NCBI RefSeq assembly: GCF_021608225.1
Contig: NZ_JAKIJS010000001.1
Coordinates: forward strand, 496,001 to 560,000
Direction: 5' to 3'
DNA: 64,000 nt
Origin: Pseudalkalibacillus berkeleyi
GTDB taxonomy: Bacteria; Bacillota; Bacilli; Bacillales; Fictibacillaceae
Within the stretch, counting starts at the first letter, position 1; every line of letters begins with the position of its first letter. Shown here one piece after another: positions 1 through 64,000 of the stretch. A model generated the notes under the pieces. That model did not search any database, was not told the DNA's origin, and saw nothing but the letters and a program-made list of their open reading frames with translations. A program made the translations under genes and the position numbers.

Positions 1-41
1 TTAATTAGAGGGAATTTGCTACTAAATAGATATTTATCTGA

Positions 42-272
42 GTGGATGTGAATCTAAATGAGGTGGAATTTATTTTAAGGTCTCTACAAGTATTAAACTT
101 TATTGGCAACTTTATTATTTTTCATAAAATACTTGGATACATATATTTTAATAGTGCACCAGTAGATTACTTTTTAATTAGTTTAGTAGGATACATATTG
201 GTTTTCGTACTTGCATTAACCACTACAATTTTTACGTTTTACTATGCTAAAAAGATATATTCTGCCGCTTAG
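42..272 (+). CDS. Small hypothetical membrane protein
   Basis: 76 codons beginning with GTG directly after an in-frame TGA at 39-41. The product is hydrophobic, with two likely membrane segments (about residues 17-35 and 44-69) and a short basic end. No good ribosome binding site is visible before the GTG, so the gene may start further in, or its 5' part may be lost. I do not recognise a family. It precedes another membrane protein on the same strand by about 50 bases. Confidence 0.4.
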   Translation: MDVNLNEVEFILRSLQVLNFIGNFIIFHKILGYIYFNSAPVDYFLISLVGYILVFVLALTTTIFTFYYAKKIYSAA

Positions 273-324
273 TCAGACTAAATGATTAGAAAGTGGATGA
301 ATGATAGTCGAGGGAGGGGTCAAA

Positions 325-876
325 ATGACACAAAAAGCATTTATTTTTGTAGCATTACGCATTTTTGCTGTTTATATTTTAATACAATCATTTATGGATT
401 TATCTCGAATTGTGAATTATTATTTGATACCTATTTACTATGAGGAGATGCAAGAACTTAGTCAAGTCAATTTGTTAATTCATTTAGGTCCTTTTTTAGT
501 TCAACTAATAATAAGCATAGTCCTCTGGCTATATGCTGAAAAATTATGCCGCTTATTTATTCCTAAATACAATGACGCTGTAAACCAGGTAGAGCCTACA
601 GAAAACCAGATGTCATTATCTGTTTATCAGTTTCAAGTTGCTTCTGTTTCAATTGTAGGTCTGGTTTTAATAGTACATACCTTGCCGTCTTTTTTACCTG
701 TATTACAAGATTGGTTGAATATTAAAGAAATAGGAGTGTATTATGCTGATCCAAGAATGAAAGGAGAAGTATTGTTTGCTTTTTTAGAGAAATTACTTCG
801 ATTAATTTTTGGCATAATATTGTTTTTCGGAAGCAAAGGTCTTGTTGGATTACTTAAGAGAATTCGAGAACTATAG
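325..876 (+). CDS. Hypothetical multi-pass membrane protein
   Basis: 183 residues. The start at 325 is chosen over the ATG at 301 because GAGGGAGGGG at about 309-318 sits at the right distance from it. Four hydrophobic stretches are visible (about residues 5-25, 45-65, 105-125 and 150-170), so it is an integral membrane protein. Family not recognised. It is followed by a strong hairpin shared with the convergent protease gene. Confidence 0.6.
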   Translation: MTQKAFIFVALRIFAVYILIQSFMDLSRIVNYYLIPIYYEEMQELSQVNLLIHLGPFLVQLIISIVLWLYAEKLCRLFIPKYNDAVNQVEPTENQMSLSVYQFQVASVSIVGLVLIVHTLPSFLPVLQDWLNIKEIGVYYADPRMKGEVLFAFLEKLLRLIFGIILFFGSKGLVGLLKRIREL

Positions 877-899
877 TTTAGGTGTGAAGGAGATAATAA

Positions 900-937
900 A
901 AAAGCATGAATCGTACTATACACCGATTCATGCTTTT
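900..937. terminator. Bidirectional terminator between convergent genes
   Basis: A perfect 14-bp inverted repeat (900-913 with 924-937, core AAAAGCATGAATCG) has a 10-base loop. It has an A-run on its left and a T-run on its right, so it can end transcripts from both the upstream membrane gene and the minus-strand protease. Confidence 0.85.
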
Positions 938-946
938 ACTTATTTA

Positions 947-2095
947 TTATCTTGTCGCTGCGTACACATCGATTACGCCGTTACCATAATAGAAAGAATC
1001 TCCAAGTGGTATGGCGGTATCATTGAGTTTTTGACGAACATCAACATTAGATAACCCTGGGTTCCCTGCAATGATTAGAGCAGCTGCTCCAGCCACGTGA
1101 GGGGAAGCCATAGACGTTCCATTATAGCTGTCGTAGCTATTACCAGGAACGGAGCTTAATATGTTAACACCTGGTGCCATTACTTCAAGCTCAGATCCTA
1201 CGCTTGAGAACGATGCACGGTTATTGCTTGAATCTACCGCACCAACTGCCATTACAGAATCATACTTTGCTGGATATCCGATTGTGTTCTTTTTGCCTCT
1301 TGTTCCAGAATTTCCAGCTGCCGCAACAACTAACACCCCTGCGTTGTAGGCATTGTCATTAGCATCTTTAAGTGCAGTAGAACCGGAGCTACCACCTAAA
1401 CTCATATTGATTACATCCATGTTGTTGGCAACTGCCCACTCGATTCCTTGTATGATTCCGCTGTATGTTCCGCTACCAGAACTGTCTAATACTTTTACAG
1501 CATATAGACTTGCTGAATGCGCAACACCAATCACGCCAACGGAGTTATTTAGTCCGGCAACTGTTCCTGCAACGTGGGTACCATGGCCATTGCCGTCTGA
1601 AAAGGCATCAGGCTCACTAGAAACGAAGCTCGCGCCACCACTCACGTTAAGGTCTTCGTGGCTAGCGTCGATTCCTGTATCTAAAACAGCAACTTTAACA
1701 CCAGAGCCAGTGTTTCCAGTCGCATGAACTTGATCTGCGTTTATGTGGGGAATGCCCCATGGTGTTGTTTGTCCAATCGCATATGCCATTTGGTCTTCTT
1801 CTACATAAGACACATTAGGGTTCTTCTTAAGAGCCTCCGCTGCTTTTTCGGGCAAGGAAATAAGCATAGTATCCATGAATTTATACTGATGCTTAACCTG
1901 TCCTCCTAATTTTTTTACGTTATTAATCTGAGCTGTTTTGATATTTGATTTAAAACCAACGAGGAAGTCTTTCGGTCCGTTGTCCACCGATGCAGCAGAT
2001 GCAGACGGTGCAGAGAAATGTAAGTTTCCAACCAATAAGGATAGAACTAAAGCTAAGCTAAACACAGCACTTAATGTTCTTAATATCGCTTTCAT
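947..2095 (-). CDS. aprE: Secreted subtilisin-family alkaline serine protease
   Basis: 382 residues, start at 2095 because GGAGGAAAAG precedes it; an upstream in-frame start at 2137 lacks this. Order: signal peptide with AXA-type site (residues 1 to about 34, ending SASA), inhibitor_I9 propeptide (about 42-105), then the S8 domain. The mature part probably begins near residue 106-110, as the following [14 protein letters not shown] matches mature subtilisin N-termini. The catalytic triad is visible as Asp139 (LDTGID), His171 (GHGTHVAGT) and Ser328 (GTSMASPH), with oxyanion Asn262 (AAGNSGT). The domain is complete and should be an active extracellular protease made in stationary phase. The symbol reflects family resemblance; orthology to B. 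subtilis aprE is not proven. Confidence 0.93.
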
Positions 2096-2460
2096 TTCTT
2101 TTCCTCCATTCGTGATTTTATAACTTATAACAATCAAACTATGTGCTCATGGTGCTCAGGTCCCGGGCCCGAATATGTATGTCAGAAAAGTAAGACTATT
2201 ATAAATTTAATGGTAACATGAACCTAAAGTTGACAGTATTGGGAAATATGTGGTTACGAATAGAGTCTAAGTAGCTAAAAAAACACATGATTTTCCCAAT
2301 CAACAAGCTATTAAAATAGTGTTACAATAAAAGTTTTAGATTAAAAAACAGTGTTGATATAACAAACGTAGCAACAAACACACGATAGTATCCTTTAACA
2401 TCGTCCCAAAGTTGGAGGGAATTGAATTTTCAATCGATAATTTTGCGAAAGTAATAAAAA
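2096..2460. other. Protease upstream region, no gene
   Basis: No credible gene. On the minus strand a TATAAT-like hexamer lies at 2203-2198, about 100 bases before the protease start, but without a convincing -35 box; stationary-phase control by activators would fit. A GC-rich palindromic patch (CCCGGGCCC, about 2162-2170) interrupts otherwise AT-rich DNA. Nothing else stands out. Confidence 0.3.
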
Positions 2461-2462
2461 AA

Positions 2463-2503
2463 GCTGACCTAGAACAATGATGAAAACCAATGTCTAGGTC
2501 AGC
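2463..2503 (-). terminator. Terminator of the glpP-ugp operon
   Basis: An 11-bp inverted repeat (2463-2473 with 2493-2503, core GCTGACCTAGA) lies just past the ugpB stop. On the minus strand it is followed by a T-rich run, the pattern of an intrinsic terminator. Confidence 0.8.
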
Positions 2504-2517
2504 CTTTTCAAAAGCAG

Positions 2518-3792
2518 TTAATTCAAGATCTTTTCTGCTTTCTTCTGAGCGTTTTTAAGTGCTTCTTCTGCGGGTACATTGTCTACGAATACTTGGTCGA
2601 AGGCTTTACTGATTGCTTCATTTTCAATTTCGTTCCAACTTGGAAACAAAGGTGTTGGCTTAGCATGCTTCAGTTCTTCCACTGCGACCTTGAAGTTCGG
2701 GTTTTTCTCGAAAAAAGATTCCATCTTTTCAATAGCAGAGTGTCGAACAGGTAAGTAACCCGTTTCTTTTGCCCATTGCTCAGTTACATCAGGCTCAGAA
2801 AAGTACTTAATGAACTCAAATGCTGCTTGTTGTTGTTCCTCGCTAGCATTCTTTGGAATGACACCGCTCGTTCCTCCTGTTGGTACTGAAAGCTCTTCAC
2901 CTTTAAAGGTAGGCATTGGTTTGGCGCCAATTTTTTCCCCGTCCATCGATCCCATGTCAGCTGTGGACCCTGTTACCATTGCCGCTTTCCCTTCGGTTAC
3001 GTCAGCAATCGTATCGTACCAATATGCCCAGCCTTCACCGCCATAGTGGACTTTACTTACTTTATCTTTATGGATCATATCTCCCCAAAGCTGGAGTGCT
3101 TCGGCTGCTTCAGGTGAGTCTAGCTTTATTTGTTCTGGATCATTAGAAAGCTCAGCACCATTAGACCGCGCTAGTCCTGTAAAGAACCACGGATATTTAA
3201 TCGGTTCAAATCCATATTGAACGGCACCTTTATCAACGAGTTCGTTAGATACTTCACGAACACCCTTCCATGAATTGATTTGATCAGGATTAATTCCTGC
3301 TTTTTTAAATACATCTTTATTGTAGTAGAGAATGGGAACGCTACGGTTGAGAGGGAGTCCATAGAATTTTCCATCATGTGATGCGGATTTCATAAAACTG
3401 TCGACATAATCACCCGTATTAAGATCTTCCTTTTGTATCATTTCATTAAGACTTTGCAAATGACCGGAAGAAGCGAATGTTTGTAACGTGGGATCCTCGA
3501 GCTGAACAAGAGCAGGAACGTCCTTTGATTGGAGGGCGAGCTGCAGCTTGTTCGTAATCGTAGGATAGTCTTTCAAGAAAACAAGTTTCACATGAATGTT
3601 GTCATGCTTCTTGTTGAAGTCATCTGTAATTTTTTCTAACGATCCACCTAGATTTCCGCTCATCGCATGCCAAAACTCGATTTCTACTTTCTCTCCTGAT
3701 TCAGAACTGCTATTGGATAATGGACCACATCCTGAAACAAACAATAGTATGACAAGTGATAGGACGATGAATTTTCTAAAATGATTAAACAT
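2518..3792 (-). CDS. ugpB: ABC transporter substrate-binding lipoprotein, UgpB type
   Basis: 424 residues. The N-terminal signal peptide ends in a lipobox FVSGC with the lipidated Cys at residue 22. It is a family-1 extracellular solute-binding protein; the start of the mature domain (FWHAMSGNLGGSLEKITDDF, about residues 40-59) resembles the glycerol-3-phosphate binder UgpB. It should capture glycerol-3-phosphate or a glycerophosphodiester outside the membrane for the two permeases encoded upstream. AGGAGG precedes the ATG. Last gene of the operon, followed by a terminator. The substrate is inferred from context (GlpP, phosphodiesterase, phosphatase) plus family resemblance; a sugar substrate is the alternative. 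Confidence 0.85.
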   Translation of the reverse strand: MFNHFRKFIVLSLVILLFVSGCGPLSNSSSESGEKVEIEFWHAMSGNLGGSLEKITDDFNKKHDNIHVKLVFLKDYPTITNKLQLALQSKDVPALVQLEDPTLQTFASSGHLQSLNEMIQKEDLNTGDYVDSFMKSASHDGKFYGLPLNRSVPILYYNKDVFKKAGINPDQINSWKGVREVSNELVDKGAVQYGFEPIKYPWFFTGLARSNGAELSNDPEQIKLDSPEAAEALQLWGDMIHKDKVSKVHYGGEGWAYWYDTIADVTEGKAAMVTGSTADMGSMDGEKIGAKPMPTFKGEELSVPTGGTSGVIPKNASEEQQQAAFEFIKYFSEPDVTEQWAKETGYLPVRHSAIEKMESFFEKNPNFKVAVEELKHAKPTPLFPSWNEIENEAISKAFDQVFVDNVPAEEALKNAQKKAEKILN

Positions 3793-3807
3793 ATTGAATG
3801 CCTCCTC

Positions 3808-4638
3808 TTAATCTTTCATTCCTTGATACATGACTCCACGGATATATAGCTTCTGCAAGACTAAAAATAAGAACATGACCGGTAGAATACTGATTGTGTT
3901 GGCAGCCATAATTAATGGCCATTGAATGCCATAAGCACCATCAGTTTGGATCATTTCAGCTAATGCGATGGAAATGGTTTTCGTTTCCTCGCTTGATGTA
4001 ACGACTAATGGCCAGAAATAATTGTTGTACTGGTAAGTGAACACGATGATGCCAAGTGTCGCCATTGAAGGTAAGGTTAAGGGTGCAACGATTTGGAACA
4101 AAATACGCAAATGGGATGCACCGTCCACCTTAGCCGATTCAATCAAAGACTTCGGGATTTGCCGAAGCCCTTGATACATGAGGAAAATATTGAATCCAGT
4201 TACGGCACTCGGAATGATCAAACCTTTATATGAATCTAGCCACCCAAGACTGTTTAGCGTTAAATAGGATGGAATTAAAGTCATATGTGCAGGCAGGAAC
4301 ATCGTGAATATGAAAATGATTAATAACAGTCTTCTTCCTTTAAATTGAATAAAGGTCAATGCGTATGCAGCAAATAAAGCGAGAACAACAGACAATATCG
4401 CGGTCGTAATAGCATAGAAGAGTGTATTGGATATGTACAAATAGAGGTCACTCTGTCTGAACACTTCTAAATAGTTGGACCATTGCGGGTTTGAAACCCA
4501 TAAGGACAGTCCATTATTCGAAGCTTCATCTTTTGTTTTCAGGCTTGTGATCATCATCCAAAGTAAAGGGATGCTCATGAATAGACTAAATATGGTCAAC
4601 AACGTGTATTTCGTCCATTTGACTAAATGAATTTGCAT
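3808..4638 (-). CDS. ugpE: ABC transporter permease, UgpE type
   Basis: 276 residues, six predicted membrane segments, and the cytoplasmic EAA loop (ESAKVDGASHLRILFQIVAPL, start near residue 165) typical of binding-protein-dependent permeases of the MalG/UgpE group. It pairs with the UgpA-type permease 18 bases upstream. GGGAGTGA precedes the ATG. No ATPase gene is in the operon, so energy probably comes from a shared MsmX/UgpC-type ATPase encoded elsewhere. Confidence 0.87.
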   Translation of the reverse strand: MQIHLVKWTKYTLLTIFSLFMSIPLLWMMITSLKTKDEASNNGLSLWVSNPQWSNYLEVFRQSDLYLYISNTLFYAITTAILSVVLALFAAYALTFIQFKGRRLLLIIFIFTMFLPAHMTLIPSYLTLNSLGWLDSYKGLIIPSAVTGFNIFLMYQGLRQIPKSLIESAKVDGASHLRILFQIVAPLTLPSMATLGIIVFTYQYNNYFWPLVVTSSEETKTISIALAEMIQTDGAYGIQWPLIMAANTISILPVMFLFLVLQKLYIRGVMYQGMKD

Positions 4639-4656
4639 TTCTCGTTCACTCCCGAC

Positions 4657-5610
4657 TTAATGGTGCACCCATTTTCTTGATATAAAGTATTGCACAACCG
4701 AAAATACGACTAAGGATAAAAAGAGGACAATCGCAATTGCGGATGCGAAGCCAATATTGAAATACTCGAAAGCGTGTCGGTACAAGTAATAAACGAGTAC
4801 GAGGGAGGAGTTGGATGGTCCACCCTGGGTCATGACTGCAATCTGATCGAAGGTTTGGAATGCCTCAATGATCGAAACGATAACGACAAAGAACGTAATC
4901 GGTGAGATGAACGGTAAGGTGATGTGCCAAAACATTTGCCACCGATTTGCCCCGTCTAGTCTACCTGCTTCGTAGATGTGAAGCGGTACAGATTGTAAAG
5001 CAGCTAGAAAGAACATCATGTAATAGCCAACCGCTTTCCATAGTCCCATAATAATAAGAGACATCAATACGGTGTCAGATGACGCTAGCCAAGTTCCTTC
5101 TGGTAATCCGACCGATGTAAGTAGCGCATTAAGTAGGCCGTCATCAAGGTCATAGAGAGACATCCATACGATGGAAATCGCAATAATCGGTGTGATGTGA
5201 GGTGAAAACAACAGCATCCGGAAGAAACCGATTCCCTTTAATTGTTGATTCACAAGTAATGCGAGCATCATTCCTATGACGACAACTCCGATTACGTAAA
5301 AGAAGGTATACAGACCCGTGTTTAGCAAACTTTGTTTGAAATCAGCACTATTCATGAGCGTTTGATAATGCTCAGCACCTACGAAGCTGGGGGGGCTAAG
5401 CATGTCCCAATTTAAAAAACTAAGATAGAAAGAGTAGCCGATCGGATAAATCCAAAAGACGATTAATAAAATGAAAGCTGGAAGAATGAATACCCAACCT
5501 GACAAATTTTCTTTTGAAAATAATCTACTGATGATTTGTTTTCGATTGCTTGTTCGCGCCTCTCTTTGATTGTGAACCGGGTAGTCTATACTAGATTCAT
5601 AGTTTTCCAA
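4657..5610 (-). CDS. ugpA: ABC transporter permease, UgpA type
   Basis: 317 residues from a TTG at 5610, chosen because AGGAAAGGGGG lies 8 bases before it; the ATG at 5637 has no ribosome binding site and would overlap the previous gene further. After a hydrophilic N-terminus of about 40 residues come six membrane segments and an EAA loop (YEAGRLDGANRWQMFWHITLP). This is the MalF/UgpA partner of the permease downstream. The reading frame overlaps the 3' end of the phosphodiesterase gene by 25 bases, suggesting coupled translation. Confidence 0.83.
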   Translation of the reverse strand: MENYESSIDYPVHNQREARTSNRKQIISRLFSKENLSGWVFILPAFILLIVFWIYPIGYSFYLSFLNWDMLSPPSFVGAEHYQTLMNSADFKQSLLNTGLYTFFYVIGVVVIGMMLALLVNQQLKGIGFFRMLLFSPHITPIIAISIVWMSLYDLDDGLLNALLTSVGLPEGTWLASSDTVLMSLIIMGLWKAVGYYMMFFLAALQSVPLHIYEAGRLDGANRWQMFWHITLPFISPITFFVVIVSIIEAFQTFDQIAVMTQGGPSNSSLVLVYYLYRHAFEYFNIGFASAIAIVLFLSLVVFSVVQYFISRKWVHH

Positions 5611-6908
5611 GTAGAGTACCCCCTTTCCTCCATACATGCCGGATGGAGTAACTGGTTCAACACTTTTCCATCAAATGCTGGTAGTTGTATGTCGAGTAGT
5701 TGTGCCATCGTAGGTGCGATGTCAACGATGTGTGCTTCGTCTATTAGTTTACCTTTCTTAAATGATGGACCTGCGCCTACCATAAAGCCTTTTAATAAGG
5801 GGTGGTCAGGAGAGTAACCATGAGTAGACTGATAGGTACTTGGACCAATTGTTGCTTTCACTTCAATATCGTCTTTAGAAAGATAGCCATCTTCTAATTC
5901 CACAATCAATTCTGGTGTATGCTTCCTATCATTTAACTGATTCGTTGGTAAACCGAGCTTCCCGAATGAATGTTTCGGGATTACATCTTTTACGAGTGAA
6001 AGAGACTCGAAAATGGAAGCGACTTTCTCGATATTTGAATGAGTTTCGTTTAAAGCATAGATATATAAACAGCCATCATTACTGACTGCTTTATATTCAG
6101 CGTTCAATTCGTGTTCTTTCAGGAACCGATTCGAATAAAAGTTAGAATGAACATCGACGTGTCCATGATCGGAATAAAGTAAGATGTCCACGTCATCGAT
6201 CTTGTCTTCAACTCGTAAGCACGCTAGGATGTCTCCAATCAACTGATCAATATATTCAATTGCCCAATAAACCTCAGGGGATTTGTTCCCGTGCTTATGA
6301 AGTAAGCTGTCAATCAATAGAAAGTGCGCCATGATCAGGTTGGTTTCTTTATGCTGGATCACATATTTCGTAATCTCTTTTGTGAGCCAGTCTTGCATAT
6401 GTCCTTTTGAAAAATCTGCACTCCACTCGGCATACCGTTCGACAGGAAGGAATGCTTGTAGCTCATTCCAAAAAGATGGAGACGCATACTCCTCGAAAAG
6501 AGATTGGTCGTAATGCTCCGGAATATTGAAATGAATATTGGTTGCTCCGCGTGTTACAGGCCAACAGATCGAAGCGATATTACCACCATGAACCGCGACT
6601 TGATCGTAAAGGGTTGAAACATGGATGAGGTCCTCCTTAGAACCAAGTTGATCACCCCAGTGATGGGATGTCTTTCCTTTCTCGAAATCAAATACCGAGT
6701 TTCCGATTACACCGTGTTTGTTTGGGTGACACCCTGTGACCGCGCTCGTATTTGCTGTCCATGTCACACTAGGAAAGGTTGTTTTTAACCTTGTTACATA
6801 TGCACCTTTATTCATAAGCGACCGTATATTAGGTATTCTCACTTTTGGATCCTCAAGGTAATGTCCACCTAATCCGTCTACACAAATGAGTATTGCTTGT
6901 TTATTCAT
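5586..6908 (-). CDS. Type I phosphodiesterase / nucleotide pyrophosphatase family hydrolase
   Basis: 440 residues of the alkaline phosphatase superfamily. Metal and catalytic elements are visible: ICVDGLGG near residue 8, the nucleophile region TWTANTSAVTGCHPNKHG, and the later SDHGH and THGYSPDHP histidine motifs. There is no signal peptide, so it acts in the cytosol. Placed between glpP/HAD and the ugp genes, it probably cleaves an imported glycerophosphodiester or related phosphodiester to glycerol-3-phosphate; this is inference from context. AAGGAGAGGTGA precedes the ATG. It could instead act on nucleotides, as many relatives do. Confidence 0.82.
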   Translation of the reverse strand: MNKQAILICVDGLGGHYLEDPKVRIPNIRSLMNKGAYVTRLKTTFPSVTWTANTSAVTGCHPNKHGVIGNSVFDFEKGKTSHHWGDQLGSKEDLIHVSTLYDQVAVHGGNIASICWPVTRGATNIHFNIPEHYDQSLFEEYASPSFWNELQAFLPVERYAEWSADFSKGHMQDWLTKEITKYVIQHKETNLIMAHFLLIDSLLHKHGNKSPEVYWAIEYIDQLIGDILACLRVEDKIDDVDILLYSDHGHVDVHSNFYSNRFLKEHELNAEYKAVSNDGCLYIYALNETHSNIEKVASIFESLSLVKDVIPKHSFGKLGLPTNQLNDRKHTPELIVELEDGYLSKDDIEVKATIGPSTYQSTHGYSPDHPLLKGFMVGAGPSFKKGKLIDEAHIVDIAPTMAQLLDIQLPAFDGKVLNQLLHPACMEERGYSTWKTMNLV

Positions 6909-6922
6909 AAGTCACCTCTCCT

Positions 6923-7699
6923 TTACAGTTCAGAATAAATCGCGTTCTTCAACTGCAGAAGGTTTTCAAACGCATAGTCGACAACGATATCTGATGTTGT
7001 TTGGTCTTGTCCGATTAGAACGGTGGCTAAACCTGCATTCCGGCCACCTTTCATATCAGTTGATGGATTATCGCCAATCATGACGGCTTGATCTGATTGA
7101 AGTTTTACACGCTCAAGTGCTTGATCAAAAAGATAGGAAGAAGGCTTACCAATGACGTCTGGGTCAACTGCATAAGCCCTTTGGATAGCAGCAACAATGG
7201 AGCCAGTCTCAGGAACTCTTTCACCGTTGTGAATCGGGTGCGTAGCATCCATGTTCGTCGCGATTAATTTTGCCCCTCGCTGTAAATGAATGACCGCATC
7301 CTCCATTTTTTGATACGTAAAATGTAGGTCTCGACCAACGAGGACAAGGTCGCAAGCTTCACAAGTATCCTCTTTTATGGTGTGTCCAGCTTTTACAACA
7401 CTGTCGGTTAAATGGTTCGATCCGATGACGTATACAGATGAGTGCCCGTAATACTCCAAGATATAATCTCCAGCCACGTCAGTCGGACAAACAATCTGAT
7501 TGGGATGTGTAGGTACACTGAGTGATTGAAGTTTTCTTGCAATATTAGTTCCGTTAAGTGTTGAGTTGTTCGTCATGAATACGATTTTCTTATTATTTTG
7601 TCGTAAGGCTTTGAGTAATTCTGATGCACCTTCCATCAGCTTGTTACCTGCATAGACAGTTCCATCTAAATCAAAATAATAACCTTTAAAATGTTTCAT
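6923..7699 (-). CDS. HAD-IIA family phosphatase (NagD/PNPPase-like)
   Basis: 258 residues; the start at 7699 follows GGAGGAAGT and overlaps the glpP stop by 4 bases (ATGA), showing translational coupling. HAD motifs: DLDGT at residues 10-14 (nucleophile Asp10, acid Asp12), MTNNS at 42-46, and GDNPSTDMKGG near residue 210, with a type-IIA cap between. Family members dephosphorylate small phosphometabolites such as glycerol-3-phosphate, p-nitrophenyl phosphate or nucleotides. In this operon a role in releasing glycerol from glycerol phosphate is plausible but not shown by sequence. Confidence 0.87.
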   Translation of the reverse strand: MKHFKGYYFDLDGTVYAGNKLMEGASELLKALRQNNKKIVFMTNNSTLNGTNIARKLQSLSVPTHPNQIVCPTDVAGDYILEYYGHSSVYVIGSNHLTDSVVKAGHTIKEDTCEACDLVLVGRDLHFTYQKMEDAVIHLQRGAKLIATNMDATHPIHNGERVPETGSIVAAIQRAYAVDPDVIGKPSSYLFDQALERVKLQSDQAVMIGDNPSTDMKGGRNAGLATVLIGQDQTTSDIVVDYAFENLLQLKNAIYSEL

Positions 7700-8274
7700 A
7701 CTTCCTCCATTTTCATAAGATTCATATGCCAAAGATCTGGATTGCCAGATACGACTGCAGACGCTCCTGCATTTAGCACTTCTTTAATCTCAGTTTCCGT
7801 ATTCAATAGACCACCGACAATAAGGGGAAGATCTATTTCTGCCTTTAGGTCTTTAATCACTCTTGGCATTAATCCTGGCATCATTTCAACTGCATCTGGT
7901 TGGTTTTGCTTTGTGGAACGGACACTCATGGAGAAGGCTTGTGTATCAATAATGAAATTATGTTGAATGGCTGTTAAATCACATTCTTTCGCTTTTTTGA
8001 TGAGCCTTCCTTTAGTGGTTACGATTCCAGTCGGTTTAACTTTTTCGGCTAAGAAGTCTACAGCTTCATTGTTGTTAGCAAGACCTTTAATGAGATCAAC
8101 ATGTAGGAATGCTTGTTTCTTTTTTGCATGAATGCGTTCTACAATCTCACTAATGTTTGAAAGGTTACCTGCCATCATGGATATGATTTCTACATTTGAG
8201 TTAAGTGCGATATCTAGGTGAGAAATGTCTCGAACAGCAGCAACCATTGGATTATGTTTAGTTAATTGGAACAT
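7696..8274 (-). CDS. glpP: GlpP-type glycerol-3-phosphate responsive antiterminator
   Basis: 192 residues matching the GlpP family along their length: a TIM-barrel-like protein with motifs such as NVEIISMMAGNLSNI, HVDLIKGLANN and LPLIVGGLLNTETEI. In Bacillus, GlpP binds glycerol-3-phosphate and then the leader mRNA of glp genes, preventing termination. Here it is the first gene of a transport and hydrolysis operon and is itself preceded by a hairpin plus T-run (8298-8340), so autogenous control is likely. AGGAGGT precedes the ATG. Confidence 0.88.
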   Translation of the reverse strand: MFQLTKHNPMVAAVRDISHLDIALNSNVEIISMMAGNLSNISEIVERIHAKKKQAFLHVDLIKGLANNNEAVDFLAEKVKPTGIVTTKGRLIKKAKECDLTAIQHNFIIDTQAFSMSVRSTKQNQPDAVEMMPGLMPRVIKDLKAEIDLPLIVGGLLNTETEIKEVLNAGASAVVSGNPDLWHMNLMKMEEV

Positions 8275-8297
8275 GCGATAACCTCCTGTATGTGTAT

Positions 8298-8340
8298 AAA
8301 AAAAGAAAATCTTTGCATATCAAAAGGAAGGCATACAAAG
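8298..8340 (-). promoter_or_regulatory. Leader terminator-like hairpin before glpP
   Basis: On the minus strand CTTTGTAT and ATGCAAAG (8340-8333 and 8318-8311; one G-U pair) can form a stem that is followed directly by a T-rich tract (8310-8298). The glpP ribosome binding site comes right after it. This is the layout expected for a GlpP antitermination target in the operon's own leader. The leader starts an unknown distance upstream; its promoter was not identified. Confidence 0.55.
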
Positions 8341-8768
8341 CGAACCTGAGGACTTTCAGTCAGCTCTGATCGTGCATTCGTTTTGACATGAACAAGATTT
8401 TCTCCGTATATTCTCCATCTGTCATGTATGATTCTATTCAATTCATTTGCACCCTTATCGTACGACACGTTTATAAACGGCGTATGAACAAAAGATATAA
8501 CTTTTGTTAAGAAGATGACAAAATCTGAAAGGTGTTGTAATAAGACAATGTGCGGATTTCTATAAGGGGTCATTTCATTTTGAACTTTTTCATAGGCCAG
8601 TACCTCATATGTACGTTCGACTAGTAAAAAGAGAGAACTTTACAGACGTACACCCATTTATAACTACATAAAGATAGGGGAGTGCCCTTCATACCTACAT
8701 TATCCACCTAAATATTTGACCATTTTTCAATTTTTATGCGAATAACCATACCGTTACCTACCATGGTA
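8341..8768. other. Divergent upstream region of glpP and the coat genes
   Basis: About 430 bases without a supportable gene. A minus-strand frame of 103 codons (8573-8262) has no ribosome binding site, and its product resembles nothing I know, so it is taken as mRNA leader of glpP. Short self-complementary pieces such as GACT-GAA-AGTC and CTGA-N6-TCAG occur at about 8348-8368 and could form an alternative to the terminator stem. A sigma-A promoter for glpP was not found with confidence. Confidence 0.3.
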
Positions 8769-8776
8769 CATATAAT
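8769..8776 (+). promoter_or_regulatory. Possible sporulation (SigE-like) -10 element of the coat gene
   Basis: CATATAAT at 8769-8776 fits the mother-cell SigE -10 consensus (CATACAAT) in seven of eight positions. The matching -35 region around 8745-8751 is only a weak match. It would place the transcription start about 40 bases before the cotB-like gene. Confidence 0.4.
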
Positions 8777-8824
8777 GCAAGGACAAGCGTGGTCAAACAA
8801 AAAATTCTTAGGAGGAAATCAATT

Positions 8825-9592
8825 ATGACGATTTCACGTGATAAAGTATTAGGGCTAGAAGGACATTATGTAAATGTGAACTGGGCAGGTCCAGAAGCTG
8901 GAACAGGAGTTTTATTAGGGTGTCAGGAGGATTACTTAGCTCTTCATTGTGATGAAGGAGTTGTGTATTACCAACTTGAGCACATTAAAGAACTTTGTAT
9001 CAATTCTGGCAAGCACCACAAAGGTAAAAAAGAAATGGATCATATTAAAGCAGATTGCTTTGTGGACATGCTTAGACGCTGGAAACATCGTAAGGTGAAA
9101 GTTAATCGTGGAGGTCCTCACTGTGTAACTGGGGTACTAAGCGAAGTTTATGATGATCACTTAGAATTAACAGTAAATGACGATATTTTGTTCATTACAA
9201 TCTGCCACATCAAGAGTGTTTGTCTCATCGATCATAAGAAATCATCAGGTAAGAAATCATCAGGTAAGAAATCTTCAGGGAAAAAGAGTAGTGGAAAATC
9301 ATCAGGCAAGAGCTCTGGAAAATCTTCAGGAAAATCTTCAGGAAAATCTTCAGGTAAGTGCTCTGGAAAATCATCAGGCAAGAGCTCTGGAAAATCTACT
9401 GGACGAAGCACTGGTCGCTCTTCAGGTAAATGTGAGAGAGTTTCGGACGCTTGGAAAAAGGCTCGTAAAAACGGAAGCGACAAGCACATGCATAACGACC
9501 CGTATGGTTCTTCAGATAAGAAGTATGTTAAAAGAGTTAGAGATTATAGAGAGTTGTCAAGCTTAGAGCGTAAAGGCTGGGTTAAGCTTTAA
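8825..9592 (+). CDS. cotB: CotB-like spore coat protein with Ser-Gly-Lys repeats
   Basis: 255 residues; start at 8825 because TAGGAGGAAA precedes it. Two copies of the CotB N-terminal unit are visible: VNVNWAGPEAGTGVLLG...YYQLEHIKELC (about 16-58) and VKVNRGGPHCVTGVL...ICHIKSVCLI (about 91-135). Residues 139-202 are about 15 SGK/SSGK units (a few STGR), followed by a basic tail ending ERKGWVKL. In B. subtilis CotB is a coat surface protein whose Ser/Lys-rich repeats are phosphorylated by CotH; a cotH gene lies 1.1 kb downstream on the other strand. The repeat is SGK rather than the SKS/SKR type of B. subtilis CotB and CotG. Confidence 0.85.
   Translation: MTISRDKVLGLEGHYVNVNWAGPEAGTGVLLGCQEDYLALHCDEGVVYYQLEHIKELCINSGKHHKGKKEMDHIKADCFVDMLRRWKHRKVKVNRGGPHCVTGVLSEVYDDHLELTVNDDILFITICHIKSVCLIDHKKSSGKKSSGKKSSGKKSSGKSSGKSSGKSSGKSSGKSSGKCSGKSSGKSSGKSTGRSTGRSSGKCERVSDAWKKARKNGSDKHMHNDPYGSSDKKYVKRVRDYRELSSLERKGWVKL
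9239..9430 (+). repeat. Coding repeat tract (SGK units)
   Basis: 192 bases of degenerate 12-15 bp units encoding SSGKK or SSGK. The DNA units alternate between TCATCAGG, TCTTCAGG and AGCTCTGG spellings, so the amino-acid repeat is kept more strictly than the DNA. Such tracts often vary in length between strains. Confidence 0.85.
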
Positions 9593-9664
9593 AACTTAAT
9601 TTAATACAACCATTCATGTGGCAGTAATCGACTAAGTCGTTTTGAAGTGGAAGGAGGAGTTATA

Positions 9665-9856
9665 GTGCTTGAAACCATATTTTTAATTATAAATGGTGTT
9701 ATTTTATATTGGCTGATTAAACCGACAAAAGGCATGATCCCAAGAGACTTAACTCAAGATGACGTGGACCAACAAGTTGAAGTCGCCTCCTTAAACCAGA
9801 ATGCCAAAGTATATGATGTCGATACTGCCTCACTAAAAAAATCAACAAAAGATTAA
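9665..9856 (+). CDS. Small membrane-anchored protein in the coat locus
   Basis: 63 residues from a GTG at 9665, preceded by GGAAGGAGGAG; the ATG at 9647 lies inside that ribosome binding site region. One N-terminal membrane segment (about residues 3-19) is followed by a polar acidic tail with VDQQVEVASL and KKSTKD. No family recognised. It sits between the CotB-like and CotB-related genes on the same strand and is probably a spore-associated cofactor of the cluster; that role is inference from position only. Confidence 0.6.
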   Translation: MLETIFLIINGVILYWLIKPTKGMIPRDLTQDDVDQQVEVASLNQNAKVYDVDTASLKKSTKD

Positions 9857-9930
9857 ACTGCAAATCAATCCTAAAGCATACATTACAAATTAAAACGTAT
9901 GACTGAAAAACTAAAGGAGGGATGAGCATA

Positions 9931-10599
9931 TTGAATAATTTCGACAATTATATCGGAGAACATGTGAAAATGACAGCTAGCGGTAAAGTTTTGTTATCTG
10001 GCATTCTTGTAGATACGGGTTCAAATATCGTCGTGTTGTATGATGGACAAGACTTCCTATACATTCCCCTTGTACACGTTCACTATTTGGACTTCAACTC
10101 CGATGATGGAGAAACAATTAACCCACCCGATCATATGCCAACTTGGATTCAAGAAGATCATTCAATCTCTCTTCGGAAGATTTTAACGAATGCAAAAGGT
10201 GTATTCACAGAAATTTTTGTTACGAGCAACCAATCCATTCACGGTTATGTGACAAATGTTATGAATGATTATTTCACATTCTTCTCCCCCGTTCATAAGA
10301 CGATGTTTATACCTTTGCAGCATTTAAAGTGGCTGATCCCTTATCCGTATAGTCACCGGCCCTATTCATTGAGCAATAAAGATCTTCCATTGACACCTTC
10401 AAATGTTCCAGCCTCCCGCACGTTTGAAGAACAGTGCAAGAGACACCTCGGTAAAGTTGCTATATTCGATATGGGGAAACATCCCAACAAAATCGGAAAA
10501 CTCGTTAAAGTAGAGAATGGATACGTCGAGATCATCATCGCTCGGAATAAAACAATTTTCACGAATCTCCAACATGTCCAAACCGTCCAATTTCCATAA
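9931..10599 (+). CDS. CotB-related spore coat protein (DUF2642-like)
   Basis: 222 residues if started at the TTG at 9931; the ATG at 9922 lies one base behind AAGGAGG, too close for good initiation. The protein has three beta-rich units of the type seen in CotB N-termini: VLLSGILVDTGSNIVVLY...YIPLVHVHYLDF, then IHGYVTNVMNDYFTFFS...FIPLQHLKWL, then KIGKLVKVENGYVEIII...FTNLQHVQTV. It lacks Ser/Lys repeats. With the CotB-like and CotH genes next to it, a role in the coat or crust is likely. The DUF assignment is from memory of the family pattern. Confidence 0.7.
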   Translation: MNNFDNYIGEHVKMTASGKVLLSGILVDTGSNIVVLYDGQDFLYIPLVHVHYLDFNSDDGETINPPDHMPTWIQEDHSISLRKILTNAKGVFTEIFVTSNQSIHGYVTNVMNDYFTFFSPVHKTMFIPLQHLKWLIPYPYSHRPYSLSNKDLPLTPSNVPASRTFEEQCKRHLGKVAIFDMGKHPNKIGKLVKVENGYVEIIIARNKTIFTNLQHVQTVQFP

Positions 10600-10601
10600 G
10601 A

Positions 10602-10645
10602 TGTAAAGGTTGCCCAACAGCTTGAAAAGGGACAACCTTTTTTAC
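10602..10645. terminator. Bidirectional terminator in the coat locus
   Basis: GTAAAGGTTG and CAACCTTTTTTAC form a long stem (about 10602-10615 with 10629-10644, one bulge). A-rich and T-rich flanks allow use by both the CotB-related gene and convergent cotH. Confidence 0.75.
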
Positions 10646-10671
10646 ATATCGCAATATTCGATTTAGGCAAA

Positions 10672-11754
10672 CTACAATAAATCTGCCAAGTGTCGTTTGA
10701 GATAGCGATTACGGTCATTAATATACTCAAATATGACTTCAGGTTCCTCGTAAAACCGTTCGAGGTGCTTTTTCATGAATGGATCCTTCTCGACGTGTGG
10801 TGTGATTTTTTCATATAAGGAATCAATGATCGGTTTCTGATATTCAACAGTGAACTGTTTGTTTAATATATCTTTCATCAAATGGTAATAACGTTCTCGG
10901 AAGGAAGGGACATCCAGTAGTCGACCTGAAAGGGTGTTGTATCCTTCAATTGGAATATAATCATATTCCATTTCCTTTCCGTGAATATCCCTACCCCAAG
11001 TCGCATCATAATCCCACGGAATCATTTCAAATTGGCCTGTGTCGCTTCTACGATACAATGCATAATTGTGTATGAATCCATCGTAGTTCTGCGTACATAC
11101 AACACCAGCTAACCATCGTAAATATTTATCAACTTCAACATAGTCTTGTATTTCTTCCTCAAACTTCTTCGGTGGAATCGTGTTAATTTGGTAAACCAAC
11201 TCACGGAGCGCTTCCTTATCTTCACTCGTGCCTTCCTTTCGACTATAACCAGATTCAAACCGACGCTTTAAGTCTTCATCAATTGGGCTAACTAATGAAA
11301 AGTTTGCATTATCATTTTCTGCATAGAAAATCGGTCCGTGAGGAAGATTTCTTCTTTTTAAGAAATATCGATCAACCGATTCAAGCTGTAAGTAAACACC
11401 TTGGAAGTTATCGTTAATGGTAATAAGTACATGACTTGAGGATGGTGAAAGAACGCCGATTGACGAGAAGAAATCGAGTGATAGCTTGTTTCGGATTAAT
11501 GATTTATCAATGTATTCTGCATTAAGATGGAGTTCTTTAATACCAGCGGTCACTTGTGGAAAGAGGAATTGATAGGATTTCTTTGTCACTTTCCGTATAT
11601 GGGAACCACGGTGGACAAAGTCTATGTCGTATTTGTTATTGCCTACGATTAAGTTAGCGACAACAGGGTCTTCAGACCAGACGTCCTTCTGCATTTCTTT
11701 CCAGTCGTATGGATCTATTTCAATATGATAATGAGGTAGCTTATGATTACTCAT
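10672..11754 (-). CDS. cotH: Spore coat protein kinase CotH
   Basis: 360 residues, essentially the length of B. subtilis CotH, and similar throughout: YRGSHIR-like region (DFVHRGSHIRKVTKKSY), LHLNAEYIDKSLIRNKLSLDF, GVYLQLESVDRYFLKRR, and the catalytic segment NYDGFIHNYALYRR...IPWDYDATWGRDIHG. CotH is an atypical Ser kinase of the mother cell that phosphorylates CotB and CotG and stabilises outer coat proteins. Asp residues of the WDYDATWG motif should bind metal/ATP. AAAGGAAG precedes the ATG. Its likely substrate is the SGK tract of the convergent CotB-like gene. Confidence 0.93.
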   Translation of the reverse strand: MSNHKLPHYHIEIDPYDWKEMQKDVWSEDPVVANLIVGNNKYDIDFVHRGSHIRKVTKKSYQFLFPQVTAGIKELHLNAEYIDKSLIRNKLSLDFFSSIGVLSPSSSHVLITINDNFQGVYLQLESVDRYFLKRRNLPHGPIFYAENDNANFSLVSPIDEDLKRRFESGYSRKEGTSEDKEALRELVYQINTIPPKKFEEEIQDYVEVDKYLRWLAGVVCTQNYDGFIHNYALYRRSDTGQFEMIPWDYDATWGRDIHGKEMEYDYIPIEGYNTLSGRLLDVPSFRERYYHLMKDILNKQFTVEYQKPIIDSLYEKITPHVEKDPFMKKHLERFYEEPEVIFEYINDRNRYLKRHLADLL

Positions 11755-11982
11755 CCAATCTTCCTTTACATTTATTCGCCTTGTAACACTATATGTAATA
11801 GGAAGAAGTGTGTATGGTTGTTTGTAACGACGAGTGGATAAGAATTCCTAGTAAATTGCAACTTTCCGAATTACGATGTATTTGGTAGAATCAGGTAGGC
11901 TGAACTTTTCACAACAGTCCTCACATACAGTTATGTTATTCTGTAACAGTGTTTATAATTTGCAATGAAGGTGAATGACAAA

Positions 11983-12717
11983 ATGGAGACCATTGTTTGG
12001 ATTCTTTATACTGGATTCATTATTTTTATTGTCTATGGCATTTTGCCGACCGTAATGTTCCGAACGATGTCCATGGGTTTAATCAAAAAAGGACAAAATC
12101 AGAACACACTTGCGTTAACGTTTGATGATGGACCTAATCCTCATTACACACCACAAGTGTTGGATCTCTTAAAACAATATCAATGTAAAGCGACATTCTT
12201 TTTGATCGCAGAGAAAGCCTTGGAACACCCAGATCTTGTGAAGCGGATAGTTGCAGAAGGACATATAATCGGCATCCATCATTATGCGCACACAAATAGT
12301 TGGCTTTTGTCACCAACAGCTACTAAGCGTGAGATCGGAGAGTCAGCGGCGATCCTTGAAAAAATAACTGGAGAGAAGCCTGGTTTTTATAGACCGCCAT
12401 ACGGTCGAATGAACGTATTCACACTTTGGTTCTCTAAGGATTATAGGATCGTGTTGTGGTCATCCATCTTTCAGGATTGGAAAAAACAAGACGCAGATGT
12501 GCTATTTGGTAAGATGCGTAAGCGACTCGGTCATGGAGAAATTTTCTTATTGCATGATGATGGGTCTAATCCAAATGCAGACGAAATTGCTCCGGAAAGC
12601 ACGATTGAAGCGTTAAGGAACTTTATTCCAGAAGCTTTAGCCCAAGGTTATAAATGTGTGAATTTACACGAACATCTTAAGGGGAAATCAGTAGAGGAAC
12701 AGAAGAGGATACTATGA
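11983..12717 (+). CDS. Membrane-anchored polysaccharide deacetylase (NodB domain)
   Basis: 244 residues; the ATG at 11983 follows GAAGGTGA at a good distance, whereas the ATG at 11965 has none. An N-terminal membrane anchor (about residues 3-25) is followed by a CE4 domain: TFDDGPNPH (catalytic Asp and metal Asp), HHYAHTN in place of the usual H(S/T)xxH, and RPPYGR. The late motif LLHDDG is also present. It should deacetylate an envelope polysaccharide or cell-wall glycan outside the membrane. It overlaps the dedA gene by 4 bases and so is part of a three-gene operon. Confidence 0.85.
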   Translation: METIVWILYTGFIIFIVYGILPTVMFRTMSMGLIKKGQNQNTLALTFDDGPNPHYTPQVLDLLKQYQCKATFFLIAEKALEHPDLVKRIVAEGHIIGIHHYAHTNSWLLSPTATKREIGESAAILEKITGEKPGFYRPPYGRMNVFTLWFSKDYRIVLWSSIFQDWKKQDADVLFGKMRKRLGHGEIFLLHDDGSNPNADEIAPESTIEALRNFIPEALAQGYKCVNLHEHLKGKSVEEQKRIL

Positions 12718-13304
12718 GTTTTGATGAAGTAATGGCTGCAATTGAAACATATGGATATTGGATCATACTCGTCACATTATTTTGTGGAATCGTCGGTATT
12801 CCAGCACCGGAAGAAACCTTCATGGTGCTGATTGGAATGCTTGCCGCACAATTCCATTTAGACTTAGGCTGGACTTTGATGAGTGCATTTTCTGGCACGG
12901 TTCTTGGACTGATTGCCTCTTACGCAATCGGCCGTTATCTTGGGATTCCATTCATCAAGAAATATGGTCGTTTTATTAAAATTACGCCGGAGCTTTGGGG
13001 GAAGGTTAGTGAAAAGTTTCATCGTCATGGAAAGGTTACGATTCTCTTTAGTTTATTTTTACCAGGCTTAAGACAGATTGCCCCTTACGTCGCAGGAACA
13101 AGTAGCTACCCAGCCGTGCTTTATGTAGTACTTGGATTGATTGGTAGTTTTCTATGGACATTCAGTTATATTCTTGTTGGCTTTTGGGTTGGTGACCGGC
13201 TACCGCTAGAAATCCTACCATGGCTAAGCGTGCTAATGGTTGTTTTATTTGTAGGTGCTATTTTTGTAAAAAAAGTGAAATGGAAAGGAGGGAGCGAAGC
13301 ATGA
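12714..13304 (+). CDS. DedA family membrane protein
   Basis: 196 residues with the DedA/SNARE-associated pattern: a re-entrant region with GIPAPEETFMVLIG near residue 28, the G-rich LGLIASYAIGRYLG, and the FLPGLRQIAPYVAGTSSYP motif near residue 115. DedA proteins are now linked to flipping of undecaprenyl phosphate or phospholipids. The ATG overlaps the deacetylase stop and its own stop overlaps the next ATG, so the three products are translated together and probably act in one envelope pathway. Confidence 0.85.
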   Translation: MSFDEVMAAIETYGYWIILVTLFCGIVGIPAPEETFMVLIGMLAAQFHLDLGWTLMSAFSGTVLGLIASYAIGRYLGIPFIKKYGRFIKITPELWGKVSEKFHRHGKVTILFSLFLPGLRQIAPYVAGTSSYPAVLYVVLGLIGSFLWTFSYILVGFWVGDRLPLEILPWLSVLMVVLFVGAIFVKKVKWKGGSEA

Positions 13305-14431
13305 AGAAAATACTATTTCTGCCTTTGTTTCAGATGCCTTCGGGTCACCATCAAGTGGCCGATGCACTAATTGATTCTATTAATAGTTCAGAAGAAGAAA
13401 TTGAGTGTAAAAAGGTCGATTTTCTTAGCTACTGGAATGAAAAGCTTGAAAAAACAATCGGAACGGTGTATTTGAAGTGGATCAGTTCGCTCCCGAAGAC
13501 CTACCATTGGGTATATAAGCGTTTCATGTATGAGTCTCGAGAAAATCAAGTTCCACTGCAGGTCGATTATGTGCAGCTGCTTGGTTTTGAAGCGAAAATG
13601 CTTGAACTGATTAAGGAAGAACAACCCGATCTGATTGTATGCACGCATTGCTTTCCGTCTGCAATTCTAAGTCGTCTGAAGCGTCAGCATCAGATTGATA
13701 TGCCTACTGTGAATGTATATACGGACTTCTTTATCAATGGTGTATGGGGGAAGGAGCACATTGACCTCCACCTTGTGAACGATGAATTGATGAAGAAGGA
13801 TTTGGTTAAGAACCATGGCGTATCTGAACACCAGGTCTCGATTACTGGTATACCGACGAGTGAAGACATCGTTTCATATACGACAAAGCGTTTAACGGAC
13901 AAGAAACATATATTAGTTGCAGGTGGAAGTAGTGGTGTAGGTAATATTATAGATTACTTGAAATCAATCCGGCCAGATTCCACCTACCGTTACACCGTCT
14001 TATGCGGTAAAAATGAAAAGCTATACAAAGAGTTGAGTTCTTGGGATGTCGATCACATTGAGGCGAAGCCATACATTGAGAGTCGAGCTGAAATGAACCG
14101 CCTTTATGAGCAAGCGGATGCGATTATTACGAAGCCAGGTGGTATTACGATTAGTGAAGCATTAAAAAAGAGGCTGCTGATCTTTGTCCACTCAGCCTTA
14201 CCAGGGCAAGAGCAGTATAACTTGAAGGGATTGAGCGAAAAACAACTCATCATTCCAATTGAAGTAGGAAATTTTGAAGGTACGATAGAGCATGTGCTAG
14301 AAAATGAATGGCGGCGCAAGCAGATTTTTCAGAGGATGGACGAGTACCTCGCCTTAACAGAAAGCTGCCCGAAAAACGAAATCGTCAAACTAATCGACGC
14401 TCCAACCATGCTCAACATACAACCAGGATAA
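13301..14431 (+). CDS. MGDG synthase/UgtP-like glycosyltransferase
   Basis: 376 residues; the ATG at 13301 follows GGAAAGGAGG and overlaps the dedA stop. The N-terminus (LPLFQMPSGHHQVADAL) and the C-terminal donor site (DAIITKPGGITISEAL) mark the family that transfers sugars to diacylglycerol (UgtP, MurG-like GT-B fold). It may make a glycolipid or glycosylate a lipid carrier at the inner face of the membrane. Acceptor specificity cannot be read from sequence. A terminator follows. Confidence 0.82.
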   Translation: MKKILFLPLFQMPSGHHQVADALIDSINSSEEEIECKKVDFLSYWNEKLEKTIGTVYLKWISSLPKTYHWVYKRFMYESRENQVPLQVDYVQLLGFEAKMLELIKEEQPDLIVCTHCFPSAILSRLKRQHQIDMPTVNVYTDFFINGVWGKEHIDLHLVNDELMKKDLVKNHGVSEHQVSITGIPTSEDIVSYTTKRLTDKKHILVAGGSSGVGNIIDYLKSIRPDSTYRYTVLCGKNEKLYKELSSWDVDHIEAKPYIESRAEMNRLYEQADAIITKPGGITISEALKKRLLIFVHSALPGQEQYNLKGLSEKQLIIPIEVGNFEGTIEHVLENEWRRKQIFQRMDEYLALTESCPKNEIVKLIDAPTMLNIQPG

Positions 14432-14438
14432 AATCAGG

Positions 14439-14467
14439 AAGCATCCGATGAATTCGGATGCTTTTTT
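14439..14467 (+). terminator. Terminator of the envelope operon
   Basis: A 10-bp stem (14439-14448 with 14454-14463, core AAGCATCCGA) with a 5-base loop is followed by six T. Confidence 0.9.
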
Positions 14468-14545
14468 CAATATTGTGGGGTGGTGGCGGTTCAGACGGAT
14501 TAAGCATAGACCTTATAGACCGCGAACTCTGGTGGATAACGGTAT

Positions 14546-14769
14546 GGAGGATGGAAAAGGGTGCTTACTGTCCGCGGTTGAGGAGTGGAGTCGATATGGC
14601 GGATAGAAAAGGGTGTTTACTGTCCGTGGTGGAGGAGTGGAGTCGATACGGCGGACAGAAAGAGGTGTTTACTGTCCGTGGTGGAGCGAATAGGTAGATA
14701 CGGCGGATAGAAAAGGATGCTTACTGTCCGCGGTAGAGAGAGAAAGGCAAAATGGCGGATAGAAAGAAC
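14546..14769. repeat. 52-bp tandem repeat array, about four units
   Basis: Units start at 14546, 14598, 14650, 14702 and 14754 (partial), exactly 52 bp apart. Each contains GGCGGA(T/C)AG then about 13 bases and TACTGTCCGC, an inverted repeat able to form a hairpin. The interunit part GGAGGAGTGGAGTCGATA is also kept in the first units. The array fills the gap between an operon terminator and the next gene; no ORF through it has a start signal. Confidence 0.85.
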
Positions 14770-14822
14770 CTGTACAAGTACAATTAATGTTAAAATATAG
14801 AAAAACAGAAGGAGGATCAACT

Positions 14823-15677
14823 TTGTCCATTCAATTTGCGGTATCCGGTAGTACGATCATGTCAGACCCTAAGCTTTTCGACGACCTGTTTTGGGAAGAC
14901 ATTAAGCATATTGAGATCGGAGAGTTTGAGAAAGAAGAGGACTTTCAACTATTTTTACAAGTATGCAAACAGAATAATGCGAGTTTTGGTGTGCATTCCC
15001 CGTTGTTCAGACAAGATAGCAAATATGACCTCATCGAAAAAGTCGTTCATGAGCCTGCTTTTGCATGGAAACGATTAGAAGAAGAAGCGCAACGTTTGTC
15101 AGGTCTTGGAGCAGAATACATCCTTGTTCATTTCCCCTATTTTAAGAGGGAGATTATGGACGATCCAAACAAGCTTATTGAAGAAGGATTGCAAAAATTA
15201 AGTGCCATACAAGACAAGTATGAAATTCCAATTGTTTGTGAACCTAAGCTTGGTCTGCACCGATCACCTGTTGGTATTGAATATTTAAATCAATTTTCAG
15301 AAGAGACATGGTCTAAATTCGGACTGAAATTGTGTATCGACATCGGTGACTACAGGATGGCTATGGGAGACAAAACACTAGAGTACATAATGAAATGGGA
15401 GGAACACATTACGGTAGCGCATATTCATAATGTGACCTATGAAGGTGACAAATACATTTGGACACCAATTCACCCATCTTACGAAGATAATCTCTATAAG
15501 TTCGAACCCATCCTTAAATACTTGGCACAAATAAGAAATCTAAGATTTGTCTTTGAGCACACGCCACATACGAATCCTAGTAAACAATTTGTACGAGAAG
15601 GGTACGAGTGGATGCAGTCTACAACGCAATTCGGTAAAGTTTCAGGAAGAGAGGATAAAAAAAGAGCGGATCAATAA
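14823..15677 (+). CDS. Sugar phosphate isomerase/epimerase family TIM-barrel protein
   Basis: 284 residues from a TTG at 14823, chosen for GAAGGAGGATC just before it; the ATG at 14787 is upstream of that site. Pattern of the AP-endonuclease-2/xylose isomerase-like TIM barrel: GVHSPLFR, YILVHFPYF, VCEPKLG, LCIDIGDYR, VAHIHNV and FEHTP, with His, Glu and Asp placed to bind metal. Relatives act as sugar isomerases, epimerases or endonucleases; the substrate is unknown here. The 3' end overlaps a terminator hairpin. Confidence 0.7.
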   Translation: MSIQFAVSGSTIMSDPKLFDDLFWEDIKHIEIGEFEKEEDFQLFLQVCKQNNASFGVHSPLFRQDSKYDLIEKVVHEPAFAWKRLEEEAQRLSGLGAEYILVHFPYFKREIMDDPNKLIEEGLQKLSAIQDKYEIPIVCEPKLGLHRSPVGIEYLNQFSEETWSKFGLKLCIDIGDYRMAMGDKTLEYIMKWEEHITVAHIHNVTYEGDKYIWTPIHPSYEDNLYKFEPILKYLAQIRNLRFVFEHTPHTNPSKQFVREGYEWMQSTTQFGKVSGREDKKRADQ

Positions 15678-15691
15678 TATCCAGCTCTTTT
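15659..15691. terminator. Bidirectional terminator
   Basis: AAAAGAGC(G)GAT and ATCCAGCTCTTTT form a stem with one bulge across the stop codon of the TIM-barrel gene. T-runs or A-runs on both sides serve the convergent sulfotransferase gene too. Confidence 0.75.
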
Positions 15692-15695
15692 CAAA

Positions 15696-16484
15696 TCATT
15701 TCAAAACAATGAAATTTTGGTTGTAACCATATCTTTCAAAATCCATTTTATAGATGGTTTTTACTAAATCCATAGCTTCTTGGTCATAAAGGTTTTCATA
15801 AGGTGGCAATGGTTGATTAATGGATTCGATCGACATCTTAACATCCGGATAAGTTCGATTGTCACTTTCATTCATTTTTTGAGTAATATGATGGGGTGAT
15901 TTTATGAGGGAATTTATCGGTGAACTTGATAAATTGTACTGTTTTTCAATAGTCCTTATAGAAGTAACAAAGTTCTCTAATTGAATGTATTTATTTAAAA
16001 AGAGTTCTTCTCCATTTACGTATTGTTGTACCATATGTGCATTGACTTTTCCTCTTTCCACTCCATTTTCCTTGAGCCGATATAAGAATTCCTTAAATGA
16101 AATGCCGTTTTTTACACCGGGAGCGATAGAGTCCATTATGTTCTTGTTCATTATGGCATGGAAAAATGAACTGACTGCCCTTTTATAAGGATTCCGGACT
16201 AGTTTATAAACATCTTTATCACCACTTAGAAGGTGCTCAATGATGTTCTGAGTATGATTGTTTTGTTTTTCGATTACATTCAACCGATAAGAATGAATGA
16301 TCGGACTATAATCAGTCGCTTTTTGTAATAAGCCTTGTTGAAAGAAAAACCATTTAATCAGTGAAGTACAGCCACATTTCGGATTCCAAAAAAATATGAT
16401 CGGAAAATTTTTCGCAAAAAGTGGAATCGGTGGCGTAATTAATTTTCTCGCAATGATGTGTCGGTTTGGATTACTTTCTGACAT
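15696..16484 (-). CDS. Sulfotransferase family protein (PAPS-dependent type)
   Basis: 262 residues; start at 16484 behind TTTGGAGGTAG (the ATG at 16499 overlaps that site). The 5'-phosphosulfate loop is visible as NPKCGCTSLIKWFF (about residues 34-47), and the 3'-phosphate motif as KLVRNPYKRAVSSF near residue 100. This is the carbohydrate/Sulfotransfer_2 type. It should move sulfate from PAPS to a hydroxyl of a glycan or small molecule. Such enzymes are uncommon in Bacillaceae. No sulfate-activation genes are nearby. Confidence 0.75.
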   Translation of the reverse strand: MSESNPNRHIIARKLITPPIPLFAKNFPIIFFWNPKCGCTSLIKWFFFQQGLLQKATDYSPIIHSYRLNVIEKQNNHTQNIIEHLLSGDKDVYKLVRNPYKRAVSSFFHAIMNKNIMDSIAPGVKNGISFKEFLYRLKENGVERGKVNAHMVQQYVNGEELFLNKYIQLENFVTSIRTIEKQYNLSSSPINSLIKSPHHITQKMNESDNRTYPDVKMSIESINQPLPPYENLYDQEAMDLVKTIYKMDFERYGYNQNFIVLK

Positions 16485-16581
16485 TCTATCTACCTCCAAA
16501 GGGTTTGTCCAACTGCTCGTATTTTACATAATATGTCCAACCTAAATTATACGTGTAGACAATATTCAACATTTCAAGTAA

Positions 16582-16620
16582 AAAAGCTGACATAAACCAT
16601 GGAGGTTTGCGTCAGCTTTT
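16582..16620 (-). terminator. Terminator of the MFS gene
   Basis: AAAAGCTGAC-A-TAAACC and GGTTTGCGTCAGCTTTT pair with two mismatches; on the minus strand a T-run follows. Confidence 0.75.
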
Positions 16621-16648
16621 CTAAGAATGGGGGTATGTTCATCCTCAC

Positions 16649-17911
16649 TCACATAGTGCTTTCTTTTGCTACGATTGTTCCTTTCGTTTCGCGCATTTGG
16701 ATTGCAAGGCGAGCAAACCCAACGCCTAGCAGAGCGAATACAACATACAAGATTCCCATACCGATTCCACCGATTGCTTCTCCGACGATAATTCCGAGTG
16801 CACCGAACATTTTTCCAATCTGAAAAACAAATCCGTTAAATGCCATGTAAGCTCCGCGCCTGGAGTCATCTACAATATCTGCCAAGATCGACTGCCTCGT
16901 CGGAACGTACATCAACTCGCCGACTGATAAAACAACGACAGCAAGAGATAGTATTAAGAAGTTATTTGAAAACGCAAGAATGGCATACCCTAATCCGAAT
17001 AAGATGAATCCAGCATACATAATCGGCTGTTCGGGTTTATTGCGGATCCATTTGGCAACCACTCCAGTGAACAAGACGATGATAATTGTGTTTTCAACCG
17101 TCAACAAGCTGAGTAATTTAATGCCATCAATGGATAGATCGAACGCGCCAAAGAAAGTGAATGACTTTGGGATGATCTCGTCTTCCAAGCGGACCGCAAT
17201 GAAGTTGTTTCGTTGGAATTCAATCGCTAACACTGCAATCCCACCAAGAATAAACAGGACAAAGGGGATGTCTGTTATAACCGTTTTATAACTTTGTAAA
17301 ATTGGTTTGATTCCATATGGCTTTGTTGTTGATCCTTGTGGTATGTATGTTTCTGTAATCAATGTCGCTGTCATCCATAAGGTAATGAGTGACATGACGA
17401 ACAACGCGAGCAACAGTTCAAAGAAATGGGTTTTGTAAAACCAACCTCCGACAATCAATCCAATCATGATCGACATGTTCACAGCCCAATAATTGACAGC
17501 GTACATGAAGGCGCGTGTTTCTTTCGTGCTGACGTCAATCAACATCGCTTCGGCAGCAGGATTGACGAGTCCAGATGCGACACTGATGATTGTCATCATA
17601 GCAAATGTCAGCCAAGGAGATGTGTACCAGGGTGAGTTAGCGAGGATCATTCCGATGAACCCGATCACTTTCATCCATTCACCAAGCACCATCAGCTTTT
17701 TCCGACCTAAAATATCAGCAAGGTATCCCCCATAAAGACCAGCAATAAACTGGACGAGCACGTTAAGCATCAGTAAAGTTCCAGCCCAGAAGGCATTTAA
17801 CGCATTCGTAAAATAGATCGCCATGAATGGGAAAATCATCGAGCCGATCACTCGACTTAAGAAGGATGTATAAATCCGTATTCTAATATTTGGGTGTAAT
17901 TCTTTCAGCAT
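16649..17911 (-). CDS. MFS transporter (MdtH/YttB-like), paralog of the one at 47 kb
   Basis: 420 residues, start ATG 17911 with GGAAGGTGA 8 bases before it. Twelve predicted membrane segments, with the MFS loop 2-3 motif GGYLADILGRKKLMVLGE. It shares long blocks with the protein at 46958-48211 (RVIGSMIFPFMAIY, SPWYTSPWLTFAMMT, MLIDVST). The divergent neighbour encodes an SgrR-like regulator; in E. coli SgrR controls the sugar efflux MFS gene setA, so this could be a sugar or sugar-phosphate-stress exporter. That role is inference. Confidence 0.83.
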   Translation of the reverse strand: MLKELHPNIRIRIYTSFLSRVIGSMIFPFMAIYFTNALNAFWAGTLLMLNVLVQFIAGLYGGYLADILGRKKLMVLGEWMKVIGFIGMILANSPWYTSPWLTFAMMTIISVASGLVNPAAEAMLIDVSTKETRAFMYAVNYWAVNMSIMIGLIVGGWFYKTHFFELLLALFVMSLITLWMTATLITETYIPQGSTTKPYGIKPILQSYKTVITDIPFVLFILGGIAVLAIEFQRNNFIAVRLEDEIIPKSFTFFGAFDLSIDGIKLLSLLTVENTIIIVLFTGVVAKWIRNKPEQPIMYAGFILFGLGYAILAFSNNFLILSLAVVVLSVGELMYVPTRQSILADIVDDSRRGAYMAFNGFVFQIGKMFGALGIIVGEAIGGIGMGILYVVFALLGVGFARLAIQMRETKGTIVAKESTM

Positions 17912-18037
17912 AGAGGTCACCTTCCTTTGTCATTATTTTGCATTTTATAAAAGGGGATAAAAAGGGTATAATGCATTTGAAAATGTCCCCTTTTTTTGAA
18001 AGGAAGTATAGTAGAAAATCTGAACGCATAGATGTAA

Positions 18038-18144
18038 TGTCTAACTCCAGCACCCAGCCATTTGGTTCACTTTAGACCTGCTGTGGCGGTAATAGCCTCC
18101 CAGTCGGTCGTCAGTGACCCTAGCAGGGTGCTTGCGCTTTTCTA
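18038..18144 (+). repeat. Bacillaceae-type intergenic structured element
   Basis: About 107 bases starting TGTCTAACTCCAGCACCC and ending GGGTGCTTGCGCTTTTC. The outer arms AGCACCC (18049-18055) and GGGTGCT (18126-18132) pair, enclosing a GC-richer region. I recall elements with the frame TGTCTAGCTCCAGCGCC...GGCGCTTGCGCTTTTC dispersed in many Bacillus and Geobacillus genomes. This copy keeps both ends but has diverged inside. It lies directly before the ribosome binding site of the SgrR-like gene. Confidence 0.65.
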
Positions 18145-18163
18145 ATACGGGAGGAAGATGATA

Positions 18164-19885
18164 ATGGACTTATCTTATTATGAATTAAGAGCTTTTCTGT
18201 ATCCTCGGGAAAAGGAGCATACCGCAACTTTCAAGCTCAGTGATATTGAACAAACTTGGTTCTGCACACAGAAAAATGTAAAGAGAAAACTTAAAAAATT
18301 TGAAGAAGCAGGCTATTTTCGATACATACCTGGACGAGGTAGAGGCAATCCTTCTCAAATTATCTTTCAAAAATCTTTTCAAGATGAATTGGACGAAACG
18401 ATTCGTCAATTGGTCAAAGAAGAGCAAATGGATGAATTGATGCAATTACTCCAACTACCTATTCCGCGGTCTTGGATCGCAAACATTTCCAATGAAGTTC
18501 AAACCTTGTTCGGACTGCAATCTCAAAATGAGTCCAAGGATGTACTTCGTTCTATTGTTACAAGAGAACTTACAACTTTAGAGCCAACAAAAACATCAAT
18601 TACGTTTGAAAGTTATTTGATTCAGCAGTTTGGTGACTGTCTTGTGTCTTATGACAAACATGTGGATGAAATCAAACCGCACTTGGCACATCATTGGGTC
18701 GTGGATGAAGACTTCATGACTTGGCGCTTCTACTTGAGAAAAGGTGTACGGTTCCATCATCAACAGATCATGACAGCAGAAGATGTGAAGTACACTTTCG
18801 AGAGGTTTACGAAAGACTCCCCATTTTATTGGTTGATAAAGGATATTGAGCAGATTGAATGTCTAAGTTCTTTCATCGTGCAGTTTAAGCTGAAAGAATC
18901 TAATCCTTTTTTCTTAAGATACTTAAGCGCACATAACCTAGCCGTATTACCTAAAGATGTAGAGTTTGATGAAAATGAGTGGATTGGCACAGGACCATTC
19001 AAATTAAAAGAGCGTTCAGATAAAAAAATCGTATTAGAGGCATTTGATCAGTATTTCTTAGAAAGGGCATTACTCGATCATATAGAATTTTGGAAAGTGC
19101 CGACGCCAGCTGTGAACCAAGTGAGTTTTCAAGTAGAAGGTGTGGAAGAAGAAAATGGCATCCAAGAAAAAGAAGAAGTAGAGGTTGGCTTCCGTTTCCT
19201 TGCTTTTAATTTTAATCGAAGGTCAGTTGTCGATGATGCTAGTTTCAGAGAAGCGATGTATCACATTTTGGATATAAAAAAGATGTATAGAGAGTTAGAG
19301 AGAGAAGAACCGATTGAGGCTTCAGGTTATTTTCATTGGAACTCTGAACAACGCGTGAGGAATCTATCAAAAGTGGAATCATTGCTGAAGAGAAGTGGCT
19401 ATCAAGGAGAGACGTTGACGCTCATATCACTAAATTACCCTAAAGCTATAGAAGAAGGAGAATGGTTCGTTGAACAAGCACGAAAGTTTAATGTACATAT
19501 TGTCATAAAGCCTTGTCTAATAGATGTACTCTACTCTCGAGAAATTGAGCAACAGGCTGATATGATGTTTATGGGAGAAGTCGCATCTAACGATTATCAC
19601 TTGTCTTTTCTCGGTGCATTTTACAATGAGGCACTAGCTTTTCGCCGCTTCTTGGCTGTAGAACATCTAGAACAAATTGATCAATGGCTTGAATGCTTCA
19701 AAAGGGAAAAACGCGCTGACGACCGCGAAGAATGGATTTGCCAAATTGAAAATTACATACGGGCTCACAACCTATTTCTGTACTTGACTCATCCAGTTAA
19801 ACGTAGGACATTTCATCCGATGATTCAGGATATCCAGTTTGTTTCATTCGGGAACGTTGATTTGCGTAAGCTATGGATTCAATAA
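18164..19885 (+). CDS. SgrR-family transcriptional regulator with solute-binding domain
   Basis: 573 residues; the ATG at 18164 is preferred because GGGAGG lies 9 bases upstream. An N-terminal winged-helix part (about residues 1-75, with QKNVKRKLKKFEEAGYFRYIPGRGRGNPS) is fused to a family-5 extracellular solute-binding-like domain (from about 150; DFMTWRFYLRKGVRFHHQQIMTAEDVKYTFERF). This fusion defines SgrR, which senses sugar-phosphate stress in enterobacteria. It has no signal peptide. Divergent from an MFS exporter, which is probably its target. Confidence 0.82.
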   Translation: MDLSYYELRAFLYPREKEHTATFKLSDIEQTWFCTQKNVKRKLKKFEEAGYFRYIPGRGRGNPSQIIFQKSFQDELDETIRQLVKEEQMDELMQLLQLPIPRSWIANISNEVQTLFGLQSQNESKDVLRSIVTRELTTLEPTKTSITFESYLIQQFGDCLVSYDKHVDEIKPHLAHHWVVDEDFMTWRFYLRKGVRFHHQQIMTAEDVKYTFERFTKDSPFYWLIKDIEQIECLSSFIVQFKLKESNPFFLRYLSAHNLAVLPKDVEFDENEWIGTGPFKLKERSDKKIVLEAFDQYFLERALLDHIEFWKVPTPAVNQVSFQVEGVEEENGIQEKEEVEVGFRFLAFNFNRRSVVDDASFREAMYHILDIKKMYRELEREEPIEASGYFHWNSEQRVRNLSKVESLLKRSGYQGETLTLISLNYPKAIEEGEWFVEQARKFNVHIVIKPCLIDVLYSREIEQQADMMFMGEVASNDYHLSFLGAFYNEALAFRRFLAVEHLEQIDQWLECFKREKRADDREEWICQIENYIRAHNLFLYLTHPVKRRTFHPMIQDIQFVSFGNVDLRKLWIQ

Positions 19886-19979
19886 TACATCCAAAGTCTT
19901 AAATAAGGTTCAATCGTTGGTTGGTCGAGTTCATTCAGTTGGCACCATAAAATAGGAATATGAGGAAGGTGTGATGAGA

Positions 19980-20825
19980 ATGAATACATTACCAGTATGG
20001 GCAGACCGTTATCTTGAGCGGCTAGGTCTTGAGCAAGAATTACCAACCAGGTTATTTCTTGAAAAATTCTGTCGAGCGCATTTGAATGCGGTACCCTTTG
20101 AAAACATTAGCAAGCTTATGTATTTACGAGATTACAAGATCAATAAATTTCATATTCCACCGATCGATGTGTATGTTGAGAACATGTTCCGTTACGATTT
20201 TGGTGGCACGTGTTATACGAATAATTCACATGCCTTGAAGCTACTTAAAACGCTAGGTTATGAGGGGTATCATGTTGAGTTAGGTAAATCTCATATTGGT
20301 ATCATGATCGAGTTGGATGGTGAGCGGTTGTACCTTGATTTTGGTTCTGCTTCTCCATTTTTTAAGCCTGTCAATTTTGAAAAAGACACGAATAATTTAA
20401 CTGCGTATGACATTGAAGAAATACGTATTTTACCAGACTCGGACAATAAGGGAACGTACCGATTTATCCGATACCGAGATGGGAAAGTTGTGAAGGATGA
20501 TTGGGACTTCAATCCCGATCATAAAATGACTTTCGAGGCATTTGAACCGACGATCACAAAGTCCAATCAACCAGGGGCTTTTTTCCTATCTCATTTACGC
20601 TGCCATCATTATCAGATATCCCAGAATCGCACGCTCTCTCTCGTTAACAACACGTTCTCGATCCGATATGAAAATGGTGAGGTGGATGAAAGAATTTTAC
20701 AATCTGAAAAAGAAATTACAGAGGTTCTTCAGGATGAATACCAGTTACCGAAATTACCGGTTGTTGAAGCAATCAGGGTCCTTGAAAGTCTTGGAGTCGA
20801 TCTTTTTGAAAAGCAGATGAAATAA
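19980..20825 (+). CDS. Arylamine N-acetyltransferase (NAT family)
   Basis: 281 residues from ATG 19980 (ATG 19974 is possible; both follow GAGGAAGGTG). The Cys-His-Asp triad is visible: Cys78 in FGGTCYTNN, His105 in KSHIGIMI and Asp120 in LYLDFG. The family transfers acetyl from acetyl-CoA to arylamines and hydrazines; many Bacillus members have unknown natural substrates. The usual RGGxC is FGGTC here. Confidence 0.85.
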   Translation: MNTLPVWADRYLERLGLEQELPTRLFLEKFCRAHLNAVPFENISKLMYLRDYKINKFHIPPIDVYVENMFRYDFGGTCYTNNSHALKLLKTLGYEGYHVELGKSHIGIMIELDGERLYLDFGSASPFFKPVNFEKDTNNLTAYDIEEIRILPDSDNKGTYRFIRYRDGKVVKDDWDFNPDHKMTFEAFEPTITKSNQPGAFFLSHLRCHHYQISQNRTLSLVNNTFSIRYENGEVDERILQSEKEITEVLQDEYQLPKLPVVEAIRVLESLGVDLFEKQMK

Positions 20826-20925
20826 AAAAATTCTCTAGTGAAGAACGTTACGAAAAACACAATTAAATCAAGGATTGAGATATTTGATGATACCAATTTT
20901 GATGAAAATGAAGAAAATTTAAATG

Positions 20926-20954
20926 TTGACACTTCAAAATCACCGTGCTAAGAT
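20926..20954 (+). promoter_or_regulatory. SigA promoter of the met operon
   Basis: TTGACA at 20926-20931 and TAAGAT at 20949-20954 are separated by 17 bases, about 30 bases before the SAM riboswitch begins. Confidence 0.75.
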
Positions 20955-20988
20955 TCAAATAATTTAAAAATGAAACATCAATAGCAAG

Positions 20989-21101
20989 CTCTTATCAAGA
21001 GTGGCTGAGGGACTGGCCCTGTGAAGCCCGGCAACCGTCAAACTTAGGTTTGAAATGGTGCCAAATCCTGCAAAGCGTCAATACGCTTTGGAAGATGAGA
21101 G
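20989..21101 (+). ncRNA. SAM-I (S-box) riboswitch
   Basis: The canonical S-box elements are in order: CTCTTATCAAGAG (P1 and kink-turn entry), GGCTGAGGGACTGGCCC, GAAGCCCGGCAACC, GGTGCCAAATCCTGCAAAGC and GAAGATGAGAG closing P1. It binds S-adenosylmethionine; then P1 forms and the downstream hairpin terminates transcription. Without SAM, the GATGAGAG strand can pair with CCTCTCTGTCTT of the terminator. It controls metX-metY-hom. Confidence 0.97.
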
Positions 21102-21120
21102 AGACAAATGTGTTTATTTT

Positions 21121-21149
21121 GCCTCTCTGTCTTTACAGAGAGGCTTTTT
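21121..21149 (+). terminator. Riboswitch-controlled terminator
   Basis: GCCTCTCTGT (21121-21130) and ACAGAGAGGC (21135-21144) form a perfect 10-bp stem with a CTTT loop, followed by five T. It is the expression platform of the S-box. Confidence 0.95.
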
Positions 21150-21183
21150 GCGTTTCTCGATTCTAAGGCAAAAGGGGGACAAA

Positions 21184-22230
21184 ATGATGTCTTATCAAAC
21201 TGAAACTGTACAAATTCCAAACTTTACACTTGAATCAGGCGAAGTGCTTGAAGAAGTGGAACTGGTCTACGAGCGGTGCGGTCCTCCTGATGCTCCGGCC
21301 ATACTTGTCTGCCATGCTTTGACGGGTAATCACGTCACAGTAGGATCAGATGAACAACCTGGATGGTGGCGTGGTTTGATTCAGAAAGGAGGATACATCG
21401 ACACCAATCAATATCAGGTCATTACTTTTAACGTCTTAGGTGGATGCAATGGATCAACAGGGGCAGCAACTATTCATCCAGAAAAAGGTGAGCCGTATGG
21501 TGAGGACTTTCCAATTTTAACCGTACGTGACCTTGTGGAAGTCCAGTTTGTTGCATTGAAAATCCTAGGATTCAAACGATTGAAGGCAGTCGTCGGTGGT
21601 TCACTTGGTGGTATGCAAGTTTTGGAATGGGGTTTAATGTATCCCACTTTCATGGATTTACTCATACCGATTGCGGTTACGCCGACATTAAGTGACTACG
21701 GCATTGCCTTCAACCACATCGCGAAAGAATCGATTCAACATGGTGGCACAAAAGGGTTGAGCATCGCCAGAATGATTGGCATGATCACCTATCGATCAGA
21801 TCTGCTTTTTAACAATCGGTTTGATCGTCGTAAGAGCGTTAGTGAGGGAGAACCTTACGAAGTCGTGTCGTATTTATCGTATCAAGGTGACAAGTTGACC
21901 GATCGTTTTGACGCCAACAGTTACATGACACTGCTTGACGCGATGAACACTCATGATATTGGAAGGGGAAGAGGTGGAATAGAAGAAGCCATTAAAGGTT
22001 ACGAAGCACCGATGATTGGGATTGGTTTTACGAGGGATCTTATTTATCCACCAGATGCGCTAGGAGGATTCATATCCTCCATTCAACAGCATGGTGGAAA
22101 TGCTCAATTTTACGAAGTTGAATCAGATTTTGGTCATGACGGATTTTTAGTTGAATTTGAAAAATGGGGTCTAATTGTCAAAAGCAAACTAGCAGAGTTA
22201 TACACGATCGCACACCAAAAGCAAGCTTAA
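21184..22230 (+). CDS. metX: Homoserine O-acetyltransferase
   Basis: 348 residues; start at 21184 behind AAAGGGGGAC, downstream of the riboswitch terminator. Alpha/beta hydrolase fold of the MetX family: nucleophile Ser140 in VVGGSLGGMQ, Asp in TRDLIYPPD and His in FGHDGFL near the C-terminus, plus the substrate signature NVLGGCNGSTG. It acylates homoserine, the first committed step toward methionine, feeding MetY. Acetyl rather than succinyl donor is inferred from the family. The SAM-responsive leader fits this role. Confidence 0.94.
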   Translation: MMSYQTETVQIPNFTLESGEVLEEVELVYERCGPPDAPAILVCHALTGNHVTVGSDEQPGWWRGLIQKGGYIDTNQYQVITFNVLGGCNGSTGAATIHPEKGEPYGEDFPILTVRDLVEVQFVALKILGFKRLKAVVGGSLGGMQVLEWGLMYPTFMDLLIPIAVTPTLSDYGIAFNHIAKESIQHGGTKGLSIARMIGMITYRSDLLFNNRFDRRKSVSEGEPYEVVSYLSYQGDKLTDRFDANSYMTLLDAMNTHDIGRGRGGIEEAIKGYEAPMIGIGFTRDLIYPPDALGGFISSIQQHGGNAQFYEVESDFGHDGFLVEFEKWGLIVKSKLAELYTIAHQKQA

Positions 22231-22254
22231 AAAACGAATCGAGGAGTGAATGAA

Positions 22255-23574
22255 ATGAGTGAACAAAAGAAGTATCGTCTTGAAACCGTAGGTGTACATG
22301 GAGGGTTACAACCAGATCCAGTAACAGGAGCGAGAGCATTACCGATCTATCAATCGAACGCTTATAAGTTCGAGAATACGGATCATGCTGCAGATTTATT
22401 CGGTTTGAAAGAGGAAGGCTATATTTATTCAAGAATTCACAATCCTACGGTTACCGCGGTTGAAGAGCGGGTAGCTGAGCTCGAAGGAGGCATTGGCGCG
22501 CTTGCTCTTGCGAGTGGAATGGCAGCCATTTCTACTGCAATCTTTAATGTTGCGGAGGCTGGAGATGAAGTAGTCTCAGCATCAACTTTATACGGTGGAA
22601 CGTACAATTTGTTTGCGACGACATTACCAAAGCATGGCGTTAAAACGCATTTCGTAGACCCGACTGACCCTGAAAATTTCAGAAAAGCGATTACACCAAA
22701 GACGAAGGCGATTTTTGCCGAGACGATCGGAAATCCAGGCCTCCATGTCCTTGATATTGAAGAGGTTGCCAAAATTGCTCATGAAGCAGGTATTCCACTC
22801 ATTGTAGATAACACGTTTGCGACACCGTTTCTAACTCGGCCGATTGAGTTCGGTGCAGACATCGTCATTCATTCGGCAACGAAGTGGCTCGGTGGGAATG
22901 GTACAACGCTTGGTGGCATTATTGTAGACGCGGGTAAATTTGATTGGAATCAACCGAAGTTCCCTGGTTTTACCGAACCTGATCCAAGCTATAACGGCAT
23001 TGTTTTTGCTGAAGCGCTCCCTGAAGCCGCGTTCATCGTGAAGGCGAGAGTGCAAGTTCTACGGGATACTGGTGCCGCCATTAGTGCACAAAATGCCTTC
23101 CAAATCGCGCTCGGCCTAGAAACGTTACACGTTCGAATTAAAGAGCATGTGGCAAATGCGAGGAAAATTACCGAGTACTTACAGAACCATCCTGCAGTTG
23201 AGTGGGTGTTGTATCCAGAGAACAAAGATCACCCGTCTTATGAGCTATCGAAAAAATACCTACCTAATGGCGCTGGCTCTATTGTCGTGTTCGGAATAAA
23301 AGGTGGTGGAGAAGCGGGTTCTGCAGTCATTAACAGTGCTACACTTTGGTCTCATGTCGCCAATGTTGGTGATGCAAAGAGCTTGATTATACATCCGGCA
23401 AGTACGACGCATCAGCAATTATCACCTCAGCAATTGAAGGAATCCGGTGTGACTGAAGATCTTGTCCGTTTATCAGTTGGCATAGAAAATGTGGAGGATT
23501 TAATTGAGGATCTCGAACAAGCGATCGAAGTTGCAACCGGATTGACCTCCTTTAGTACACAAGAGGTAGGCTGA
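22255..23574 (+). CDS. metY: O-acetylhomoserine aminocarboxypropyltransferase (sulfhydrylase)
   Basis: 439 residues from ATG 22255 (GAGGAG 8 bases before). A Cys/Met-metabolism PLP enzyme with the Schiff-base Lys210 in IHSATKWLGG and the phosphate-binding YSRIHNPT region. Its length (about 430) and the GGNGTTLGG/IIVDAGKFDW insert mark the MetY type, not MetB/MetC. It makes homocysteine directly from O-acetylhomoserine and sulfide in the cytosol. 24 bases after metX. Confidence 0.94.
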   Translation: MSEQKKYRLETVGVHGGLQPDPVTGARALPIYQSNAYKFENTDHAADLFGLKEEGYIYSRIHNPTVTAVEERVAELEGGIGALALASGMAAISTAIFNVAEAGDEVVSASTLYGGTYNLFATTLPKHGVKTHFVDPTDPENFRKAITPKTKAIFAETIGNPGLHVLDIEEVAKIAHEAGIPLIVDNTFATPFLTRPIEFGADIVIHSATKWLGGNGTTLGGIIVDAGKFDWNQPKFPGFTEPDPSYNGIVFAEALPEAAFIVKARVQVLRDTGAAISAQNAFQIALGLETLHVRIKEHVANARKITEYLQNHPAVEWVLYPENKDHPSYELSKKYLPNGAGSIVVFGIKGGGEAGSAVINSATLWSHVANVGDAKSLIIHPASTTHQQLSPQQLKESGVTEDLVRLSVGIENVEDLIEDLEQAIEVATGLTSFSTQEVG

Positions 23575-23580
23575 GATTTT

Positions 23581-23673
23581 ATGAATAAAGAAAGAATTCC
23601 ATTGATCGATGTGCGGAGCTTCATTGTTCTTATGACACTAAGCACAGTTCTTGGATATTTAGCGATTTATTAG
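23581..23673 (+). CDS. 30-residue membrane peptide between metY and hom
   Basis: ATG at 23581, TAG at 23671. Upstream AAGAGGTAGG is a possible ribosome binding site about 10 bases away. The peptide begins MNKERIPLIDVRSF and continues with a hydrophobic stretch (IVLMTLSTVLGYLAIY), so it would be a single-pass membrane peptide. It fills the 112-base gap between metY and hom almost completely, and its stop lies next to the hom ribosome binding site. No family recognised; it might only serve translational coupling. Confidence 0.5.
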   Translation: MNKERIPLIDVRSFIVLMTLSTVLGYLAIY

Positions 23674-23686
23674 AGGAGGGGAAACG

Positions 23687-24922
23687 TTGGGAAAAGTGAA
23701 TGTTGCGTTACTCGGGTTCGGAACGGTCGGCAGTGGCGTGTATGAAATCATCGAAAAACAGCAAGAAAGATTTCGGGCTCTACTGGGGCGAGAAGTGGAA
23801 GTAGTGGCGATCTTGATTCAGGATAAAACGAAGCCGCGAGTTGTAGAAAATGGCGTACTTGTAACGTCTGATTTTGAAGAGATTATTACGCTTCACGACG
23901 TGGATGTTGTAGTAGAAGCGATCGTCGGAGTTGAACCGGGATACACCTATTTAAGAAGAGCGATTGAAAAAGGATGTCATGTTGTTACAGCCAATAAAGA
24001 GCTGTTTGCGCATAAAGGGTTCGAGTTGAAAGCACTTGCCGCTGAGCATAATGTCAACGTTTCCTTCGAGGCTGCTGTTGCAGGAGGGATTCCGATCATT
24101 GGAACCTTGAAGCAGCTCCTACATGTCAATCAAGTGTTGAAAATTGAGGCGATTTTGAATGGCACTTCTAACTACATTTTAAGCGAAATTCGTGAAAAAG
24201 AAAGGTCATTTGTTGATGCACTCAATGGTGCTAAGGAAGCGGGTTATGCTGAGGCGGATCCCACGAATGACGTGGACGGTTTTGATGCATTTTTTAAAAT
24301 TGTCATTTTGGCAGAATTGCTATATGGCATTCGTCTGGAATGGGGAGAAATTAAGCAAAAAGGCATCCGGGACATCACGCTTGAAGATATTCAACTGACT
24401 GAATCGCTTGGATTTCGCTTGAAGCATATCGCTTCCCTTGAGTGGGAGGATGGAAGGTTGAAAATTGGCGTCGAGCCGAAAGTTGTCACACCGGATCACC
24501 AATTGTACGCTGTAGATGGTGTAGACAATGCAGTCGTCATTAATGGAGATTTAGTCGGCGAGCTGAAGCTACAAGGTCCGGGAGCAGGTAAGTATCCAAC
24601 CGCTAGTGCAGTCGTTGAGGATCTCGTCAATGTGTTCAGCTCCATTCAAGACCCGGTATTGCCGAAGGACGTACAGTTGGAGAAAAGTGAACGCACACTT
24701 GTTCATCCGTGGCTTCTCATTAGTCAAACGAGTGTGCCAGTAGTAGGTGAAGTTTCTCTAGATCAAAGAATTCAACAAAACGGTCAGCTCTATTCTGTAA
24801 AAGTGGTGAGGACTACCCGAACAGAAATTGACCGATTACAGTTAGAGTATAAAGAGCTGAAGGCATACCAGATATCTGGAGGCACCGTTCCAGAACTTAC
24901 GAAAGCATCGATCACAGCTTAA
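23687..24922 (+). CDS. hom: Homoserine dehydrogenase
   Basis: 411 residues from a TTG at 23687 behind GAGGAGGGG. NAD(P)-binding GFGTVGSG at residues 10-17; catalytic-domain signatures ANKELFA, NGTSNYIL, and EADPTNDVDGFDAFFK with the homoserine dehydrogenase Lys/Asp residues. It reduces aspartate semialdehyde to homoserine. The C-terminal part (about residues 335-411) does not show an obvious ACT pattern. Being in the SAM-riboswitch operon suggests a methionine-dedicated isozyme beside the usual threonine-operon hom. Confidence 0.93.
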   Translation: MGKVNVALLGFGTVGSGVYEIIEKQQERFRALLGREVEVVAILIQDKTKPRVVENGVLVTSDFEEIITLHDVDVVVEAIVGVEPGYTYLRRAIEKGCHVVTANKELFAHKGFELKALAAEHNVNVSFEAAVAGGIPIIGTLKQLLHVNQVLKIEAILNGTSNYILSEIREKERSFVDALNGAKEAGYAEADPTNDVDGFDAFFKIVILAELLYGIRLEWGEIKQKGIRDITLEDIQLTESLGFRLKHIASLEWEDGRLKIGVEPKVVTPDHQLYAVDGVDNAVVINGDLVGELKLQGPGAGKYPTASAVVEDLVNVFSSIQDPVLPKDVQLEKSERTLVHPWLLISQTSVPVVGEVSLDQRIQQNGQLYSVKVVRTTRTEIDRLQLEYKELKAYQISGGTVPELTKASITA

Positions 24923-24937
24923 TCATTCTATATAGAG

Positions 24938-24967
24938 AAAACTCATCATCAGATGAGTTTTTTCTTA
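24938..24967 (+). terminator. Terminator of the met operon
   Basis: AAAACTCATC and GATGAGTTTT (24938-24947, 24952-24961) form a 10-bp stem with a 4-base loop and a T-run. Confidence 0.9.
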
Positions 24968-25043
24968 CTTTAAAAAGGAGATGAGACGTATGTGGTGAAA
25001 TGAATGGATGTAGTTTTTTAATAGAAGAGGGGATAAAGAGATC

Positions 25044-25548
25044 ATGATCACGATACAAAAAGCAACGGCAACACATGTTGAGGGAATTGTGAAAGTATGT
25101 ACGGAAGGCAATAGAGCGACCTATAAAGACATTTACACGCAGGAATATTTGGATCGAATTACAGAAGAATTTTACAATCCGGAGCGAGTATTGAGTGAAG
25201 TATCAACGTCTACTAGAGATTGGGGCGGATACTTTGTAGCGCTAGAGAGATGATGTCATTGGAGCCGGTGGAGGCGGTATGACTGGTGAGGATGCTGGTG
25301 AAGTTTACGTTTTGTACATGGATCCAAACCGTAGAGGCGAGGGAGTTGGAACTAAGCTGCTAGCGGCGATCACTGACCAGCAGGTAAAGTTTGGCGCAAA
25401 GTTTCAGTGGGTTTCTGTGCAGAAAGGTAACGCGAAAGGCATTCCTTTCTATGAGGCGAAAGGGTTTCAACCTGACTCGGAGTGCGTTGGATATGGTAAC
25501 ACGGAAGAAGAGCACTATGTATCTGTGCGGTACTGTCGCGAAGTTTAG
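25044..25548 (+). pseudogene. GNAT acetyltransferase broken by a frameshift
   Basis: Two frames join into one GNAT protein. The first (25044-25253) gives the N-terminal half ending YFVALER; the frame then stops at TGA 25251. Reading one base later from 25249 gives DDVIGAGGGGMTGEDAGEVYVLYMDPNRRGEGVG, which contains the acetyl-CoA loop RRGEGVG, and continues to 25548. One extra base near 25248, in the AGAGAGA run, explains it. AGAGGGG precedes the start. Either a recent pseudogene or a sequencing error. Confidence 0.8.
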
Positions 25549-25560
25549 ATGATCGTGCGT

Positions 25561-25670
25561 TTTCTAGATAAAATCGCGTTTTTCTAGATAATTCCGTCTT
25601 TTTCTAGATAATTTCTCATATTTCTAGATAAATTCGTGTTTTTCTAGATAAATCTGAAATTTTCTAGATA
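25561..25670. repeat. Six-copy array of TTTCTAGATA at a 20-bp period
   Basis: TTTCTAGATA begins at 25561, 25581, 25601, 25621, 25641 and 25661, an exact 20-bp spacing. The following bases are partly kept (AAnTnnG...TT). The array lies between the GNAT pseudogene and the terminator of a convergent operon. No ORF uses it. Confidence 0.9.
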
Positions 25671-25718
25671 ACCAAGCTTTCTCAAATAAACGAATTGAAA
25701 ATCTCCTTACAATGTAAC

Positions 25719-25767
25719 AAACTGACCTATCGATCCGTGTATTTGGATGATTGAGGTCAGTTTTTCA
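25719..25767 (-). terminator. Terminator of the ABC exporter operon
   Basis: AAACTGACCT (25719-25728) pairs with AGGTCAGTTT (25754-25763) around a loop of 25 bases. The minus-strand side ends in an A/T-rich tract; on the plus strand a T-run follows. Confidence 0.65.
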
Positions 25768-25804
25768 TTATTTGTTCATTAAAAGGTAATTCCGAGCAGA
25801 CTAT

Positions 25805-26386
25805 TTACTTCTCCTTGTTTATGGACCTTACTAGCTCAATAGCCAAATTCGTTGAATGAATTAAGGTTGGATCTTCTTTTTTGAGTCGCAGATTTAAAGC
25901 GGCTTCAAAACATTGCTCAGCTTCATTTAATCGGTTTAATTCCATGAGACATTTACCTTTATGTTGAAGGACAAAATCTTTATATTTGTCAATTTGATTC
26001 AGTCTACATTTCTTTAGAGCGATATTAAACCTATTGAGAGCGTCCTGATGTTGGTTATTGTACTTCAAAGCTTCCCCAAGCCGGATAAGAGAGACGATTT
26101 CTATATGGGGATTTGCTTGATTAACGGACTGATTGAGGCAAGAATTAAATAGTTTGATTGCATGTATTGGTTCACCAATGATTCGATAAAAGTTCCCTAA
26201 TGTTCCAACGAGCATATCACGTTTATCCTCAGTTACTGAATCACAATTTAAGTGTGCTTCAATTAATGTAATTGTCTTTCTTAGTAAGGTAGGATCATTC
26301 GATTTCTCTCGTAAAAAATCATTCTGATCAAAATAAACAGTTTTCGCTGCAACCGATATTTCCTTCTTGAGAAAATCTAAAGTCAT
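25805..26386 (-). CDS. TPR-repeat protein
   Basis: 193 residues; start ATG 26386 because GCGAGGTG lies 6 bases upstream. At least three TPR-like helix pairs are visible (DMLVGTLGNFYRIIGEPIHAI; SLIRLGEALKYNNQHQDALNRF; VLQHKGKCLMELNRLNEAEQCF). It is a cytosolic protein-interaction module with no catalytic domain. It begins 19 bases after the ABC gene, so it is cotranscribed with the exporter; its role there is unknown. Confidence 0.75.
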   Translation of the reverse strand: MTLDFLKKEISVAAKTVYFDQNDFLREKSNDPTLLRKTITLIEAHLNCDSVTEDKRDMLVGTLGNFYRIIGEPIHAIKLFNSCLNQSVNQANPHIEIVSLIRLGEALKYNNQHQDALNRFNIALKKCRLNQIDKYKDFVLQHKGKCLMELNRLNEAEQCFEAALNLRLKKEDPTLIHSTNLAIELVRSINKEK

Positions 26387-26405
26387 TTTCATCACCTCGC
26401 ATGAG

Positions 26406-28136
26406 TCACGCACTTGTTATTGTTGATTTTTCAGCGAATACTAGGCTTTTGTATATCGTGTTTCCTTTCAATAATTCATCGTGTGCACCTTGTTCAACAA
26501 CCCGGCCTTTATCCATAACGAAGATGATGTCTGCGTTTTGTACGGTCGAGAGTCGGTGAGCTATGATGATCGTCGTTTTTCCTGTTCTCACTTGATCAAA
26601 GTTTGTTTGAACCTTCCGCTCGGTTTCTAGGTCTAAGGATGATGTTGCTTCATCTAACACTAAAATTTCAGGATTCCCAATAATTGCTCTAGCTAGAGCT
26701 AGCCGCTGGCGTTGACCACCAGAGAGTGTAATTCCGCGTTCGCCGACCTCAGTCTCGTATCCTTCAGGGAGAGACTCAATGTAATCGTGAATTTCAGCTA
26801 GTTGACATGCATGGTACATCACATCATCAGAAATTCCCTCACGTCCCATCAAGATGTTGTTCCGTACTGTGTCTGGAAAAAGGTAAGGATCTTGAGGCAC
26901 AATACCGATCCGGTTTCGCCAGTCACTTTGATTCAAATCGCGTAAGGACTTTCCATTAACTAAAATGTCCCCTTGCGTAGGAGTGAAAAAACGAACGATT
27001 AACTGTGCAATGGTTGACTTGCCACCACCACTCGTACCAACAAAAGCCACTTTTTTACCAGCAGGGATCGTTAAGGACAAATCATTCAATACATTCTTAT
27101 TTGCCTCATCTTGATAGGCGAAGGATACTTTTTCAAATGATATCGTTTCAACTTTTTCCGAAAGCGTATGATGGCCTTCATGTTCAACAGGACCTTCCAT
27201 AACGGAGCGCAATCGGTCAATCAAAGAGTACTTGCCAGAAAGTAGCATGGTGAACTCAAACAATCTTTGGATGGAATCCATTAGCTGGGAAGTAAATTGA
27301 AAAACGACAATGAACAAACCAATTGATAAGCTTCCTTGGATGACGCTATATCCTCCGTAAACTAGAACGATTAAACTGGCTCCCCACTTTAAAGGTTGGC
27401 TTGTAATCAGTTGTCTGTTACTCATCTTCGTTTCGATCATGACAGAATCGAAATATCGTTTAAAATAGCGGTTATAAATGTTCGTTTCCCATGCTAGACG
27501 GTTGTATGCCATAATCTCTCTCGTCGATGCAATTCCTTCTTCAATATGAATGAGGAGGTCCGTTTTTCGATTTTGTGCATCTTTAGCAGCTTTCCGAATT
27601 TTAGGTGAAAAATACTTTCCGATTGCTACATAAATGACACTGAAAACAAAGATTGCCACTAATAATAAAGGGCTCGAAATAAAAACAATAACAGAAAGAA
27701 AAACGATATTGAAACATAGTTGTATGCTCCTTGGGATGAAACCACCAATCGTATCAGCGACTTGGTCAACATCGTTCGTTAAGTAGTGGACATATTTGGT
27801 CACTCGTTCATTGCGATAGGTTTGTGTGGGAATTTTCCTCATATAACCCATGAAGTCACTGATTAGTTGTTTTTTGACGATCGCTTGAATACGGTGGAAC
27901 GTGTGTGGTGCGATGGTAAAAAGTACAGCATATGCAATAAATGCTCCTGCGAATAGAAATAAAATCGGGATGAGACGGTCAAACCGACCAGCAATAAATA
28001 CGTCGTCGATTATGTACTTTTGCAATCCCGTTTGAGCGATGAATGCAGTCGTTTCTAAAAAGAGTAAACCAAGTGACAGCGCAAAGAGCCACTTCACTAT
28101 TTTAATGTAACTAAACAGCCATTTCAAGTTTACCAT
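26406..28136 (-). CDS. ABC exporter subunit (membrane domain fused to ATPase)
   Basis: 576 residues. N-terminal six-helix ABC membrane domain (to about residue 310), then the ATPase domain with Walker A GTSGGGKST, signature LSGGQRQR and Walker B ILVLDEATSSLD, all intact. It starts 14 bases after its partner gene (AAGGAGG present) and should form a heterodimeric efflux pump of the BmrCD/LmrCD class. Cargo unknown: drugs, lipids or peptides are the usual choices. Confidence 0.88.
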   Translation of the reverse strand: MVNLKWLFSYIKIVKWLFALSLGLLFLETTAFIAQTGLQKYIIDDVFIAGRFDRLIPILFLFAGAFIAYAVLFTIAPHTFHRIQAIVKKQLISDFMGYMRKIPTQTYRNERVTKYVHYLTNDVDQVADTIGGFIPRSIQLCFNIVFLSVIVFISSPLLLVAIFVFSVIYVAIGKYFSPKIRKAAKDAQNRKTDLLIHIEEGIASTREIMAYNRLAWETNIYNRYFKRYFDSVMIETKMSNRQLITSQPLKWGASLIVLVYGGYSVIQGSLSIGLFIVVFQFTSQLMDSIQRLFEFTMLLSGKYSLIDRLRSVMEGPVEHEGHHTLSEKVETISFEKVSFAYQDEANKNVLNDLSLTIPAGKKVAFVGTSGGGKSTIAQLIVRFFTPTQGDILVNGKSLRDLNQSDWRNRIGIVPQDPYLFPDTVRNNILMGREGISDDVMYHACQLAEIHDYIESLPEGYETEVGERGITLSGGQRQRLALARAIIGNPEILVLDEATSSLDLETERKVQTNFDQVRTGKTTIIIAHRLSTVQNADIIFVMDKGRVVEQGAHDELLKGNTIYKSLVFAEKSTITSA

Positions 28137-28150
28137 GTAGTGCCTCCTTA

Positions 28151-29923
28151 CTATACATGCATCGATTCAACAAGCGGTTGTTGACCTTCAGATAATTTGT
28201 AAAATAAACATTTCTTCTTCATCAATACTTCATATGTACCTTGTTCAGCAATTTTCCCATTATCTAAAACAACAATTTGATCATAATCTTGTATCGTGGT
28301 TAATCTGTGAGCCACTGTAAATGTTGTTTTATCTTTTAATAGTACATTGAGTGCTTGTTGAACTTCATGTTCACTAACATTATCGAGAGCGGACGTTGCC
28401 TCATCGAGTAGAATGATCCTAGGGTTTTTCAAGAACATCCGTGCAATTGAAATGCGCTGCTTTTGTCCACCAGATAATTTGATGCCACGCTCTCCAATAA
28501 GGGTGTCATATCCGTTTTCTAACTCAGTGATGAATTCATGTGCAAAGGCTGCTTTTGCTGCATTTTCAATTTCATGATCTGTTGCAGTAGGATTTCCGAA
28601 GCGAATATTCTCACGAACCGTAGAACCGAAAAGATAAGTCTCTTGAAAAACATATCCGATTGAATCTCGTAATTGATTTTGCTCAAGTTGATCAATAGGG
28701 ATGCCATCGAGCCGAATTTCTCCACATGTGGGATCATAGAACCGACATAAGAGCTTAAGCATAGTAGATTTCCCGTTCCCGCTTGTTCCAACAATCGCAA
28801 CACGCTGTCCAGACTTAACCTTTAAATTCAATTCGTTTAAAATAGGTCCTGTAGTCGGATATTTGAAGCTCACATTTGTAAATTCGATATTGCCTTGAAT
28901 TTCTGGCAGCATAATCGGTTTTTCAATATCCTCGATGTCTGGCTTTTGATTCATAAACTGATAGATTTTATCGACTTGATACATAAGAACTCTTTGTTCA
29001 GTAAGAGATGTGACGACTGATGTAAGTCTGTGCATGGCTGTAAAGTAATATAGAAGAAAAGCGGAAAATTCTCCGACAGACAAATCTCCTGATCTGACTA
29101 GAATAGATCCATAGATGAGAATCGCGACTGCACCGGCATTATAAGAGAGGCGGCGAACTGTTCCTCGTATGTATGCAAATAAATACGCACGAACCATGCT
29201 CTTGTTATAGTTTGTGATTTTGTCATTTAATCGCTTTTCTTCCCAATGTTCAGAGGCGTATGCACGAACCTCCAACAAAGATGACACGGACTCATAAATT
29301 TTCTTATTCAATGCAATTCGGTTTATGCTAAGCTCCTGACTCAAGATTGATGCTTTCTTTTCATAACGTGGACCAAATAAATAGTAAAGTAGAAAGGCAG
29401 GAAAGATAATGAGTGCTAGCTTCACGTTCATAGAAAACATTAAACCAATTGCTACCGTTGAAAAAATAGCTTCTTGAAGCATATAGGGTAAATAGCGACG
29501 ATATAGATCTTGGACGGCAGTCACTTCTGTGTTCATTAGTGAAAGGGTCTCGCCGACAGGATGTCTTTCAAAGTAAGAGAATCCTAGTTTTCTAAGATGT
29601 CTGAAAATCGAAAAATGAATATCCCTAGCGGCTTTTTCTTGTACATGACGTTGTAAGTTATTCCGAACGGTACTGAGGTAAATCATGAGTAACAATAAAC
29701 CGATTGCGCAGCTGATTAATATGTAGAAAAGGTTGGTATCTTTTGCAGGAACGATCACATCAATGAAGTATTGTATAAATTTCGGGATCATTAATTCAAT
29801 TGCTGCAATGACAATACTACTGATAACAACAAGAAAGAAGAGCCAGCGATACGGCTTTAAGAAGGACAAAGACCATAGATAGACTTTCAATAAATAGCGA
29901 TTATTCAGCTTAGGTTGTTCCAT
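28151..29923 (-). CDS. ABC exporter subunit (membrane domain fused to ATPase)
   Basis: 590 residues with the same architecture as the next gene: six membrane helices, then Walker A GTSGNGKST, signature LSGGQKQR and Walker B IILLDEATSALD. Both subunits keep Glu after Walker B, so neither ATP site looks degenerate, unlike many heterodimers. TTAGGAGATG precedes the ATG. First gene of the operon exporter-exporter-TPR. Confidence 0.88.
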   Translation of the reverse strand: MEQPKLNNRYLLKVYLWSLSFLKPYRWLFFLVVISSIVIAAIELMIPKFIQYFIDVIVPAKDTNLFYILISCAIGLLLLMIYLSTVRNNLQRHVQEKAARDIHFSIFRHLRKLGFSYFERHPVGETLSLMNTEVTAVQDLYRRYLPYMLQEAIFSTVAIGLMFSMNVKLALIIFPAFLLYYLFGPRYEKKASILSQELSINRIALNKKIYESVSSLLEVRAYASEHWEEKRLNDKITNYNKSMVRAYLFAYIRGTVRRLSYNAGAVAILIYGSILVRSGDLSVGEFSAFLLYYFTAMHRLTSVVTSLTEQRVLMYQVDKIYQFMNQKPDIEDIEKPIMLPEIQGNIEFTNVSFKYPTTGPILNELNLKVKSGQRVAIVGTSGNGKSTMLKLLCRFYDPTCGEIRLDGIPIDQLEQNQLRDSIGYVFQETYLFGSTVRENIRFGNPTATDHEIENAAKAAFAHEFITELENGYDTLIGERGIKLSGGQKQRISIARMFLKNPRIILLDEATSALDNVSEHEVQQALNVLLKDKTTFTVAHRLTTIQDYDQIVVLDNGKIAEQGTYEVLMKKKCLFYKLSEGQQPLVESMHV

Positions 29924-30097
29924 TTTTCATCTCCTAACTAGATAAAAAAGATAGAAAATTCTAACAGGCGGATTTTATATTATAACGGAAGGTGGATATT
30001 GTTTCCATAGTTTTTGTGGAAATGTATCTTGTTCCTTATAAATTAGAAAATTATGTTAATATTAAAAGAAGGTAGTTTGAGCTTGGAGGCGAATAGT

Positions 30098-30640
30098 ATG
30101 TATGCAGTTGAGTTGTTCTTTGACGACCAAATTGACCAATTTGTGAGGGGGATTTGGGAAGGGCTTAAACAAAAAAATATTACAAGCAGTCTTGCCGATA
30201 TGGAAGATTTAGTGCCTCATATTACACTCGGGGTATATGATACAGATTTGCCTGTAGACCAACTAATAGAAAGATTAGAACAGATTCCATTTAACTCATT
30301 TGATATTCATTACGATGCACTGGCAACATTTCCTTCAACGGGTACATTGTTTTTAGCTCCGACAATGTCGACCAACCTATATAAAGCCCATGAAGAATTT
30401 CACAAGGAATTTAACGAGTTTAGACATTTATCCAATGAATACTATCTCCCAAATAAGTGGTACCCTCACACCACGCTTGCGATTAATCTTGATTCGAAAA
30501 TGATGTTAGAAGCGTACAATTATTGCTTGCATAATTTTACGCCATTAAAAGGGAAAATCACTGAAATTGCTGTTGATAAAATCAATACCTCTGAACAAGA
30601 GTGGAATAGTAAAACGATCTATTCAAAAAAGTTAATATAA
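30098..30640 (+). CDS. 2H phosphoesterase / 2'-5' RNA ligase-like protein
   Basis: 180 residues; ATG 30098 follows CTTGGAGGCG. Two H-x-T-x motifs, PHITLG (about residue 45) and PHTTLA (about residue 125), are the active-site histidines of the 2H superfamily, which acts on cyclic phosphodiesters and RNA ends. Substrate unknown. It stands alone between the exporter operon and small genes. Confidence 0.8.
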   Translation: MYAVELFFDDQIDQFVRGIWEGLKQKNITSSLADMEDLVPHITLGVYDTDLPVDQLIERLEQIPFNSFDIHYDALATFPSTGTLFLAPTMSTNLYKAHEEFHKEFNEFRHLSNEYYLPNKWYPHTTLAINLDSKMMLEAYNYCLHNFTPLKGKITEIAVDKINTSEQEWNSKTIYSKKLI

Positions 30641-30678
30641 TAAGACTTGGTGTAAGCACTAAATGTCGAGGTCAGAGG

Positions 30679-30707
30679 TTGACAATAAAGTTTCGGTTAA
30701 TTGGTAT
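30679..30707 (+). promoter_or_regulatory. Possible promoter of the PspC-like gene
   Basis: TTGACA at 30679-30684 is followed after 17 bases by TGGTAT at 30702-30707, a weak -10, about 40 bases before the start codon. Confidence 0.4.
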
Positions 30708-30749
30708 TGCGAAATCATTTGAATAGGGAAGAAGACTAGGAGCTGCGTA

Positions 30750-30938
30750 ATGAAACAGAAAAAACTAAGGAAATCTTATATCGATAAGTCCTTTCACGGA
30801 GTTTGTGGTGGTATTGCTGAGTATTTTGGAATTTCTTCTTTTTCAGTAAGATTAATATTTTTCTTTACGATGCCTTCTTCATTATTTGTTTATGTCATAC
30901 TTGCTAACGCTTTAGACGATACACCTCGGTCATTATAA
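30750..30938 (+). CDS. PspC-domain membrane protein
   Basis: 62 residues. The PspC pattern is clear: KKLRKSYIDKSFHGVCGGIAEYFG, then VRLIFFF and one membrane segment. In other bacteria PspC senses membrane stress; short stand-alone forms are common in Bacillaceae. TAGGAG precedes the ATG. Confidence 0.87.
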   Translation: MKQKKLRKSYIDKSFHGVCGGIAEYFGISSFSVRLIFFFTMPSSLFVYVILANALDDTPRSL

Positions 30939-31034
30939 AATTTTACATAATTTAGTGATTTACTCTTTTTCGGTTTCATCAAATCAATGGTATGATTAAA
31001 TTATTAAAACGAATAAACTATTTGGGGTGAAAGT

Positions 31035-31406
31035 ATGGAACTAGGCACATTTTCAATAAGTTTAACGGTTAAAGACATCCACAAGTCAAAAGAGTTTTAT
31101 GAAAACCTAGGATTTCGTGATTTAGGTGGGGACATCAGTCAGAATTGGCTGATTATGAAGAACGAAAAATGTGTCATTGGTCTTTTCCAAGGCATGTTTG
31201 ATAAGAACATATTGACATTCAATCCTGGATGGAATGAAAACGCTGAAAACCTTGATTCGTTTACAGACATCCGTGATCTCCAAAAGCAACTGAAAGAAAA
31301 AGGCGTTAAAATTTTGACTGAAGCTGATGAAACAAGTGAAGGTCCAGCTAGTTTAACAATCGAAGATCCTGACGGAAACCCAATACTTATTGACCAGCAC
31401 CGATAA
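31035..31406 (+). CDS. VOC (glyoxalase/bleomycin resistance) family protein
   Basis: 123 residues with the vicinal oxygen chelate fold pattern: LTVKDIHKSKEFYENLGF at the N-terminus and SLTIEDPDGNPILIDQ at the C-terminus. Metal-dependent dioxygenase, lyase or binding functions are possible; the substrate cannot be told. GGGGTGA precedes the ATG. Confidence 0.85.
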   Translation: MELGTFSISLTVKDIHKSKEFYENLGFRDLGGDISQNWLIMKNEKCVIGLFQGMFDKNILTFNPGWNENAENLDSFTDIRDLQKQLKEKGVKILTEADETSEGPASLTIEDPDGNPILIDQHR

Positions 31407-31444
31407 AGTGAGATAAGAACAAAACAAGTATATTCACCTAGAAA

Positions 31445-31476
31445 GAAGCTTTCTTATTAAGGAAAGCTTCTTTTTT
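31445..31476 (+). terminator. Terminator of the VOC gene
   Basis: GAAGCTTTC (31445-31453) pairs with GAAAGCTTC (31462-31470); six T follow. Confidence 0.9.
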
Positions 31477-31534
31477 AGAGAAAAACATGCTTGAATTAGG
31501 AAAAATACATTGGATGAATGGAGGCGATCGTTTT

Positions 31535-31741
31535 TTGGATTTCATAAATTGGTATGACTGGATTACACCTACAAACCCAATGGCTTCAATATTTTTCGGT
31601 ATATTATTTACGATTATTATTGGCATTACTGTATGGGTCGAGTCTAAAGAAGTCAAGATGTTAGTCGTAACGACTTTAACAGGGATTGCTGTTACTTTAA
31701 TTGGTGTATCGGCCTTAACCGCCATAGGTTTCTATACGTAA
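31535..31741 (+). CDS. Small two-pass membrane protein
   Basis: 68 residues if started at the TTG at 31535 (GGAGG ten bases upstream); ATG starts at 31487 and 31514 lie too close to the preceding terminator or to that binding site. Two membrane segments (about residues 16-34 and 43-64) are joined by a short charged loop (ESKEVK). Family not recognised. Confidence 0.6.
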   Translation: MDFINWYDWITPTNPMASIFFGILFTIIIGITVWVESKEVKMLVVTTLTGIAVTLIGVSALTAIGFYT

Positions 31742-31762
31742 AATTAAAAAACAAGAAAGATA

Positions 31763-31793
31763 AAAACGTTTAGGGTATGATCCTAAACGTTTT
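31763..31793. terminator. Bidirectional terminator
   Basis: AAAACGTTTAGG and CCTAAACGTTTT (31763-31774, 31782-31793) form a perfect 12-bp stem between convergent genes. Confidence 0.9.
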
Positions 31794-31802
31794 GTCTACA
31801 GA

Positions 31803-32360
31803 TTATGTCTGGTATTGTTCAGAGACGATGCATTCGTTTTCAACTAGAATATATGGATGAGTTTCTAGTAAAATCTTTTTGAGGTATTCTGGCATTTGCT
31901 CTGCTTCATACGCACAAATTAATGGAAATGAATATTGATTTACAGCATCATCTACGATCTTTTCAAAGTCTTCAATAATATGAAGCGGTTCTTCTATAGT
32001 TGCCCATTCCACATGTGCCCATGATCGAAATGCAATCTTATCTTCTACATAAGGCTGAACAATTTTGTTGAAATAGTCCTGGATCGCTGGAGGATGATAA
32101 CTACCGCTTGAAAAATAGAAATCGAAGTTGTTTACAAAGTGAACGTATTCCATTTGATCCTTAGATAGTCGTGTAATCAGTTCTTTATGAATTTGATTAT
32201 ACACACGTTCATTTTCGATAAGAATGACGTAATCCCCCGCAAGCACACCCTCTTGGGTAAAACTCACGATCTGATCAATGTAATGCTCCATGTCATGATA
32301 AGCATACAGCACATGAGTATTTCTTTGATCTACAAACAATTGACTCATCTTGTTTTTCAA
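31803..32360 (-). CDS. MEDS-domain sensory protein
   Basis: About 185 residues from the TTG at 32360 (AGAGGTGAT 6 bases before); an ATG at 32384 is possible. The pattern matches the MEDS domain found in DcmR-like proteins and near sporulation or anti-sigma functions: HVLYAYHDMEHYIDQIVSFTQEG at the start, then ILIENERVY, and LICAYEAEQMP near the end. No output domain is attached, so it is a stand-alone sensor or binding module. Confidence 0.75.
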   Translation of the reverse strand: MKNKMSQLFVDQRNTHVLYAYHDMEHYIDQIVSFTQEGVLAGDYVILIENERVYNQIHKELITRLSKDQMEYVHFVNNFDFYFSSGSYHPPAIQDYFNKIVQPYVEDKIAFRSWAHVEWATIEEPLHIIEDFEKIVDDAVNQYSFPLICAYEAEQMPEYLKKILLETHPYILVENECIVSEQYQT

Positions 32361-32523
32361 AAAGATCACCTCTTCTACCCTCATTTACCTTCATTTTACT
32401 AGATTTAACTAAATAAAGCTAAAGTGATATTTTTCCTAAGAGAGAAACGTGAAACAGATTTCTTTTCTTTCTGAATTTATTCTGTAATAATACCAGTGCA
32501 ACAATGAATGAGGAGGTATTTAG

Positions 32524-33627
32524 TTGAGTCATACAAATAAATCTACAGAACCACTATTTCAAACATTTGATCATGAAAAAATAACACTGTCAAATCGTAC
32601 GGTGATGGCGCCAATGACACGTGGGTTTTCACCTGAAGGTATACCTGGAGAAGATGTAGCTGCCTATTACCGACGCCGAGCGGAAAATGGTGTAGGCCTA
32701 ATTGTGACGGAAGGTACCGGAATCAATCATCCAGCTTCTGTATCAGGTGCAAGTATCCCTGTTTTTCATGGGGAACAAGCATTGAACGGTTGGGCGAACG
32801 TGGTAAAGGAAGTCCATGAAGTTGGCGGGAAAATTGTACCGCAGCTTTGGCATGTTGGGATGACCCGTAAAGAAGGAGACCTTCCAAATGAAGAAGCGCT
32901 ACCTGTTGGACCATCTGGTCTACGTTTATCAGGCGAAAAAGTGACAGAGCCTCTGACTGAAGAAGAGGTAGTCGCATTAGTAGAAGCTTATGCGCAAGCA
33001 GCTGCAGATGCGAAACGTATCGGATTCGATGGCATTGAGCTTCACGGTGCACATGGCTATTTAATTGATCAGTTTTTCTGGGAAAAAACAAACCAACGTA
33101 CGGATCGCTATGGTGGAGATATTGTTGGTCGAACGCAATTCGCAGTGGAAATCATTGAAGCATGTAGACGTGAAGTTGGACCTGATTTTCCTATAATCTT
33201 CAGATTCTCTCAATGGAAGATGAATGACTTTGAAGCGAAAGTTGCGAAAACACCAGAAGAATTAGATCGTTTCTTACAGCCTTTAGTAAACGCTGGTGTG
33301 GACATTTTCCACTGTTCTACTCGACGATTTTGGGAGCCAGAATTTGAAGGGTCTGATTTGAACTTGGCAGGTTGGACGAAAAAGCTTACAGGTAAGCCGG
33401 TCATCTCTGTCGGATCTGTTGGGCTAGACGGAGAGTTCACAAACTTTTCAGGTGCGAACACGGCAAGCCTGGATGGATTAATTGATAAGCTAGATCGTGA
33501 GGAGTTTGATCTCGTAGCAATTGGACGATCTTTATTATTGGACCCTGCATGGGTAAGGAAAGTCCAAGCAGGTAGAATCAATGATTTACTACCATTTAAT
33601 AAAGAAGCACTACAAAAGCTGTACTAG
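32524..33627 (+). CDS. NADH:flavin oxidoreductase, Old Yellow Enzyme family
   Basis: 367 residues from a TTG behind AGGAGG. FMN-binding TIM barrel: the N-terminal NRTVMAPMTRG, the substrate-binding ELHGAHGYLIDQFF, and phosphate-binding ISVGSVG and AIGRSLLLDPAW. It reduces activated double bonds or similar electrophiles with NAD(P)H. The native substrate is unknown. A terminator follows. Confidence 0.9.
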   Translation: MSHTNKSTEPLFQTFDHEKITLSNRTVMAPMTRGFSPEGIPGEDVAAYYRRRAENGVGLIVTEGTGINHPASVSGASIPVFHGEQALNGWANVVKEVHEVGGKIVPQLWHVGMTRKEGDLPNEEALPVGPSGLRLSGEKVTEPLTEEEVVALVEAYAQAAADAKRIGFDGIELHGAHGYLIDQFFWEKTNQRTDRYGGDIVGRTQFAVEIIEACRREVGPDFPIIFRFSQWKMNDFEAKVAKTPEELDRFLQPLVNAGVDIFHCSTRRFWEPEFEGSDLNLAGWTKKLTGKPVISVGSVGLDGEFTNFSGANTASLDGLIDKLDREEFDLVAIGRSLLLDPAWVRKVQAGRINDLLPFNKEALQKLY

Positions 33628-33639
33628 AATATTTATGAA

Positions 33640-33682
33640 AAGCAGGTGTCCGCAACGTTACATGGGCACCTGCTTAATTTTT
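33640..33682 (+). terminator. Terminator of the flavin oxidoreductase gene
   Basis: AAGCAGGTGTCC pairs with GGGCACCTGCTT (33640-33651, 33664-33675; one wobble pair); AATTTTTG follows. Confidence 0.85.
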
Positions 33683-33748
33683 GTTGCGTAATAATGATGG
33701 TTTTGAAATAATTGGAAGGTGTGTAATAGAAGAGAGGATTTTTTAAAA

Positions 33749-33925
33749 ATGAAAAGAAAGATATTATTAATTTCTGCGATCATAATATTATTCTTTATGG
33801 TAGCTGTGACCTCAAACTATAACTCTATTGATAATGCTAAGAAAGCATGTAAGGGCAACGAAATGACCCCAAGTATTAAGCAGGAATTTTTATCCATTAA
33901 TTGGTCTGTTTCTTGCTATGAGTAA
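33749..33925 (+). CDS. Small secreted or membrane-anchored protein
   Basis: 58 residues; ATG 33749 behind AGAGAGGA. A basic start (MKRK) and one hydrophobic segment (about residues 4-20) are followed by a short polar domain with two Cys (KKACKG and VSCYE) that could form a disulfide outside. Family not recognised. A terminator and a repeat array follow. Confidence 0.55.
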   Translation: MKRKILLISAIIILFFMVAVTSNYNSIDNAKKACKGNEMTPSIKQEFLSINWSVSCYE

Positions 33926-33973
33926 TTGCTTCTTTAGAAGAATTATTCTGTCAAACTACATTTAATAGAGAAT

Positions 33974-34012
33974 GGGCTAACCAACAGGAATAATAGTATT
34001 CCAAATGGCTAG
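33974..34012 (+). terminator. Terminator of the small secreted-protein gene
   Basis: GGGCTAACCA and TGGCTAGCCC (33974-33983, 33996-34005) pair with one mismatch, with an inner GGAATA/TATTCC stem, then CCTTTT. Confidence 0.75.
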
Positions 34013-34060
34013 CCCCTTTTCACTTTAAATATTTGTATCACATTAGTCTTTATGAACCAC

Positions 34061-34180
34061 AACTAAGATATATGCACGATAATCAAATTATATGCACGAT
34101 AATTGAGATATATGCACGATAATCAAATTATATGCACGATAATTAAGATATATGCACGATAATCAAATTATATGCACAAT
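34061..34180. repeat. Six-copy array of TATGCACGAT at a 20-bp period, two alternating unit types
   Basis: TATGCACGAT begins at 34071, 34091, 34111, 34131, 34151 and (as TATGCACAAT) 34171. The ten bases before each copy alternate: AA(C/T)T(A/G)AGATA at copies 1, 3 and 5; AATCAAATTA at copies 2, 4 and 6. So it is also three copies of a 40-bp unit. It fills the gap between two convergent genes. Confidence 0.92.
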
Positions 34181-34219
34181 AAACAATTATCATCTATACA
34201 TTTTCAGGCACCTTCTCAT

Positions 34220-34846
34220 TCAAAAATCCTTTGTTGAAAACGGTAAAAATAGCTTAATGCCGCGTTTGTTGACGGGGAGGAATTTCATATCCCCGACCAG
34301 GTGACTGACGTAACCGGCAAGGCACGCCCAATAAAGCCCGTTAACGCCAACTGAAGTTTCAAGTTGACTTGCAATCACTCCGAAAAAGATGACACCCAAA
34401 ATAGAGTGGGTATAACTTCTGTGTGGCACAATGGAAGCTACCGTTATGTAGATGCCAGATAAGAATAGCCAGTTTTCATCAAGGAATAACCCCGCTGCAA
34501 CTACACCCAATCCTGAAACGAGTAGCATGTGACGCCTCGTTATGAAGGATGCTATCAAAATGATCCCGACACCTGCACCGATCCCATTCCATTTTTCAGA
34601 ATCTGATCCTGTCATAAAGCTATAAGCCATGATGATTACACCTATGATATAAGCTAATGTCTGTAGAAACTTATGTGAATTCGTAATTTTATTGCTTAAA
34701 GTTCCGTCGACATCAATATCAGGAACTAATCCAGCGATGCCTCCACTTATAATTAATATGCCCGTCGTTAACGGGTCGGTCTGTAGGACATTTGATGTAA
34801 CTAATCCGGCAACCCCTCCAACTAGCAAATGTGATGTTCCTTTCAT
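34220..34846 (-). CDS. YdjM/DUF457-type membrane metal-dependent hydrolase
   Basis: 208 residues from ATG 34846 (TAGGTGA upstream). Signatures: TSHLLVGG at the start, LVPDIDVDGTLSN, and VPHRSYTHSI then SHLVGD; these His/Asp sets are typical of the LexA-regulated YdjM/DUF457 membrane family, with several membrane helices. Biochemical role is unproven in the family. It stands alone, divergent from the next membrane gene. Confidence 0.8.
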   Translation of the reverse strand: MKGTSHLLVGGVAGLVTSNVLQTDPLTTGILIISGGIAGLVPDIDVDGTLSNKITNSHKFLQTLAYIIGVIIMAYSFMTGSDSEKWNGIGAGVGIILIASFITRRHMLLVSGLGVVAAGLFLDENWLFLSGIYITVASIVPHRSYTHSILGVIFFGVIASQLETSVGVNGLYWACLAGYVSHLVGDMKFLPVNKRGIKLFLPFSTKDF

Positions 34847-34955
34847 GTTGTTCACCTAACTCTCAATCTTATTGGAAATAAATGTACCAAACAAAGGGTT
34901 GTATTTGATATTGTATATAATAGAAGGAAATAGTGAAATACTTGGAGGTGCAATT

Positions 34956-35213
34956 ATGTATTTGTACTTAACGATCATCGTTGTTGTAGTAGGTATTATT
35001 TCACTGGTAGGTACGTTGCTTATAGGGAAAAAGGTAGATAAAACAACTGAAGAATATAAGAAGGAAGCAAATCGGACTGAGGCTCAATTGAAACGTTCGA
35101 ATGAATATGAGACGCAGTCTTTAAAGTTGAACGTCAAGGTGTTGACGCTCATTTATGTGTTTACCTTTTTATTTTCAATCATCGCACTCGCTGTTTATAT
35201 TTATTTGAAATAG
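34956..35213 (+). CDS. Small membrane protein with two helices and a polar loop
   Basis: 85 residues; ATG 34956 follows TTGGAGGTG. One membrane segment at about residues 4-25, a charged amphipathic stretch (DKTTEEYKKEANRTEAQLK) and a second segment at about 60-82. Family not recognised. It precedes the CdaR-like regulator by about 20 bases and may be cotranscribed with it. Confidence 0.6.
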   Translation: MYLYLTIIVVVVGIISLVGTLLIGKKVDKTTEEYKKEANRTEAQLKRSNEYETQSLKLNVKVLTLIYVFTFLFSIIALAVYIYLK

Positions 35214-35232
35214 TCGAAGAGAGGTGAAGCAA

Positions 35233-36312
35233 ATGGAATTAACCTATGAACTTGGTGCAGAAGTTATTCAAAAACTAAGACCTCACTTGGACGTCCCTAT
35301 TAATTTAATGGATACGGATGGAAAAATTGTTGCGAGTTCTGATGCCGGACGAGTGACACAAATACATAGCGGTGCACTCAAAGTGATTGAAAGTAAGCGC
35401 GAGTTGATTCTGTATCCAGATCATGTAGAAGACTTTCCAGGAACAAAGCCAGGTGTCAATCTTCCGATGTACTATTTTGGAAAGTTGGTTGGGGTTGTTG
35501 GCATTACTGGGAATCCGGATGAGGTCTTCCAAGCGGCGAACATTACAAAGGCTGCAGTTGAGATTGCGCTTGAACAGATTCATCTTCAAAGACAATCGGC
35601 ATTCAAAGAAAATGCGCTCAATAATTGGCTACTCCAGCTGTTTCATCCTTATGGGATCGATTCGGACAAACTGACCCAAGAAGCCAATCATATTTTGAAT
35701 ATTGATCTCGTTGAACCGGTTACTGTAGCCGTTTTCCATTCGAAAGCTTCTATTTCAGAACAATTACATCAACGGTATAAAAATCAGCTTATCTTTTTGT
35801 TTAGATTAAGTAATGATGAACACGTTGTAGGCTTAAGAGAGACGGATCAACTAGAAAAAAACACAAAAACTTTAACAGAACTTTTTCCTAGTGTCGTAAT
35901 TGGTGTTGGGAAGCCAGGATATGGTGTTGCCGGAATAAGGGAATCCTACCTTCAAGCAAAGCAAGCGATTAAGTTTGCAAATGGGGTAGGGTGTAGTCAC
36001 ATTAATGAGTGGGAATTAGAGCAACTAATCGATCAAATTCCAGAGCAAACCTTTGAAGAGGTGTTTTCACACTATGGACCTCGATTAGAAGAAATGGAAT
36101 CGAGTTACACTGAGACGTTGCAAATGTATTTTCTTTCAGACCTCCAGCTTAAGGACACTTCGGAACGATTACATATCCATAGAAATACGCTCATGTATCG
36201 ATTAGATCAAATCCAAGAAAAGGTCGGTCTGAATCCGAGGTCATTTAAAGATTCGATGCTACTTTACATCCTTTGTTTCAAACATGACTTGTGCAAATGC
36301 ACAAAAAAGTAA
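35233..36312 (+). CDS. CdaR-family transcriptional regulator of glycerate use
   Basis: 359 residues from ATG 35233 behind AGAGAGGTG. N-terminal sugar-diacid recognition domain (about residues 5-135, with INLMDTDGKIVASSD and GKLVGVVGITG), a central GGDEF-like linker, and a C-terminal PucR-type helix-turn-helix (DTSERLHIHRNTLMYRLDQIQEKVGLNPR). Such proteins activate glycerate, glycolate or sugar-diacid genes upon effector binding. The next two genes encode glycerate kinase and a GntP permease, its likely targets. Confidence 0.87.
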   Translation: MELTYELGAEVIQKLRPHLDVPINLMDTDGKIVASSDAGRVTQIHSGALKVIESKRELILYPDHVEDFPGTKPGVNLPMYYFGKLVGVVGITGNPDEVFQAANITKAAVEIALEQIHLQRQSAFKENALNNWLLQLFHPYGIDSDKLTQEANHILNIDLVEPVTVAVFHSKASISEQLHQRYKNQLIFLFRLSNDEHVVGLRETDQLEKNTKTLTELFPSVVIGVGKPGYGVAGIRESYLQAKQAIKFANGVGCSHINEWELEQLIDQIPEQTFEEVFSHYGPRLEEMESSYTETLQMYFLSDLQLKDTSERLHIHRNTLMYRLDQIQEKVGLNPRSFKDSMLLYILCFKHDLCKCTKK

Positions 36313-36341
36313 ACAGAAAATTTAAAATGTTCATCTATTCG

Positions 36342-36368
36342 ACCAATTGTATACCAATTGGTTTTTTT
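36342..36368 (+). terminator. Terminator between regulator and glycerate kinase genes
   Basis: ACCAATTG (36342-36349) and CAATTGGT (36355-36362) pair around a 5-base loop; seven T follow. It ends the regulator mRNA or attenuates the downstream genes. Confidence 0.8.
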
Positions 36369-36438
36369 GTACGTTTAATATAGACCAAATGATAGCGAAT
36401 ACTAGTCACTACTAAAAATTAATCAAAAGGAGTTTGCT

Positions 36439-37569
36439 ATGAATATCGTAATTTCTCCCGATTCTTTTAAAGGGAGCATGGCTTCTGAGCAAGCGGCGAA
36501 AGTGATGGCGCGTGCTTGTCAGTTTATTTTTCCAGATGAAAAGCACGAATTGAAGCCGATGGCAGATGGGGGAGAAGGGACCCTTGATACGCTTGTTTTT
36601 TCGACAAAAGGAAAGCGCTTACATCATAGGTGTACAGGTCCACTTGGCGAACCAATTAAAGCGAATTATGGTGTGCTAGGGGACGGGAAGACTGCCGTGA
36701 TTGAAATGGCTCAAGTAGCAGGACTTCCACAAGTACCAGAGGACCTCCGCAATCCGGATTACACGACTTCATATGGATTAGGTGAACTTATTAAACATGT
36801 ACTCGATGAAGGCTACCAATCAATTTTGATAGGACTCGGTGGTAGTGCAACGAATGATGGTGGATTAGGGATGCTTCAAGCACTGGGGGCAACATTCATC
36901 AACCAAGCGGGGGCGGAAGTTGATCGATTCGGTAAAAACCTTTCTGAAGTCTCTCAGGTTGATTTTTCGAATGTAGATCAACGTCTGAGTTCCATTCAAT
37001 TGCTCGTAGCAAGTGATGTTGAGAATCCTTTGTGTGGTGAAAAAGGTGCGAGTCACGTGTTCGGACCACAAAAGGGAGCTACGTTCGATCAAATCATACA
37101 GTTTGATCAAGCGCTGGATATGTATAGTGGCTTGATTGAAAAAGAGACTGGGCATCAGTTGAAAAATAAAGCAGGAGCTGGTGCTGCAGGTGGACTTGGG
37201 TTTGCATTGATGGTCGTTGGTGCAGAGCTTGTGTCTGGAGCCAATTTGATTGCTGAGGCAATTGACTTGGAAAAAACTATCGCAACCGCGGATCTCGTAC
37301 TGACAGGTGAGGGACAAAGTGATGAGCAAACATTGTACGGCAAGGCACCAGGTTTTGTCGCGGAGCTTGCTCAAAAGCATCAAGTGAAAACGGTGCTTAT
37401 ATCAGGAAGTTTGAGTGGTGATTTGGAGGCTTTACATGACCACTTTGCGGGATGTTTTTCAATTGCAAATGGCCCAATGTCACTAGAAAATTGTATTGAT
37501 TCAGCAGAACAACTGTTATTTGAACAGACGAAAAATGTTCTTCATTTTATGAAGACAATTAAAGGTTAG
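36439..37569 (+). CDS. glxK: Glycerate kinase
   Basis: 376 residues of the GlxK/GarK family (glycerate kinase type 1): SPDSFKGSMASEQAA at the N-terminus, PMADGGEGTLDTL, GLGGSATNDGGLGMLQALGA, and GAGAAGGLGFAL with LTGEGQSD near the C-terminus. It phosphorylates D-glycerate for entry into lower glycolysis. AAAAGGAG precedes the ATG; it lies 10 bases before the permease gene. Confidence 0.95.
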   Translation: MNIVISPDSFKGSMASEQAAKVMARACQFIFPDEKHELKPMADGGEGTLDTLVFSTKGKRLHHRCTGPLGEPIKANYGVLGDGKTAVIEMAQVAGLPQVPEDLRNPDYTTSYGLGELIKHVLDEGYQSILIGLGGSATNDGGLGMLQALGATFINQAGAEVDRFGKNLSEVSQVDFSNVDQRLSSIQLLVASDVENPLCGEKGASHVFGPQKGATFDQIIQFDQALDMYSGLIEKETGHQLKNKAGAGAAGGLGFALMVVGAELVSGANLIAEAIDLEKTIATADLVLTGEGQSDEQTLYGKAPGFVAELAQKHQVKTVLISGSLSGDLEALHDHFAGCFSIANGPMSLENCIDSAEQLLFEQTKNVLHFMKTIKG

Positions 37570-37579
37570 GGGGATCATC

Positions 37580-38935
37580 ATGGAAGGTTTTGGACTCATT
37601 CTTATCATTGCATTAGGGGTACTGTTTGTCATATTTGCGACAGCTAAATTAAAAATCCATCCGTTTCTTTCATTATTAATTGCAGCATTTGCGATGGGCA
37701 TCTTAGCAGGACTGCCATTAACGGATGTGGTGGAAGCGGTCAATTCAGGATTCGGTGGATTAATGGGCGGTATCGGACTCGTGATCGTGTTTGGAACGAT
37801 TATCGGCGTTATTTTAGAGCGATCAGGTGCTGCTCTCCGTATGGCGGAGCGAGTTTTACGATTAGTCGGTGAAAAGCGACCACAGCTAGCAATGAGTTTA
37901 ATCGGAGCGATTGTTAGTGTGCCAGTTTTCTGTGACTCAGGTTATGTCATTTTATCATCGTTGAAAAAGTCGATCGCGAAACGGGCCAAAGTTGGGGTTG
38001 CATCGATGGCGGTAGCGCTCTCAACTGGACTATTTGCAACACATACATTAGTACCGCCAACACCAGGACCGATTGCAGCAGCAGGTAACATTGGTGCGGA
38101 GAATTATCTCGGAGTTATTATTCTTGTCGGTATCGTTGTTGCTATTCCTACAATCATCGCAGGCTACATTTGGGCAATGAAAGTGGGTACGAAGATCAAG
38201 GTCGTCGGAGAAGATGAGCTGGTATATGACCATGAGGAAATGACGAAGCAATTCGGTGAAATGCCTTCAACATTTAAATCATTTGCACCGATCATGGTGC
38301 CAATTATTTTGATCGGACTAGGCTCTGTCGTAACATTTGCAGGTTGGGAAGGTAAGTTCTTCGAAGTTCTACTATTCTTAGGTTCTCCTGTTGTCGCTTT
38401 ATTGATTGGTATTATGTTTGCGTTTACATTGCTTCCGAAGTTGGATGAAGAAACGCTGACACAATGGATTGGCCACGGAATTAAAGACGCTGCACCGATT
38501 TTGTTGATCACGGGTGCAGGTGGTGCGTTCGGTTCTGTTATCAAGGCGACACCTGTAGCAGAATTTATCCAAGGATTCGGAGATAGTAGTTTAATAGGGG
38601 GCGCATTTTTCCTACTCATTCCGTTCTTTATCGCAGCCGCTTTAAAAACTGCGCAAGGTTCTTCGACGGCAGCCATTGTCATTACGTCGTCATTGATTGC
38701 ACCTTTACTAGGTCAAGTCGGCATTGAAGGTGCATTACCACTTGCACTAGTCGTCATGGCAGTCGGAGCTGGCGCAATGGTTGTATCGCATGTAAACGAC
38801 AGCTACTTCTGGGTTGTGAAGGAGTTCAGCGGAATGACCGTTACAGATGCATATAAAGGACAAACAGCAGCGACTCTCGTTCAAGGTATCGTTGCGATCT
38901 CAGTTACACTACTCTTATGGCTTATATTTGTATAA
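37580..38935 (+). CDS. GntP-family permease (glycerate/gluconate uptake)
   Basis: 451 residues, about 12 membrane segments, with GntP motifs (PVFCDSGYVILSSLKKSIAK, TLVPPTPGPIAAAGNIGA, AALKTAQGSSTAAIVITSS, VSHVNDSYFWVVKEFSGM). A proton symporter for small hydroxy-acids. Glycerate is inferred from the neighbours glxK and the CdaR-like gene; gluconate is the classical substrate of the family. Confidence 0.92.
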   Translation: MEGFGLILIIALGVLFVIFATAKLKIHPFLSLLIAAFAMGILAGLPLTDVVEAVNSGFGGLMGGIGLVIVFGTIIGVILERSGAALRMAERVLRLVGEKRPQLAMSLIGAIVSVPVFCDSGYVILSSLKKSIAKRAKVGVASMAVALSTGLFATHTLVPPTPGPIAAAGNIGAENYLGVIILVGIVVAIPTIIAGYIWAMKVGTKIKVVGEDELVYDHEEMTKQFGEMPSTFKSFAPIMVPIILIGLGSVVTFAGWEGKFFEVLLFLGSPVVALLIGIMFAFTLLPKLDEETLTQWIGHGIKDAAPILLITGAGGAFGSVIKATPVAEFIQGFGDSSLIGGAFFLLIPFFIAAALKTAQGSSTAAIVITSSLIAPLLGQVGIEGALPLALVVMAVGAGAMVVSHVNDSYFWVVKEFSGMTVTDAYKGQTAATLVQGIVAISVTLLLWLIFV

Positions 38936-38943
38936 AGGTGAAG

Positions 38944-38976
38944 AAGGTTTCGGCATAGTGTCCGAAACCTTTATTT
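38944..38976 (+). terminator. Terminator of the glycerate operon
   Basis: AAGGTTTCGG and CCGAAACCTT (38944-38953, 38962-38971) form a 10-bp stem with T-rich DNA after it. Confidence 0.85.
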
Positions 38977-39139
38977 TGAAAGTGAAAGCATGATGTTAAG
39001 TTAAATGTTCAAGTTGCTGTAGTCACTTCCTCTAAATTGTAAACTGAAGAACATCCTCGGAGATTATGTACGTGGAGTTTTGTTAGAAAAGCAAATTGAG
39101 AAAGCGGACGCTTATTCGTTTCTTGTTATATTAGACTAT

Positions 39140-40147
39140 TTAGGCTCGCACCTTAATGGGCGCGAAATCTTCTTTTGCTGGTGTCCGTTTTGTTTTAGCT
39201 TTTGAATTCTTATTTTGGATTACTAGAGGATGTTCTAAACTCTGTTTGAAACCTTCCAAAATTAAGTTTAAAGATAAAATAGTGATTGAAAACATCAATA
39301 ATGGTGCCAATGGAATCCAAGGAGCTACCCATAGATATTTATAAGTACTCCCAATCATACCTGACCATTCACTAGTGATTGAGATGTATACGTGTACTCC
39401 TTGTGTGAATTCAGATGTGCGTGCACCACCGAATAGTATATTTAATAATCCTAAGTGAACTAAAAGGATTAAAACCTGAATGATTTGCTGGGTAAAATGA
39501 ATCCAAAACTTAGGTTTTAAAAAGGGCAGAACATGTTTTAAGTAAAGCTCCCATCGATTAGCTCCCATAATTTTAGAAGCATCAATAAAATCATTTTGAA
39601 ATATTATTTTCATCTCATTACTTAATAATGTAACTAGTGTCGGTATGGCAACCAATGTCAATATGATAACTTCAAAATAAACCCGATCCCAAAAGGAATA
39701 CTCAAATCCTCCTAATGCTCCTTCTATTAACACAGGACTTAGAATGAAGAATGTAAGCAGTGAAATAGGGACATAATGGAAGGCTTCGGTTACCCTATTT
39801 ATATACCTATTCAATACCGGTAAGTAACTTTCAAGAATAAAGCTTAAAAAAACACTCAAAAACAATCTGAAGGCAGCAACTAGGATTGCAATACCAATTG
39901 TATATTTTGCACCTTTTATTAAAGAATGAAATATTTCTTTCCCTACCATGTCAGTCCCGAATGGTGGAACATTTAATGGGGAGTGGGGAGCTGAACGAAT
40001 TGCATTTCCATTATCATCATAAATTACAGATGTTTGAGGAATACTTCCATCTCCTAATATACTAAAAGAAAAACTAGCTACAATAAGGAGGAGTATAAAA
40101 AGAAACCCCATTAAGAATTTTGGATTTTTAATTAAACGTACTATCAT
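39140..40147 (-). CDS. Opp/Dpp C-like ABC permease of the AT-rich island
   Basis: 335 residues, one N-terminal membrane segment, a periplasm-type loop (GNAIRSAPHSPLNVPPFGTDMVGKEIF) and five more segments with an EAA loop (IDASKIMGANRWELYLKHVLP). This is the OppC/DppC permease type. The stop of the partner gene overlaps its start (ATGA). There is no ATPase or peptide-binding gene in the cluster. Base composition is more AT-rich than the flanking genes, suggesting transfer. Confidence 0.8.
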   Translation of the reverse strand: MIVRLIKNPKFLMGFLFILLLIVASFSFSILGDGSIPQTSVIYDDNGNAIRSAPHSPLNVPPFGTDMVGKEIFHSLIKGAKYTIGIAILVAAFRLFLSVFLSFILESYLPVLNRYINRVTEAFHYVPISLLTFFILSPVLIEGALGGFEYSFWDRVYFEVIILTLVAIPTLVTLLSNEMKIIFQNDFIDASKIMGANRWELYLKHVLPFLKPKFWIHFTQQIIQVLILLVHLGLLNILFGGARTSEFTQGVHVYISITSEWSGMIGSTYKYLWVAPWIPLAPLLMFSITILSLNLILEGFKQSLEHPLVIQNKNSKAKTKRTPAKEDFAPIKVRA

Positions 40148-41010
40148 TCAATTTCCTCCAAATTTGGATCCAGTTTATGAAGAACTATCTTTCCAATTGA
40201 AAAAAACATCCATATTGGTAAAAAGAATAAGAAAATTCCAATGGTAAAAATATCAGTAGATTTATGATTCATTAGGAATTGTATTAATCCGTTTGTTCCG
40301 AATGTAAACTCTACAATTAATAAATTTGAGAGCATGAACCAAAGTATAAATTTTGTATTAAAAAAAATACTGATAAGCGTGTTTCTGCTTATATGTTTAA
40401 AAAGAATATAAATCTCAGATAATCCTTTCCCCCTTGCTAGTTCTACATAGGGAAACTGATATTCAGATTCGAATTCATTAATAGTGAATTTATAAATAAA
40501 TATTGTAGGTAATATAGATAATGCAAGGATAGGCAGTACATATGGGGTGTCCTCTTTGTAAGAAGCAATATCAAAAAATAAAATACCAGTCTGTTTATAA
40601 ATAGTTATTACCATTAATTGAAAAACTGCGATAAATAATAGGTCTGGAATTGATTCCAATAAGTTAAGTGTTCGTTTGATAATTCTTACAATTTTAGAAG
40701 AAAGAAGCATTGTTATAAAACCAATTCCGATAGCTGTAAAAAATGAAAGGATAAAAGAAATGAATAGCACAGTGATTGAGTAAATCCACGGGCTAATGAT
40801 TCTTGGGAATACTGGACGATCAATCCCGTTTAAATAATAGGTAAATGAATCACGAGTAAATAAGTTCATTAATATTCCTAGCAAACTTTTCAAATAGGCA
40901 GCTATGTCTAGAGAAATCCCTTTGAATAAAGCAGGGAGGGACCCTACCAACCAGACACCTATTAATAAGAGCATCAAATTGAATAAATATTTTTCAAGAT
41001 GTAGTTTCAT
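40144..41010 (-). CDS. Opp/Dpp B-like ABC permease of the AT-rich island
   Basis: 288 residues, six membrane segments. The EAA loop reads VELARGKGLSEIYILFKHISRN, close to OppB/DppB permeases. The large loop after the first segment is shorter than usual for OppB. Translationally coupled to the OppC-like gene and 37 bases after the lipoprotein gene. Likely a channel for a small peptide or metal chelate, energised by an ATPase from elsewhere. Confidence 0.78.
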   Translation of the reverse strand: MKLHLEKYLFNLMLLLIGVWLVGSLPALFKGISLDIAAYLKSLLGILMNLFTRDSFTYYLNGIDRPVFPRIISPWIYSITVLFISFILSFFTAIGIGFITMLLSSKIVRIIKRTLNLLESIPDLLFIAVFQLMVITIYKQTGILFFDIASYKEDTPYVLPILALSILPTIFIYKFTINEFESEYQFPYVELARGKGLSEIYILFKHISRNTLISIFFNTKFILWFMLSNLLIVEFTFGTNGLIQFLMNHKSTDIFTIGIFLFFLPIWMFFSIGKIVLHKLDPNLEEIE

Positions 41011-41047
41011 AGCAATCCCTCCATTACGAAAAAGCAGAAAAATTTTA

Positions 41048-41530
41048 TTAGTTGAACGCTTCCGAAGTTGCTATAAAAGCAAGAATAGTACTGACTTCTT
41101 CCCCGTCTTCACTTGTACATGTTTCCAGATATACCATGGGTCCTCTCTGGGAGATATATCCGCAGCTATACGTCCCTTTGGGTGACTGTTTATAGCCACC
41201 ATAATTATTTTCAAACTTGACCTTTTCCTTCTCATAGCTGATTTTATTTTCATAATGGTTTCCGTTCTTCTCGAAAATGGAAATCGTTACTGAATCTTCT
41301 TCTTTTGCCTCTACACTCTTAAGAAGTTCTTTCACCTTTTCAATTCCTTTAACTTCTAAATTTCCTTGTACAATTTCATCAAAGCTTTCACCTTTATGTA
41401 TAACGACTACATTTCCATTCTTTTCAGCCTTTTCTGGTGTATAATCATTACTCTCCTCTTCGTTTGTTGGTGTATTGGAACAAGCTGCGAGTAAACAAAG
41501 AACCATGACCATTAACTTAAACTTTTTCAT
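41048..41530 (-). CDS. Small lipoprotein next to the HTH-TPR regulator
   Basis: 160 residues with a lipoprotein signal peptide (basic MKKFK, hydrophobic core, lipobox LLAAC, Cys17). The mature part is polar and contains SPKGTYSCGYISQRG, resembling Bacillus lipoproteins of the DUF4362 type as I remember them; function unknown. A C-terminal Cys pair (SCG, LETC) could form a disulfide. AGGGGG precedes the ATG. It is too small to be an Opp-type peptide binder. Confidence 0.72.
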   Translation of the reverse strand: MKKFKLMVMVLCLLAACSNTPTNEEESNDYTPEKAEKNGNVVVIHKGESFDEIVQGNLEVKGIEKVKELLKSVEAKEEDSVTISIFEKNGNHYENKISYEKEKVKFENNYGGYKQSPKGTYSCGYISQRGPMVYLETCTSEDGEEVSTILAFIATSEAFN

Positions 41531-41562
41531 AATAACCCCCTAGTTTTTGATGACTATCATAT

Positions 41563-41610
41563 TTAATAATTAATTAAAAGATTACGATAGGTTGCGGTTC
41601 TAAAACTCAT
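41563..41610 (-). CDS. Candidate 15-residue peptide ORF after the regulator
   Basis: Starting 15 bases after the regulator stop: AGGAGG, three bases, then ATG and 14 further codons (MSFRTATYRNLLINY) to TAA. The SD is a perfect consensus but its spacing is short. Regulators of the RRNPP group are usually followed by the gene of their cognate signal peptide, which motivates this call. There is no secretion signal, so it would need a leaderless exporter, or it may be only a leader peptide of the lipoprotein gene. Confidence 0.3.
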   Translation of the reverse strand: MSFRTATYRNLLINY

Positions 41611-41624
41611 GTTCCTCCTAAATA

Positions 41625-42866
41625 TTAGATTATATTATTTTTTCTTAGCTCATTAGCTTCAGAAAAGTAATAACTAGATTTCTTATATTGTTTTTTTTCT
41701 TTATAATAATTAGCAAGTATCTCTGAACACTCACATAAATTTACCCAATCATGATTCTCATAAAAGTAAGGTATAGCTTCCTTTTCGAGATAATCAACCA
41801 ATATCGGGTTTTCAGTTATTTGGTATTGGAGTATTTTTAGTTTAATAAAGTCTTTGAGATCAAATTCTATACCGAACTCTAGTCCCCTTTTTATCCACTC
41901 AATAGCAATAACATGTTTATTCAACTGTTTATACTCATTAGCAATATGATAAATTGTGTTCAAGTAATTCTTTATCTCATATTTTTGTTTAATTGATAAA
42001 CTCCTCTTATAGTTTACAATTGCAGCATCATGCCTTTTTTGTACACTATTTATGTAACCGATATTGTGAAATATATAAGCTTTTTTCATTTCAAGATTTA
42101 ATCTATCCGCTAATAAGAGTGCATTTCTAAACTGATGTTCAGCTTCATCAAAATTTGATAAGCGATTGTTATTTATTCCAATAATAATCTGGCAGTCAAT
42201 ACTTCTCTCAACATTCCCAGCTTTACTGAATAATGTTAATGCCTCCTCTGCGTAGGTCTTGGCAAAAGTCACATGAAATAATTGGCTATGTACTAAGGCA
42301 AGGTGATAATTAAGAAAATCCTTTTCAATGTTTGATTCTTGATAATCCAATGCTTGGTTAAAATACTTTAAAGACAAACGGTATTTATGTGTTAAATAAT
42401 AGTAGATTCCTAAACCATATAAATAATAATAATTCATAGTATTAGAAAAGAGGTTTCGAACTGAATCTAACTCATCGAGAATTTCTTCCGCTTTCTTTGT
42501 GTTTTGTTGAACAAGCCAATACTTGAGGTTGAAAATTGAATAGTATAATTTTAAATCAATACTATCAAAAGTTTGTATTTTCTGTTTTAAATATTTTTTT
42601 TGAATTTTAGAGTCTTCAATATCGCCTGATCTTAATGTGTTGTACCATTCGAATAATTCTCTTCTGAGTTTATCAATTGAAACCTCATCTTCAATCATTA
42701 GTACTACTTCTAATCTCTCCATTAGTAAATTTAAAATTTCTTTGCTGGGTTCCAACTTGTTATTTTCCACTTTACTAAGGTAGGAAATTGAACAAATACC
42801 ATCTGCTAATTCATCCTGGGTAAAATTACGTATACGTCTGTAATATAAAATCTTTTCACCAATCAT
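41625..42866 (-). CDS. RRNPP-like HTH-TPR regulator
   Basis: 413 residues. N-terminal Xre-type helix-turn-helix (about residues 3-60: KILYYRRIRNFTQDELADGI, SISYLSKVENNKLEPS), then a long all-helical array of TPR-like repeats (for example YYYLYGLGIYYYLTHKYRLSLKYF, KAYIFHNIGYINSVQKRHDAAI, YHIANEYKQLNKHVIAIEW). This is the architecture of PlcR, NprR, PrgX and AimR, which bind imported peptides. AACGGAGG precedes the ATG. Upstream DNA has nested inverted repeats. No phage genes lie nearby, so an AimR role is unlikely. Confidence 0.82.
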   Translation of the reverse strand: MIGEKILYYRRIRNFTQDELADGICSISYLSKVENNKLEPSKEILNLLMERLEVVLMIEDEVSIDKLRRELFEWYNTLRSGDIEDSKIQKKYLKQKIQTFDSIDLKLYYSIFNLKYWLVQQNTKKAEEILDELDSVRNLFSNTMNYYYLYGLGIYYYLTHKYRLSLKYFNQALDYQESNIEKDFLNYHLALVHSQLFHVTFAKTYAEEALTLFSKAGNVERSIDCQIIIGINNNRLSNFDEAEHQFRNALLLADRLNLEMKKAYIFHNIGYINSVQKRHDAAIVNYKRSLSIKQKYEIKNYLNTIYHIANEYKQLNKHVIAIEWIKRGLEFGIEFDLKDFIKLKILQYQITENPILVDYLEKEAIPYFYENHDWVNLCECSEILANYYKEKKQYKKSSYYFSEANELRKNNII

Positions 42867-42887
42867 AAATCAAATCCTCCGTTTTGG

Positions 42888-42953
42888 GTATTGAGAAAAA
42901 AAAGATAAATTCATTGAATTATTGTCAATTTTTTACGACAACTTTCTCAATAC
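42888..42953 (-). promoter_or_regulatory. Promoter of the regulator with nested inverted repeats
   Basis: An outer 11-bp perfect inverted repeat GTATTGAGAAA (42888-42898) / TTTCTCAATAC (42943-42953) encloses an inner one TTGTC (42922-42926) / GACAA (42937-42941). On the minus strand the inner repeat overlaps a TTGACA -35 box (42927-42922), with TATCTT 15 bases on. This suggests repressor or activator binding at the regulator's own promoter. Confidence 0.55.
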
Positions 42954-43159
42954 AAGCAAATTATAACATACATAAATGTTTAATTATGGAAGGTGATTTT
43001 GTGAATTAAAGGGATTCAGTCAAGTGGGGGACCGCAGAGGTGCCAGTTTATGTCTGCTGGAAACATTCAAAATGTTCTAGACAGACCTAAGTTAGAGGAG
43101 CAATTGCTATGATTTCTGAAAAAGAATGGTGAGTTAAAGAATGAAAAAAATAATGAAAA
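42954..43159. other. Gene-free stretch with tiny ORFs
   Basis: No gene supported. The plus strand holds GGAAGGTGATTTTGTG followed at once by AATTAA, i.e. a good start signal with an immediate stop. Two tiny frames overlap by ATGA at 43110 (one starting at 43050 and ending EEQLL, then MISEKEW behind AGAGGAG). These look like remains of a decayed gene start rather than functional genes. Confidence 0.3.
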
Positions 43160-43195
43160 CTCACACAACAGTATAGACCGAAGTGTGAGCTTTCT
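43160..43195 (-). terminator. Terminator of the racemase gene
   Basis: CTCACAC (43160-43166) and GTGTGAG (43183-43189) pair; on the minus strand TTTTC and a T-rich tract follow. Confidence 0.75.
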
Positions 43196-43196
43196 A

Positions 43197-43886
43197 TTAT
43201 TCTAATGAATTATTCACGGCCTCAACGGCATGAATCCGAGCGGTGTCATAGGTGGGGACTTCGACGTCTTCTGGTTTGATGAGTAATCCGATTTCCGTAC
43301 AGCCGAGTATGATACCTTGAGCGCCATTGTCGATCAGTTTATGGATAATTTGTTTGAAATTTTCCTTTGATGAAGCATTAATGGTTCCTTGGCATAATTC
43401 AGCATAGATGACGGAATGGATGATGTTTCGGTCTTCGGCATCTGGTACAACCACTTCGAGACCGTTCTTCTCCAGTCTCGTTTTGTAGAAATCTTGTTCC
43501 ATCGTATATTTTGTCCCGAGCAGACCAACTTTTTTTACTGAGTCTCTATGGATTTGAGCGGTGGTTGCGTCTGCAATATGTAGAACTGGAATGTCTACGT
43601 TATCTTCAATTTGATCGACGACTTTGTGCATCGTATTCGTGCATATCACGATGAAGTCTGCACCACCTTTTTGTAGAGACTGACCAACCTCAGCGAGAGC
43701 TTCACCAGCTTTTCCCCATTCTCCTTGCGCTTGATATCGCTGGTTTTCTGCAAAATCTACACTATACAACAAGCATTTTGCGGAGTGGAAGTCACCTAAT
43801 CGTCGCTTTATCTCTTCGTTTATGATCCGGTAATACTCCGCTGAAGATTCCCAGCTCATGCCACCAATCAAGCCGATCGTTTTCAT
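43197..43886 (-). CDS. Aspartate/glutamate racemase family protein
   Basis: 229 residues with both catalytic cysteines: ICTNTMHK (about residue 82) and LGCTEIGLL (about residue 195), plus the N-terminal IGLIGGMSWESSAEYY signature of aspartate racemases (YgeA/RacX type). It interconverts L- and D-amino acids without cofactor. In Bacillus such D-amino acids enter the wall or act on biofilms. GGAGGGA precedes the ATG. Precise substrate unknown. Confidence 0.88.
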   Translation of the reverse strand: MKTIGLIGGMSWESSAEYYRIINEEIKRRLGDFHSAKCLLYSVDFAENQRYQAQGEWGKAGEALAEVGQSLQKGGADFIVICTNTMHKVVDQIEDNVDIPVLHIADATTAQIHRDSVKKVGLLGTKYTMEQDFYKTRLEKNGLEVVVPDAEDRNIIHSVIYAELCQGTINASSKENFKQIIHKLIDNGAQGIILGCTEIGLLIKPEDVEVPTYDTARIHAVEAVNNSLE

Positions 43887-44063
43887 CTCAATCCCTCCTC
43901 AAAGTTATTGCTCATTATAGTTCAAAAGTTCATTTTCAGAAAGGTATTTCCCAGAATTATTATTCTTTTTCAAAAATATGAAATTTTCTATTGTGTAATT
44001 TTGGTAATTAGGATAATGTATATAGAAATCTTTAAAAACAGACAAAGAAAGGTGTTGGTTCTT

Positions 44064-45310
44064 TTGGGACAGCAAACGATTCTAATTGGAGAAGAGAATG
44101 GAAGGATCCGTCGTTACTTTTAGCCGGAATTGGGATTTCTAATCTTGGTGATTGGGTTTATCTCATCGCATTAAACCTCATGATATTGAACATGACAGGT
44201 TCTGCGGCGGCTGTGGCAGGCTTGTACATGTTGAAACCTCTCGCATCCATGTGCACAAGCTTTTGGTCAGGAAGTGTTATTGATCGTTTCAATAAACGGC
44301 GCATCATGATCATACTTGATGTCATACGTGCCATGCTTGTCGCTTCGATTCCATTTTTCTCATCCTTATTCATCATTTATGTCATTGTATTTCTCATCAA
44401 TATGGCAAGTTCATTTTTTGAACCGACTGCAACGACGTATATTACTAAGTTGATTCCACCTGAACGAAGAAAACGATTCAATTCGTTACACAACTTGATG
44501 ACGTCTGGTGCGTTTGTCATCGGTCCAGCGATCGCTGGGGCACTCGTCTTTATCGGTTCAGCTGCCCTTGCCATTTACATGAACGCATTATCTTTTATGC
44601 TTTCTGCATTCGTTCTTTACTTTTTACCAAGTATGGATATGGAAAACACAACCTCAAAGGATAATCTTTCTTTCAAAATGTTGAAAGAGGATTGGGGCGT
44701 TGTCCTTGCATATAGTAAAAAAGCGGTTTATGTCATGGGGGTTTATGCACTATTCGAGTTTGCATTATTGTTTACGGCCGCGCTTGATTCAACCGAGGTT
44801 GTATTTACTCGTAGGGTGCTAGGATTGTCTGAGGAAAGCTATGGTGTTCTCGTCAGTATTGCGGGTGTAGGGTTTATTCTAGGTTCAGCTTTTGTCACTA
44901 TATTCGTTTATAAACTCAAACTCCAACATCTCATTGGGATCGGAACGTCAATGACAGCAATCGGATATTTGATTTATGCCTTATCTAGTGGATTTATAGG
45001 CGGTTCTATAGGAGTATTTGTGCTTTCTTTTGCTCTAGCATGCGCACATACAGGTTTCATCACCTTTTACCAAAACAACCTGCCTGTAGAAATCATGGGA
45101 CGAATCGTAAGTGTAGTTAGTGTATTTAATGCGATATTAACGATGATGTTTATCCTCTTGATCAGTATGCTGGTAGAGATCATTCATGTAAAAGCTGCAG
45201 TGATTACAGGTTCAGTCCTCATGCTAGTTGTCTCTTTAGTACTACTTACGATGACACTACTACCAAGAGGTTTTACTTACTTTAAAGAAAAAACGGCAAA
45301 AGCTTTGTAA
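44064..45310 (+). CDS. MFS transporter with disturbed 5' end
   Basis: The open frame runs from the stop at 44033 to 45310. The region before the first in-frame ATG (44180) is clearly coding (NWRREWKDPSLLLAGIG, then ISNLGDWVYLIALNLM = membrane segment 1), but no in-frame ATG, GTG or TTG precedes it. AAAGGTG (44048-44054) and a TTG at 44064 are placed as a normal start, yet lie one base out of frame; one extra G in the GGG at 44066-44068 would restore it. Twelve-segment MFS_3-type exporter otherwise complete. Either a real frameshift or a sequence error. Confidence 0.7.
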
Positions 45311-45326
45311 AAAGGGAGCGATTGAA

Positions 45327-45893
45327 GTGGGACAATTATTTACTGAAATGATGCCGAAGCATATCGAGTTTATCAAAAACCAACACTTGTTCTTTGTAGG
45401 TTCAGCACCTTTAGCAGAGGATGGACATGTGAATCTTTCTCCTAAAGGATATGACGCTTTGCGAATTCTTAGTCCAACAGAGGTTGCCTATCTTGATCTA
45501 ACAGGAAGTGGTAACGAAACGAGTGGACATCTCGTAGAAAATGGTCGAATTACGTTCATGTTTTGTGCTTTTAATGGCGCACCATTGATACTTAGGCTTT
45601 ATGGGAAGGGGCGTGTTGCGTTAAAGGGGTCTCCAGAATGGGATCAACTGATTGGTCTTTTTGACGAGCTACCTGGTGCACGACAAATTATTATAGCTGA
45701 AATCTATCAAGTGCAAACTTCATGTGGCTATGGTGTGCCACTATACACCTATGATGGTGACCGGGAAAAGCTAATGGAGTGGACCGATAAAAAAGGCGAC
45801 AGACTAGAAGACTATCAGACTCAAAAAAATAGCAAAACCCTAGACGGAATTGAAACACCTATCGGACGAGAGCGGCGAGAGAGTGGCGTGTAA
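45327..45893 (+). CDS. Pyridoxamine 5'-phosphate oxidase-family protein
   Basis: 188 residues from a GTG behind AAAGGGAG. Split-barrel flavin-binding pattern: FIKNQHLFFVGSAPLAEDGHVNLSPKG and RITFMFCAFNGAPLILRLYGKGR. Such proteins bind FMN or F420 and reduce or detoxify small molecules. 16 bases after the MFS gene and 3 bases before the next, so cotranscribed. Confidence 0.82.
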   Translation: MGQLFTEMMPKHIEFIKNQHLFFVGSAPLAEDGHVNLSPKGYDALRILSPTEVAYLDLTGSGNETSGHLVENGRITFMFCAFNGAPLILRLYGKGRVALKGSPEWDQLIGLFDELPGARQIIIAEIYQVQTSCGYGVPLYTYDGDREKLMEWTDKKGDRLEDYQTQKNSKTLDGIETPIGRERRESGV

Positions 45894-45896
45894 AGA

Positions 45897-46718
45897 ATGT
45901 TTCACGAGAGAGATTTAAAGCTGCCTAAGAGTCGTGAAAAGTTAATGAAGCGAATTGAAAAAGATCTTTTAGAGGATGAAAACATAATAGGTGTCTTTTA
46001 TGGGGGCTCTATCGGGTCTGGTAATACAGATTTGTATTCTGATATCGACTTAAGGGTTGTTGTAACAGACGAAGCTTATTCTCACTATGTTGAAATGAAA
46101 TTAAATCGAGCTCGTTGTTGGGGAGAGGTGTTGTTTTATGAACAAGCCGCCCAACATTTAAGTTATACGGTTGTTCATTACCGATCCTTTGTTAAAGTAG
46201 ATTGCTTCTACTATCGGTTGAATGATCTAAAACCATCTGTTTGGTTAAATGACATTTCAATTGTAAAAGATTCTACAGCAAAGTTAACGGAACTTCGGGC
46301 TGCATCTCAAACCATTACCTATCAACCTACTGTTGAAGAATTCAATCAATGGAGAGGAAAGCTTTTTGCCTACTTTCATGAAGCTTACAGGAGGATTATG
46401 AGAGAAGAATGGTTATATGCCCAAAACATGTTTCTCGGTTTAAAGTGGTTGATTGCATCCGGATGGTATATGCAAAAAGGGATCCAACCAAATTCATTTG
46501 GTGATTGGTCGAAGGTAGAAGGGGCAAGAAGCCCATTGGATAAAACGAAACGAGATATGTTGTATAACTGGCATTTTAAAGAGGAACAGGAAGAACTTCT
46601 ACAGGTCATAAACGATATGGCAGTGGTTGCTAGAGAACTAGATATTGACCTAAGCAAACAGTTTAACAATGAAGCTCAAACGCACTTGTTCGATGACGTG
46701 ATTGCTCTTATTTTCTAA
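45897..46718 (+). CDS. Nucleotidyltransferase-domain protein (aminoglycoside-adenylyltransferase-like)
   Basis: 273 residues. The nucleotidyltransferase signature GGSIGSGNTDLYSDIDLRVVV (about residues 36-56) has the G-S...D-x-D metal site intact. The C-terminal helical half resembles streptomycin/aminoglycoside 6-adenylyltransferases. It could transfer AMP to a small molecule; resistance function is not implied by sequence alone. Directly after the flavin protein gene. Confidence 0.75.
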   Translation: MFHERDLKLPKSREKLMKRIEKDLLEDENIIGVFYGGSIGSGNTDLYSDIDLRVVVTDEAYSHYVEMKLNRARCWGEVLFYEQAAQHLSYTVVHYRSFVKVDCFYYRLNDLKPSVWLNDISIVKDSTAKLTELRAASQTITYQPTVEEFNQWRGKLFAYFHEAYRRIMREEWLYAQNMFLGLKWLIASGWYMQKGIQPNSFGDWSKVEGARSPLDKTKRDMLYNWHFKEEQEELLQVINDMAVVARELDIDLSKQFNNEAQTHLFDDVIALIF

Positions 46719-46732
46719 GGTGCGTGGTTGCA

Positions 46733-46822
46733 ATGATTCGTCAGTTGCTTAGGTATTTTGCTCCTAAGTACGTAACGGTTTACCGAACACGAGATGCAGG
46801 AGCATTTCTGAAAGTTAAATAA
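46733..46822 (+). CDS. Possible 29-residue basic peptide
   Basis: ATG 46733 to TAA 46822, with AAGGTG about ten bases before. The product is short and basic (begins MIRQLLRYFAPKY). It could be a genuine small protein or the remnant end of a larger one. No family recognised. Confidence 0.25.
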   Translation: MIRQLLRYFAPKYVTVYRTRDAGAFLKVK

Positions 46823-46957
46823 AATAAGTTGTAACGGATGGCATTCTTGGGAGAGAGACGTACATCCAAAGTTGTAGAAAAGTTGATACTCCGACATGAT
46901 TCGGAAATGTCGATTACACCTTACAATAAACTTAATACTAGAGAGAGAAGGGATACT

Positions 46958-48211
46958 ATGAGATTCCGAGATTTTCACAAAAACATCAAAATCCGAATCA
47001 TAGAGTCATTTATTAGTCGCTTTATCGGGAGTATGATCTTCCCGTTCATGTCCATTTACTTAGCCGTACATTTCGGTGCGAAAGTGGCAGGGCTACTCCT
47101 TTTAATTAATGTAGCAGTAGGAATTGGAATCACTTTTATTGGTGGTTATTTTGCCGATCAGTTCGGTCGTAAAAGAATTATGTTATTTGCAGAGTCGTTG
47201 AGGTTTTTAGCCTTTTTCACGATGATGATCAGTAACTCTCCGTGGTTCGAATCACCAGGGCTCACGTTTGCAATGATGACAGTGAACAGTATTTGTTGGG
47301 GGCTAGCAGGACCTGCCAACTCAGCCATGATGATTGATGTCAGTACACCTGAACAGCGAAAGTTGATGTATTCAATCACCTACTGGGCAAGTAATCTATC
47401 GATTGCAATTGGTGGTATACTCGGTGCATTTCTGTTTAAGGATTACTTATTTGAATTATTTCTAGGATTGAGTATAGCAGCAGCATCAACAGCTATTCTC
47501 GTTGGCTTTTTCATCGACGAAAGTTACGCTGCTGTAGAGTCGGATTTAACAGCCAAAGGTCATGTGTTACAGCTGTTTTCCAATTACAAAAAAGTACTCC
47601 ATGACCGATTGTTCGTGTTGTTTACCATTGCCGGCGTCCTCATCTTATCAATGGAGTTCCAGTTGACGAATTATATCGGAATCCGGTTAAGTGGGGAAAT
47701 GGAAACCCAACAATTTCTGTTCTGGGAAATAGATGGTGTTAAGACAATGGGTTTCCTTCGTAGTGAAAATACGATTATGGTTGCAATATTAATGTTATTC
47801 ATTACAAGGATGACGCACTCATTCAAGGATAAATCCATCCTCGTGTGGAGTTGTTTCTTTTTTACAATTGGATACGGTGTGTTATCGTACTCAAACAATC
47901 TAGTCGTTTTATTCGTGATGATGGCAGTTCTCACGGTTGCTGAAGTCATACGAGTGCCGGTCGAACAGTCTTACATGGCTTCGATTCCGCCGGACGACGC
48001 ACGTAGTTCTTATATGGCATTCAATGGCTTGAAGTTTAATTTATCGATGTTGATTTCATCCGTGACCGTAACCCTTGGAGCAATGCTACCAACACTCGTT
48101 ATGGCCATTCTCATCACAGTAATCGGGCTAATAGGAACGCTGATTTATCACATCATTTCACCTGAGTTAGACGAACGGAAAGCAAGGGTTGAACTGAAGC
48201 AAGCAGGATAA
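46958..48211 (+). CDS. MFS transporter (MdtH/YttB-like), second paralog
   Basis: 417 residues; ATG 46958 follows AGAGAGAAGGG, while the ATG at 46838 has no binding site. Twelve membrane segments with the loop motif GGYFADQFGRKRIMLFAE. It shares blocks SRFIGSMIFPFMSIYL, SPWFESPGLTFAMMT and MMIDVSTPE with the protein at 16649-17911, so the two are paralogs. Substrate unknown. A terminator follows. Confidence 0.85.
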   Translation: MRFRDFHKNIKIRIIESFISRFIGSMIFPFMSIYLAVHFGAKVAGLLLLINVAVGIGITFIGGYFADQFGRKRIMLFAESLRFLAFFTMMISNSPWFESPGLTFAMMTVNSICWGLAGPANSAMMIDVSTPEQRKLMYSITYWASNLSIAIGGILGAFLFKDYLFELFLGLSIAAASTAILVGFFIDESYAAVESDLTAKGHVLQLFSNYKKVLHDRLFVLFTIAGVLILSMEFQLTNYIGIRLSGEMETQQFLFWEIDGVKTMGFLRSENTIMVAILMLFITRMTHSFKDKSILVWSCFFFTIGYGVLSYSNNLVVLFVMMAVLTVAEVIRVPVEQSYMASIPPDDARSSYMAFNGLKFNLSMLISSVTVTLGAMLPTLVMAILITVIGLIGTLIYHIISPELDERKARVELKQAG

Positions 48212-48222
48212 GGTAATAATGG

Positions 48223-48266
48223 AGCGGTCTAGGAAGTGTGAGTTCAACCTTCTAGGCCGCTTTTTA
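48223..48266 (+). terminator. Terminator of the second MFS gene
   Basis: AGCGGTCTAGGAAG and CTTCTAGGCCGCT pair with one wobble and one bulge; five T follow. Confidence 0.85.
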
Positions 48267-48365
48267 TTGTTGTGGGAAAGTCTTCTTTAAGATTTTCTTC
48301 ATGAAGTGTTGTTTGGAAAAATAGATTGATACTAGGGTTGATTTTTGGAAAGTGGGGGATGGTAG

Positions 48366-49634
48366 TTGGCAATTCATACGGTTGCATCTGGAGATACGTT
48401 GTGGAAAATCTCGATTGCTTTTGGTGTACCAGTCTCAACTATAAAACTTGTGAACGGGCTTGTTTCAGATGCGATTGTACCCGGACTACATCTCTATATT
48501 CCAGATCAGGAACCACCTGAGCGGTATTACCAAATAAAATCTGGGGATACATTTTGGCGTCTCTCCCAACTATTCAACACAACCGTACAGGCGATTATCG
48601 CTGCTAACCCTAAACTTAACCCAGACGCGCTCATGATAGGTCAACGAATTCGTATCCCTTCCTGGCAAAAGTATCCGATGCAATCACTGGTTTTTATCGA
48701 TGCATGGGGGACTTCGAATTATCATGAAATCCTTTCTGATATTGCTGAGAGTGTGTCTTACCTTGCTATTTTCACCTATACCTTTACGTATAGTGGAGAA
48801 CTAATTGAAGCGAAAGACGAAGAAATTATACAAACTTGTAAATCGATGAGCATTAAGCCTTTATTAGTCATTAGTAATTATGAAAAGGGTACGTTTAGCC
48901 CAGAGTTGGCAAGAGATGTGCTTGAAGACACTGAAAAGAGAAGTACGCTTGCTCGCAACCTAGTAAAGAAAGTAAACGAAAAAGGATACGCTGGCGTGAG
49001 TATTGATTTCGAATTTGTTCCAGCTGATCGAAGAAATGATTTTACTGCATTTTTGGAGGAGTTAAAGGAAGGTTTAGGGAATCGAATTTTACAAGTAAAT
49101 GCACATGCGAAAAGTAGTGATATGCCGACTAATCGACTGGTGGGATTTCTAGATTATAGAGCGATCGGCGAAATAGTTGATATTGTCTCTATTATGACGA
49201 TTGATTACGGGTACGCAATTGGTCCTCCTGATCCGATTGCACCGACGTGGTGGGTTGAGCAAGTGCTCATGTACGCGTCAGGTCAAATTAACAGACGAAA
49301 AATGATGATGGGCATGAGTTTATATGGATATGATTGGACACTTCCTCAACAGCCTGGATCTGTAGCTGAAATGCTCTCCGTACAAAATGCGCAAAACCGA
49401 GCAATCGGAAATTGGATTCCCATCCAATACGACTGGAATGCAAATGCCCCAGGCTATCAATACCGAAAAAATAATACCGAACACGCTGTTTGGTTTGAAG
49501 ATATTCAAAGCATTACCGCAAAATACAAGCAAATGGAAGTCTACAACCTGCTAGGAGCAACCTATTGGAGACTTCGCTTCAGATTCCCGCAAAACTGGTC
49601 ATACGTAAAGAAAAATCTCCTTGTATTGAAGTGA
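48366..49634 (+). CDS. Spore cortex hydrolase with two LysM domains and GH18 (YaaH/SleL type)
   Basis: 422 residues from a TTG behind GGGGGATGG. LysM 1 (about 2-45: IHTVASGDTLWKISIAFGV), LysM 2 (about 52-98: YYQIKSGDTFWRLSQLFNT), then a GH18 barrel with the catalytic GVSIDFEFV (about residue 215; the usual DxxDxDxE is reduced to IDFE) and later YGYDWTLPQ. There is no signal peptide, as in YaaH/SleL proteins, which are built into the spore and cut cortex peptidoglycan (N-acetylglucosaminidase) during germination. Confidence 0.9.
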   Translation: MAIHTVASGDTLWKISIAFGVPVSTIKLVNGLVSDAIVPGLHLYIPDQEPPERYYQIKSGDTFWRLSQLFNTTVQAIIAANPKLNPDALMIGQRIRIPSWQKYPMQSLVFIDAWGTSNYHEILSDIAESVSYLAIFTYTFTYSGELIEAKDEEIIQTCKSMSIKPLLVISNYEKGTFSPELARDVLEDTEKRSTLARNLVKKVNEKGYAGVSIDFEFVPADRRNDFTAFLEELKEGLGNRILQVNAHAKSSDMPTNRLVGFLDYRAIGEIVDIVSIMTIDYGYAIGPPDPIAPTWWVEQVLMYASGQINRRKMMMGMSLYGYDWTLPQQPGSVAEMLSVQNAQNRAIGNWIPIQYDWNANAPGYQYRKNNTEHAVWFEDIQSITAKYKQMEVYNLLGATYWRLRFRFPQNWSYVKKNLLVLK

Positions 49635-49642
49635 GAAAGGTC

Positions 49643-49813
49643 ATGAAAACAGCATTCGCGGGATTTCAGGGTGCGCGCAAAGCGTTCATTATGAGGTTAT
49701 CATTTTTGGACGATTTTACAAAAGCAACAGAATGTCCAAAGTGTGGTGGAACTGAACTTATCATTGGTAAGCAAGTGGATTTGAAGTTATGGCACCAATT
49801 AAAAAGTGGTTGA
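49643..49813 (+). CDS. Small zinc-ribbon-like protein
   Basis: 56 residues from ATG 49643 with AGAAAGG upstream. It has one CPKCGG knuckle near residue 31 and no second Cys pair, so it would be half of a zinc ribbon; it may be a truncated protein. It starts 8 bases after the cortex hydrolase stop. Confidence 0.45.
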   Translation: MKTAFAGFQGARKAFIMRLSFLDDFTKATECPKCGGTELIIGKQVDLKLWHQLKSG

Positions 49814-49823
49814 GTTATAGAAT

Positions 49824-49855
49824 AAAGAGCTTGGTATTTGACAAGCTCTTTTATT
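49824..49855 (+). terminator. Terminator
   Basis: AAAGAGCTTG and CAAGCTCTTT (49824-49833, 49842-49851) form a perfect 10-bp stem with a T-run. Confidence 0.9.
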
Positions 49856-49861
49856 CGTTAT

Positions 49862-50002
49862 TTATGACTGTGGAACTGTCACATAATCAATCTCGAATCC
49901 GAGGACTTTGAGCATTTCATGATCTTTTGTACTTTCTTGAGTAGATGTAGTCAAATAATCGCGGACAAAATGGAATTTACAGCGTATAACCCCAAGCGCT
50001 GA
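49862..50002 (-). pseudogene. Gene remnant on the minus strand
   Basis: Read on the minus strand from about 50002 to the TAA at 49864-49862, the frame gives a coding-like stretch (CKFHFVRDYLTTSTQEST, then DHEMLKVLGFEIDYVTVP) that is closed upstream by TAG with no start codon after it. It looks like the last 45 or so residues of a lost gene. The rest of the spacer, up to 50150, shows nothing. Confidence 0.35.
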
Positions 50003-50162
50003 GGACTTCTAAGATGTACGGATGTCAACTTAATAGGTTTACATTATTTCGTTCAGAAAATTGTTTGAATTTTATAGAGAGATCGGCAATTGTAACCGAT
50101 ATATATAGTGTATCGAATGATTAAATCAAGAAGTGAATTTCAACAAGCGTGGAGTGATGCAG

Positions 50163-51671
50163 ATGTTTCTTGACCTTTTAAATAATTTAGCAGTGACGAG
50201 TGCATTTCTATTTATAGCAGGTAAAGTCTTTCAAAATAGACCATTAATGGGGAATACATCTATATATATTAAAATGATCGTAGGACTTGGTGGGGGAGTG
50301 CTTGGTACTTTACTCATGTTAAACGCGATTCACCCGAATGATACGGTTATTGTAGATTTAAGACACTTAGCAATGGTCTTGGCAGCTGTTTTCGGTGGAC
50401 CAATAGGAAGTATCATTGCTAGTATTGTCATCGGAACGATGAGGGTAGCTTTGTATGGCGTTAATACAGCTTCAATTGTCGCTGGTTCTGTAACGATCGT
50501 CATTGGAATCGTACTTGGTGCTCTTTCAATCATAAAGGTGAAAAGAATCATTTATCAGTACGTTGCATTAAATTTGATAAGTGTGCTTGCGTTTTCAGTA
50601 ACTATTTATTACTTATTAAAAGACCCTGACCTTACTCATATGATCCTTATGTTCTTTGTTCCTTTTGCAATCATTGGGAATCTATTCACATATATATTGG
50701 CTGAATCTATTCAAAGTGCGAACAAGAATCATCGTTCAATCAAATATTATAAATTATTAGCAGAGAACTCTTCTGATTTAATTTCAACACATGATTTAGA
50801 TGGTAGGTTTAAGTATGTATCTCCATCAAGCTCTATTATATTAGGATATAAACCTGAGGAACTAATTGGTAAAAATCCTTATGACTTCTATCATACAGAA
50901 GATTTGTTGAGGATTTCAGAGTCTCATAATACCGTGGTTGATACAGATCAAGGATTTGTTGTTGAATACCGGTTTAAAAGAAAAGATGGCAGTTATGTCT
51001 GGCTTGAAACGACATCTAAAAAACTGACAGGGTTAGGATTAGTTTCTGATGAGCTAATGTGTTCCTCAAGAGATGTCGATATTCGGAAGCAATTAGAAAG
51101 TGATTTAATCGAGAAAAATGATCGTTTGAAGCGTTTATCCAACTTGGATGGTTTAACTGAAATCTTCAACCGAAGATATTTTGATGCACAGCTTGAAGAG
51201 GAATGGAAGAAAGCGATTCAGAAAGGACAGCCTCTTTCATTAATTATGTTCGATATAGATTATTTTAAATTGTATAACGATACGTATGGTCATCAACAAG
51301 GTGATGAATGTATTAAAGCAATTGCCAATGTCGGCAACAAGGTTCTAAATAAACCAAATGATATGATTGCAAGGTATGGAGGAGAAGAGTTCGTTGTCAT
51401 ATTGCCAGGTACATGTGAAAAGGGTGCATTAAAGGTTGCAGAAGCGATTCGGAAGAGTGTCCAAGTATTAGCAATTCCACATGTTAATTCTAAAGTGAAG
51501 CCTACTGTGACAGTAAGTGTAGGGGTTGCAACGGTTGAACCAACACGAGAAATGAATCACTTACAACTCATCGTGGATACGGATGACGCTTTATATCAAG
51601 CGAAAAATTCAGGCAGAAACACCGTTCGATTTTATGAGGAAACAGAGCAAGTAAGGAGTCTTGTGAAGTAA
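50163..51671 (+). CDS. Membrane diguanylate cyclase (5TM-LYT, PAS, GGDEF)
   Basis: 502 residues; ATG 50163 is preferred because GGAG lies 8 bases upstream. N-terminal 5TM receptor of the LytS type (about 1-185, with VIVDLRHLAMVLAAVFGGPIG), a PAS domain (about 200-320, with YKLLAENSSDLISTHDLDG), then a GGDEF domain whose active loop reads RYGGEEFVVILPGT, intact for c-di-GMP synthesis. It should link an envelope or small-molecule signal to c-di-GMP. Single-gene unit with its own terminator. Confidence 0.9.
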   Translation: MFLDLLNNLAVTSAFLFIAGKVFQNRPLMGNTSIYIKMIVGLGGGVLGTLLMLNAIHPNDTVIVDLRHLAMVLAAVFGGPIGSIIASIVIGTMRVALYGVNTASIVAGSVTIVIGIVLGALSIIKVKRIIYQYVALNLISVLAFSVTIYYLLKDPDLTHMILMFFVPFAIIGNLFTYILAESIQSANKNHRSIKYYKLLAENSSDLISTHDLDGRFKYVSPSSSIILGYKPEELIGKNPYDFYHTEDLLRISESHNTVVDTDQGFVVEYRFKRKDGSYVWLETTSKKLTGLGLVSDELMCSSRDVDIRKQLESDLIEKNDRLKRLSNLDGLTEIFNRRYFDAQLEEEWKKAIQKGQPLSLIMFDIDYFKLYNDTYGHQQGDECIKAIANVGNKVLNKPNDMIARYGGEEFVVILPGTCEKGALKVAEAIRKSVQVLAIPHVNSKVKPTVTVSVGVATVEPTREMNHLQLIVDTDDALYQAKNSGRNTVRFYEETEQVRSLVK

Positions 51672-51679
51672 ACGTATAA

Positions 51680-51716
51680 AAGTGACCCAAAGGATCTTAT
51701 CCTCTGGGTCACTTGT
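51680..51716. terminator. Bidirectional terminator
   Basis: AAGTGACCCA and TGGGTCACTT (51680-51689, 51705-51714) with an inner AGGAT/ATCCT stem separate the cyclase and the convergent DUF3021 gene. Confidence 0.85.
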
Positions 51717-52118
51717 TTATTTTATTGCGTTATTTAATGATGATGCCATCCTTGTTATATAGAAACGGATTGTGAACCAAAAGATAAAGTAAATCATGAT
51801 AAAAATAATAAAGCTACTTAATATTGTAATTGCTGAAAGGGTGATCCATCCTAAAAGGATCGCAATTGGATAGAAGAAGATGATGGACGCAGAAAAATGA
51901 ATCAGAATTTGCATGAGGGGACTAAATGATTCATTCTCAAAGATCAATGATGCCATTCCCCAAAAAATCCCTAATGCGATGCTGCCTAGCATATGAACCC
52001 AAATTTCTGATGCTGATACATTAAGCTCATTAACCTTAATAATGGTTAACGCACAGAATGTTATGATACCGCTATAACTAATACCGATAAAACCTCTTCG
52101 AATCATTTCTTTAAACAT
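51717..52118 (-). CDS. DUF3021 four-helix membrane protein
   Basis: 133 residues from ATG 52118, whose ribosome binding site (AAGGGAGCTG) lies in the end of the LytTR gene. Four membrane segments, DUF3021 pattern (IRRGFIGISYSGIITFCAL at the start). Genes of this family almost always follow a LytTR regulator, forming a membrane-regulator pair (LtrAB-like). Confidence 0.85.
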   Translation of the reverse strand: MFKEMIRRGFIGISYSGIITFCALTIIKVNELNVSASEIWVHMLGSIALGIFWGMASLIFENESFSPLMQILIHFSASIIFFYPIAILLGWITLSAITILSSFIIFIMIYFIFWFTIRFYITRMASSLNNAIK

Positions 52119-52123
52119 ACTGT

Positions 52124-52570
52124 TCAGCTCCCTTGTAATAATTTTTGTTTGATTTCTTGGACATATTTCCGTGATACATATTCCTTTTGACCAGAATGAA
52201 AGTAGACACATAAGTTTCCATTGAAGGCGACCTCAAATCGATTAATCTTCTCAAGGTTTCCAATGACAGATTTAGAGAATCTTGAGAATTGATAGCCTTC
52301 TAGCAATTTCTCAATCTCATATAATTTGTATTTCACCTCGAATGTAGAACCATTAATGGTCACAAATACTTTTCTATGTTGAGAATAAATGTAGTCGATT
52401 TCTTCAGGCTGTAAAACGATAGTTTGCTCATCTTTTTCTCCGAACAACTTTTGTGCTTGTGGACTTTTAATTTTATTTACAAGTGCGTCAATCTCATTTG
52501 ACCATTGCTTTGCGTGGACTGTAATTGATAATCCTTGGTACTTTTCACTTATGTCGATATGTACATCCAT
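52124..52570 (-). CDS. LytTR-domain DNA-binding regulator
   Basis: 148 residues. The C-terminal LytTR domain is clear (IDYIYSQHRKVFVTINGSTFEVKYKL, then FSRFSKSVIGNLEKINRF). The N-terminal part is short and is not a receiver domain. It binds DNA as a beta-rich LytTR fold and probably acts with the following DUF3021 protein. GAGGTGAC precedes the ATG. Confidence 0.87.
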   Translation of the reverse strand: MDVHIDISEKYQGLSITVHAKQWSNEIDALVNKIKSPQAQKLFGEKDEQTIVLQPEEIDYIYSQHRKVFVTINGSTFEVKYKLYEIEKLLEGYQFSRFSKSVIGNLEKINRFEVAFNGNLCVYFHSGQKEYVSRKYVQEIKQKLLQGS

Positions 52571-52761
52571 TCTTCGTCACCTCAGTATTTGGTATCTATT
52601 AACAGTATTGCAGATTCCATTTTTTTCTGCTAGACATTATGTATAACATGTATCAATTCGTGTATAAGTGGTTCGTTAGGTAAAAAAAGAGGATGACACA
52701 AAGGGTGACATCCTACTGACTTTCTCACTCATTAATTGTATTTGTTGATTTCATTTCATAA

Positions 52762-52874
52762 TCTCGACAATTGGTCGTCTAATCTCGACATTTCATCACA
52801 TATTCTTGACATTTCCCGAGTCAATCTCGACATTTCCCAGATCAATCTCGACATTTCCCAGATTAATCTAGACA
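52762..52874. repeat. Six-copy array of TCTCGACA at a 21-bp period
   Basis: TCTCGACA or one-base variants (TCTTGACA, TCTAGACA) begin at 52762, 52783, 52804, 52825, 52846 and 52867, exactly 21 bp apart. The middle copies extend to TCTCGACATTTCCCAGAT(C/T)AA. The array lies between the LytTR gene start (minus) and the terminator of the next minus gene. The other parts of the 52571-52915 spacer show no gene. Confidence 0.92.
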
Positions 52875-52915
52875 TTTTAGTATAATTGTCCTACCAGAAT
52901 TGTTTAATCAAAAAA

Positions 52916-52950
52916 CTGACACAAGAAGGACCGAGTGTCCTTTGTGTCAG
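52916..52950 (-). terminator. Terminator of the LOG-family gene
   Basis: CTGACACAA and TTGTGTCAG (52916-52924, 52942-52950) with an inner AAGGA/TCCTT stem; on the minus strand a run of T follows. Confidence 0.88.
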
Positions 52951-52955
52951 CTTCT

Positions 52956-53528
52956 TCAATTCCATTTATTCATTTCCGATAATTCTATTGAGTTCAGGCG
53001 ATTTAGTAACCGTTCTGCATCGTTCTCGAAAATCGTTTGAGTCATATGCTGCTTTTGAACAAAGCCTTCTTCAAGCATATGTTCAAGTAAGTCGTTTAAA
53101 GGACCATAATAGTGATCAATGTTGAAGAGTCCCAGCGGTTTCAGGTGGTATCCAATTTGGTTCCATGTCATTACCTCGAACATTTCTTCCATCGTGCCGA
53201 TCCCGCCGGGCAGCGCAATAAATGCTTCAGCTAATTGATACATCATCGCTTTACGTTCATGCATACTATCCACAATCTTTAGGTCAGTCAATTCTAAATG
53301 GTCGACATTATCATAAATTTTCTTCGTTATTATCCCGGTTGCTTTTCCGTTATTTTTCATGACGGAATGAGCTAGAGTACCCATTAACCCTGAATTGCCA
53401 CCCCCATAGATTAATTCTATATGATGCTTAGCTAGCAACGCTCCAAGCTTTTTCGCTTCTTGTTTATATAAATTGCTTGTCCCGAAACTGGACCCACAAA
53501 ATACACATATTGATGAAAATTTATACAT
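52956..53528 (-). CDS. LOG-family nucleoside 5'-monophosphate phosphoribohydrolase
   Basis: 190 residues; ATG 53528 (or TTG 53531) behind AAAGGGGGAC. Rossmann-fold family with the hallmark ALPGGIGTMEEMFEVMTWNQIG and the nucleotide loop YGGGNSGLMG. Members release bases from nucleoside monophosphates (cytokinin activation in plants; housekeeping in bacteria). Relatives in Bacillus include YvdD. Confidence 0.9.
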   Translation of the reverse strand: MYKFSSICVFCGSSFGTSNLYKQEAKKLGALLAKHHIELIYGGGNSGLMGTLAHSVMKNNGKATGIITKKIYDNVDHLELTDLKIVDSMHERKAMMYQLAEAFIALPGGIGTMEEMFEVMTWNQIGYHLKPLGLFNIDHYYGPLNDLLEHMLEEGFVQKQHMTQTIFENDAERLLNRLNSIELSEMNKWN

Positions 53529-53752
53529 CAATGCGTCCCCCTTTGCACTATATTCCTAATACTATATGACAATCATGCTGTAGATATGAAGAACAAGTGT
53601 AAACATTCCTAGTATGAATAGGTGTAACAAAAAATGTCGGCTTCTACAAAGAATAGCATTTTTATTAATCCCATTTGGTGAAAAATTTTGAGCCTTATCC
53701 GTATTTGAGATAGTATAGAGATGTGTAATCAATAGAAGAGAGGGATTAGTAA

Positions 53753-54313
53753 ATGCAACTATTGGATGAAGTATTAAGTTTCAATGAATCATTTGTGCAA
53801 GAAAAGCAATACGAACCATACGTTACCTCGAAACTTCCTGACAAAAAGATGGTTATTGTATCGTGTATGGATACTCGACTTGTCGAGCTATTGCCCAAGG
53901 CTATGAACTTGAGTAATGGAGATTTTAAATCGGTGAAAAATGCAGGTGCGATTGTGTCAGACCGATTTGACAGTGTTATGCGAAGTATACTCGTTGCAGT
54001 GTATGAATTAAATGCGGATGAAGTATTCGTCATCGGTCACCACCAATGTGGTATGTCTAGTGTCGATCCTGAAAAAATGATTAGTAAGTTCAAGGACCGC
54101 GGCGTTTCCGAAGACACTGTCGACACACTTGAACATGCTGGTATTGACTTGAAAAACTGGCTCAAAGGATTCGATAGCGTAGAAAGTAGCGTCGAAAATA
54201 GCGTTGACGTAGTAAAGAACCATCCATTGTTACCAAAGGACACGCCTGTTCATGGTCTCGTTATTGCGCCAGATACGGGGAAACTTGACCTCATCGTCAA
54301 CGGATATGAATAA
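53753..54313 (+). CDS. Beta-type carbonic anhydrase
   Basis: 186 residues with the zinc ligands C-x-D-x-R (SCMDTR, Cys38-Asp40-Arg42) and H-x-x-C (GHHQCGM, near residue 97). Short class-D-like beta-CA as in B. subtilis YtiB/YbcF relatives. It interconverts CO2 and bicarbonate in the cytosol. AGAGAGGGA precedes the ATG. Divergent from the LOG gene across a 220-base spacer without further features. Confidence 0.9.
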   Translation: MQLLDEVLSFNESFVQEKQYEPYVTSKLPDKKMVIVSCMDTRLVELLPKAMNLSNGDFKSVKNAGAIVSDRFDSVMRSILVAVYELNADEVFVIGHHQCGMSSVDPEKMISKFKDRGVSEDTVDTLEHAGIDLKNWLKGFDSVESSVENSVDVVKNHPLLPKDTPVHGLVIAPDTGKLDLIVNGYE

Positions 54314-54337
54314 TAGTGAAAATGTGATCAATTGTTT

Positions 54338-54379
54338 ACTGGCCAAACCTTATATTAAATGAGGTTTGGCCAGTTTTCT
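54338..54379 (+). terminator. Terminator of the carbonic anhydrase gene
   Basis: ACTGGCCAAACCT and AGGTTTGGCCAGT (54338-54350, 54362-54374) form a perfect 13-bp stem followed by TTTTC. Confidence 0.92.
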
Positions 54380-54412
54380 CTTTCATTACTCTACATAATC
54401 AAGAGGCATCGT

Positions 54413-55216
54413 TCACCTCAAACTAGGCTCATCCTTAATCATCGATCGGACAAAATGTAAAGAATCCCATTCTTTTTTTGATATATGTTTTAAAGGGGAC
54501 TCTTGGGCATACATTTTGGCATCAATTTCTTCTAGTGTTAATCCTTGTTGATATAGACTGTTGATCTGTTCATGTGTGGAAATGAGATAATCTAATTTCT
54601 TTTCAAGCATTACCCGTCCATTAGGAACATAACCCGCGTGAGCACAGAACATTTCATCGAAATCGTATGTCAAGACGGTCCTGATCGAGTCCATAACGGT
54701 TGGTATTGATTCTTGCCACATAGAGATCTTGGGTTTTGGTGTAACGAACAAATCTCCAGAAAACAGTCTCCCTGTCTCTTTGTTATAAAAGACAAGATGA
54801 TCTCTTGAATGACCAGGGGTATGGATGGCTTCCCATGAGAAGTTATCTGATTGAACGCTCGTTCGAATAGGCTTAGCATGAAACCCGTCTCTAGATCCCC
54901 AGAATTCATGTCGATAATCTGGGTATTGTCCGTCACGTGCACATATGTCCAGTGACATTGGGTGTATGTAGATTTCTGGATGCATATGATCTTGTAGCCA
55001 TCTAACATTACCCGTATGGTCTTCATGGAAATGAGTCAGGGCAACGGTATTGATCTTCTTTGTTTTAAAATAAGGGATGATGCTTTCTTCGCAGCTCTTT
55101 GGTCCTGCATCCACTAACATACCATCAACAAAATAAAGATAATAATGCAAATACATATGCCCAGCAGAGCATTTCACATGTAAACTTTCTACATCTCCAA
55201 ACTTTGTGATATCCAT
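54413..55216 (-). CDS. Metallo-beta-lactamase-fold hydrolase
   Basis: 267 residues from ATG 55216 (alternative 55222; AAAGTAGGTC upstream). The metal-binding THFHEDHTGN motif (about residue 75), then HTPGHSRDH and SGDLF complete the site. Glyoxalase II-like or lactonase-like hydrolases look like this; substrate unknown. Single gene. Confidence 0.87.
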   Translation of the reverse strand: MDITKFGDVESLHVKCSAGHMYLHYYLYFVDGMLVDAGPKSCEESIIPYFKTKKINTVALTHFHEDHTGNVRWLQDHMHPEIYIHPMSLDICARDGQYPDYRHEFWGSRDGFHAKPIRTSVQSDNFSWEAIHTPGHSRDHLVFYNKETGRLFSGDLFVTPKPKISMWQESIPTVMDSIRTVLTYDFDEMFCAHAGYVPNGRVMLEKKLDYLISTHEQINSLYQQGLTLEEIDAKMYAQESPLKHISKKEWDSLHFVRSMIKDEPSLR

Positions 55217-55465
55217 ATTCATTAGACCTACTTTCGTAAAATGGTGCATTCATCAATCTTCCATATAAAATAAAGTTTTCCTGCAACATTTCATTAAACT
55301 CTATATTCGTATTGATAAATGCTGTACATTGCACTAATATCATCAATGGATATTGATTTTGAACTGATAGAAAAAAATCTAAGAGCTTTACTTAAAAACC
55401 CCTTTACAAGCCTTGTGAGTGAGGGGTAATATTAGGTTCATCTAAAATAATAAATTGATTTACAA
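55217..55465. other. Spacer before the c-di-AMP riboswitch
   Basis: No supported gene. A 27-codon plus-strand frame (55346-55429) and a minus-strand frame overlapping the MBL gene lack ribosome binding sites. The ktrA promoter should lie near the 3' end, but I could not pick one with confidence. Confidence 0.3.
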
Positions 55466-55594
55466 ACGCTGAATTTGAAAAAGCGGGGGACCCACATATT
55501 TTGTGATGTAAGATCACTAGGGGTGAATCCTTATTTAGTAGTGAAAGGTAGGGCGACACTTTACGCCCGAATCCGACAGCTAACCTCGTAAGCG
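55466..55594 (+). ncRNA. ydaO-yuaA (cyclic di-AMP) riboswitch
   Basis: Conserved parts in order: ACGCTGAAT at the 5' end (P1), AGCGGGGGACCCA, AGGGGTGAATCC, GGTAGGGCGAC, CGCCCGAATCCGACAGCTAACCTCGTAAGCGT closing P1 (given here in pieces of one strand; the last part spans 55564-55594). This class binds c-di-AMP and shuts off K+ uptake and wall genes. The gene behind it encodes a K+-uptake RCK protein, a standard partner. Confidence 0.95.
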
Positions 55595-55633
55595 TATAGG
55601 GCTGTGATGAATTGTGATCAATTCTACTAATTG

Positions 55634-55660
55634 ACCATGGGATTCTCTCTGTGGTTTTTT
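55634..55660 (+). terminator. Terminator of the c-di-AMP riboswitch
   Basis: ACCATGGG and CTCTGTGGT-type arms pair with wobbles around ATTCT, followed by six T. It is the probable expression platform, formed when c-di-AMP is bound. Confidence 0.65.
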
Positions 55661-55736
55661 GTGTGCTCAAAAATAAATCATAGTAATTGTAAATAGAGCC
55701 AAAATATATGGTAACAGCTAGGAAGGGAAATGGATT

Positions 55737-56402
55737 ATGGCCACTAGACTGAAACAAATCGGATTAATAGGACTTGGGAATTTCGGCGGGAGTTTATGCA
55801 AGGAGTTTGCGGAATTGAATACTGAAATCCTTGCGATTGATCGGAATGAGGATAGAGTTGATGCCTATTCGTCTTTAGCAACCCATTCTGTCGTAGCCGA
55901 TTCAACAGATGAAGGTGTATTGAAATCGCTAGGAGTACGTAATTTCGATTTGGTTATCGTTTCATTAGGTGATGATATTCAGTCAAGCATACTCACAACA
56001 CTCGTATTAAAAGAAATAGGAGTGAAAACAGTATGGGCAAAGGCCCAATCCAAATATCACCGGATGGTGCTTGAGAAAATAGGGGCGGACCGGATCATCC
56101 ATCCTGAAAGAGATATCGCAAAAAGGCTCGCACATCATGTTGTATCTGAAAAGATTATTGATTACATTGAGTTATCTCCTGACCATAGCATTGTTGAGCT
56201 AATTGCAACGCCAAAAGTCAATCAAAAAACACTCGGTCATTTAAATATTCGAGCAAAATATGGTTGCAATATCGTAGGAATCAAAAAAGGCGTTGAGATT
56301 ATCGTTTCTCCATCAGCCGATGTCATTTTATCCGAAGGGGATACAATGATTATTATCGGGACAAATGATGACTTAAAACGTTTTGAAGATCGTGGGTTGT
56401 AA
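55737..56402 (+). CDS. ktrA: K+ uptake RCK/TrkA-N regulatory subunit (KtrA/KtrC)
   Basis: 221 residues. NAD/ATP-binding Rossmann motif GLIGLGNFGGSLCKEF, acidic ribose-binding Asp in AIDRNEDRVD, and an RCK_C domain from about residue 140 (itself a c-di-AMP site in KtrA). It gates a KtrB/D-type K+ channel, which is not encoded here. TAGGAAGGG lies before the ATG. Control by the c-di-AMP riboswitch upstream fits KtrA. KtrC cannot be excluded. Confidence 0.9.
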   Translation: MATRLKQIGLIGLGNFGGSLCKEFAELNTEILAIDRNEDRVDAYSSLATHSVVADSTDEGVLKSLGVRNFDLVIVSLGDDIQSSILTTLVLKEIGVKTVWAKAQSKYHRMVLEKIGADRIIHPERDIAKRLAHHVVSEKIIDYIELSPDHSIVELIATPKVNQKTLGHLNIRAKYGCNIVGIKKGVEIIVSPSADVILSEGDTMIIIGTNDDLKRFEDRGL

Positions 56403-56420
56403 ACACAACGCACGATTGCT

Positions 56421-57914
56421 CTAATCTAAAGTCCGTTGATTGACTTCGTACGCTGTCCGTATGCCTGATTGAATGGCTCCTTCGATCCAGCCGTGGAATG
56501 ATGATGTGTGCTCACCGGCGTAATGAATCCGTTCTTCAGGCTGTTTAATCACCTCTCCGAATTCAGAGTACTGATAAGGCTTAAATAATGTGAAACAGCC
56601 ACCAGAGAATGGATTCTGAGACCAGCTGAATGACGCGCCATTCTGAAAGCTGTCATAAACGATTGGTCCATGAACCTCTGCCAATTGCCGTAGTGACTGA
56701 AAAATTCTTAACTCTTCAGGTAACGAATCCCACAAAGCTGCGTTATCTTCCCAACTATAGCTACCTAACATGACCCCTGGACCAGGCATTCCGATATTGT
56801 GACTCGGATAATAGGCAAACTGTAACGGAAGGTCAGTTGTTAAACTTCCTCCAAAAAGCTTCTCTCGCTCCCAAAACTTCTCGTTAAATTCCAGTCCGAT
56901 CTTTGTTGAAGGTACATAATGTAAAGATTGAATGGCTGACCGTTTTTGAAAAGATACAGAATTGTATGGTTGAATCTTAATGAATTGAAATACTGAAAAT
57001 GGTATCGTTGTAATCACATAATCTCCAATGATTTCATGCTTTCTTCCTGTTTCAAGATTCATCGTCGATATACGAGTACAATCCTCTTCCTGATTGATCT
57101 CCATTACTTGATGGTTAAAAAGGACATTTGAATTAAGTTCTCTCATAAAGGCCCACGGGAGAAGGTCGTTCCCACCGGTTATTTCGTAATAAATGAGGTC
57201 CTCACTAAACAGATTGGTAACAATGTCTGTGATAATATCTACGAACGAAAGCTCCGGAAATCCTTCGATTCCAAGTAATACTTGAATCATTCTAATGGTT
57301 GCTGTATCGACTGATTTTCCAAAAGGATTATTTTTCAGAAATGTACCGAACGAATATTGGTCGTATTTCTTCTTAATCTTGATCTTTTCCTCAGGTGTAG
57401 CGTTGTTATATAAGTCGATGAATGGCTTTACGGCGTCAAGGAACACATTAAGAGCAGTGATCTCTTCATATTTCTTGGCAACAGGGTATTTTAATATCGC
57501 TGGATTTTGATCATATAAATAACGTCGCGTTTTAATGCCATTCACATAGATGATATCGTACGGGGTTGAGTTGATAAATTCGTTTACTGGTAATTTAAAT
57601 TGTTTAATATATGCAAGAACAAGTTTGTGCGAATTCGGTATACGCATTGCACCTGCATCCAAATAATTTCCTTTGGAAAATGGTTCACGCATTGTATAAA
57701 CTCTACCACCAACACGATTGTTACCTTCTAAAATCGTTACGTGATGACCTGCCTCTTTCAATAAAGATCCAGCAACAAGACCGGCCATTCCAGCCCCCAA
57801 AATGATAACACGCTTTGGTTTGCCACCGACCTGTAAACCTTCATTGATTATCGAAAGCATATCGTCTGGGTATGCTGGAGTATCATACATTGCATCTTTT
57901 TGGTCTCTTCTCAT
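56421..57914 (-). CDS. Flavin amine oxidase (L-amino acid/monoamine oxidase family)
   Basis: 497 residues; ATG 57914 lies 9 bases behind GAAGGGG. FAD-binding GAGMAGLVAGSLLKEAG (near residue 40), LEGNNRVGGRVYT, and a C-terminal HYAGEHTSSFHGWIEGAIQSG FAD motif. Oxidises an amine or L-amino acid with O2. No signal peptide of Sec type is seen, though relatives can be exported by Tat. Substrate unknown. Confidence 0.88.
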   Translation of the reverse strand: MRRDQKDAMYDTPAYPDDMLSIINEGLQVGGKPKRVIILGAGMAGLVAGSLLKEAGHHVTILEGNNRVGGRVYTMREPFSKGNYLDAGAMRIPNSHKLVLAYIKQFKLPVNEFINSTPYDIIYVNGIKTRRYLYDQNPAILKYPVAKKYEEITALNVFLDAVKPFIDLYNNATPEEKIKIKKKYDQYSFGTFLKNNPFGKSVDTATIRMIQVLLGIEGFPELSFVDIITDIVTNLFSEDLIYYEITGGNDLLPWAFMRELNSNVLFNHQVMEINQEEDCTRISTMNLETGRKHEIIGDYVITTIPFSVFQFIKIQPYNSVSFQKRSAIQSLHYVPSTKIGLEFNEKFWEREKLFGGSLTTDLPLQFAYYPSHNIGMPGPGVMLGSYSWEDNAALWDSLPEELRIFQSLRQLAEVHGPIVYDSFQNGASFSWSQNPFSGGCFTLFKPYQYSEFGEVIKQPEERIHYAGEHTSSFHGWIEGAIQSGIRTAYEVNQRTLD

Positions 57915-58101
57915 CCGATCCAACCCCTTCACCTTTTCATTTTATTAAGGCTGAAAGAGGAATATCCCAAATGAATGGTAAATGGAAAATCTTCAACAGG
58001 AAATATTGAAAACATATTTTTTGTGGTTTAGGACAGGCTTGATTTTGCCATCCTAATGTTTAAAGAGACAAAGTTGTGACGAATTTGAAAGGGGAATGGG
58101 T

Positions 58102-58200
58102 ATGACTCCAGAGAAGGCGATCGGTTTAATGCTCCAGTTTGGAATGTACACAATTGGGATTATCACTGTCACGATTTTGATTATGAACGCACTTAACTGA
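58102..58200 (+). CDS. Holin-like toxin peptide (TxpA/BsrG-like, type I TA candidate)
   Basis: 32 residues, ATG 58102 with GAAAGGGGAA before it. The N-terminus MTPEKAIGLMLQFGMY followed by TIGIITVTILIMN is a single hydrophobic helix in the pattern of the Hol_Tox family (MTxYExLxLMxxFG then a membrane helix), which includes the B. subtilis toxins TxpA and BsrG. A terminator follows 18 bases later. A cognate antisense RNA would be expected on the minus strand over the 3' end; no confident promoter for it was found. Confidence 0.7.
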   Translation: MTPEKAIGLMLQFGMYTIGIITVTILIMNALN

Positions 58201-58217
58201 ATATGGGATTTTTGTTG

Positions 58218-58249
58218 GCAGTTCTTCTGAGGAGGACTGCTTCTTTTTT
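58218..58249 (+). terminator. Terminator of the toxin-like gene
   Basis: GCAGTTCT and AGGACTGC (58218-58225, 58233-58240; one wobble) form a stem; seven T follow. Confidence 0.8.
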
Positions 58250-58390
58250 TCTCTAATAAATGACACTTCCGATGCAAAAAAGTCGATAAACAGGAAACGC
58301 TTGTCGTAAAATAGCAATCATTCGTTAGAGGACATAACTCATGTGAGGCGAAAGTATTAAGTATACATGTACAGCTTGAGGAGGGGATGT

Positions 58391-58666
58391 ATGGGTGTAT
58401 TCTTGAATTTCAGTTCCTTCTTTTTAATGGTGATTAGCTTAGCCTTGTTTCTTGGAAAAGTTTTTTTTGAACAACGCCTCCCACAGGAATTGAGTTACCC
58501 TGTACTTTTTGGCTTGGTCCTACTGACATTTGTGCTTGGTATGATAGGCACGGTTGGGGTGGAAAATTGGAAATCCGCTGCACGAACAATCTCTACAGTA
58601 CTTGTAACAGGGCTTCTATCGATTATGTTAATATTCATTGTATTTATTGGGACATTGTTTGGCTGA
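58391..58666 (+). CDS. Three-pass membrane protein
   Basis: 91 residues from ATG 58391; GAGGAGGGG lies 5-12 bases upstream. Three hydrophobic segments (about 8-22, 36-54 and 66-90) with one polar patch (VENWKSAARTIST). Family not recognised. A terminator follows. Confidence 0.6.
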   Translation: MGVFLNFSSFFLMVISLALFLGKVFFEQRLPQELSYPVLFGLVLLTFVLGMIGTVGVENWKSAARTISTVLVTGLLSIMLIFIVFIGTLFG

Positions 58667-58680
58667 ACGAAAACACAAGT

Positions 58681-58728
58681 AAAGAGTGTATCAAAAGACA
58701 AAGCGCTTTTGGAGCACTCTTTTTTCTG
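58681..58728 (+). terminator. Terminator of the membrane-protein gene
   Basis: AAAGAGTG...CACTCTTT (58681-58688, 58715-58722) with inner TCAAAAG/CTTTTGGA pairing and a T-run. Confidence 0.8.
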
Positions 58729-58738
58729 AAAAAAATAC

Positions 58739-58770
58739 AACTGACTCTAGAACGTCTTCTAAAGTCAGTT
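58739..58770 (-). terminator. Terminator of the MerR-family gene
   Basis: AACTGACT and AGTCAGTT (58739-58746, 58763-58770) with inner TAGAA/TTCTA; on the minus strand a T-run follows. Confidence 0.85.
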
Positions 58771-58779
58771 AATCATCCT

Positions 58780-59541
58780 TTAATTAGATTGTTGATCACA
58801 ATAGATGTGTATGGCATCTCTTAAGAATTGGGCTAATCCAGGTTTCATTTTATTAATGTTTTTTGTAAATCTTTCATCCTCCACGTAGAGATCACCGAGA
58901 CCTCTAAATATTTCAATTGTACAATCATAATAATAATTGGTAATATGCTGTCTCCACTCACCAACTGCTTTTTGAACCTCTTGGTCGTTTGGGCTATGAT
59001 CCATTCGGTCAGCGATTCGCTGATAAATGTCTTTACTTTCATTTTGTATCCTAGCCCAGTCTTCCTTCGTATATTTTGAAGTTCTTTGCTGAGTATATTC
59101 TACGATATCTGTTCCATACATTTTCTTCGCCTCTTCAGAATACTTCCTTTCGTGTTCTTCAATTTCTTTCATGTCGAAGCCATTGAACATGTCTTTTTCC
59201 TTCATTTTAGTACCTCCTTCGATCGATTGAATGGTCCTATCGACTGTTCGGATCATTTCCTCCATACGCTTCTTCTTCTCGGATAAAAGCTTTTTGTGGG
59301 TGTATAAAGCTTGCTTCCGGTCAAAGTCGGGTCTATCCAATATCTCCTGAATTTTGTCTAATTGAAATCCAATTTCTTTGAAGAAAAGTATTTGCTGTAG
59401 ACGCTCGAGGTTTCGATTTGTATAAAGTCGATACCCGGCCGGGGTTATACTTTCAGGTTTTAATAAGTTGATTTGATCATAATAATGGAGTGTTCTTACA
59501 CTCACTCCAACCATTTCAGATACTTCCTTTACTTTATACAT
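58780..59541 (-). CDS. MerR-family regulator with TipAS domain (Mta/TipA-like)
   Basis: 253 residues from ATG 59541 behind CGAGGTGATT. N-terminal MerR DNA-binding domain (YKVKEVSEMVGVSVRTLHYYDQINLLKPE, about 2-70), a dimer coiled coil (about 75-115), and a C-terminal TipAS domain (about 125-250, with EHERKYSEEAKKMYG, and WRQHITNYYYDC). TipAS binds thiopeptides or other hydrophobic drugs; Mta in B. subtilis activates multidrug exporters. Its own promoter has the long spacer typical of MerR control. Confidence 0.9.
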   Translation of the reverse strand: MYKVKEVSEMVGVSVRTLHYYDQINLLKPESITPAGYRLYTNRNLERLQQILFFKEIGFQLDKIQEILDRPDFDRKQALYTHKKLLSEKKKRMEEMIRTVDRTIQSIEGGTKMKEKDMFNGFDMKEIEEHERKYSEEAKKMYGTDIVEYTQQRTSKYTKEDWARIQNESKDIYQRIADRMDHSPNDQEVQKAVGEWRQHITNYYYDCTIEIFRGLGDLYVEDERFTKNINKMKPGLAQFLRDAIHIYCDQQSN

Positions 59542-59559
59542 TCGAATCACCTCGATTTA

Positions 59560-59590
59560 ATCGTAAAGTATTACGTAACGTGAGAGTCAA
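59560..59590 (-). promoter_or_regulatory. MerR-type promoter with 19-bp spacer
   Basis: On the minus strand TTGACT (59590-59585) and TACGAT (59565-59560) are 19 bases apart, longer than the usual 17, with the partly self-complementary CACGTTACGTAATAC between. MerR activators untwist such promoters. The transcript would start almost at the ribosome binding site of the regulator gene, implying autoregulation. Confidence 0.75.
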
Positions 59591-59715
59591 CAACTTTTTT
59601 ATTATGGATCATGTTTAAGAAAAATAAAGGCATTTTACAATTTATGTAGAAAAAGATTAAAGTCAAACTTTGTCAATTTTTGCATGGAGTGGTTGAATGA
59701 AGATGCAAATATGGA

Positions 59716-59925
59716 ATGATCACGTCATCCTGTGGTATCATTCTTGTTCTAGTGTATAACCATTTAATTCAAGCACCAGAAGATAAAGTGAAAGATTTTG
59801 CATACAAATTACAGAAAGAAGTCAAAGAGGTGTTAGGTTTTGTATCGTTTTTTCTGCAAATATGGTTTGTGGATCCTTTTTATCGTCGTTGGTTCAGGGG
59901 TCATTTCGAACTTTTTCTACTATAG
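59716..59925 (+). CDS. Small membrane protein, start uncertain
   Basis: Up to 69 residues: a membrane segment (GIILVLVYNHLI) then an amphipathic charged helix (DKVKDFAYKLQKEVKEV); the last third overlaps the next gene in another frame and may not be natural. ATG 59716 has no ribosome binding site. ATG 59697, with GGAGTGG before it, is in a different frame that stops after 20 codons, so a frameshift near 59715-59755 is possible. Confidence 0.35.
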   Translation: MITSSCGIILVLVYNHLIQAPEDKVKDFAYKLQKEVKEVLGFVSFFLQIWFVDPFYRRWFRGHFELFLL

Positions 59926-60028
59926 ACCCTATTCAAAGACTGATATTGTTGCGTTAATCTTTGGTGTCATTGGTTTAGCTGGATTATTGTATTTGGCTAT
60001 TCATCAAAATAATAGAAATAAAGCTTGA
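59840..60028 (+). CDS. Small two-pass membrane protein
   Basis: 62 residues from a TTG at 59840 with AGAGGTG 7 bases before. Two membrane segments (about 8-26 and 34-54) and a basic end (NNRNKA). Its 5' part overlaps the previous frame by 86 bases, which argues that the upstream ORF is truncated or shifted. Directly before the NUDIX gene. Confidence 0.5.
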   Translation: MYRFFCKYGLWILFIVVGSGVISNFFYYRPYSKTDIVALIFGVIGLAGLLYLAIHQNNRNKA

Positions 60029-60045
60029 TAGACGGGGTGTTAGGT

Positions 60046-60495
60046 GTGGAGCAGTTCATTGTCAATGTTGAAGGAGCAGTCCATAAAGATGGGCACTGGT
60101 TAATTATTAAAAGAAGTGAAAAGGAAGAGCATGCAGGTGGATTGCTATCCTTAGTTGGTGGAAAGGTTGAACGCGAAGGAAATATGCGTGACATCCTCGA
60201 AAGAACGGTTAAAAGAGAAGTACTAGAAGAAGTAGGGATTTACGTAAAGAATCGAATGACTTATGTACATAGTACATCCTTTGTTGTTGATGAGAAATAC
60301 CATGTGGTGGATATTGTTTTCTTATGTGAACACGAGAGTGGAGTCGTTTATGCAAAGAGTGAGGATGAGGTTGATGGCGTTTGGTGGATGACCTTTGAAG
60401 AAGTAGCTATTCATCCAGATGCACCTGATTACTTAATAGAATCCTTGAGGAGAGCAGAAGAAACCCTTCGAGAGGATGTGAAGACTAAGCTATGA
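60046..60495 (+). CDS. NUDIX hydrolase
   Basis: 149 residues from GTG 60046 (GGGGTGTTAGG before it; TTG 60025 is an alternative). NUDIX box region GGKVEREGNMRDILERTVKR then EVLEEVGI (about residues 37-64): the R-E-x-x-E-E core is intact, but Asp replaces the first Glu of the consensus. Hydrolyses a nucleoside diphosphate derivative. Its end overlaps the next start by 4 bases. Confidence 0.85.
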   Translation: MEQFIVNVEGAVHKDGHWLIIKRSEKEEHAGGLLSLVGGKVEREGNMRDILERTVKREVLEEVGIYVKNRMTYVHSTSFVVDEKYHVVDIVFLCEHESGVVYAKSEDEVDGVWWMTFEEVAIHPDAPDYLIESLRRAEETLREDVKTKL

Positions 60496-61361
60496 ATCCA
60501 GCCTATAAAGGTGTGAAATTTCGCTACTTAATATTATGGACTTTATTAACAATTGCAGCGTTAGCGTTTGGTGGGTTGATTTACATATTTCAGAATAATG
60601 GTGAAGGAATCATGCCGATTGTTATTTTCAGTCAATTTGCATTATACGGTGTTGCGTTCCTTTGGTTAAAACGCGCATACCGGAAAAATCAGATTGATAT
60701 GAAATCATTGTTTCAACCGATCCGAAAGTCAGATCACCTTGTTAGGAAAACGTTTTTCACACTCTTTCATCTAACGTTTTCATTAGCTGCGGTATCCTAT
60801 TTGTTTTATCTATTCTCCTTTATTGTGCCGGATTATTTGTTGAATCTCTTAGAAGATAATGATTCAACCAATGCCTTCGTTAATTCAACTAAAGTTTCTT
60901 CGTTCTTTTTGATTGTTCTCGTTGCACCTGTAGTCGAGGAACTGTTATTTAGAGCGACGTTACTTCAGAAATTACGCGTTAAGTATGGAAATGTAGCAGG
61001 AATCTTGATTTCATCAGCGCTCTTCAGTTTGATTCATATGAATAGCGGAATGATTGGACATTTCACAATTGGTATTTTCCTAAGTATCTTTTACCTCAAA
61101 ACAAAGAACATCTGGGTACCGATCATCTGTCACGCGTTAAATAATTTGGTTGCCTTTCTTACACTTACAACAAGTCCAAGTGGAAGCGAAAGCACAAATA
61201 TTACGGAAACGATTACGGAACTACAAATGGTAGGTCCTTATATCGGGATCTATGCATTGGTATGTTTAATCTTTATGGGCTGGATAGCTGTAAAAATGAT
61301 CAAAGATATAAATCAAACGACTAAGTTGGATGAAGAGCAAAGTATGAATCAATCTTTCTGA
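60492..61361 (+). CDS. CPBP-family intramembrane glutamic endopeptidase
   Basis: 289 residues, about eight membrane segments. The CPBP (Rce1-like) motifs are present in order: VVEELLFRATLL (catalytic EE...R, about residue 146), SLIHMNSG (His) and CHALNNLVA (His-Asn). In Bacillus and lactic bacteria such proteases serve bacteriocin immunity or membrane-protein turnover. ATGA overlap with the NUDIX gene. Confidence 0.87.
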   Translation: MNPAYKGVKFRYLILWTLLTIAALAFGGLIYIFQNNGEGIMPIVIFSQFALYGVAFLWLKRAYRKNQIDMKSLFQPIRKSDHLVRKTFFTLFHLTFSLAAVSYLFYLFSFIVPDYLLNLLEDNDSTNAFVNSTKVSSFFLIVLVAPVVEELLFRATLLQKLRVKYGNVAGILISSALFSLIHMNSGMIGHFTIGIFLSIFYLKTKNIWVPIICHALNNLVAFLTLTTSPSGSESTNITETITELQMVGPYIGIYALVCLIFMGWIAVKMIKDINQTTKLDEEQSMNQSF

Positions 61362-61374
61362 AGGAAGTGAGAAA

Positions 61375-61809
61375 ATGAACAATCCAAATGAATTTGCTCA
61401 ATTTTTAGAAGAATATTTTTCAGGTTGGAAAAGTTGTTCATTAGATTCAATCAAAAGTCACATGACTATGGACTTCCAAGCGCGAGAGGTTAGGGAAGTT
61501 AAAGGTGAAGTACTGATTCAAGATTATGGATATGAAGAATCGATTGAAGGTTGGTCTCAAGCATTTCGTTCATTTGAGGGAATGGAAGTTGAATGGAAAA
61601 TCGTCGAAGGATATCAAATACCTCTTAGAGAAAATGAAATGCTCGTCACCTTTTGGGTCGGACTTTCACTTGATGGAAAGCAACTAGAAACTGCACACTT
61701 TTTTACAGATACTATTAAACGGATTGCTGGCAAATGGAAGCTGTGTAGAAGTTATATCGAAGCCGGTATTCCAGTTTCAGCTATACCATCAGAAACAAGT
61801 CTTAAATAA
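61375..61809 (+). CDS. NTF2-like (SnoaL-type) protein
   Basis: 144 residues. The alpha+beta cone pattern of NTF2-like proteins can be read: FAQFLEEYFSGWKSCSLDSIKSHM as first helix, then strands ending in AGKWKLCRSYIEAG. A small binding or enzyme fold; ligand unknown. GGAAGTGAG precedes the ATG. Same operon as CPBP and GNAT genes. Confidence 0.6.
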   Translation: MNNPNEFAQFLEEYFSGWKSCSLDSIKSHMTMDFQAREVREVKGEVLIQDYGYEESIEGWSQAFRSFEGMEVEWKIVEGYQIPLRENEMLVTFWVGLSLDGKQLETAHFFTDTIKRIAGKWKLCRSYIEAGIPVSAIPSETSLK

Positions 61810-61819
61810 GAGATGAGGG

Positions 61820-62353
61820 ATGGCGTTGTTATTTAGAGGAGAGAAAGTTCGCTTAAGAAAAATGACTGGCGATGATGTAAAGGACTTCCATCGATGGCAA
61901 AATGACATGGATATTGCTCCATTAATTAATCCATTCATTGATCTTCAATCGATAGAAGATGTGCAAGAAACATTTAAAGGAATGCTATCTGCGGAACATC
62001 GCAAGAATTATATCATTGAGCACATTGAAGATAACATAGCGATTGGCTACATGGGATTGTTTAACATTAATCACTATCAAAAAAATGCAGAGTGTTATAT
62101 TGCACTCTGTGAGAATCAGTATAGGGGTATGGGTCTTGGTTCAGAGTCGATGAAATTGTTGATGGACTATGTCTTTTCTGAATTGAACCTACACCGACTT
62201 TCTCTAAGAGTTTTCGCAGATAATAATCACGCAATTCGCATGTATAAAAACCTGGGATTCAGTCAAGAAGGTAGACTGAGAGAGATGAGATACCGTAAGG
62301 GGAATTGGCAGGATTCCTTAATTATGAGTATTTTACAAAGAGAATATGAGTAA
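61820..62353 (+). CDS. GNAT acetyltransferase, RimJ/RimL type
   Basis: 177 residues. Typical RimJ/L pattern: VRLRKMTGDDVKDFHRWQND at the N-terminus, IALCENQYRGMGLGSESMKLLMDY (acetyl-CoA loop with QxxGxG variant), and LRVFADNNHAIRMYKNLGF. Acetylates a protein N-terminus or small molecule. AGATGAGGG precedes the ATG. Confidence 0.88.
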   Translation: MALLFRGEKVRLRKMTGDDVKDFHRWQNDMDIAPLINPFIDLQSIEDVQETFKGMLSAEHRKNYIIEHIEDNIAIGYMGLFNINHYQKNAECYIALCENQYRGMGLGSESMKLLMDYVFSELNLHRLSLRVFADNNHAIRMYKNLGFSQEGRLREMRYRKGNWQDSLIMSILQREYE

Positions 62354-62359
62354 GAATAG

Positions 62360-62394
62360 AAGGCCGCTGAAATGAACTCAGTGGTCTTTTATTT
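62360..62394 (+). terminator. Terminator of the NUDIX-GNAT operon
   Basis: AAGGCCGCTGA and TCAGTGGTCTT (62360-62370, 62378-62388) pair with two wobbles; TTATTTTTT follows. Confidence 0.85.
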
Positions 62395-62475
62395 TTTGTG
62401 AATACTAAACCGTAATGTCAATATATTGAAAAATGCAAATAATTTCAAATTATTAAACATTTTATTACCAGTATA

Positions 62476-62517
62476 TGGTACTATTGTCTTATCTAAGAGA
62501 AAGGAGGGGTGATGTAG
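62476..62517 (+). promoter_or_regulatory. comK promoter candidate and start-stop element
   Basis: An extended -10 (TGGTACTAT, 62476-62484) without a clear -35 suggests activator dependence, in keeping with comK autoactivation. AT-rich DNA before it (62420-62465) has A-tracts and T-tracts as ComK boxes do, but no perfect AAAAN5TTTT pair was found. Downstream AAAGGAGGGGTG is followed at once by ATG TAG (62512-62517), a strong ribosome site with a one-codon ORF. Confidence 0.45.
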
Positions 62518-62559
62518 GCACCTAAGACCTTCAAACAATATCATTTTGGGGGAGATTTT

Positions 62560-63138
62560 ATGGCTAGATTGAAAAAGGCGGAGTATTTGATTAATGGAGA
62601 GACGATGGTCATTTTACCACATTACAATGAACATGGGCATTTGTTTTCTTTAGTCATGGAATGGGGTAGGGAATTGCTTGTTTCTGAAAAACCGATGGAG
62701 ATTATCAAAAATAATTGTTTGTTTCATGGATCGAGTTATCAAGGTCGAGTGGAGGGTGCAGCTCATCTTACGAAATATAATCGTATGGTACCCATTATGA
62801 TTTGCAATCGTTCCAGTATCTATTTCTTTCCTACTCACTCTCCGAAAACAGAATCGTGTATTTGGATTGCACATGGACATGTGAAAGAAATCGTACCATC
62901 GGATGCTGACAGCTGTCAGGTCATTTTAAGTAACCATAGAGCAATACCTATTAAGGTTAGTCGCGCTGCGATGGAGATTAAAGTAAACCGCACTGCACAA
63001 TTCAGGCATCTCATGAGTGTTCAGGACATGCAATCAGACCGATCAAACCGCACAGAACAATTTTCGCAGCTTGAACAATCAGTCATTATGGAGTCAACAG
63101 GTGCTTATTCGTTTTCACAAAACACCTCTCACTTTTAG
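62560..63138 (+). CDS. comK: Competence transcription factor ComK
   Basis: 192 residues, the same length as B. subtilis ComK, and alignable over most of it: YLINGETMVILPHYNEHGH at the start, NNCLFHGSSYQGRVEGA (matches FFGSSYAGR), MVPIMICNRSSIYFFPTHSP, CIWIAHGHVKEIVP and NRTAQFRHLM. ComK binds the minor groove and turns on DNA uptake and recombination genes. Some Bacillaceae carry two comK genes; the C-terminal tail here is polar and unlike B. subtilis. GGGGGA precedes the ATG; a terminator follows. Confidence 0.93.
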   Translation: MARLKKAEYLINGETMVILPHYNEHGHLFSLVMEWGRELLVSEKPMEIIKNNCLFHGSSYQGRVEGAAHLTKYNRMVPIMICNRSSIYFFPTHSPKTESCIWIAHGHVKEIVPSDADSCQVILSNHRAIPIKVSRAAMEIKVNRTAQFRHLMSVQDMQSDRSNRTEQFSQLEQSVIMESTGAYSFSQNTSHF

Positions 63139-63196
63139 ATTGAATGCATATGGATAGAGTTACATAACTAGAGGTGTAGGGAGAAAAACAACCAAG

Positions 63197-63228
63197 GACA
63201 GCTACAGAAGGGGTAGCTGTCTTTTTTT
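63197..63228 (+). terminator. Terminator of comK
   Basis: GACAGCTAC and GTAGCTGTC (63197-63205, 63213-63221) form a perfect 9-bp stem with seven T after it. Confidence 0.92.
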
Positions 63229-63330
63229 CTTTACGGTAACACAATTCTCATCCAACCTTTAAATGAGTTTAATATTTATTGATTATGCTTTTAACAAGCC
63301 AATTTTTTGAAGAGGAAGGTGTATATTGAA

Positions 63331-63591
63331 ATGCTGAAATATTCTTTACAGGAGTGGGAAATGCACGGTGTTGTTCTTTATGGTAAAGAGAAGCGTAATT
63401 GGTATTTCCAATGCCCGAACTGTCAACATAATCAATCAGTACATGACCTCTTGCAAGAGGGATATCCTCCAGATTTGGCCTATTCATTTTGTAAGAGTTG
63501 TCACTATGAGGCGAAGAGAGGGACCTTCGGAAAAGGAAAAGTCGTTGAAGTGAACCGAGATAACAATATGGAAATATTTGATTTTGCATAA
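63331..63591 (+). CDS. Small zinc-ribbon protein
   Basis: 86 residues; ATG 63331 behind GAGGAAGGTG. Two CxxC knuckles, FQCPNCQ and SFCKSCH, about 33 residues apart make a zinc ribbon. The rest is short and charged. Function unknown; nucleic acid binding is the usual guess for such modules. It is convergent with the M4 protease gene. Confidence 0.6.
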   Translation: MLKYSLQEWEMHGVVLYGKEKRNWYFQCPNCQHNQSVHDLLQEGYPPDLAYSFCKSCHYEAKRGTFGKGKVVEVNRDNNMEIFDFA

Positions 63592-63611
63592 TAAATGTCA
63601 CTTCAGCAAAA

Positions 63612-63641
63612 AAAGAGCTGACCCAACAAGTAGGCCAACTC
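63612..63641 (-). terminator. Terminator of the M4 protease gene
   Basis: GAGCTGACC (63615-63623) and GGCCAACTC (63633-63641) pair with wobbles; on the minus strand seven T follow. Confidence 0.78.
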
Positions 63642-63658
63642 ACCTTCAATCAATTCAA

Positions 63659-64000
63659 TTAGTTTACACCTACAGAAGTAAAGGCATCCTTAACAGATTG
63701 TACTTCTGCACTTGAAGCGCCGTATAAATCCGTTGCAGCTTGAATAGTACCTGCTCGAGCTTGGCTAAAGTTAGTTGATGCTGTGTAGTAAGTCGTTAAC
63801 GCACGATAGAAAATATCGCCCATTTTATCTTTACCAACACCTGAAACATTTACTCCGTAATGCGTGCCACCTTCACTTAGTAGATAAGCAGCTTTGTTAA
63901 TAATCCCTGAATTCGTATGGACTCCACCGTTATCAGCCGTACCTGTATAACGATCTGAATAGTGATCTGGATCTCCACTTGTCGTAGGATCTGCCATAGA
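63659..64000 (-). CDS. Thermolysin-like M4 neutral metalloprotease, C-terminal part
   Basis: Partial: the last 114 or so residues of a gene that continues past the window edge. The segment [19 protein letters not shown] matches the thermolysin region with the proton-donor His, and the end ([19 protein letters not shown], then ATDLYG) is the standard M4 C-terminus. The zinc motif HExxH lies outside the window. A secreted protease, with the subtilisin at 1-2 kb giving two exoproteases in one window. Confidence 0.92.

Follow-up and report, generated by a model that had tools for sequence, protein, structure and literature searches.

A candidate peptide-sensing operon of Pseudalkalibacillus berkeleyi that combines an NprR-like receptor with ATPase-less Opp-type permeases

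Within the 64,000-nucleotide stretch of the Pseudalkalibacillus berkeleyi genome analysed here (the window), an NprR-like receptor gene stands upstream of a lipoprotein gene and two Opp-type permease genes in an apparently inserted block. Our preferred reading, to which we give about an even chance, is that an operon was inserted here whose receptor formerly worked in quorum sensing and now serves a peptide channel that borrows its ATPase, sensing peptides that are not self-encoded. The four open reading frames, for receptor, lipoprotein, OppB-like and OppC-like permeases in that order, all lie on the minus strand and at the coordinates given in the original prediction of an AT-rich four-gene island, made from the sequence alone (Table 1). 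The core of that prediction, an RRNPP-type receptor in one direction with an ATPase-less permease pair, was upheld by HTH_3 and TPR matches and by an NprR fold.

Table 1. Coordinates of the features in the window
Feature	Position	Strand	Remarks
Block (island), ~4.2 kb	38977..43190		flanked by gntP and an Asp/Glu racemase gene; empty site in L212
OppC-like permease, 335 aa	39140..40147	-	PF00528 42.0 bits, cut-off 26.4; overlaps OppB by 4 bases; no linked ATPase
OppB-like permease, 288 aa	40144..41010	-	PF00528 (BPD_transp_1) 42.6 bits, cut-off 26.4; no linked ATPase
Lipoprotein, 160 aa, family related to DUF4362	41048..41530	-	LAAC lipobox by eye
15-codon ORF MSFRTATYRNLLINY	41563..41610	-	AGGAGG 3 nt before ATG; in relatives' pheromone-precursor slot
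NprR-like HTH-TPR receptor, 413 aa	41625..42866	-	Pfam HTH_3 and TPRs; phmmer to NprR/Rap chains; structure model
Candidate operator, perfect 11-bp inverted repeat GTATTGAGAAA, 44-nt gap	42888..42953	-	ends 21 nt before receptor start codon

The AlphaFold2 model of the receptor (pLDDT 92.9) has NprR (5dbk) as its best structural match, with Z 36.0, rmsd 3.4 and 23% identity over 349 of 413 residues (59-409). Judged from sequence and model, the receptor is NprR/Rap-like, with a Rap-type TPR domain behind an N-terminal HTH. The PlcR/PrgX architecture originally proposed was not supported, as NprR and Rap head both PDB lists (sequence and fold), although absence from these lists does not exclude PlcR or PrgX. 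We rejected decay of the window receptor, in which 14 of the 61 conserved positions deviate, a number similar to that in divergent members that have a precursor gene (L104 16, L235 14, L236 and L237 13 each).

Both permeases have conserved or invariant coupling-loop residues, and the pair shows the two BPD_transp_1 permeases with conserved EAA-loop residues expected of an Opp/Dpp importer; the sole solved structures found by sequence for the OppC-like permease are DppC chains. As had been claimed, no ATPase or binding-protein gene is present in the block or within 4 kb of the permeases in a search with the Opp proteins of the same genome. The further proposal of a borrowed housekeeping ATPase is plausible because the coupling-loop residues are conserved, and the source genome holds four Opp-type operons with ATPase genes. 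The original prediction had set the cassette against homologous loci in which the receptor occurs without the permeases, or the permeases with their own ATPase and binding protein. The former pattern was common, most related receptors being without permeases and 134 of 138 related OppC genes without a receptor within 5 kb. The latter was not: an Opp-type ATPase was found within 5 kb of 5 of the 138 and was lacking for 133, and a binding protein within 5 kb (E < 1e-20, a stricter threshold that excluded a weak match near L256) for none. A family without linked ATPases and binding proteins is what the cassette idea calls for. These 138 genes are the best matches to the window permeases rather than a random sample, with genes identical over the last 250 residues merged and loci with two pairs counted twice. 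Since most receptors and permeases of these kinds occur apart, their combination is rare. The window permeases belong to a large, mostly ATPase-less Bacillales family, a description of which was not found in the open-access literature; open-access papers likewise yielded nothing on orphan permeases, on ECF sigma factors with oligopeptide permeases or on such a locus. A contig scan with a single OppC protein as query gave no match.

In a congener (G031, locus L212), the racemase gene and gntP are 40 bp apart, and window positions 38402-38976 and 43191-43698 align to abutting stretches there, a clean empty site. None of the 7 congeners searched has an OppB more than 40% identical to that of the window, which favours gain of the block here over its loss in L212. 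No integrase or IS gene was recognised among the block ORFs, and the longest repeat common to the two border spacers is 10 bp. Transfer had originally been proposed from base use, and the compositional difference itself was confirmed: GC is 0.29-0.36 in the four block genes versus 0.44-0.45 in two flanking genes, and GC3 is 0.26-0.33 versus 0.35-0.44 in five flanking genes. The window permeases (GC 0.29 and 0.34) are also below three other orphan permease pairs of the source genome (0.36-0.38). As proof of transfer, however, low GC is weakened by two paralogs of the receptor gene at other places in the source genome, which are about equally AT-rich (0.27 and 0.31); AT-richness alone is therefore weak evidence, and the empty site is the stronger indication of an inserted block.

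RRNPP receptors are usually studied paired with their own pheromone, and in related receptors the pheromone genes directly downstream encode secreted, often multi-repeat products. Among 64 receptors not seen beside permeases, 62 have a secreted-looking ORF starting within 150 nt downstream (61 without the doubtful L232). None of the four permease-linked receptors has such a pheromone ORF in the slot, the window being counted as pheromone-less after the lipoprotein, which is the secreted-looking ORF found there, was set aside by hand. The contrast gives a Fisher p of 1.8e-5, or 0.005 if the four linked cases are taken as two lineages, values that serve as guides only, given the relatedness of the rows and the fact that the analysis set out from the window. 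Instead of the adjacent secreted propeptide gene typical of RRNPP quorum sensing, the downstream slot of the window receptor holds the 15-codon ORF and then the lipoprotein gene, so that the description of the cassette as ‘self-contained’ was not borne out. The pairing of receptor and channel without an adjacent signal gene suggests a switch that responds to peptides brought in from outside and not to a signal of its own.

The original prediction called for the same gene order in other genomes, which we found in part. Of 36 Rossellomorea-group genomes, 3 have receptor, OppB and OppC in succession, again lacking a pheromone gene and with differing listed neighbours; no lipoprotein of the window family lies between receptor and OppB in these three loci. 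A common origin of this linkage and that of the window was rejected by clade tests on the receptor (p 0.0008, run after the tree was seen) and on OppC (p 7.6e-11), using quick trees without bootstrap, and the two linkages would thus have arisen separately. Linked cases number four in total, in two lineages, one of them the starting point. The searches turned up nothing closely related to the window block, the best OppB among the matches scored being 48% identical; the order-wide searches scored the best few candidates per genome, making their tallies lower bounds.

Upstream of the receptor lies a candidate operator whose 11-bp inverted repeat length was reached in 0 of 200 shuffles (all operator shuffles were mononucleotide). 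Paired half-sites of the form TTGRGAAA-N-TTTCYCAA, 51-53 nt, occur in at least 50 of 68 receptor loci including the window, and in none of 100 shuffle rounds; the count is a lower bound because a site in L012 escaped the start anchor. The 68 loci, among them the Rap-like L012, are best matches, for most of which the flank covered was 1.5 kb. In genome-wide searches with exact half-sites, the window variant TTGAGAAA-N40-47-TTTCTCAA was found in one place in the whole genome, the receptor promoter of the block (control 0). None of the 14 Rossellomorea-group receptor loci examined has the operator, and two of the three linked loci there have a terminator-like hairpin, identified by eye, between receptor and OppB. 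Co-regulation via the operator is therefore not general. A consensus promoter scan returned 21 sites, no more than in shuffled sequence (mean 21.3).

The main rival is a chance neighbourhood, in which a receptor that lost its pheromone gene sits upstream of an ordinary lipoprotein-OppBC unit, the two travelling but not working together. Receptors and permeases are mostly found apart, receptor homologs abound, each genome of the family having 1 to 8, and lipoprotein and OppBC genes occur elsewhere without a receptor: of the 12 lipoprotein-bearing rows among the 138 OppC genes, 9 belong to genus g2 of the same family and one more is L206. Against it stand the second lineage with the same receptor-OppB-OppC order and equally without a pheromone gene, and the restriction of the operator variant in the source genome to the promoter of this block. 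No terminator-like site was found between the block genes on the minus strand, a negative that is weak because the same scan did not report an evident hairpin after gntP. We consider chance unlikely, though it is the alternative to be taken most seriously.

For the preferred reading of a re-dedicated receptor, we infer ligand, transport and regulation as follows. By binding both half-sites in the promoter of its own gene, the receptor would control the whole operon. The OppBC pair would form a channel powered by OppDF ATPases from a housekeeping system. The admitted peptide might arise by digestion, be a foreign signal or be encoded by the 15-codon ORF; it would bind the TPR groove of the receptor and switch the operon, so that the channel would be made when its substrate is present. 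The lipoprotein would be an accessory without an assigned role and not a classical binding protein. More tentatively, and at less than even confidence, some quorum receptors may independently have swapped their pheromone gene for an ATPase-less channel, becoming heterologous peptide sensors that control their own import gate. The channel would be drawn from a large family of OppBC pairs that apparently borrow their ATPase and lie under many regulators (ECF sigma/anti-sigma, receptors) or beside lipoproteins. If true, such a swap would show quorum sensing turning into peptide eavesdropping or nutrient sensing. The locus also points to widespread ATPase-less OppBC pairs whose energy must come from elsewhere, and its concrete operator makes the regulons of NprR-like receptors readable from sequence. 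New here are the pheromone-less slot in linked receptors, its recurrence in the Rossellomorea group and the operator of the receptor family.

The closest known system is NprR-NprX of the Bacillus cereus group, an RRNPP pair that likewise has a receptor of HTH and Rap-like TPR domains. Genes related to the window receptor are followed immediately by a precursor gene; in the window, that slot holds the lipoprotein and permease pair instead. At least one published tool for RRNPP receptors seeks the receptor and pheromone together (PMC10075063). In Bacillus thuringiensis, Npp and Opp permeases import NprX, and Npp carried no peptides of other RRNPP systems (PMC10569065), a case of peptide permeases serving the NprR signal; they are described as permease systems, and the cited part of that paper does not state linkage to the receptor gene. 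The enterococcal elements pCF10 (PrgX/PrgZ) and pAD1/pPD1 (TraC) are mobile and carry a receptor system with its own import component while borrowing the host Opp machinery (PMC7117660), as the window block may do. However, theirs is a binding protein and they borrow the whole Opp, whereas the block carries the channel without ATPase or binding protein. Like the window genome, Borrelia burgdorferi has more OppBC than ATPase pairs, with two heterodimeric permeases and one heterodimeric NBD, but it has five binding proteins, and the cited part of the source mentions no receptor gene (PMC5736914).

Rather than an importer, the permease pair could be a device for dealing with stress or antimicrobial peptides, as a sensor, an exporter or a means of immunity, with the receptor as its peptide-triggered switch. 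An ECF-type sigma factor gene lies within 5 kb of 31 of the 138 related OppC genes and an anti-sigma gene within that distance of 15, a setting that suggests envelope stress, and the absence of binding proteins from all 138 loci agrees with it. Conservation of the Opp-type EAA-loop residues and the match to DppC importers argue the other way, and we regard this function as quite unlikely.

We think it very unlikely that the locus is a complete quorum unit, with the 15-codon ORF encoding a short leaderless pheromone that a dedicated exporter sends out and OppBC returns. This ORF has the only 6/6 Shine-Dalgarno among seven short island ORFs (8-120 codons, Shine-Dalgarno at least 5/6) and starts directly after the receptor stop codon, where relatives' precursors start. 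The 3-nt spacing between Shine-Dalgarno and ATG is, however, short, the product has neither a signal sequence nor the D-x-x-P core found in many relatives' precursors, L299/L327 have a 31-nt gap without such an ORF, and a relic of a lost precursor gene accounts for the same facts.

Least probable is a ligand cleaved from the lipoprotein signal peptide in the manner of enterococcal cCF10: going downstream from the receptor, the lipoprotein is the first product that looks secreted, and PrgX-type receptors obtain pheromones from such signal peptides (PMC7117660), but the linked Rossellomorea-group loci lack a family lipoprotein between receptor and OppB, family members occur elsewhere without permease or receptor, and the D-x-x-P-like DYTPE stretch, rejected as a pheromone source, is domain sequence conserved in lone copies. 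The lipoprotein as a fixed permease subunit was also rejected, as family members occur without a permease in L136-L142 and L145-L148. In Tuberibacillus calidus (L144/L247) a Rap-Phr pair stands beside lipoprotein and OppBC genes; we did not accept it as a second cassette, since no receptor lies near the lipoprotein and OppBC genes of its near relative Caenibacillus (L206/L262) and the linkage may be chance. The lipoprotein model (pLDDT 88.4) had no clear fold match, with none in Foldseek at E 0.001 and, in a separate fold comparison, VIA as the best with Z 4.3 over 55 residues, which says nothing about novelty. The order-wide search found homologs 45-49% identical in at least 8 genomes. The window lipoprotein did not match DUF4362 in Pfam (PF14275, cut-off 25 bits), nor did three of five homologs scanned; L149 scored below the cut-off at 14.1, and L142 passed it at 26.8.

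Between gntP and the Asp/Glu racemase gene, the window carries four consecutive ORFs on the minus strand, in the order receptor, lipoprotein, OppB-like and OppC-like permease. Neither an ATPase nor a binding-protein gene lies within the block, bearing out the original prediction of a permease pair lacking both. The block itself is confirmed, and it is missing from a congener, G031, in which racemase (77% identical to that of the window) and gntP (91%) are adjacent with 40 bp between them; the alignment of window to G031 ends at 38976 and resumes from 43191, both stretches meeting end to end in G031, so that ~4.2 kb is present in the window and not there. No such block accompanies the racemase homolog in four further congeners (L213-L216), whose flanks are rearranged, and among eight genomes of the genus searched an OppB >40% identical to that of the window is found only in the P. 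berkeleyi genome itself. No recombinase gene was found in the block, nor border repeats longer than 10 bp. Transfer had been proposed from deviating base use; GC is indeed low, but two receptor paralogs in the same genome are about equally GC-poor, and the argument for insertion therefore rests on the empty site and not on composition.

Features of the block, its candidate operator and a second operator site in the window
Feature	Position	Strand	Details
HTH-TPR receptor	42866-41625	minus	ORF; HTH_3 and TPR matches
Lipoprotein	41530-41048	minus	ORF; DUF4362-related family
OppB-like permease	41010-40144	minus	ORF; BPD_transp_1 above cut-off
OppC-like permease	40147-39140	minus	ORF; BPD_transp_1 above cut-off; four-base overlap with OppB
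Candidate operator, perfect 11-bp inverted repeat GTATTGAGAAA			arms separated by 44 nt; end lies 21 nt upstream of receptor start codon; reached by 0/200 shuffles
Paralog-type (G-variant) operator TTGGGAAA-N45-TTTCCCAA	2239-2299		101 nt upstream of listed subtilase gene start
Subtilase gene	947-2137	minus	signal-like N-terminus; G-variant operator upstream

Judged by its sequence and predicted fold, the receptor is of the RRNPP type and NprR-like. Pfam adds a sub-threshold RapH_N match, and a sequence search of solved structures returned NprR and Rap proteins. The structure prediction proposed as a check gave an AlphaFold2 model (24 sequences, pLDDT 92.9) whose best match is NprR 5dbk (Z 36.0, rmsd 3.4, 349 aligned, 23% identity), with Rap proteins next; the RRNPP assignment stands, with NprR and Rap probably nearer than the suggested PlcR/PrgX architecture. 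Receptor homologs are present in all 34 genomes of the family (at E 1e-15, with 28-36% identity for the top match in each genome), and distant ones on 16 plasmid records (best row 30.6%). The lipoprotein is not a classical binding protein; its model is a confident small alpha-beta domain for which the fold search returned no clear structural match, and homologs occur without permeases in other genomes. One homolog in the same genus (L143:7964-8614, genome G029) is interrupted by a stop codon.

Most receptor homologs are followed by a secreted-looking precursor gene, usually 10-24 nt past the stop codon, and these precursors are often multi-copy, with motifs such as VDNNPGIKS, AHDDSPKP or AIDQTPEPTSNPS. 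By our own rule (basic start, hydrophobic core, beginning within 150 nt downstream), 63 of 68 receptor loci have a secreted-looking ORF, including the window, with the lipoprotein as that ORF, and L232, a doubtful case of 21 residues at +114; none was found within this distance in L010, L234 and the Rossellomorea-group loci L327, L328 and L329. Where the precursor would start, the window has AGGAGG and ATG, but the ORF (MSFRTATYRNLLINY) comprises just 15 codons and lacks a signal sequence; it could be a relic or encode a leaderless peptide. A pheromone gene accompanies 0/4 permease-linked receptors (window and three Rossellomorea-group loci) versus 62/64 unlinked ones (p 1.8e-5, or 0.005 with two lineages counted and L232 taken as lacking). 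Elsewhere in the genome, one NprR-like paralog (L048:6947-8754, contig C3) precedes a 162-aa precursor with about nine IDQTPEPTSNPS-like repeats; comparable multi-copy precursors occur in other relatives, some >100 aa, the precursor limit of RRNPP_detector being 100 aa in the relevant passage of PMC10075063. Another (L349:6632-10673, contig C5) has no pheromone gene and is followed by two genes that by eye resemble MFS transporters.

The operator core, TTGRGAAA-N-TTTCYCAA with a start-to-start distance of 51-53 nt, stands upstream of 50/68 receptor loci from six bacterial families, which are related and not 50 independent events, and never in shuffles; it is absent from the other 18, including all 14 Rossellomorea-group loci, L010 and L234. 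In the 3.5 Mb genome the window variant was found just once, at the receptor promoter of the block. The G variant occurs at seven (control 0), all with a 45-nt gap, including upstream of a paralogous receptor with a repeat precursor and of a Rap gene. From this distribution, the window receptor seems to have its own local candidate operator, distinct from that of the paralog. NprR has a protease target, which the G-variant operator upstream of the subtilase gene recalls. Two tandem paralog-type operators (L353:1501-1822; C1:2241606-2241927) precede an FdhD-family gene of the same genome.

NCBIfam Opp equivalog models score the window permeases far under their cut-offs (best 68 bits vs 350). 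Relatives of these permeases are widespread, with matches in 34/34 family genomes at E 1e-15, a loose limit that may also catch ordinary Opp permeases, and in 51/397 genomes of the order at E 1e-48; they occur in Rossellomorea, Pseudalkalibacillus, Fictibacillus, Halobacillus, Virgibacillus, Sediminibacillus, Geobacillus and others, the matches from the named genome collection being the best 80 of 150 confirmed places. Within 5 kb of 138 distinct OppC genes, an Opp-type ATPase was found for five (two ATPases each at L045, L293, L294 and L304; L063 is a possible case), a binding protein for none, an ECF-type sigma factor for 31, an anti-sigma factor for 15 and a window-type lipoprotein for 12. 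In a quick OppC tree of 55 proteins, 48 of 49 rows without a nearby ATPase group together (SH-aLRT 94; the exception, L297, is on a short contig), separate from four canonical systems of the P. berkeleyi genome and from ATPase-linked L045/L293. That genome has four Opp-type operons with a binding protein and one or more ATPases recognised by motif. Ten diverse members share invariant OppC G195, H205 and P208 and OppB Y188, A192, K195, G196, H206, R209 and N210, which belong to the EAA coupling loop that meets the ATPase. ATPase-less OppBC genes stand beside an ECF-type sigma factor, often with an anti-sigma factor, at L043, L054, L055, L057-L061, L063, L068, L180, L184, L188 and L190, the L043 group also having paired lipoprotein-like genes. 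OppC genes exceed 600 residues in 24/138 cases, seven of which (L049, L050, L052, L053, L064, L067, L075) encode one protein of ~800 residues with OppB-like and OppC-like parts.

An RRNPP receptor lies within 5 kb of four of the 138 OppC genes (window, L144, L299, and L082 at ~4 kb). In Bacillus sp. MCCB 382 (L299), a same-family receptor lies 31 nt upstream of OppBC on the same strand, with no pheromone gene at the locus. The search for the same gene order was partly successful: a receptor-OppB-OppC triplet is present in 3/36 Rossellomorea-group genomes, this one included, the other two receptors being 57-58% identical to that of L299 and the listed genes outside the triplet differing among the three. 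Window and L299 share 25% (receptor), 33% (OppB) and 39% (OppC) identity. A single clade of window and Rossellomorea-group sequences was rejected for receptors (p 0.0008, tested after the tree was seen and with long branches present) and for OppC (p 7.6e-11), so that two or more separate origins of the linkage are most likely. Two of the three loci in the Rossellomorea group have a terminator-like hairpin between receptor and OppB, which counts against a single transcript there. Chance proximity of receptor and permeases in the window is less likely than a working linkage, but is the main alternative. A Rap-like gene with a 48-aa precursor beside lipoprotein and OppBC in Tuberibacillus calidus (L144, L247) may likewise be there by chance.

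Taking all facts together, the most economical account is that a quorum receptor has been re-dedicated to a channel that borrows its ATPase. The receptor would bind its private operator to control its own operon and would respond to a peptide not encoded by the block, and the channel would transport peptide with a borrowed ATPase. Receptor-permease linkage is not mentioned, by set-word search, in the RRNPP passages of PMC9765709, PMC10075063 and PMC11343458. Among the closest published ideas, in the parts of these sources concerned, are PrgX with PrgZ, for a receptor plus import component (PMC7117660), and Borrelia, in which permease pairs likewise outnumber ATPase pairs, two relying on one (PMC5736914).
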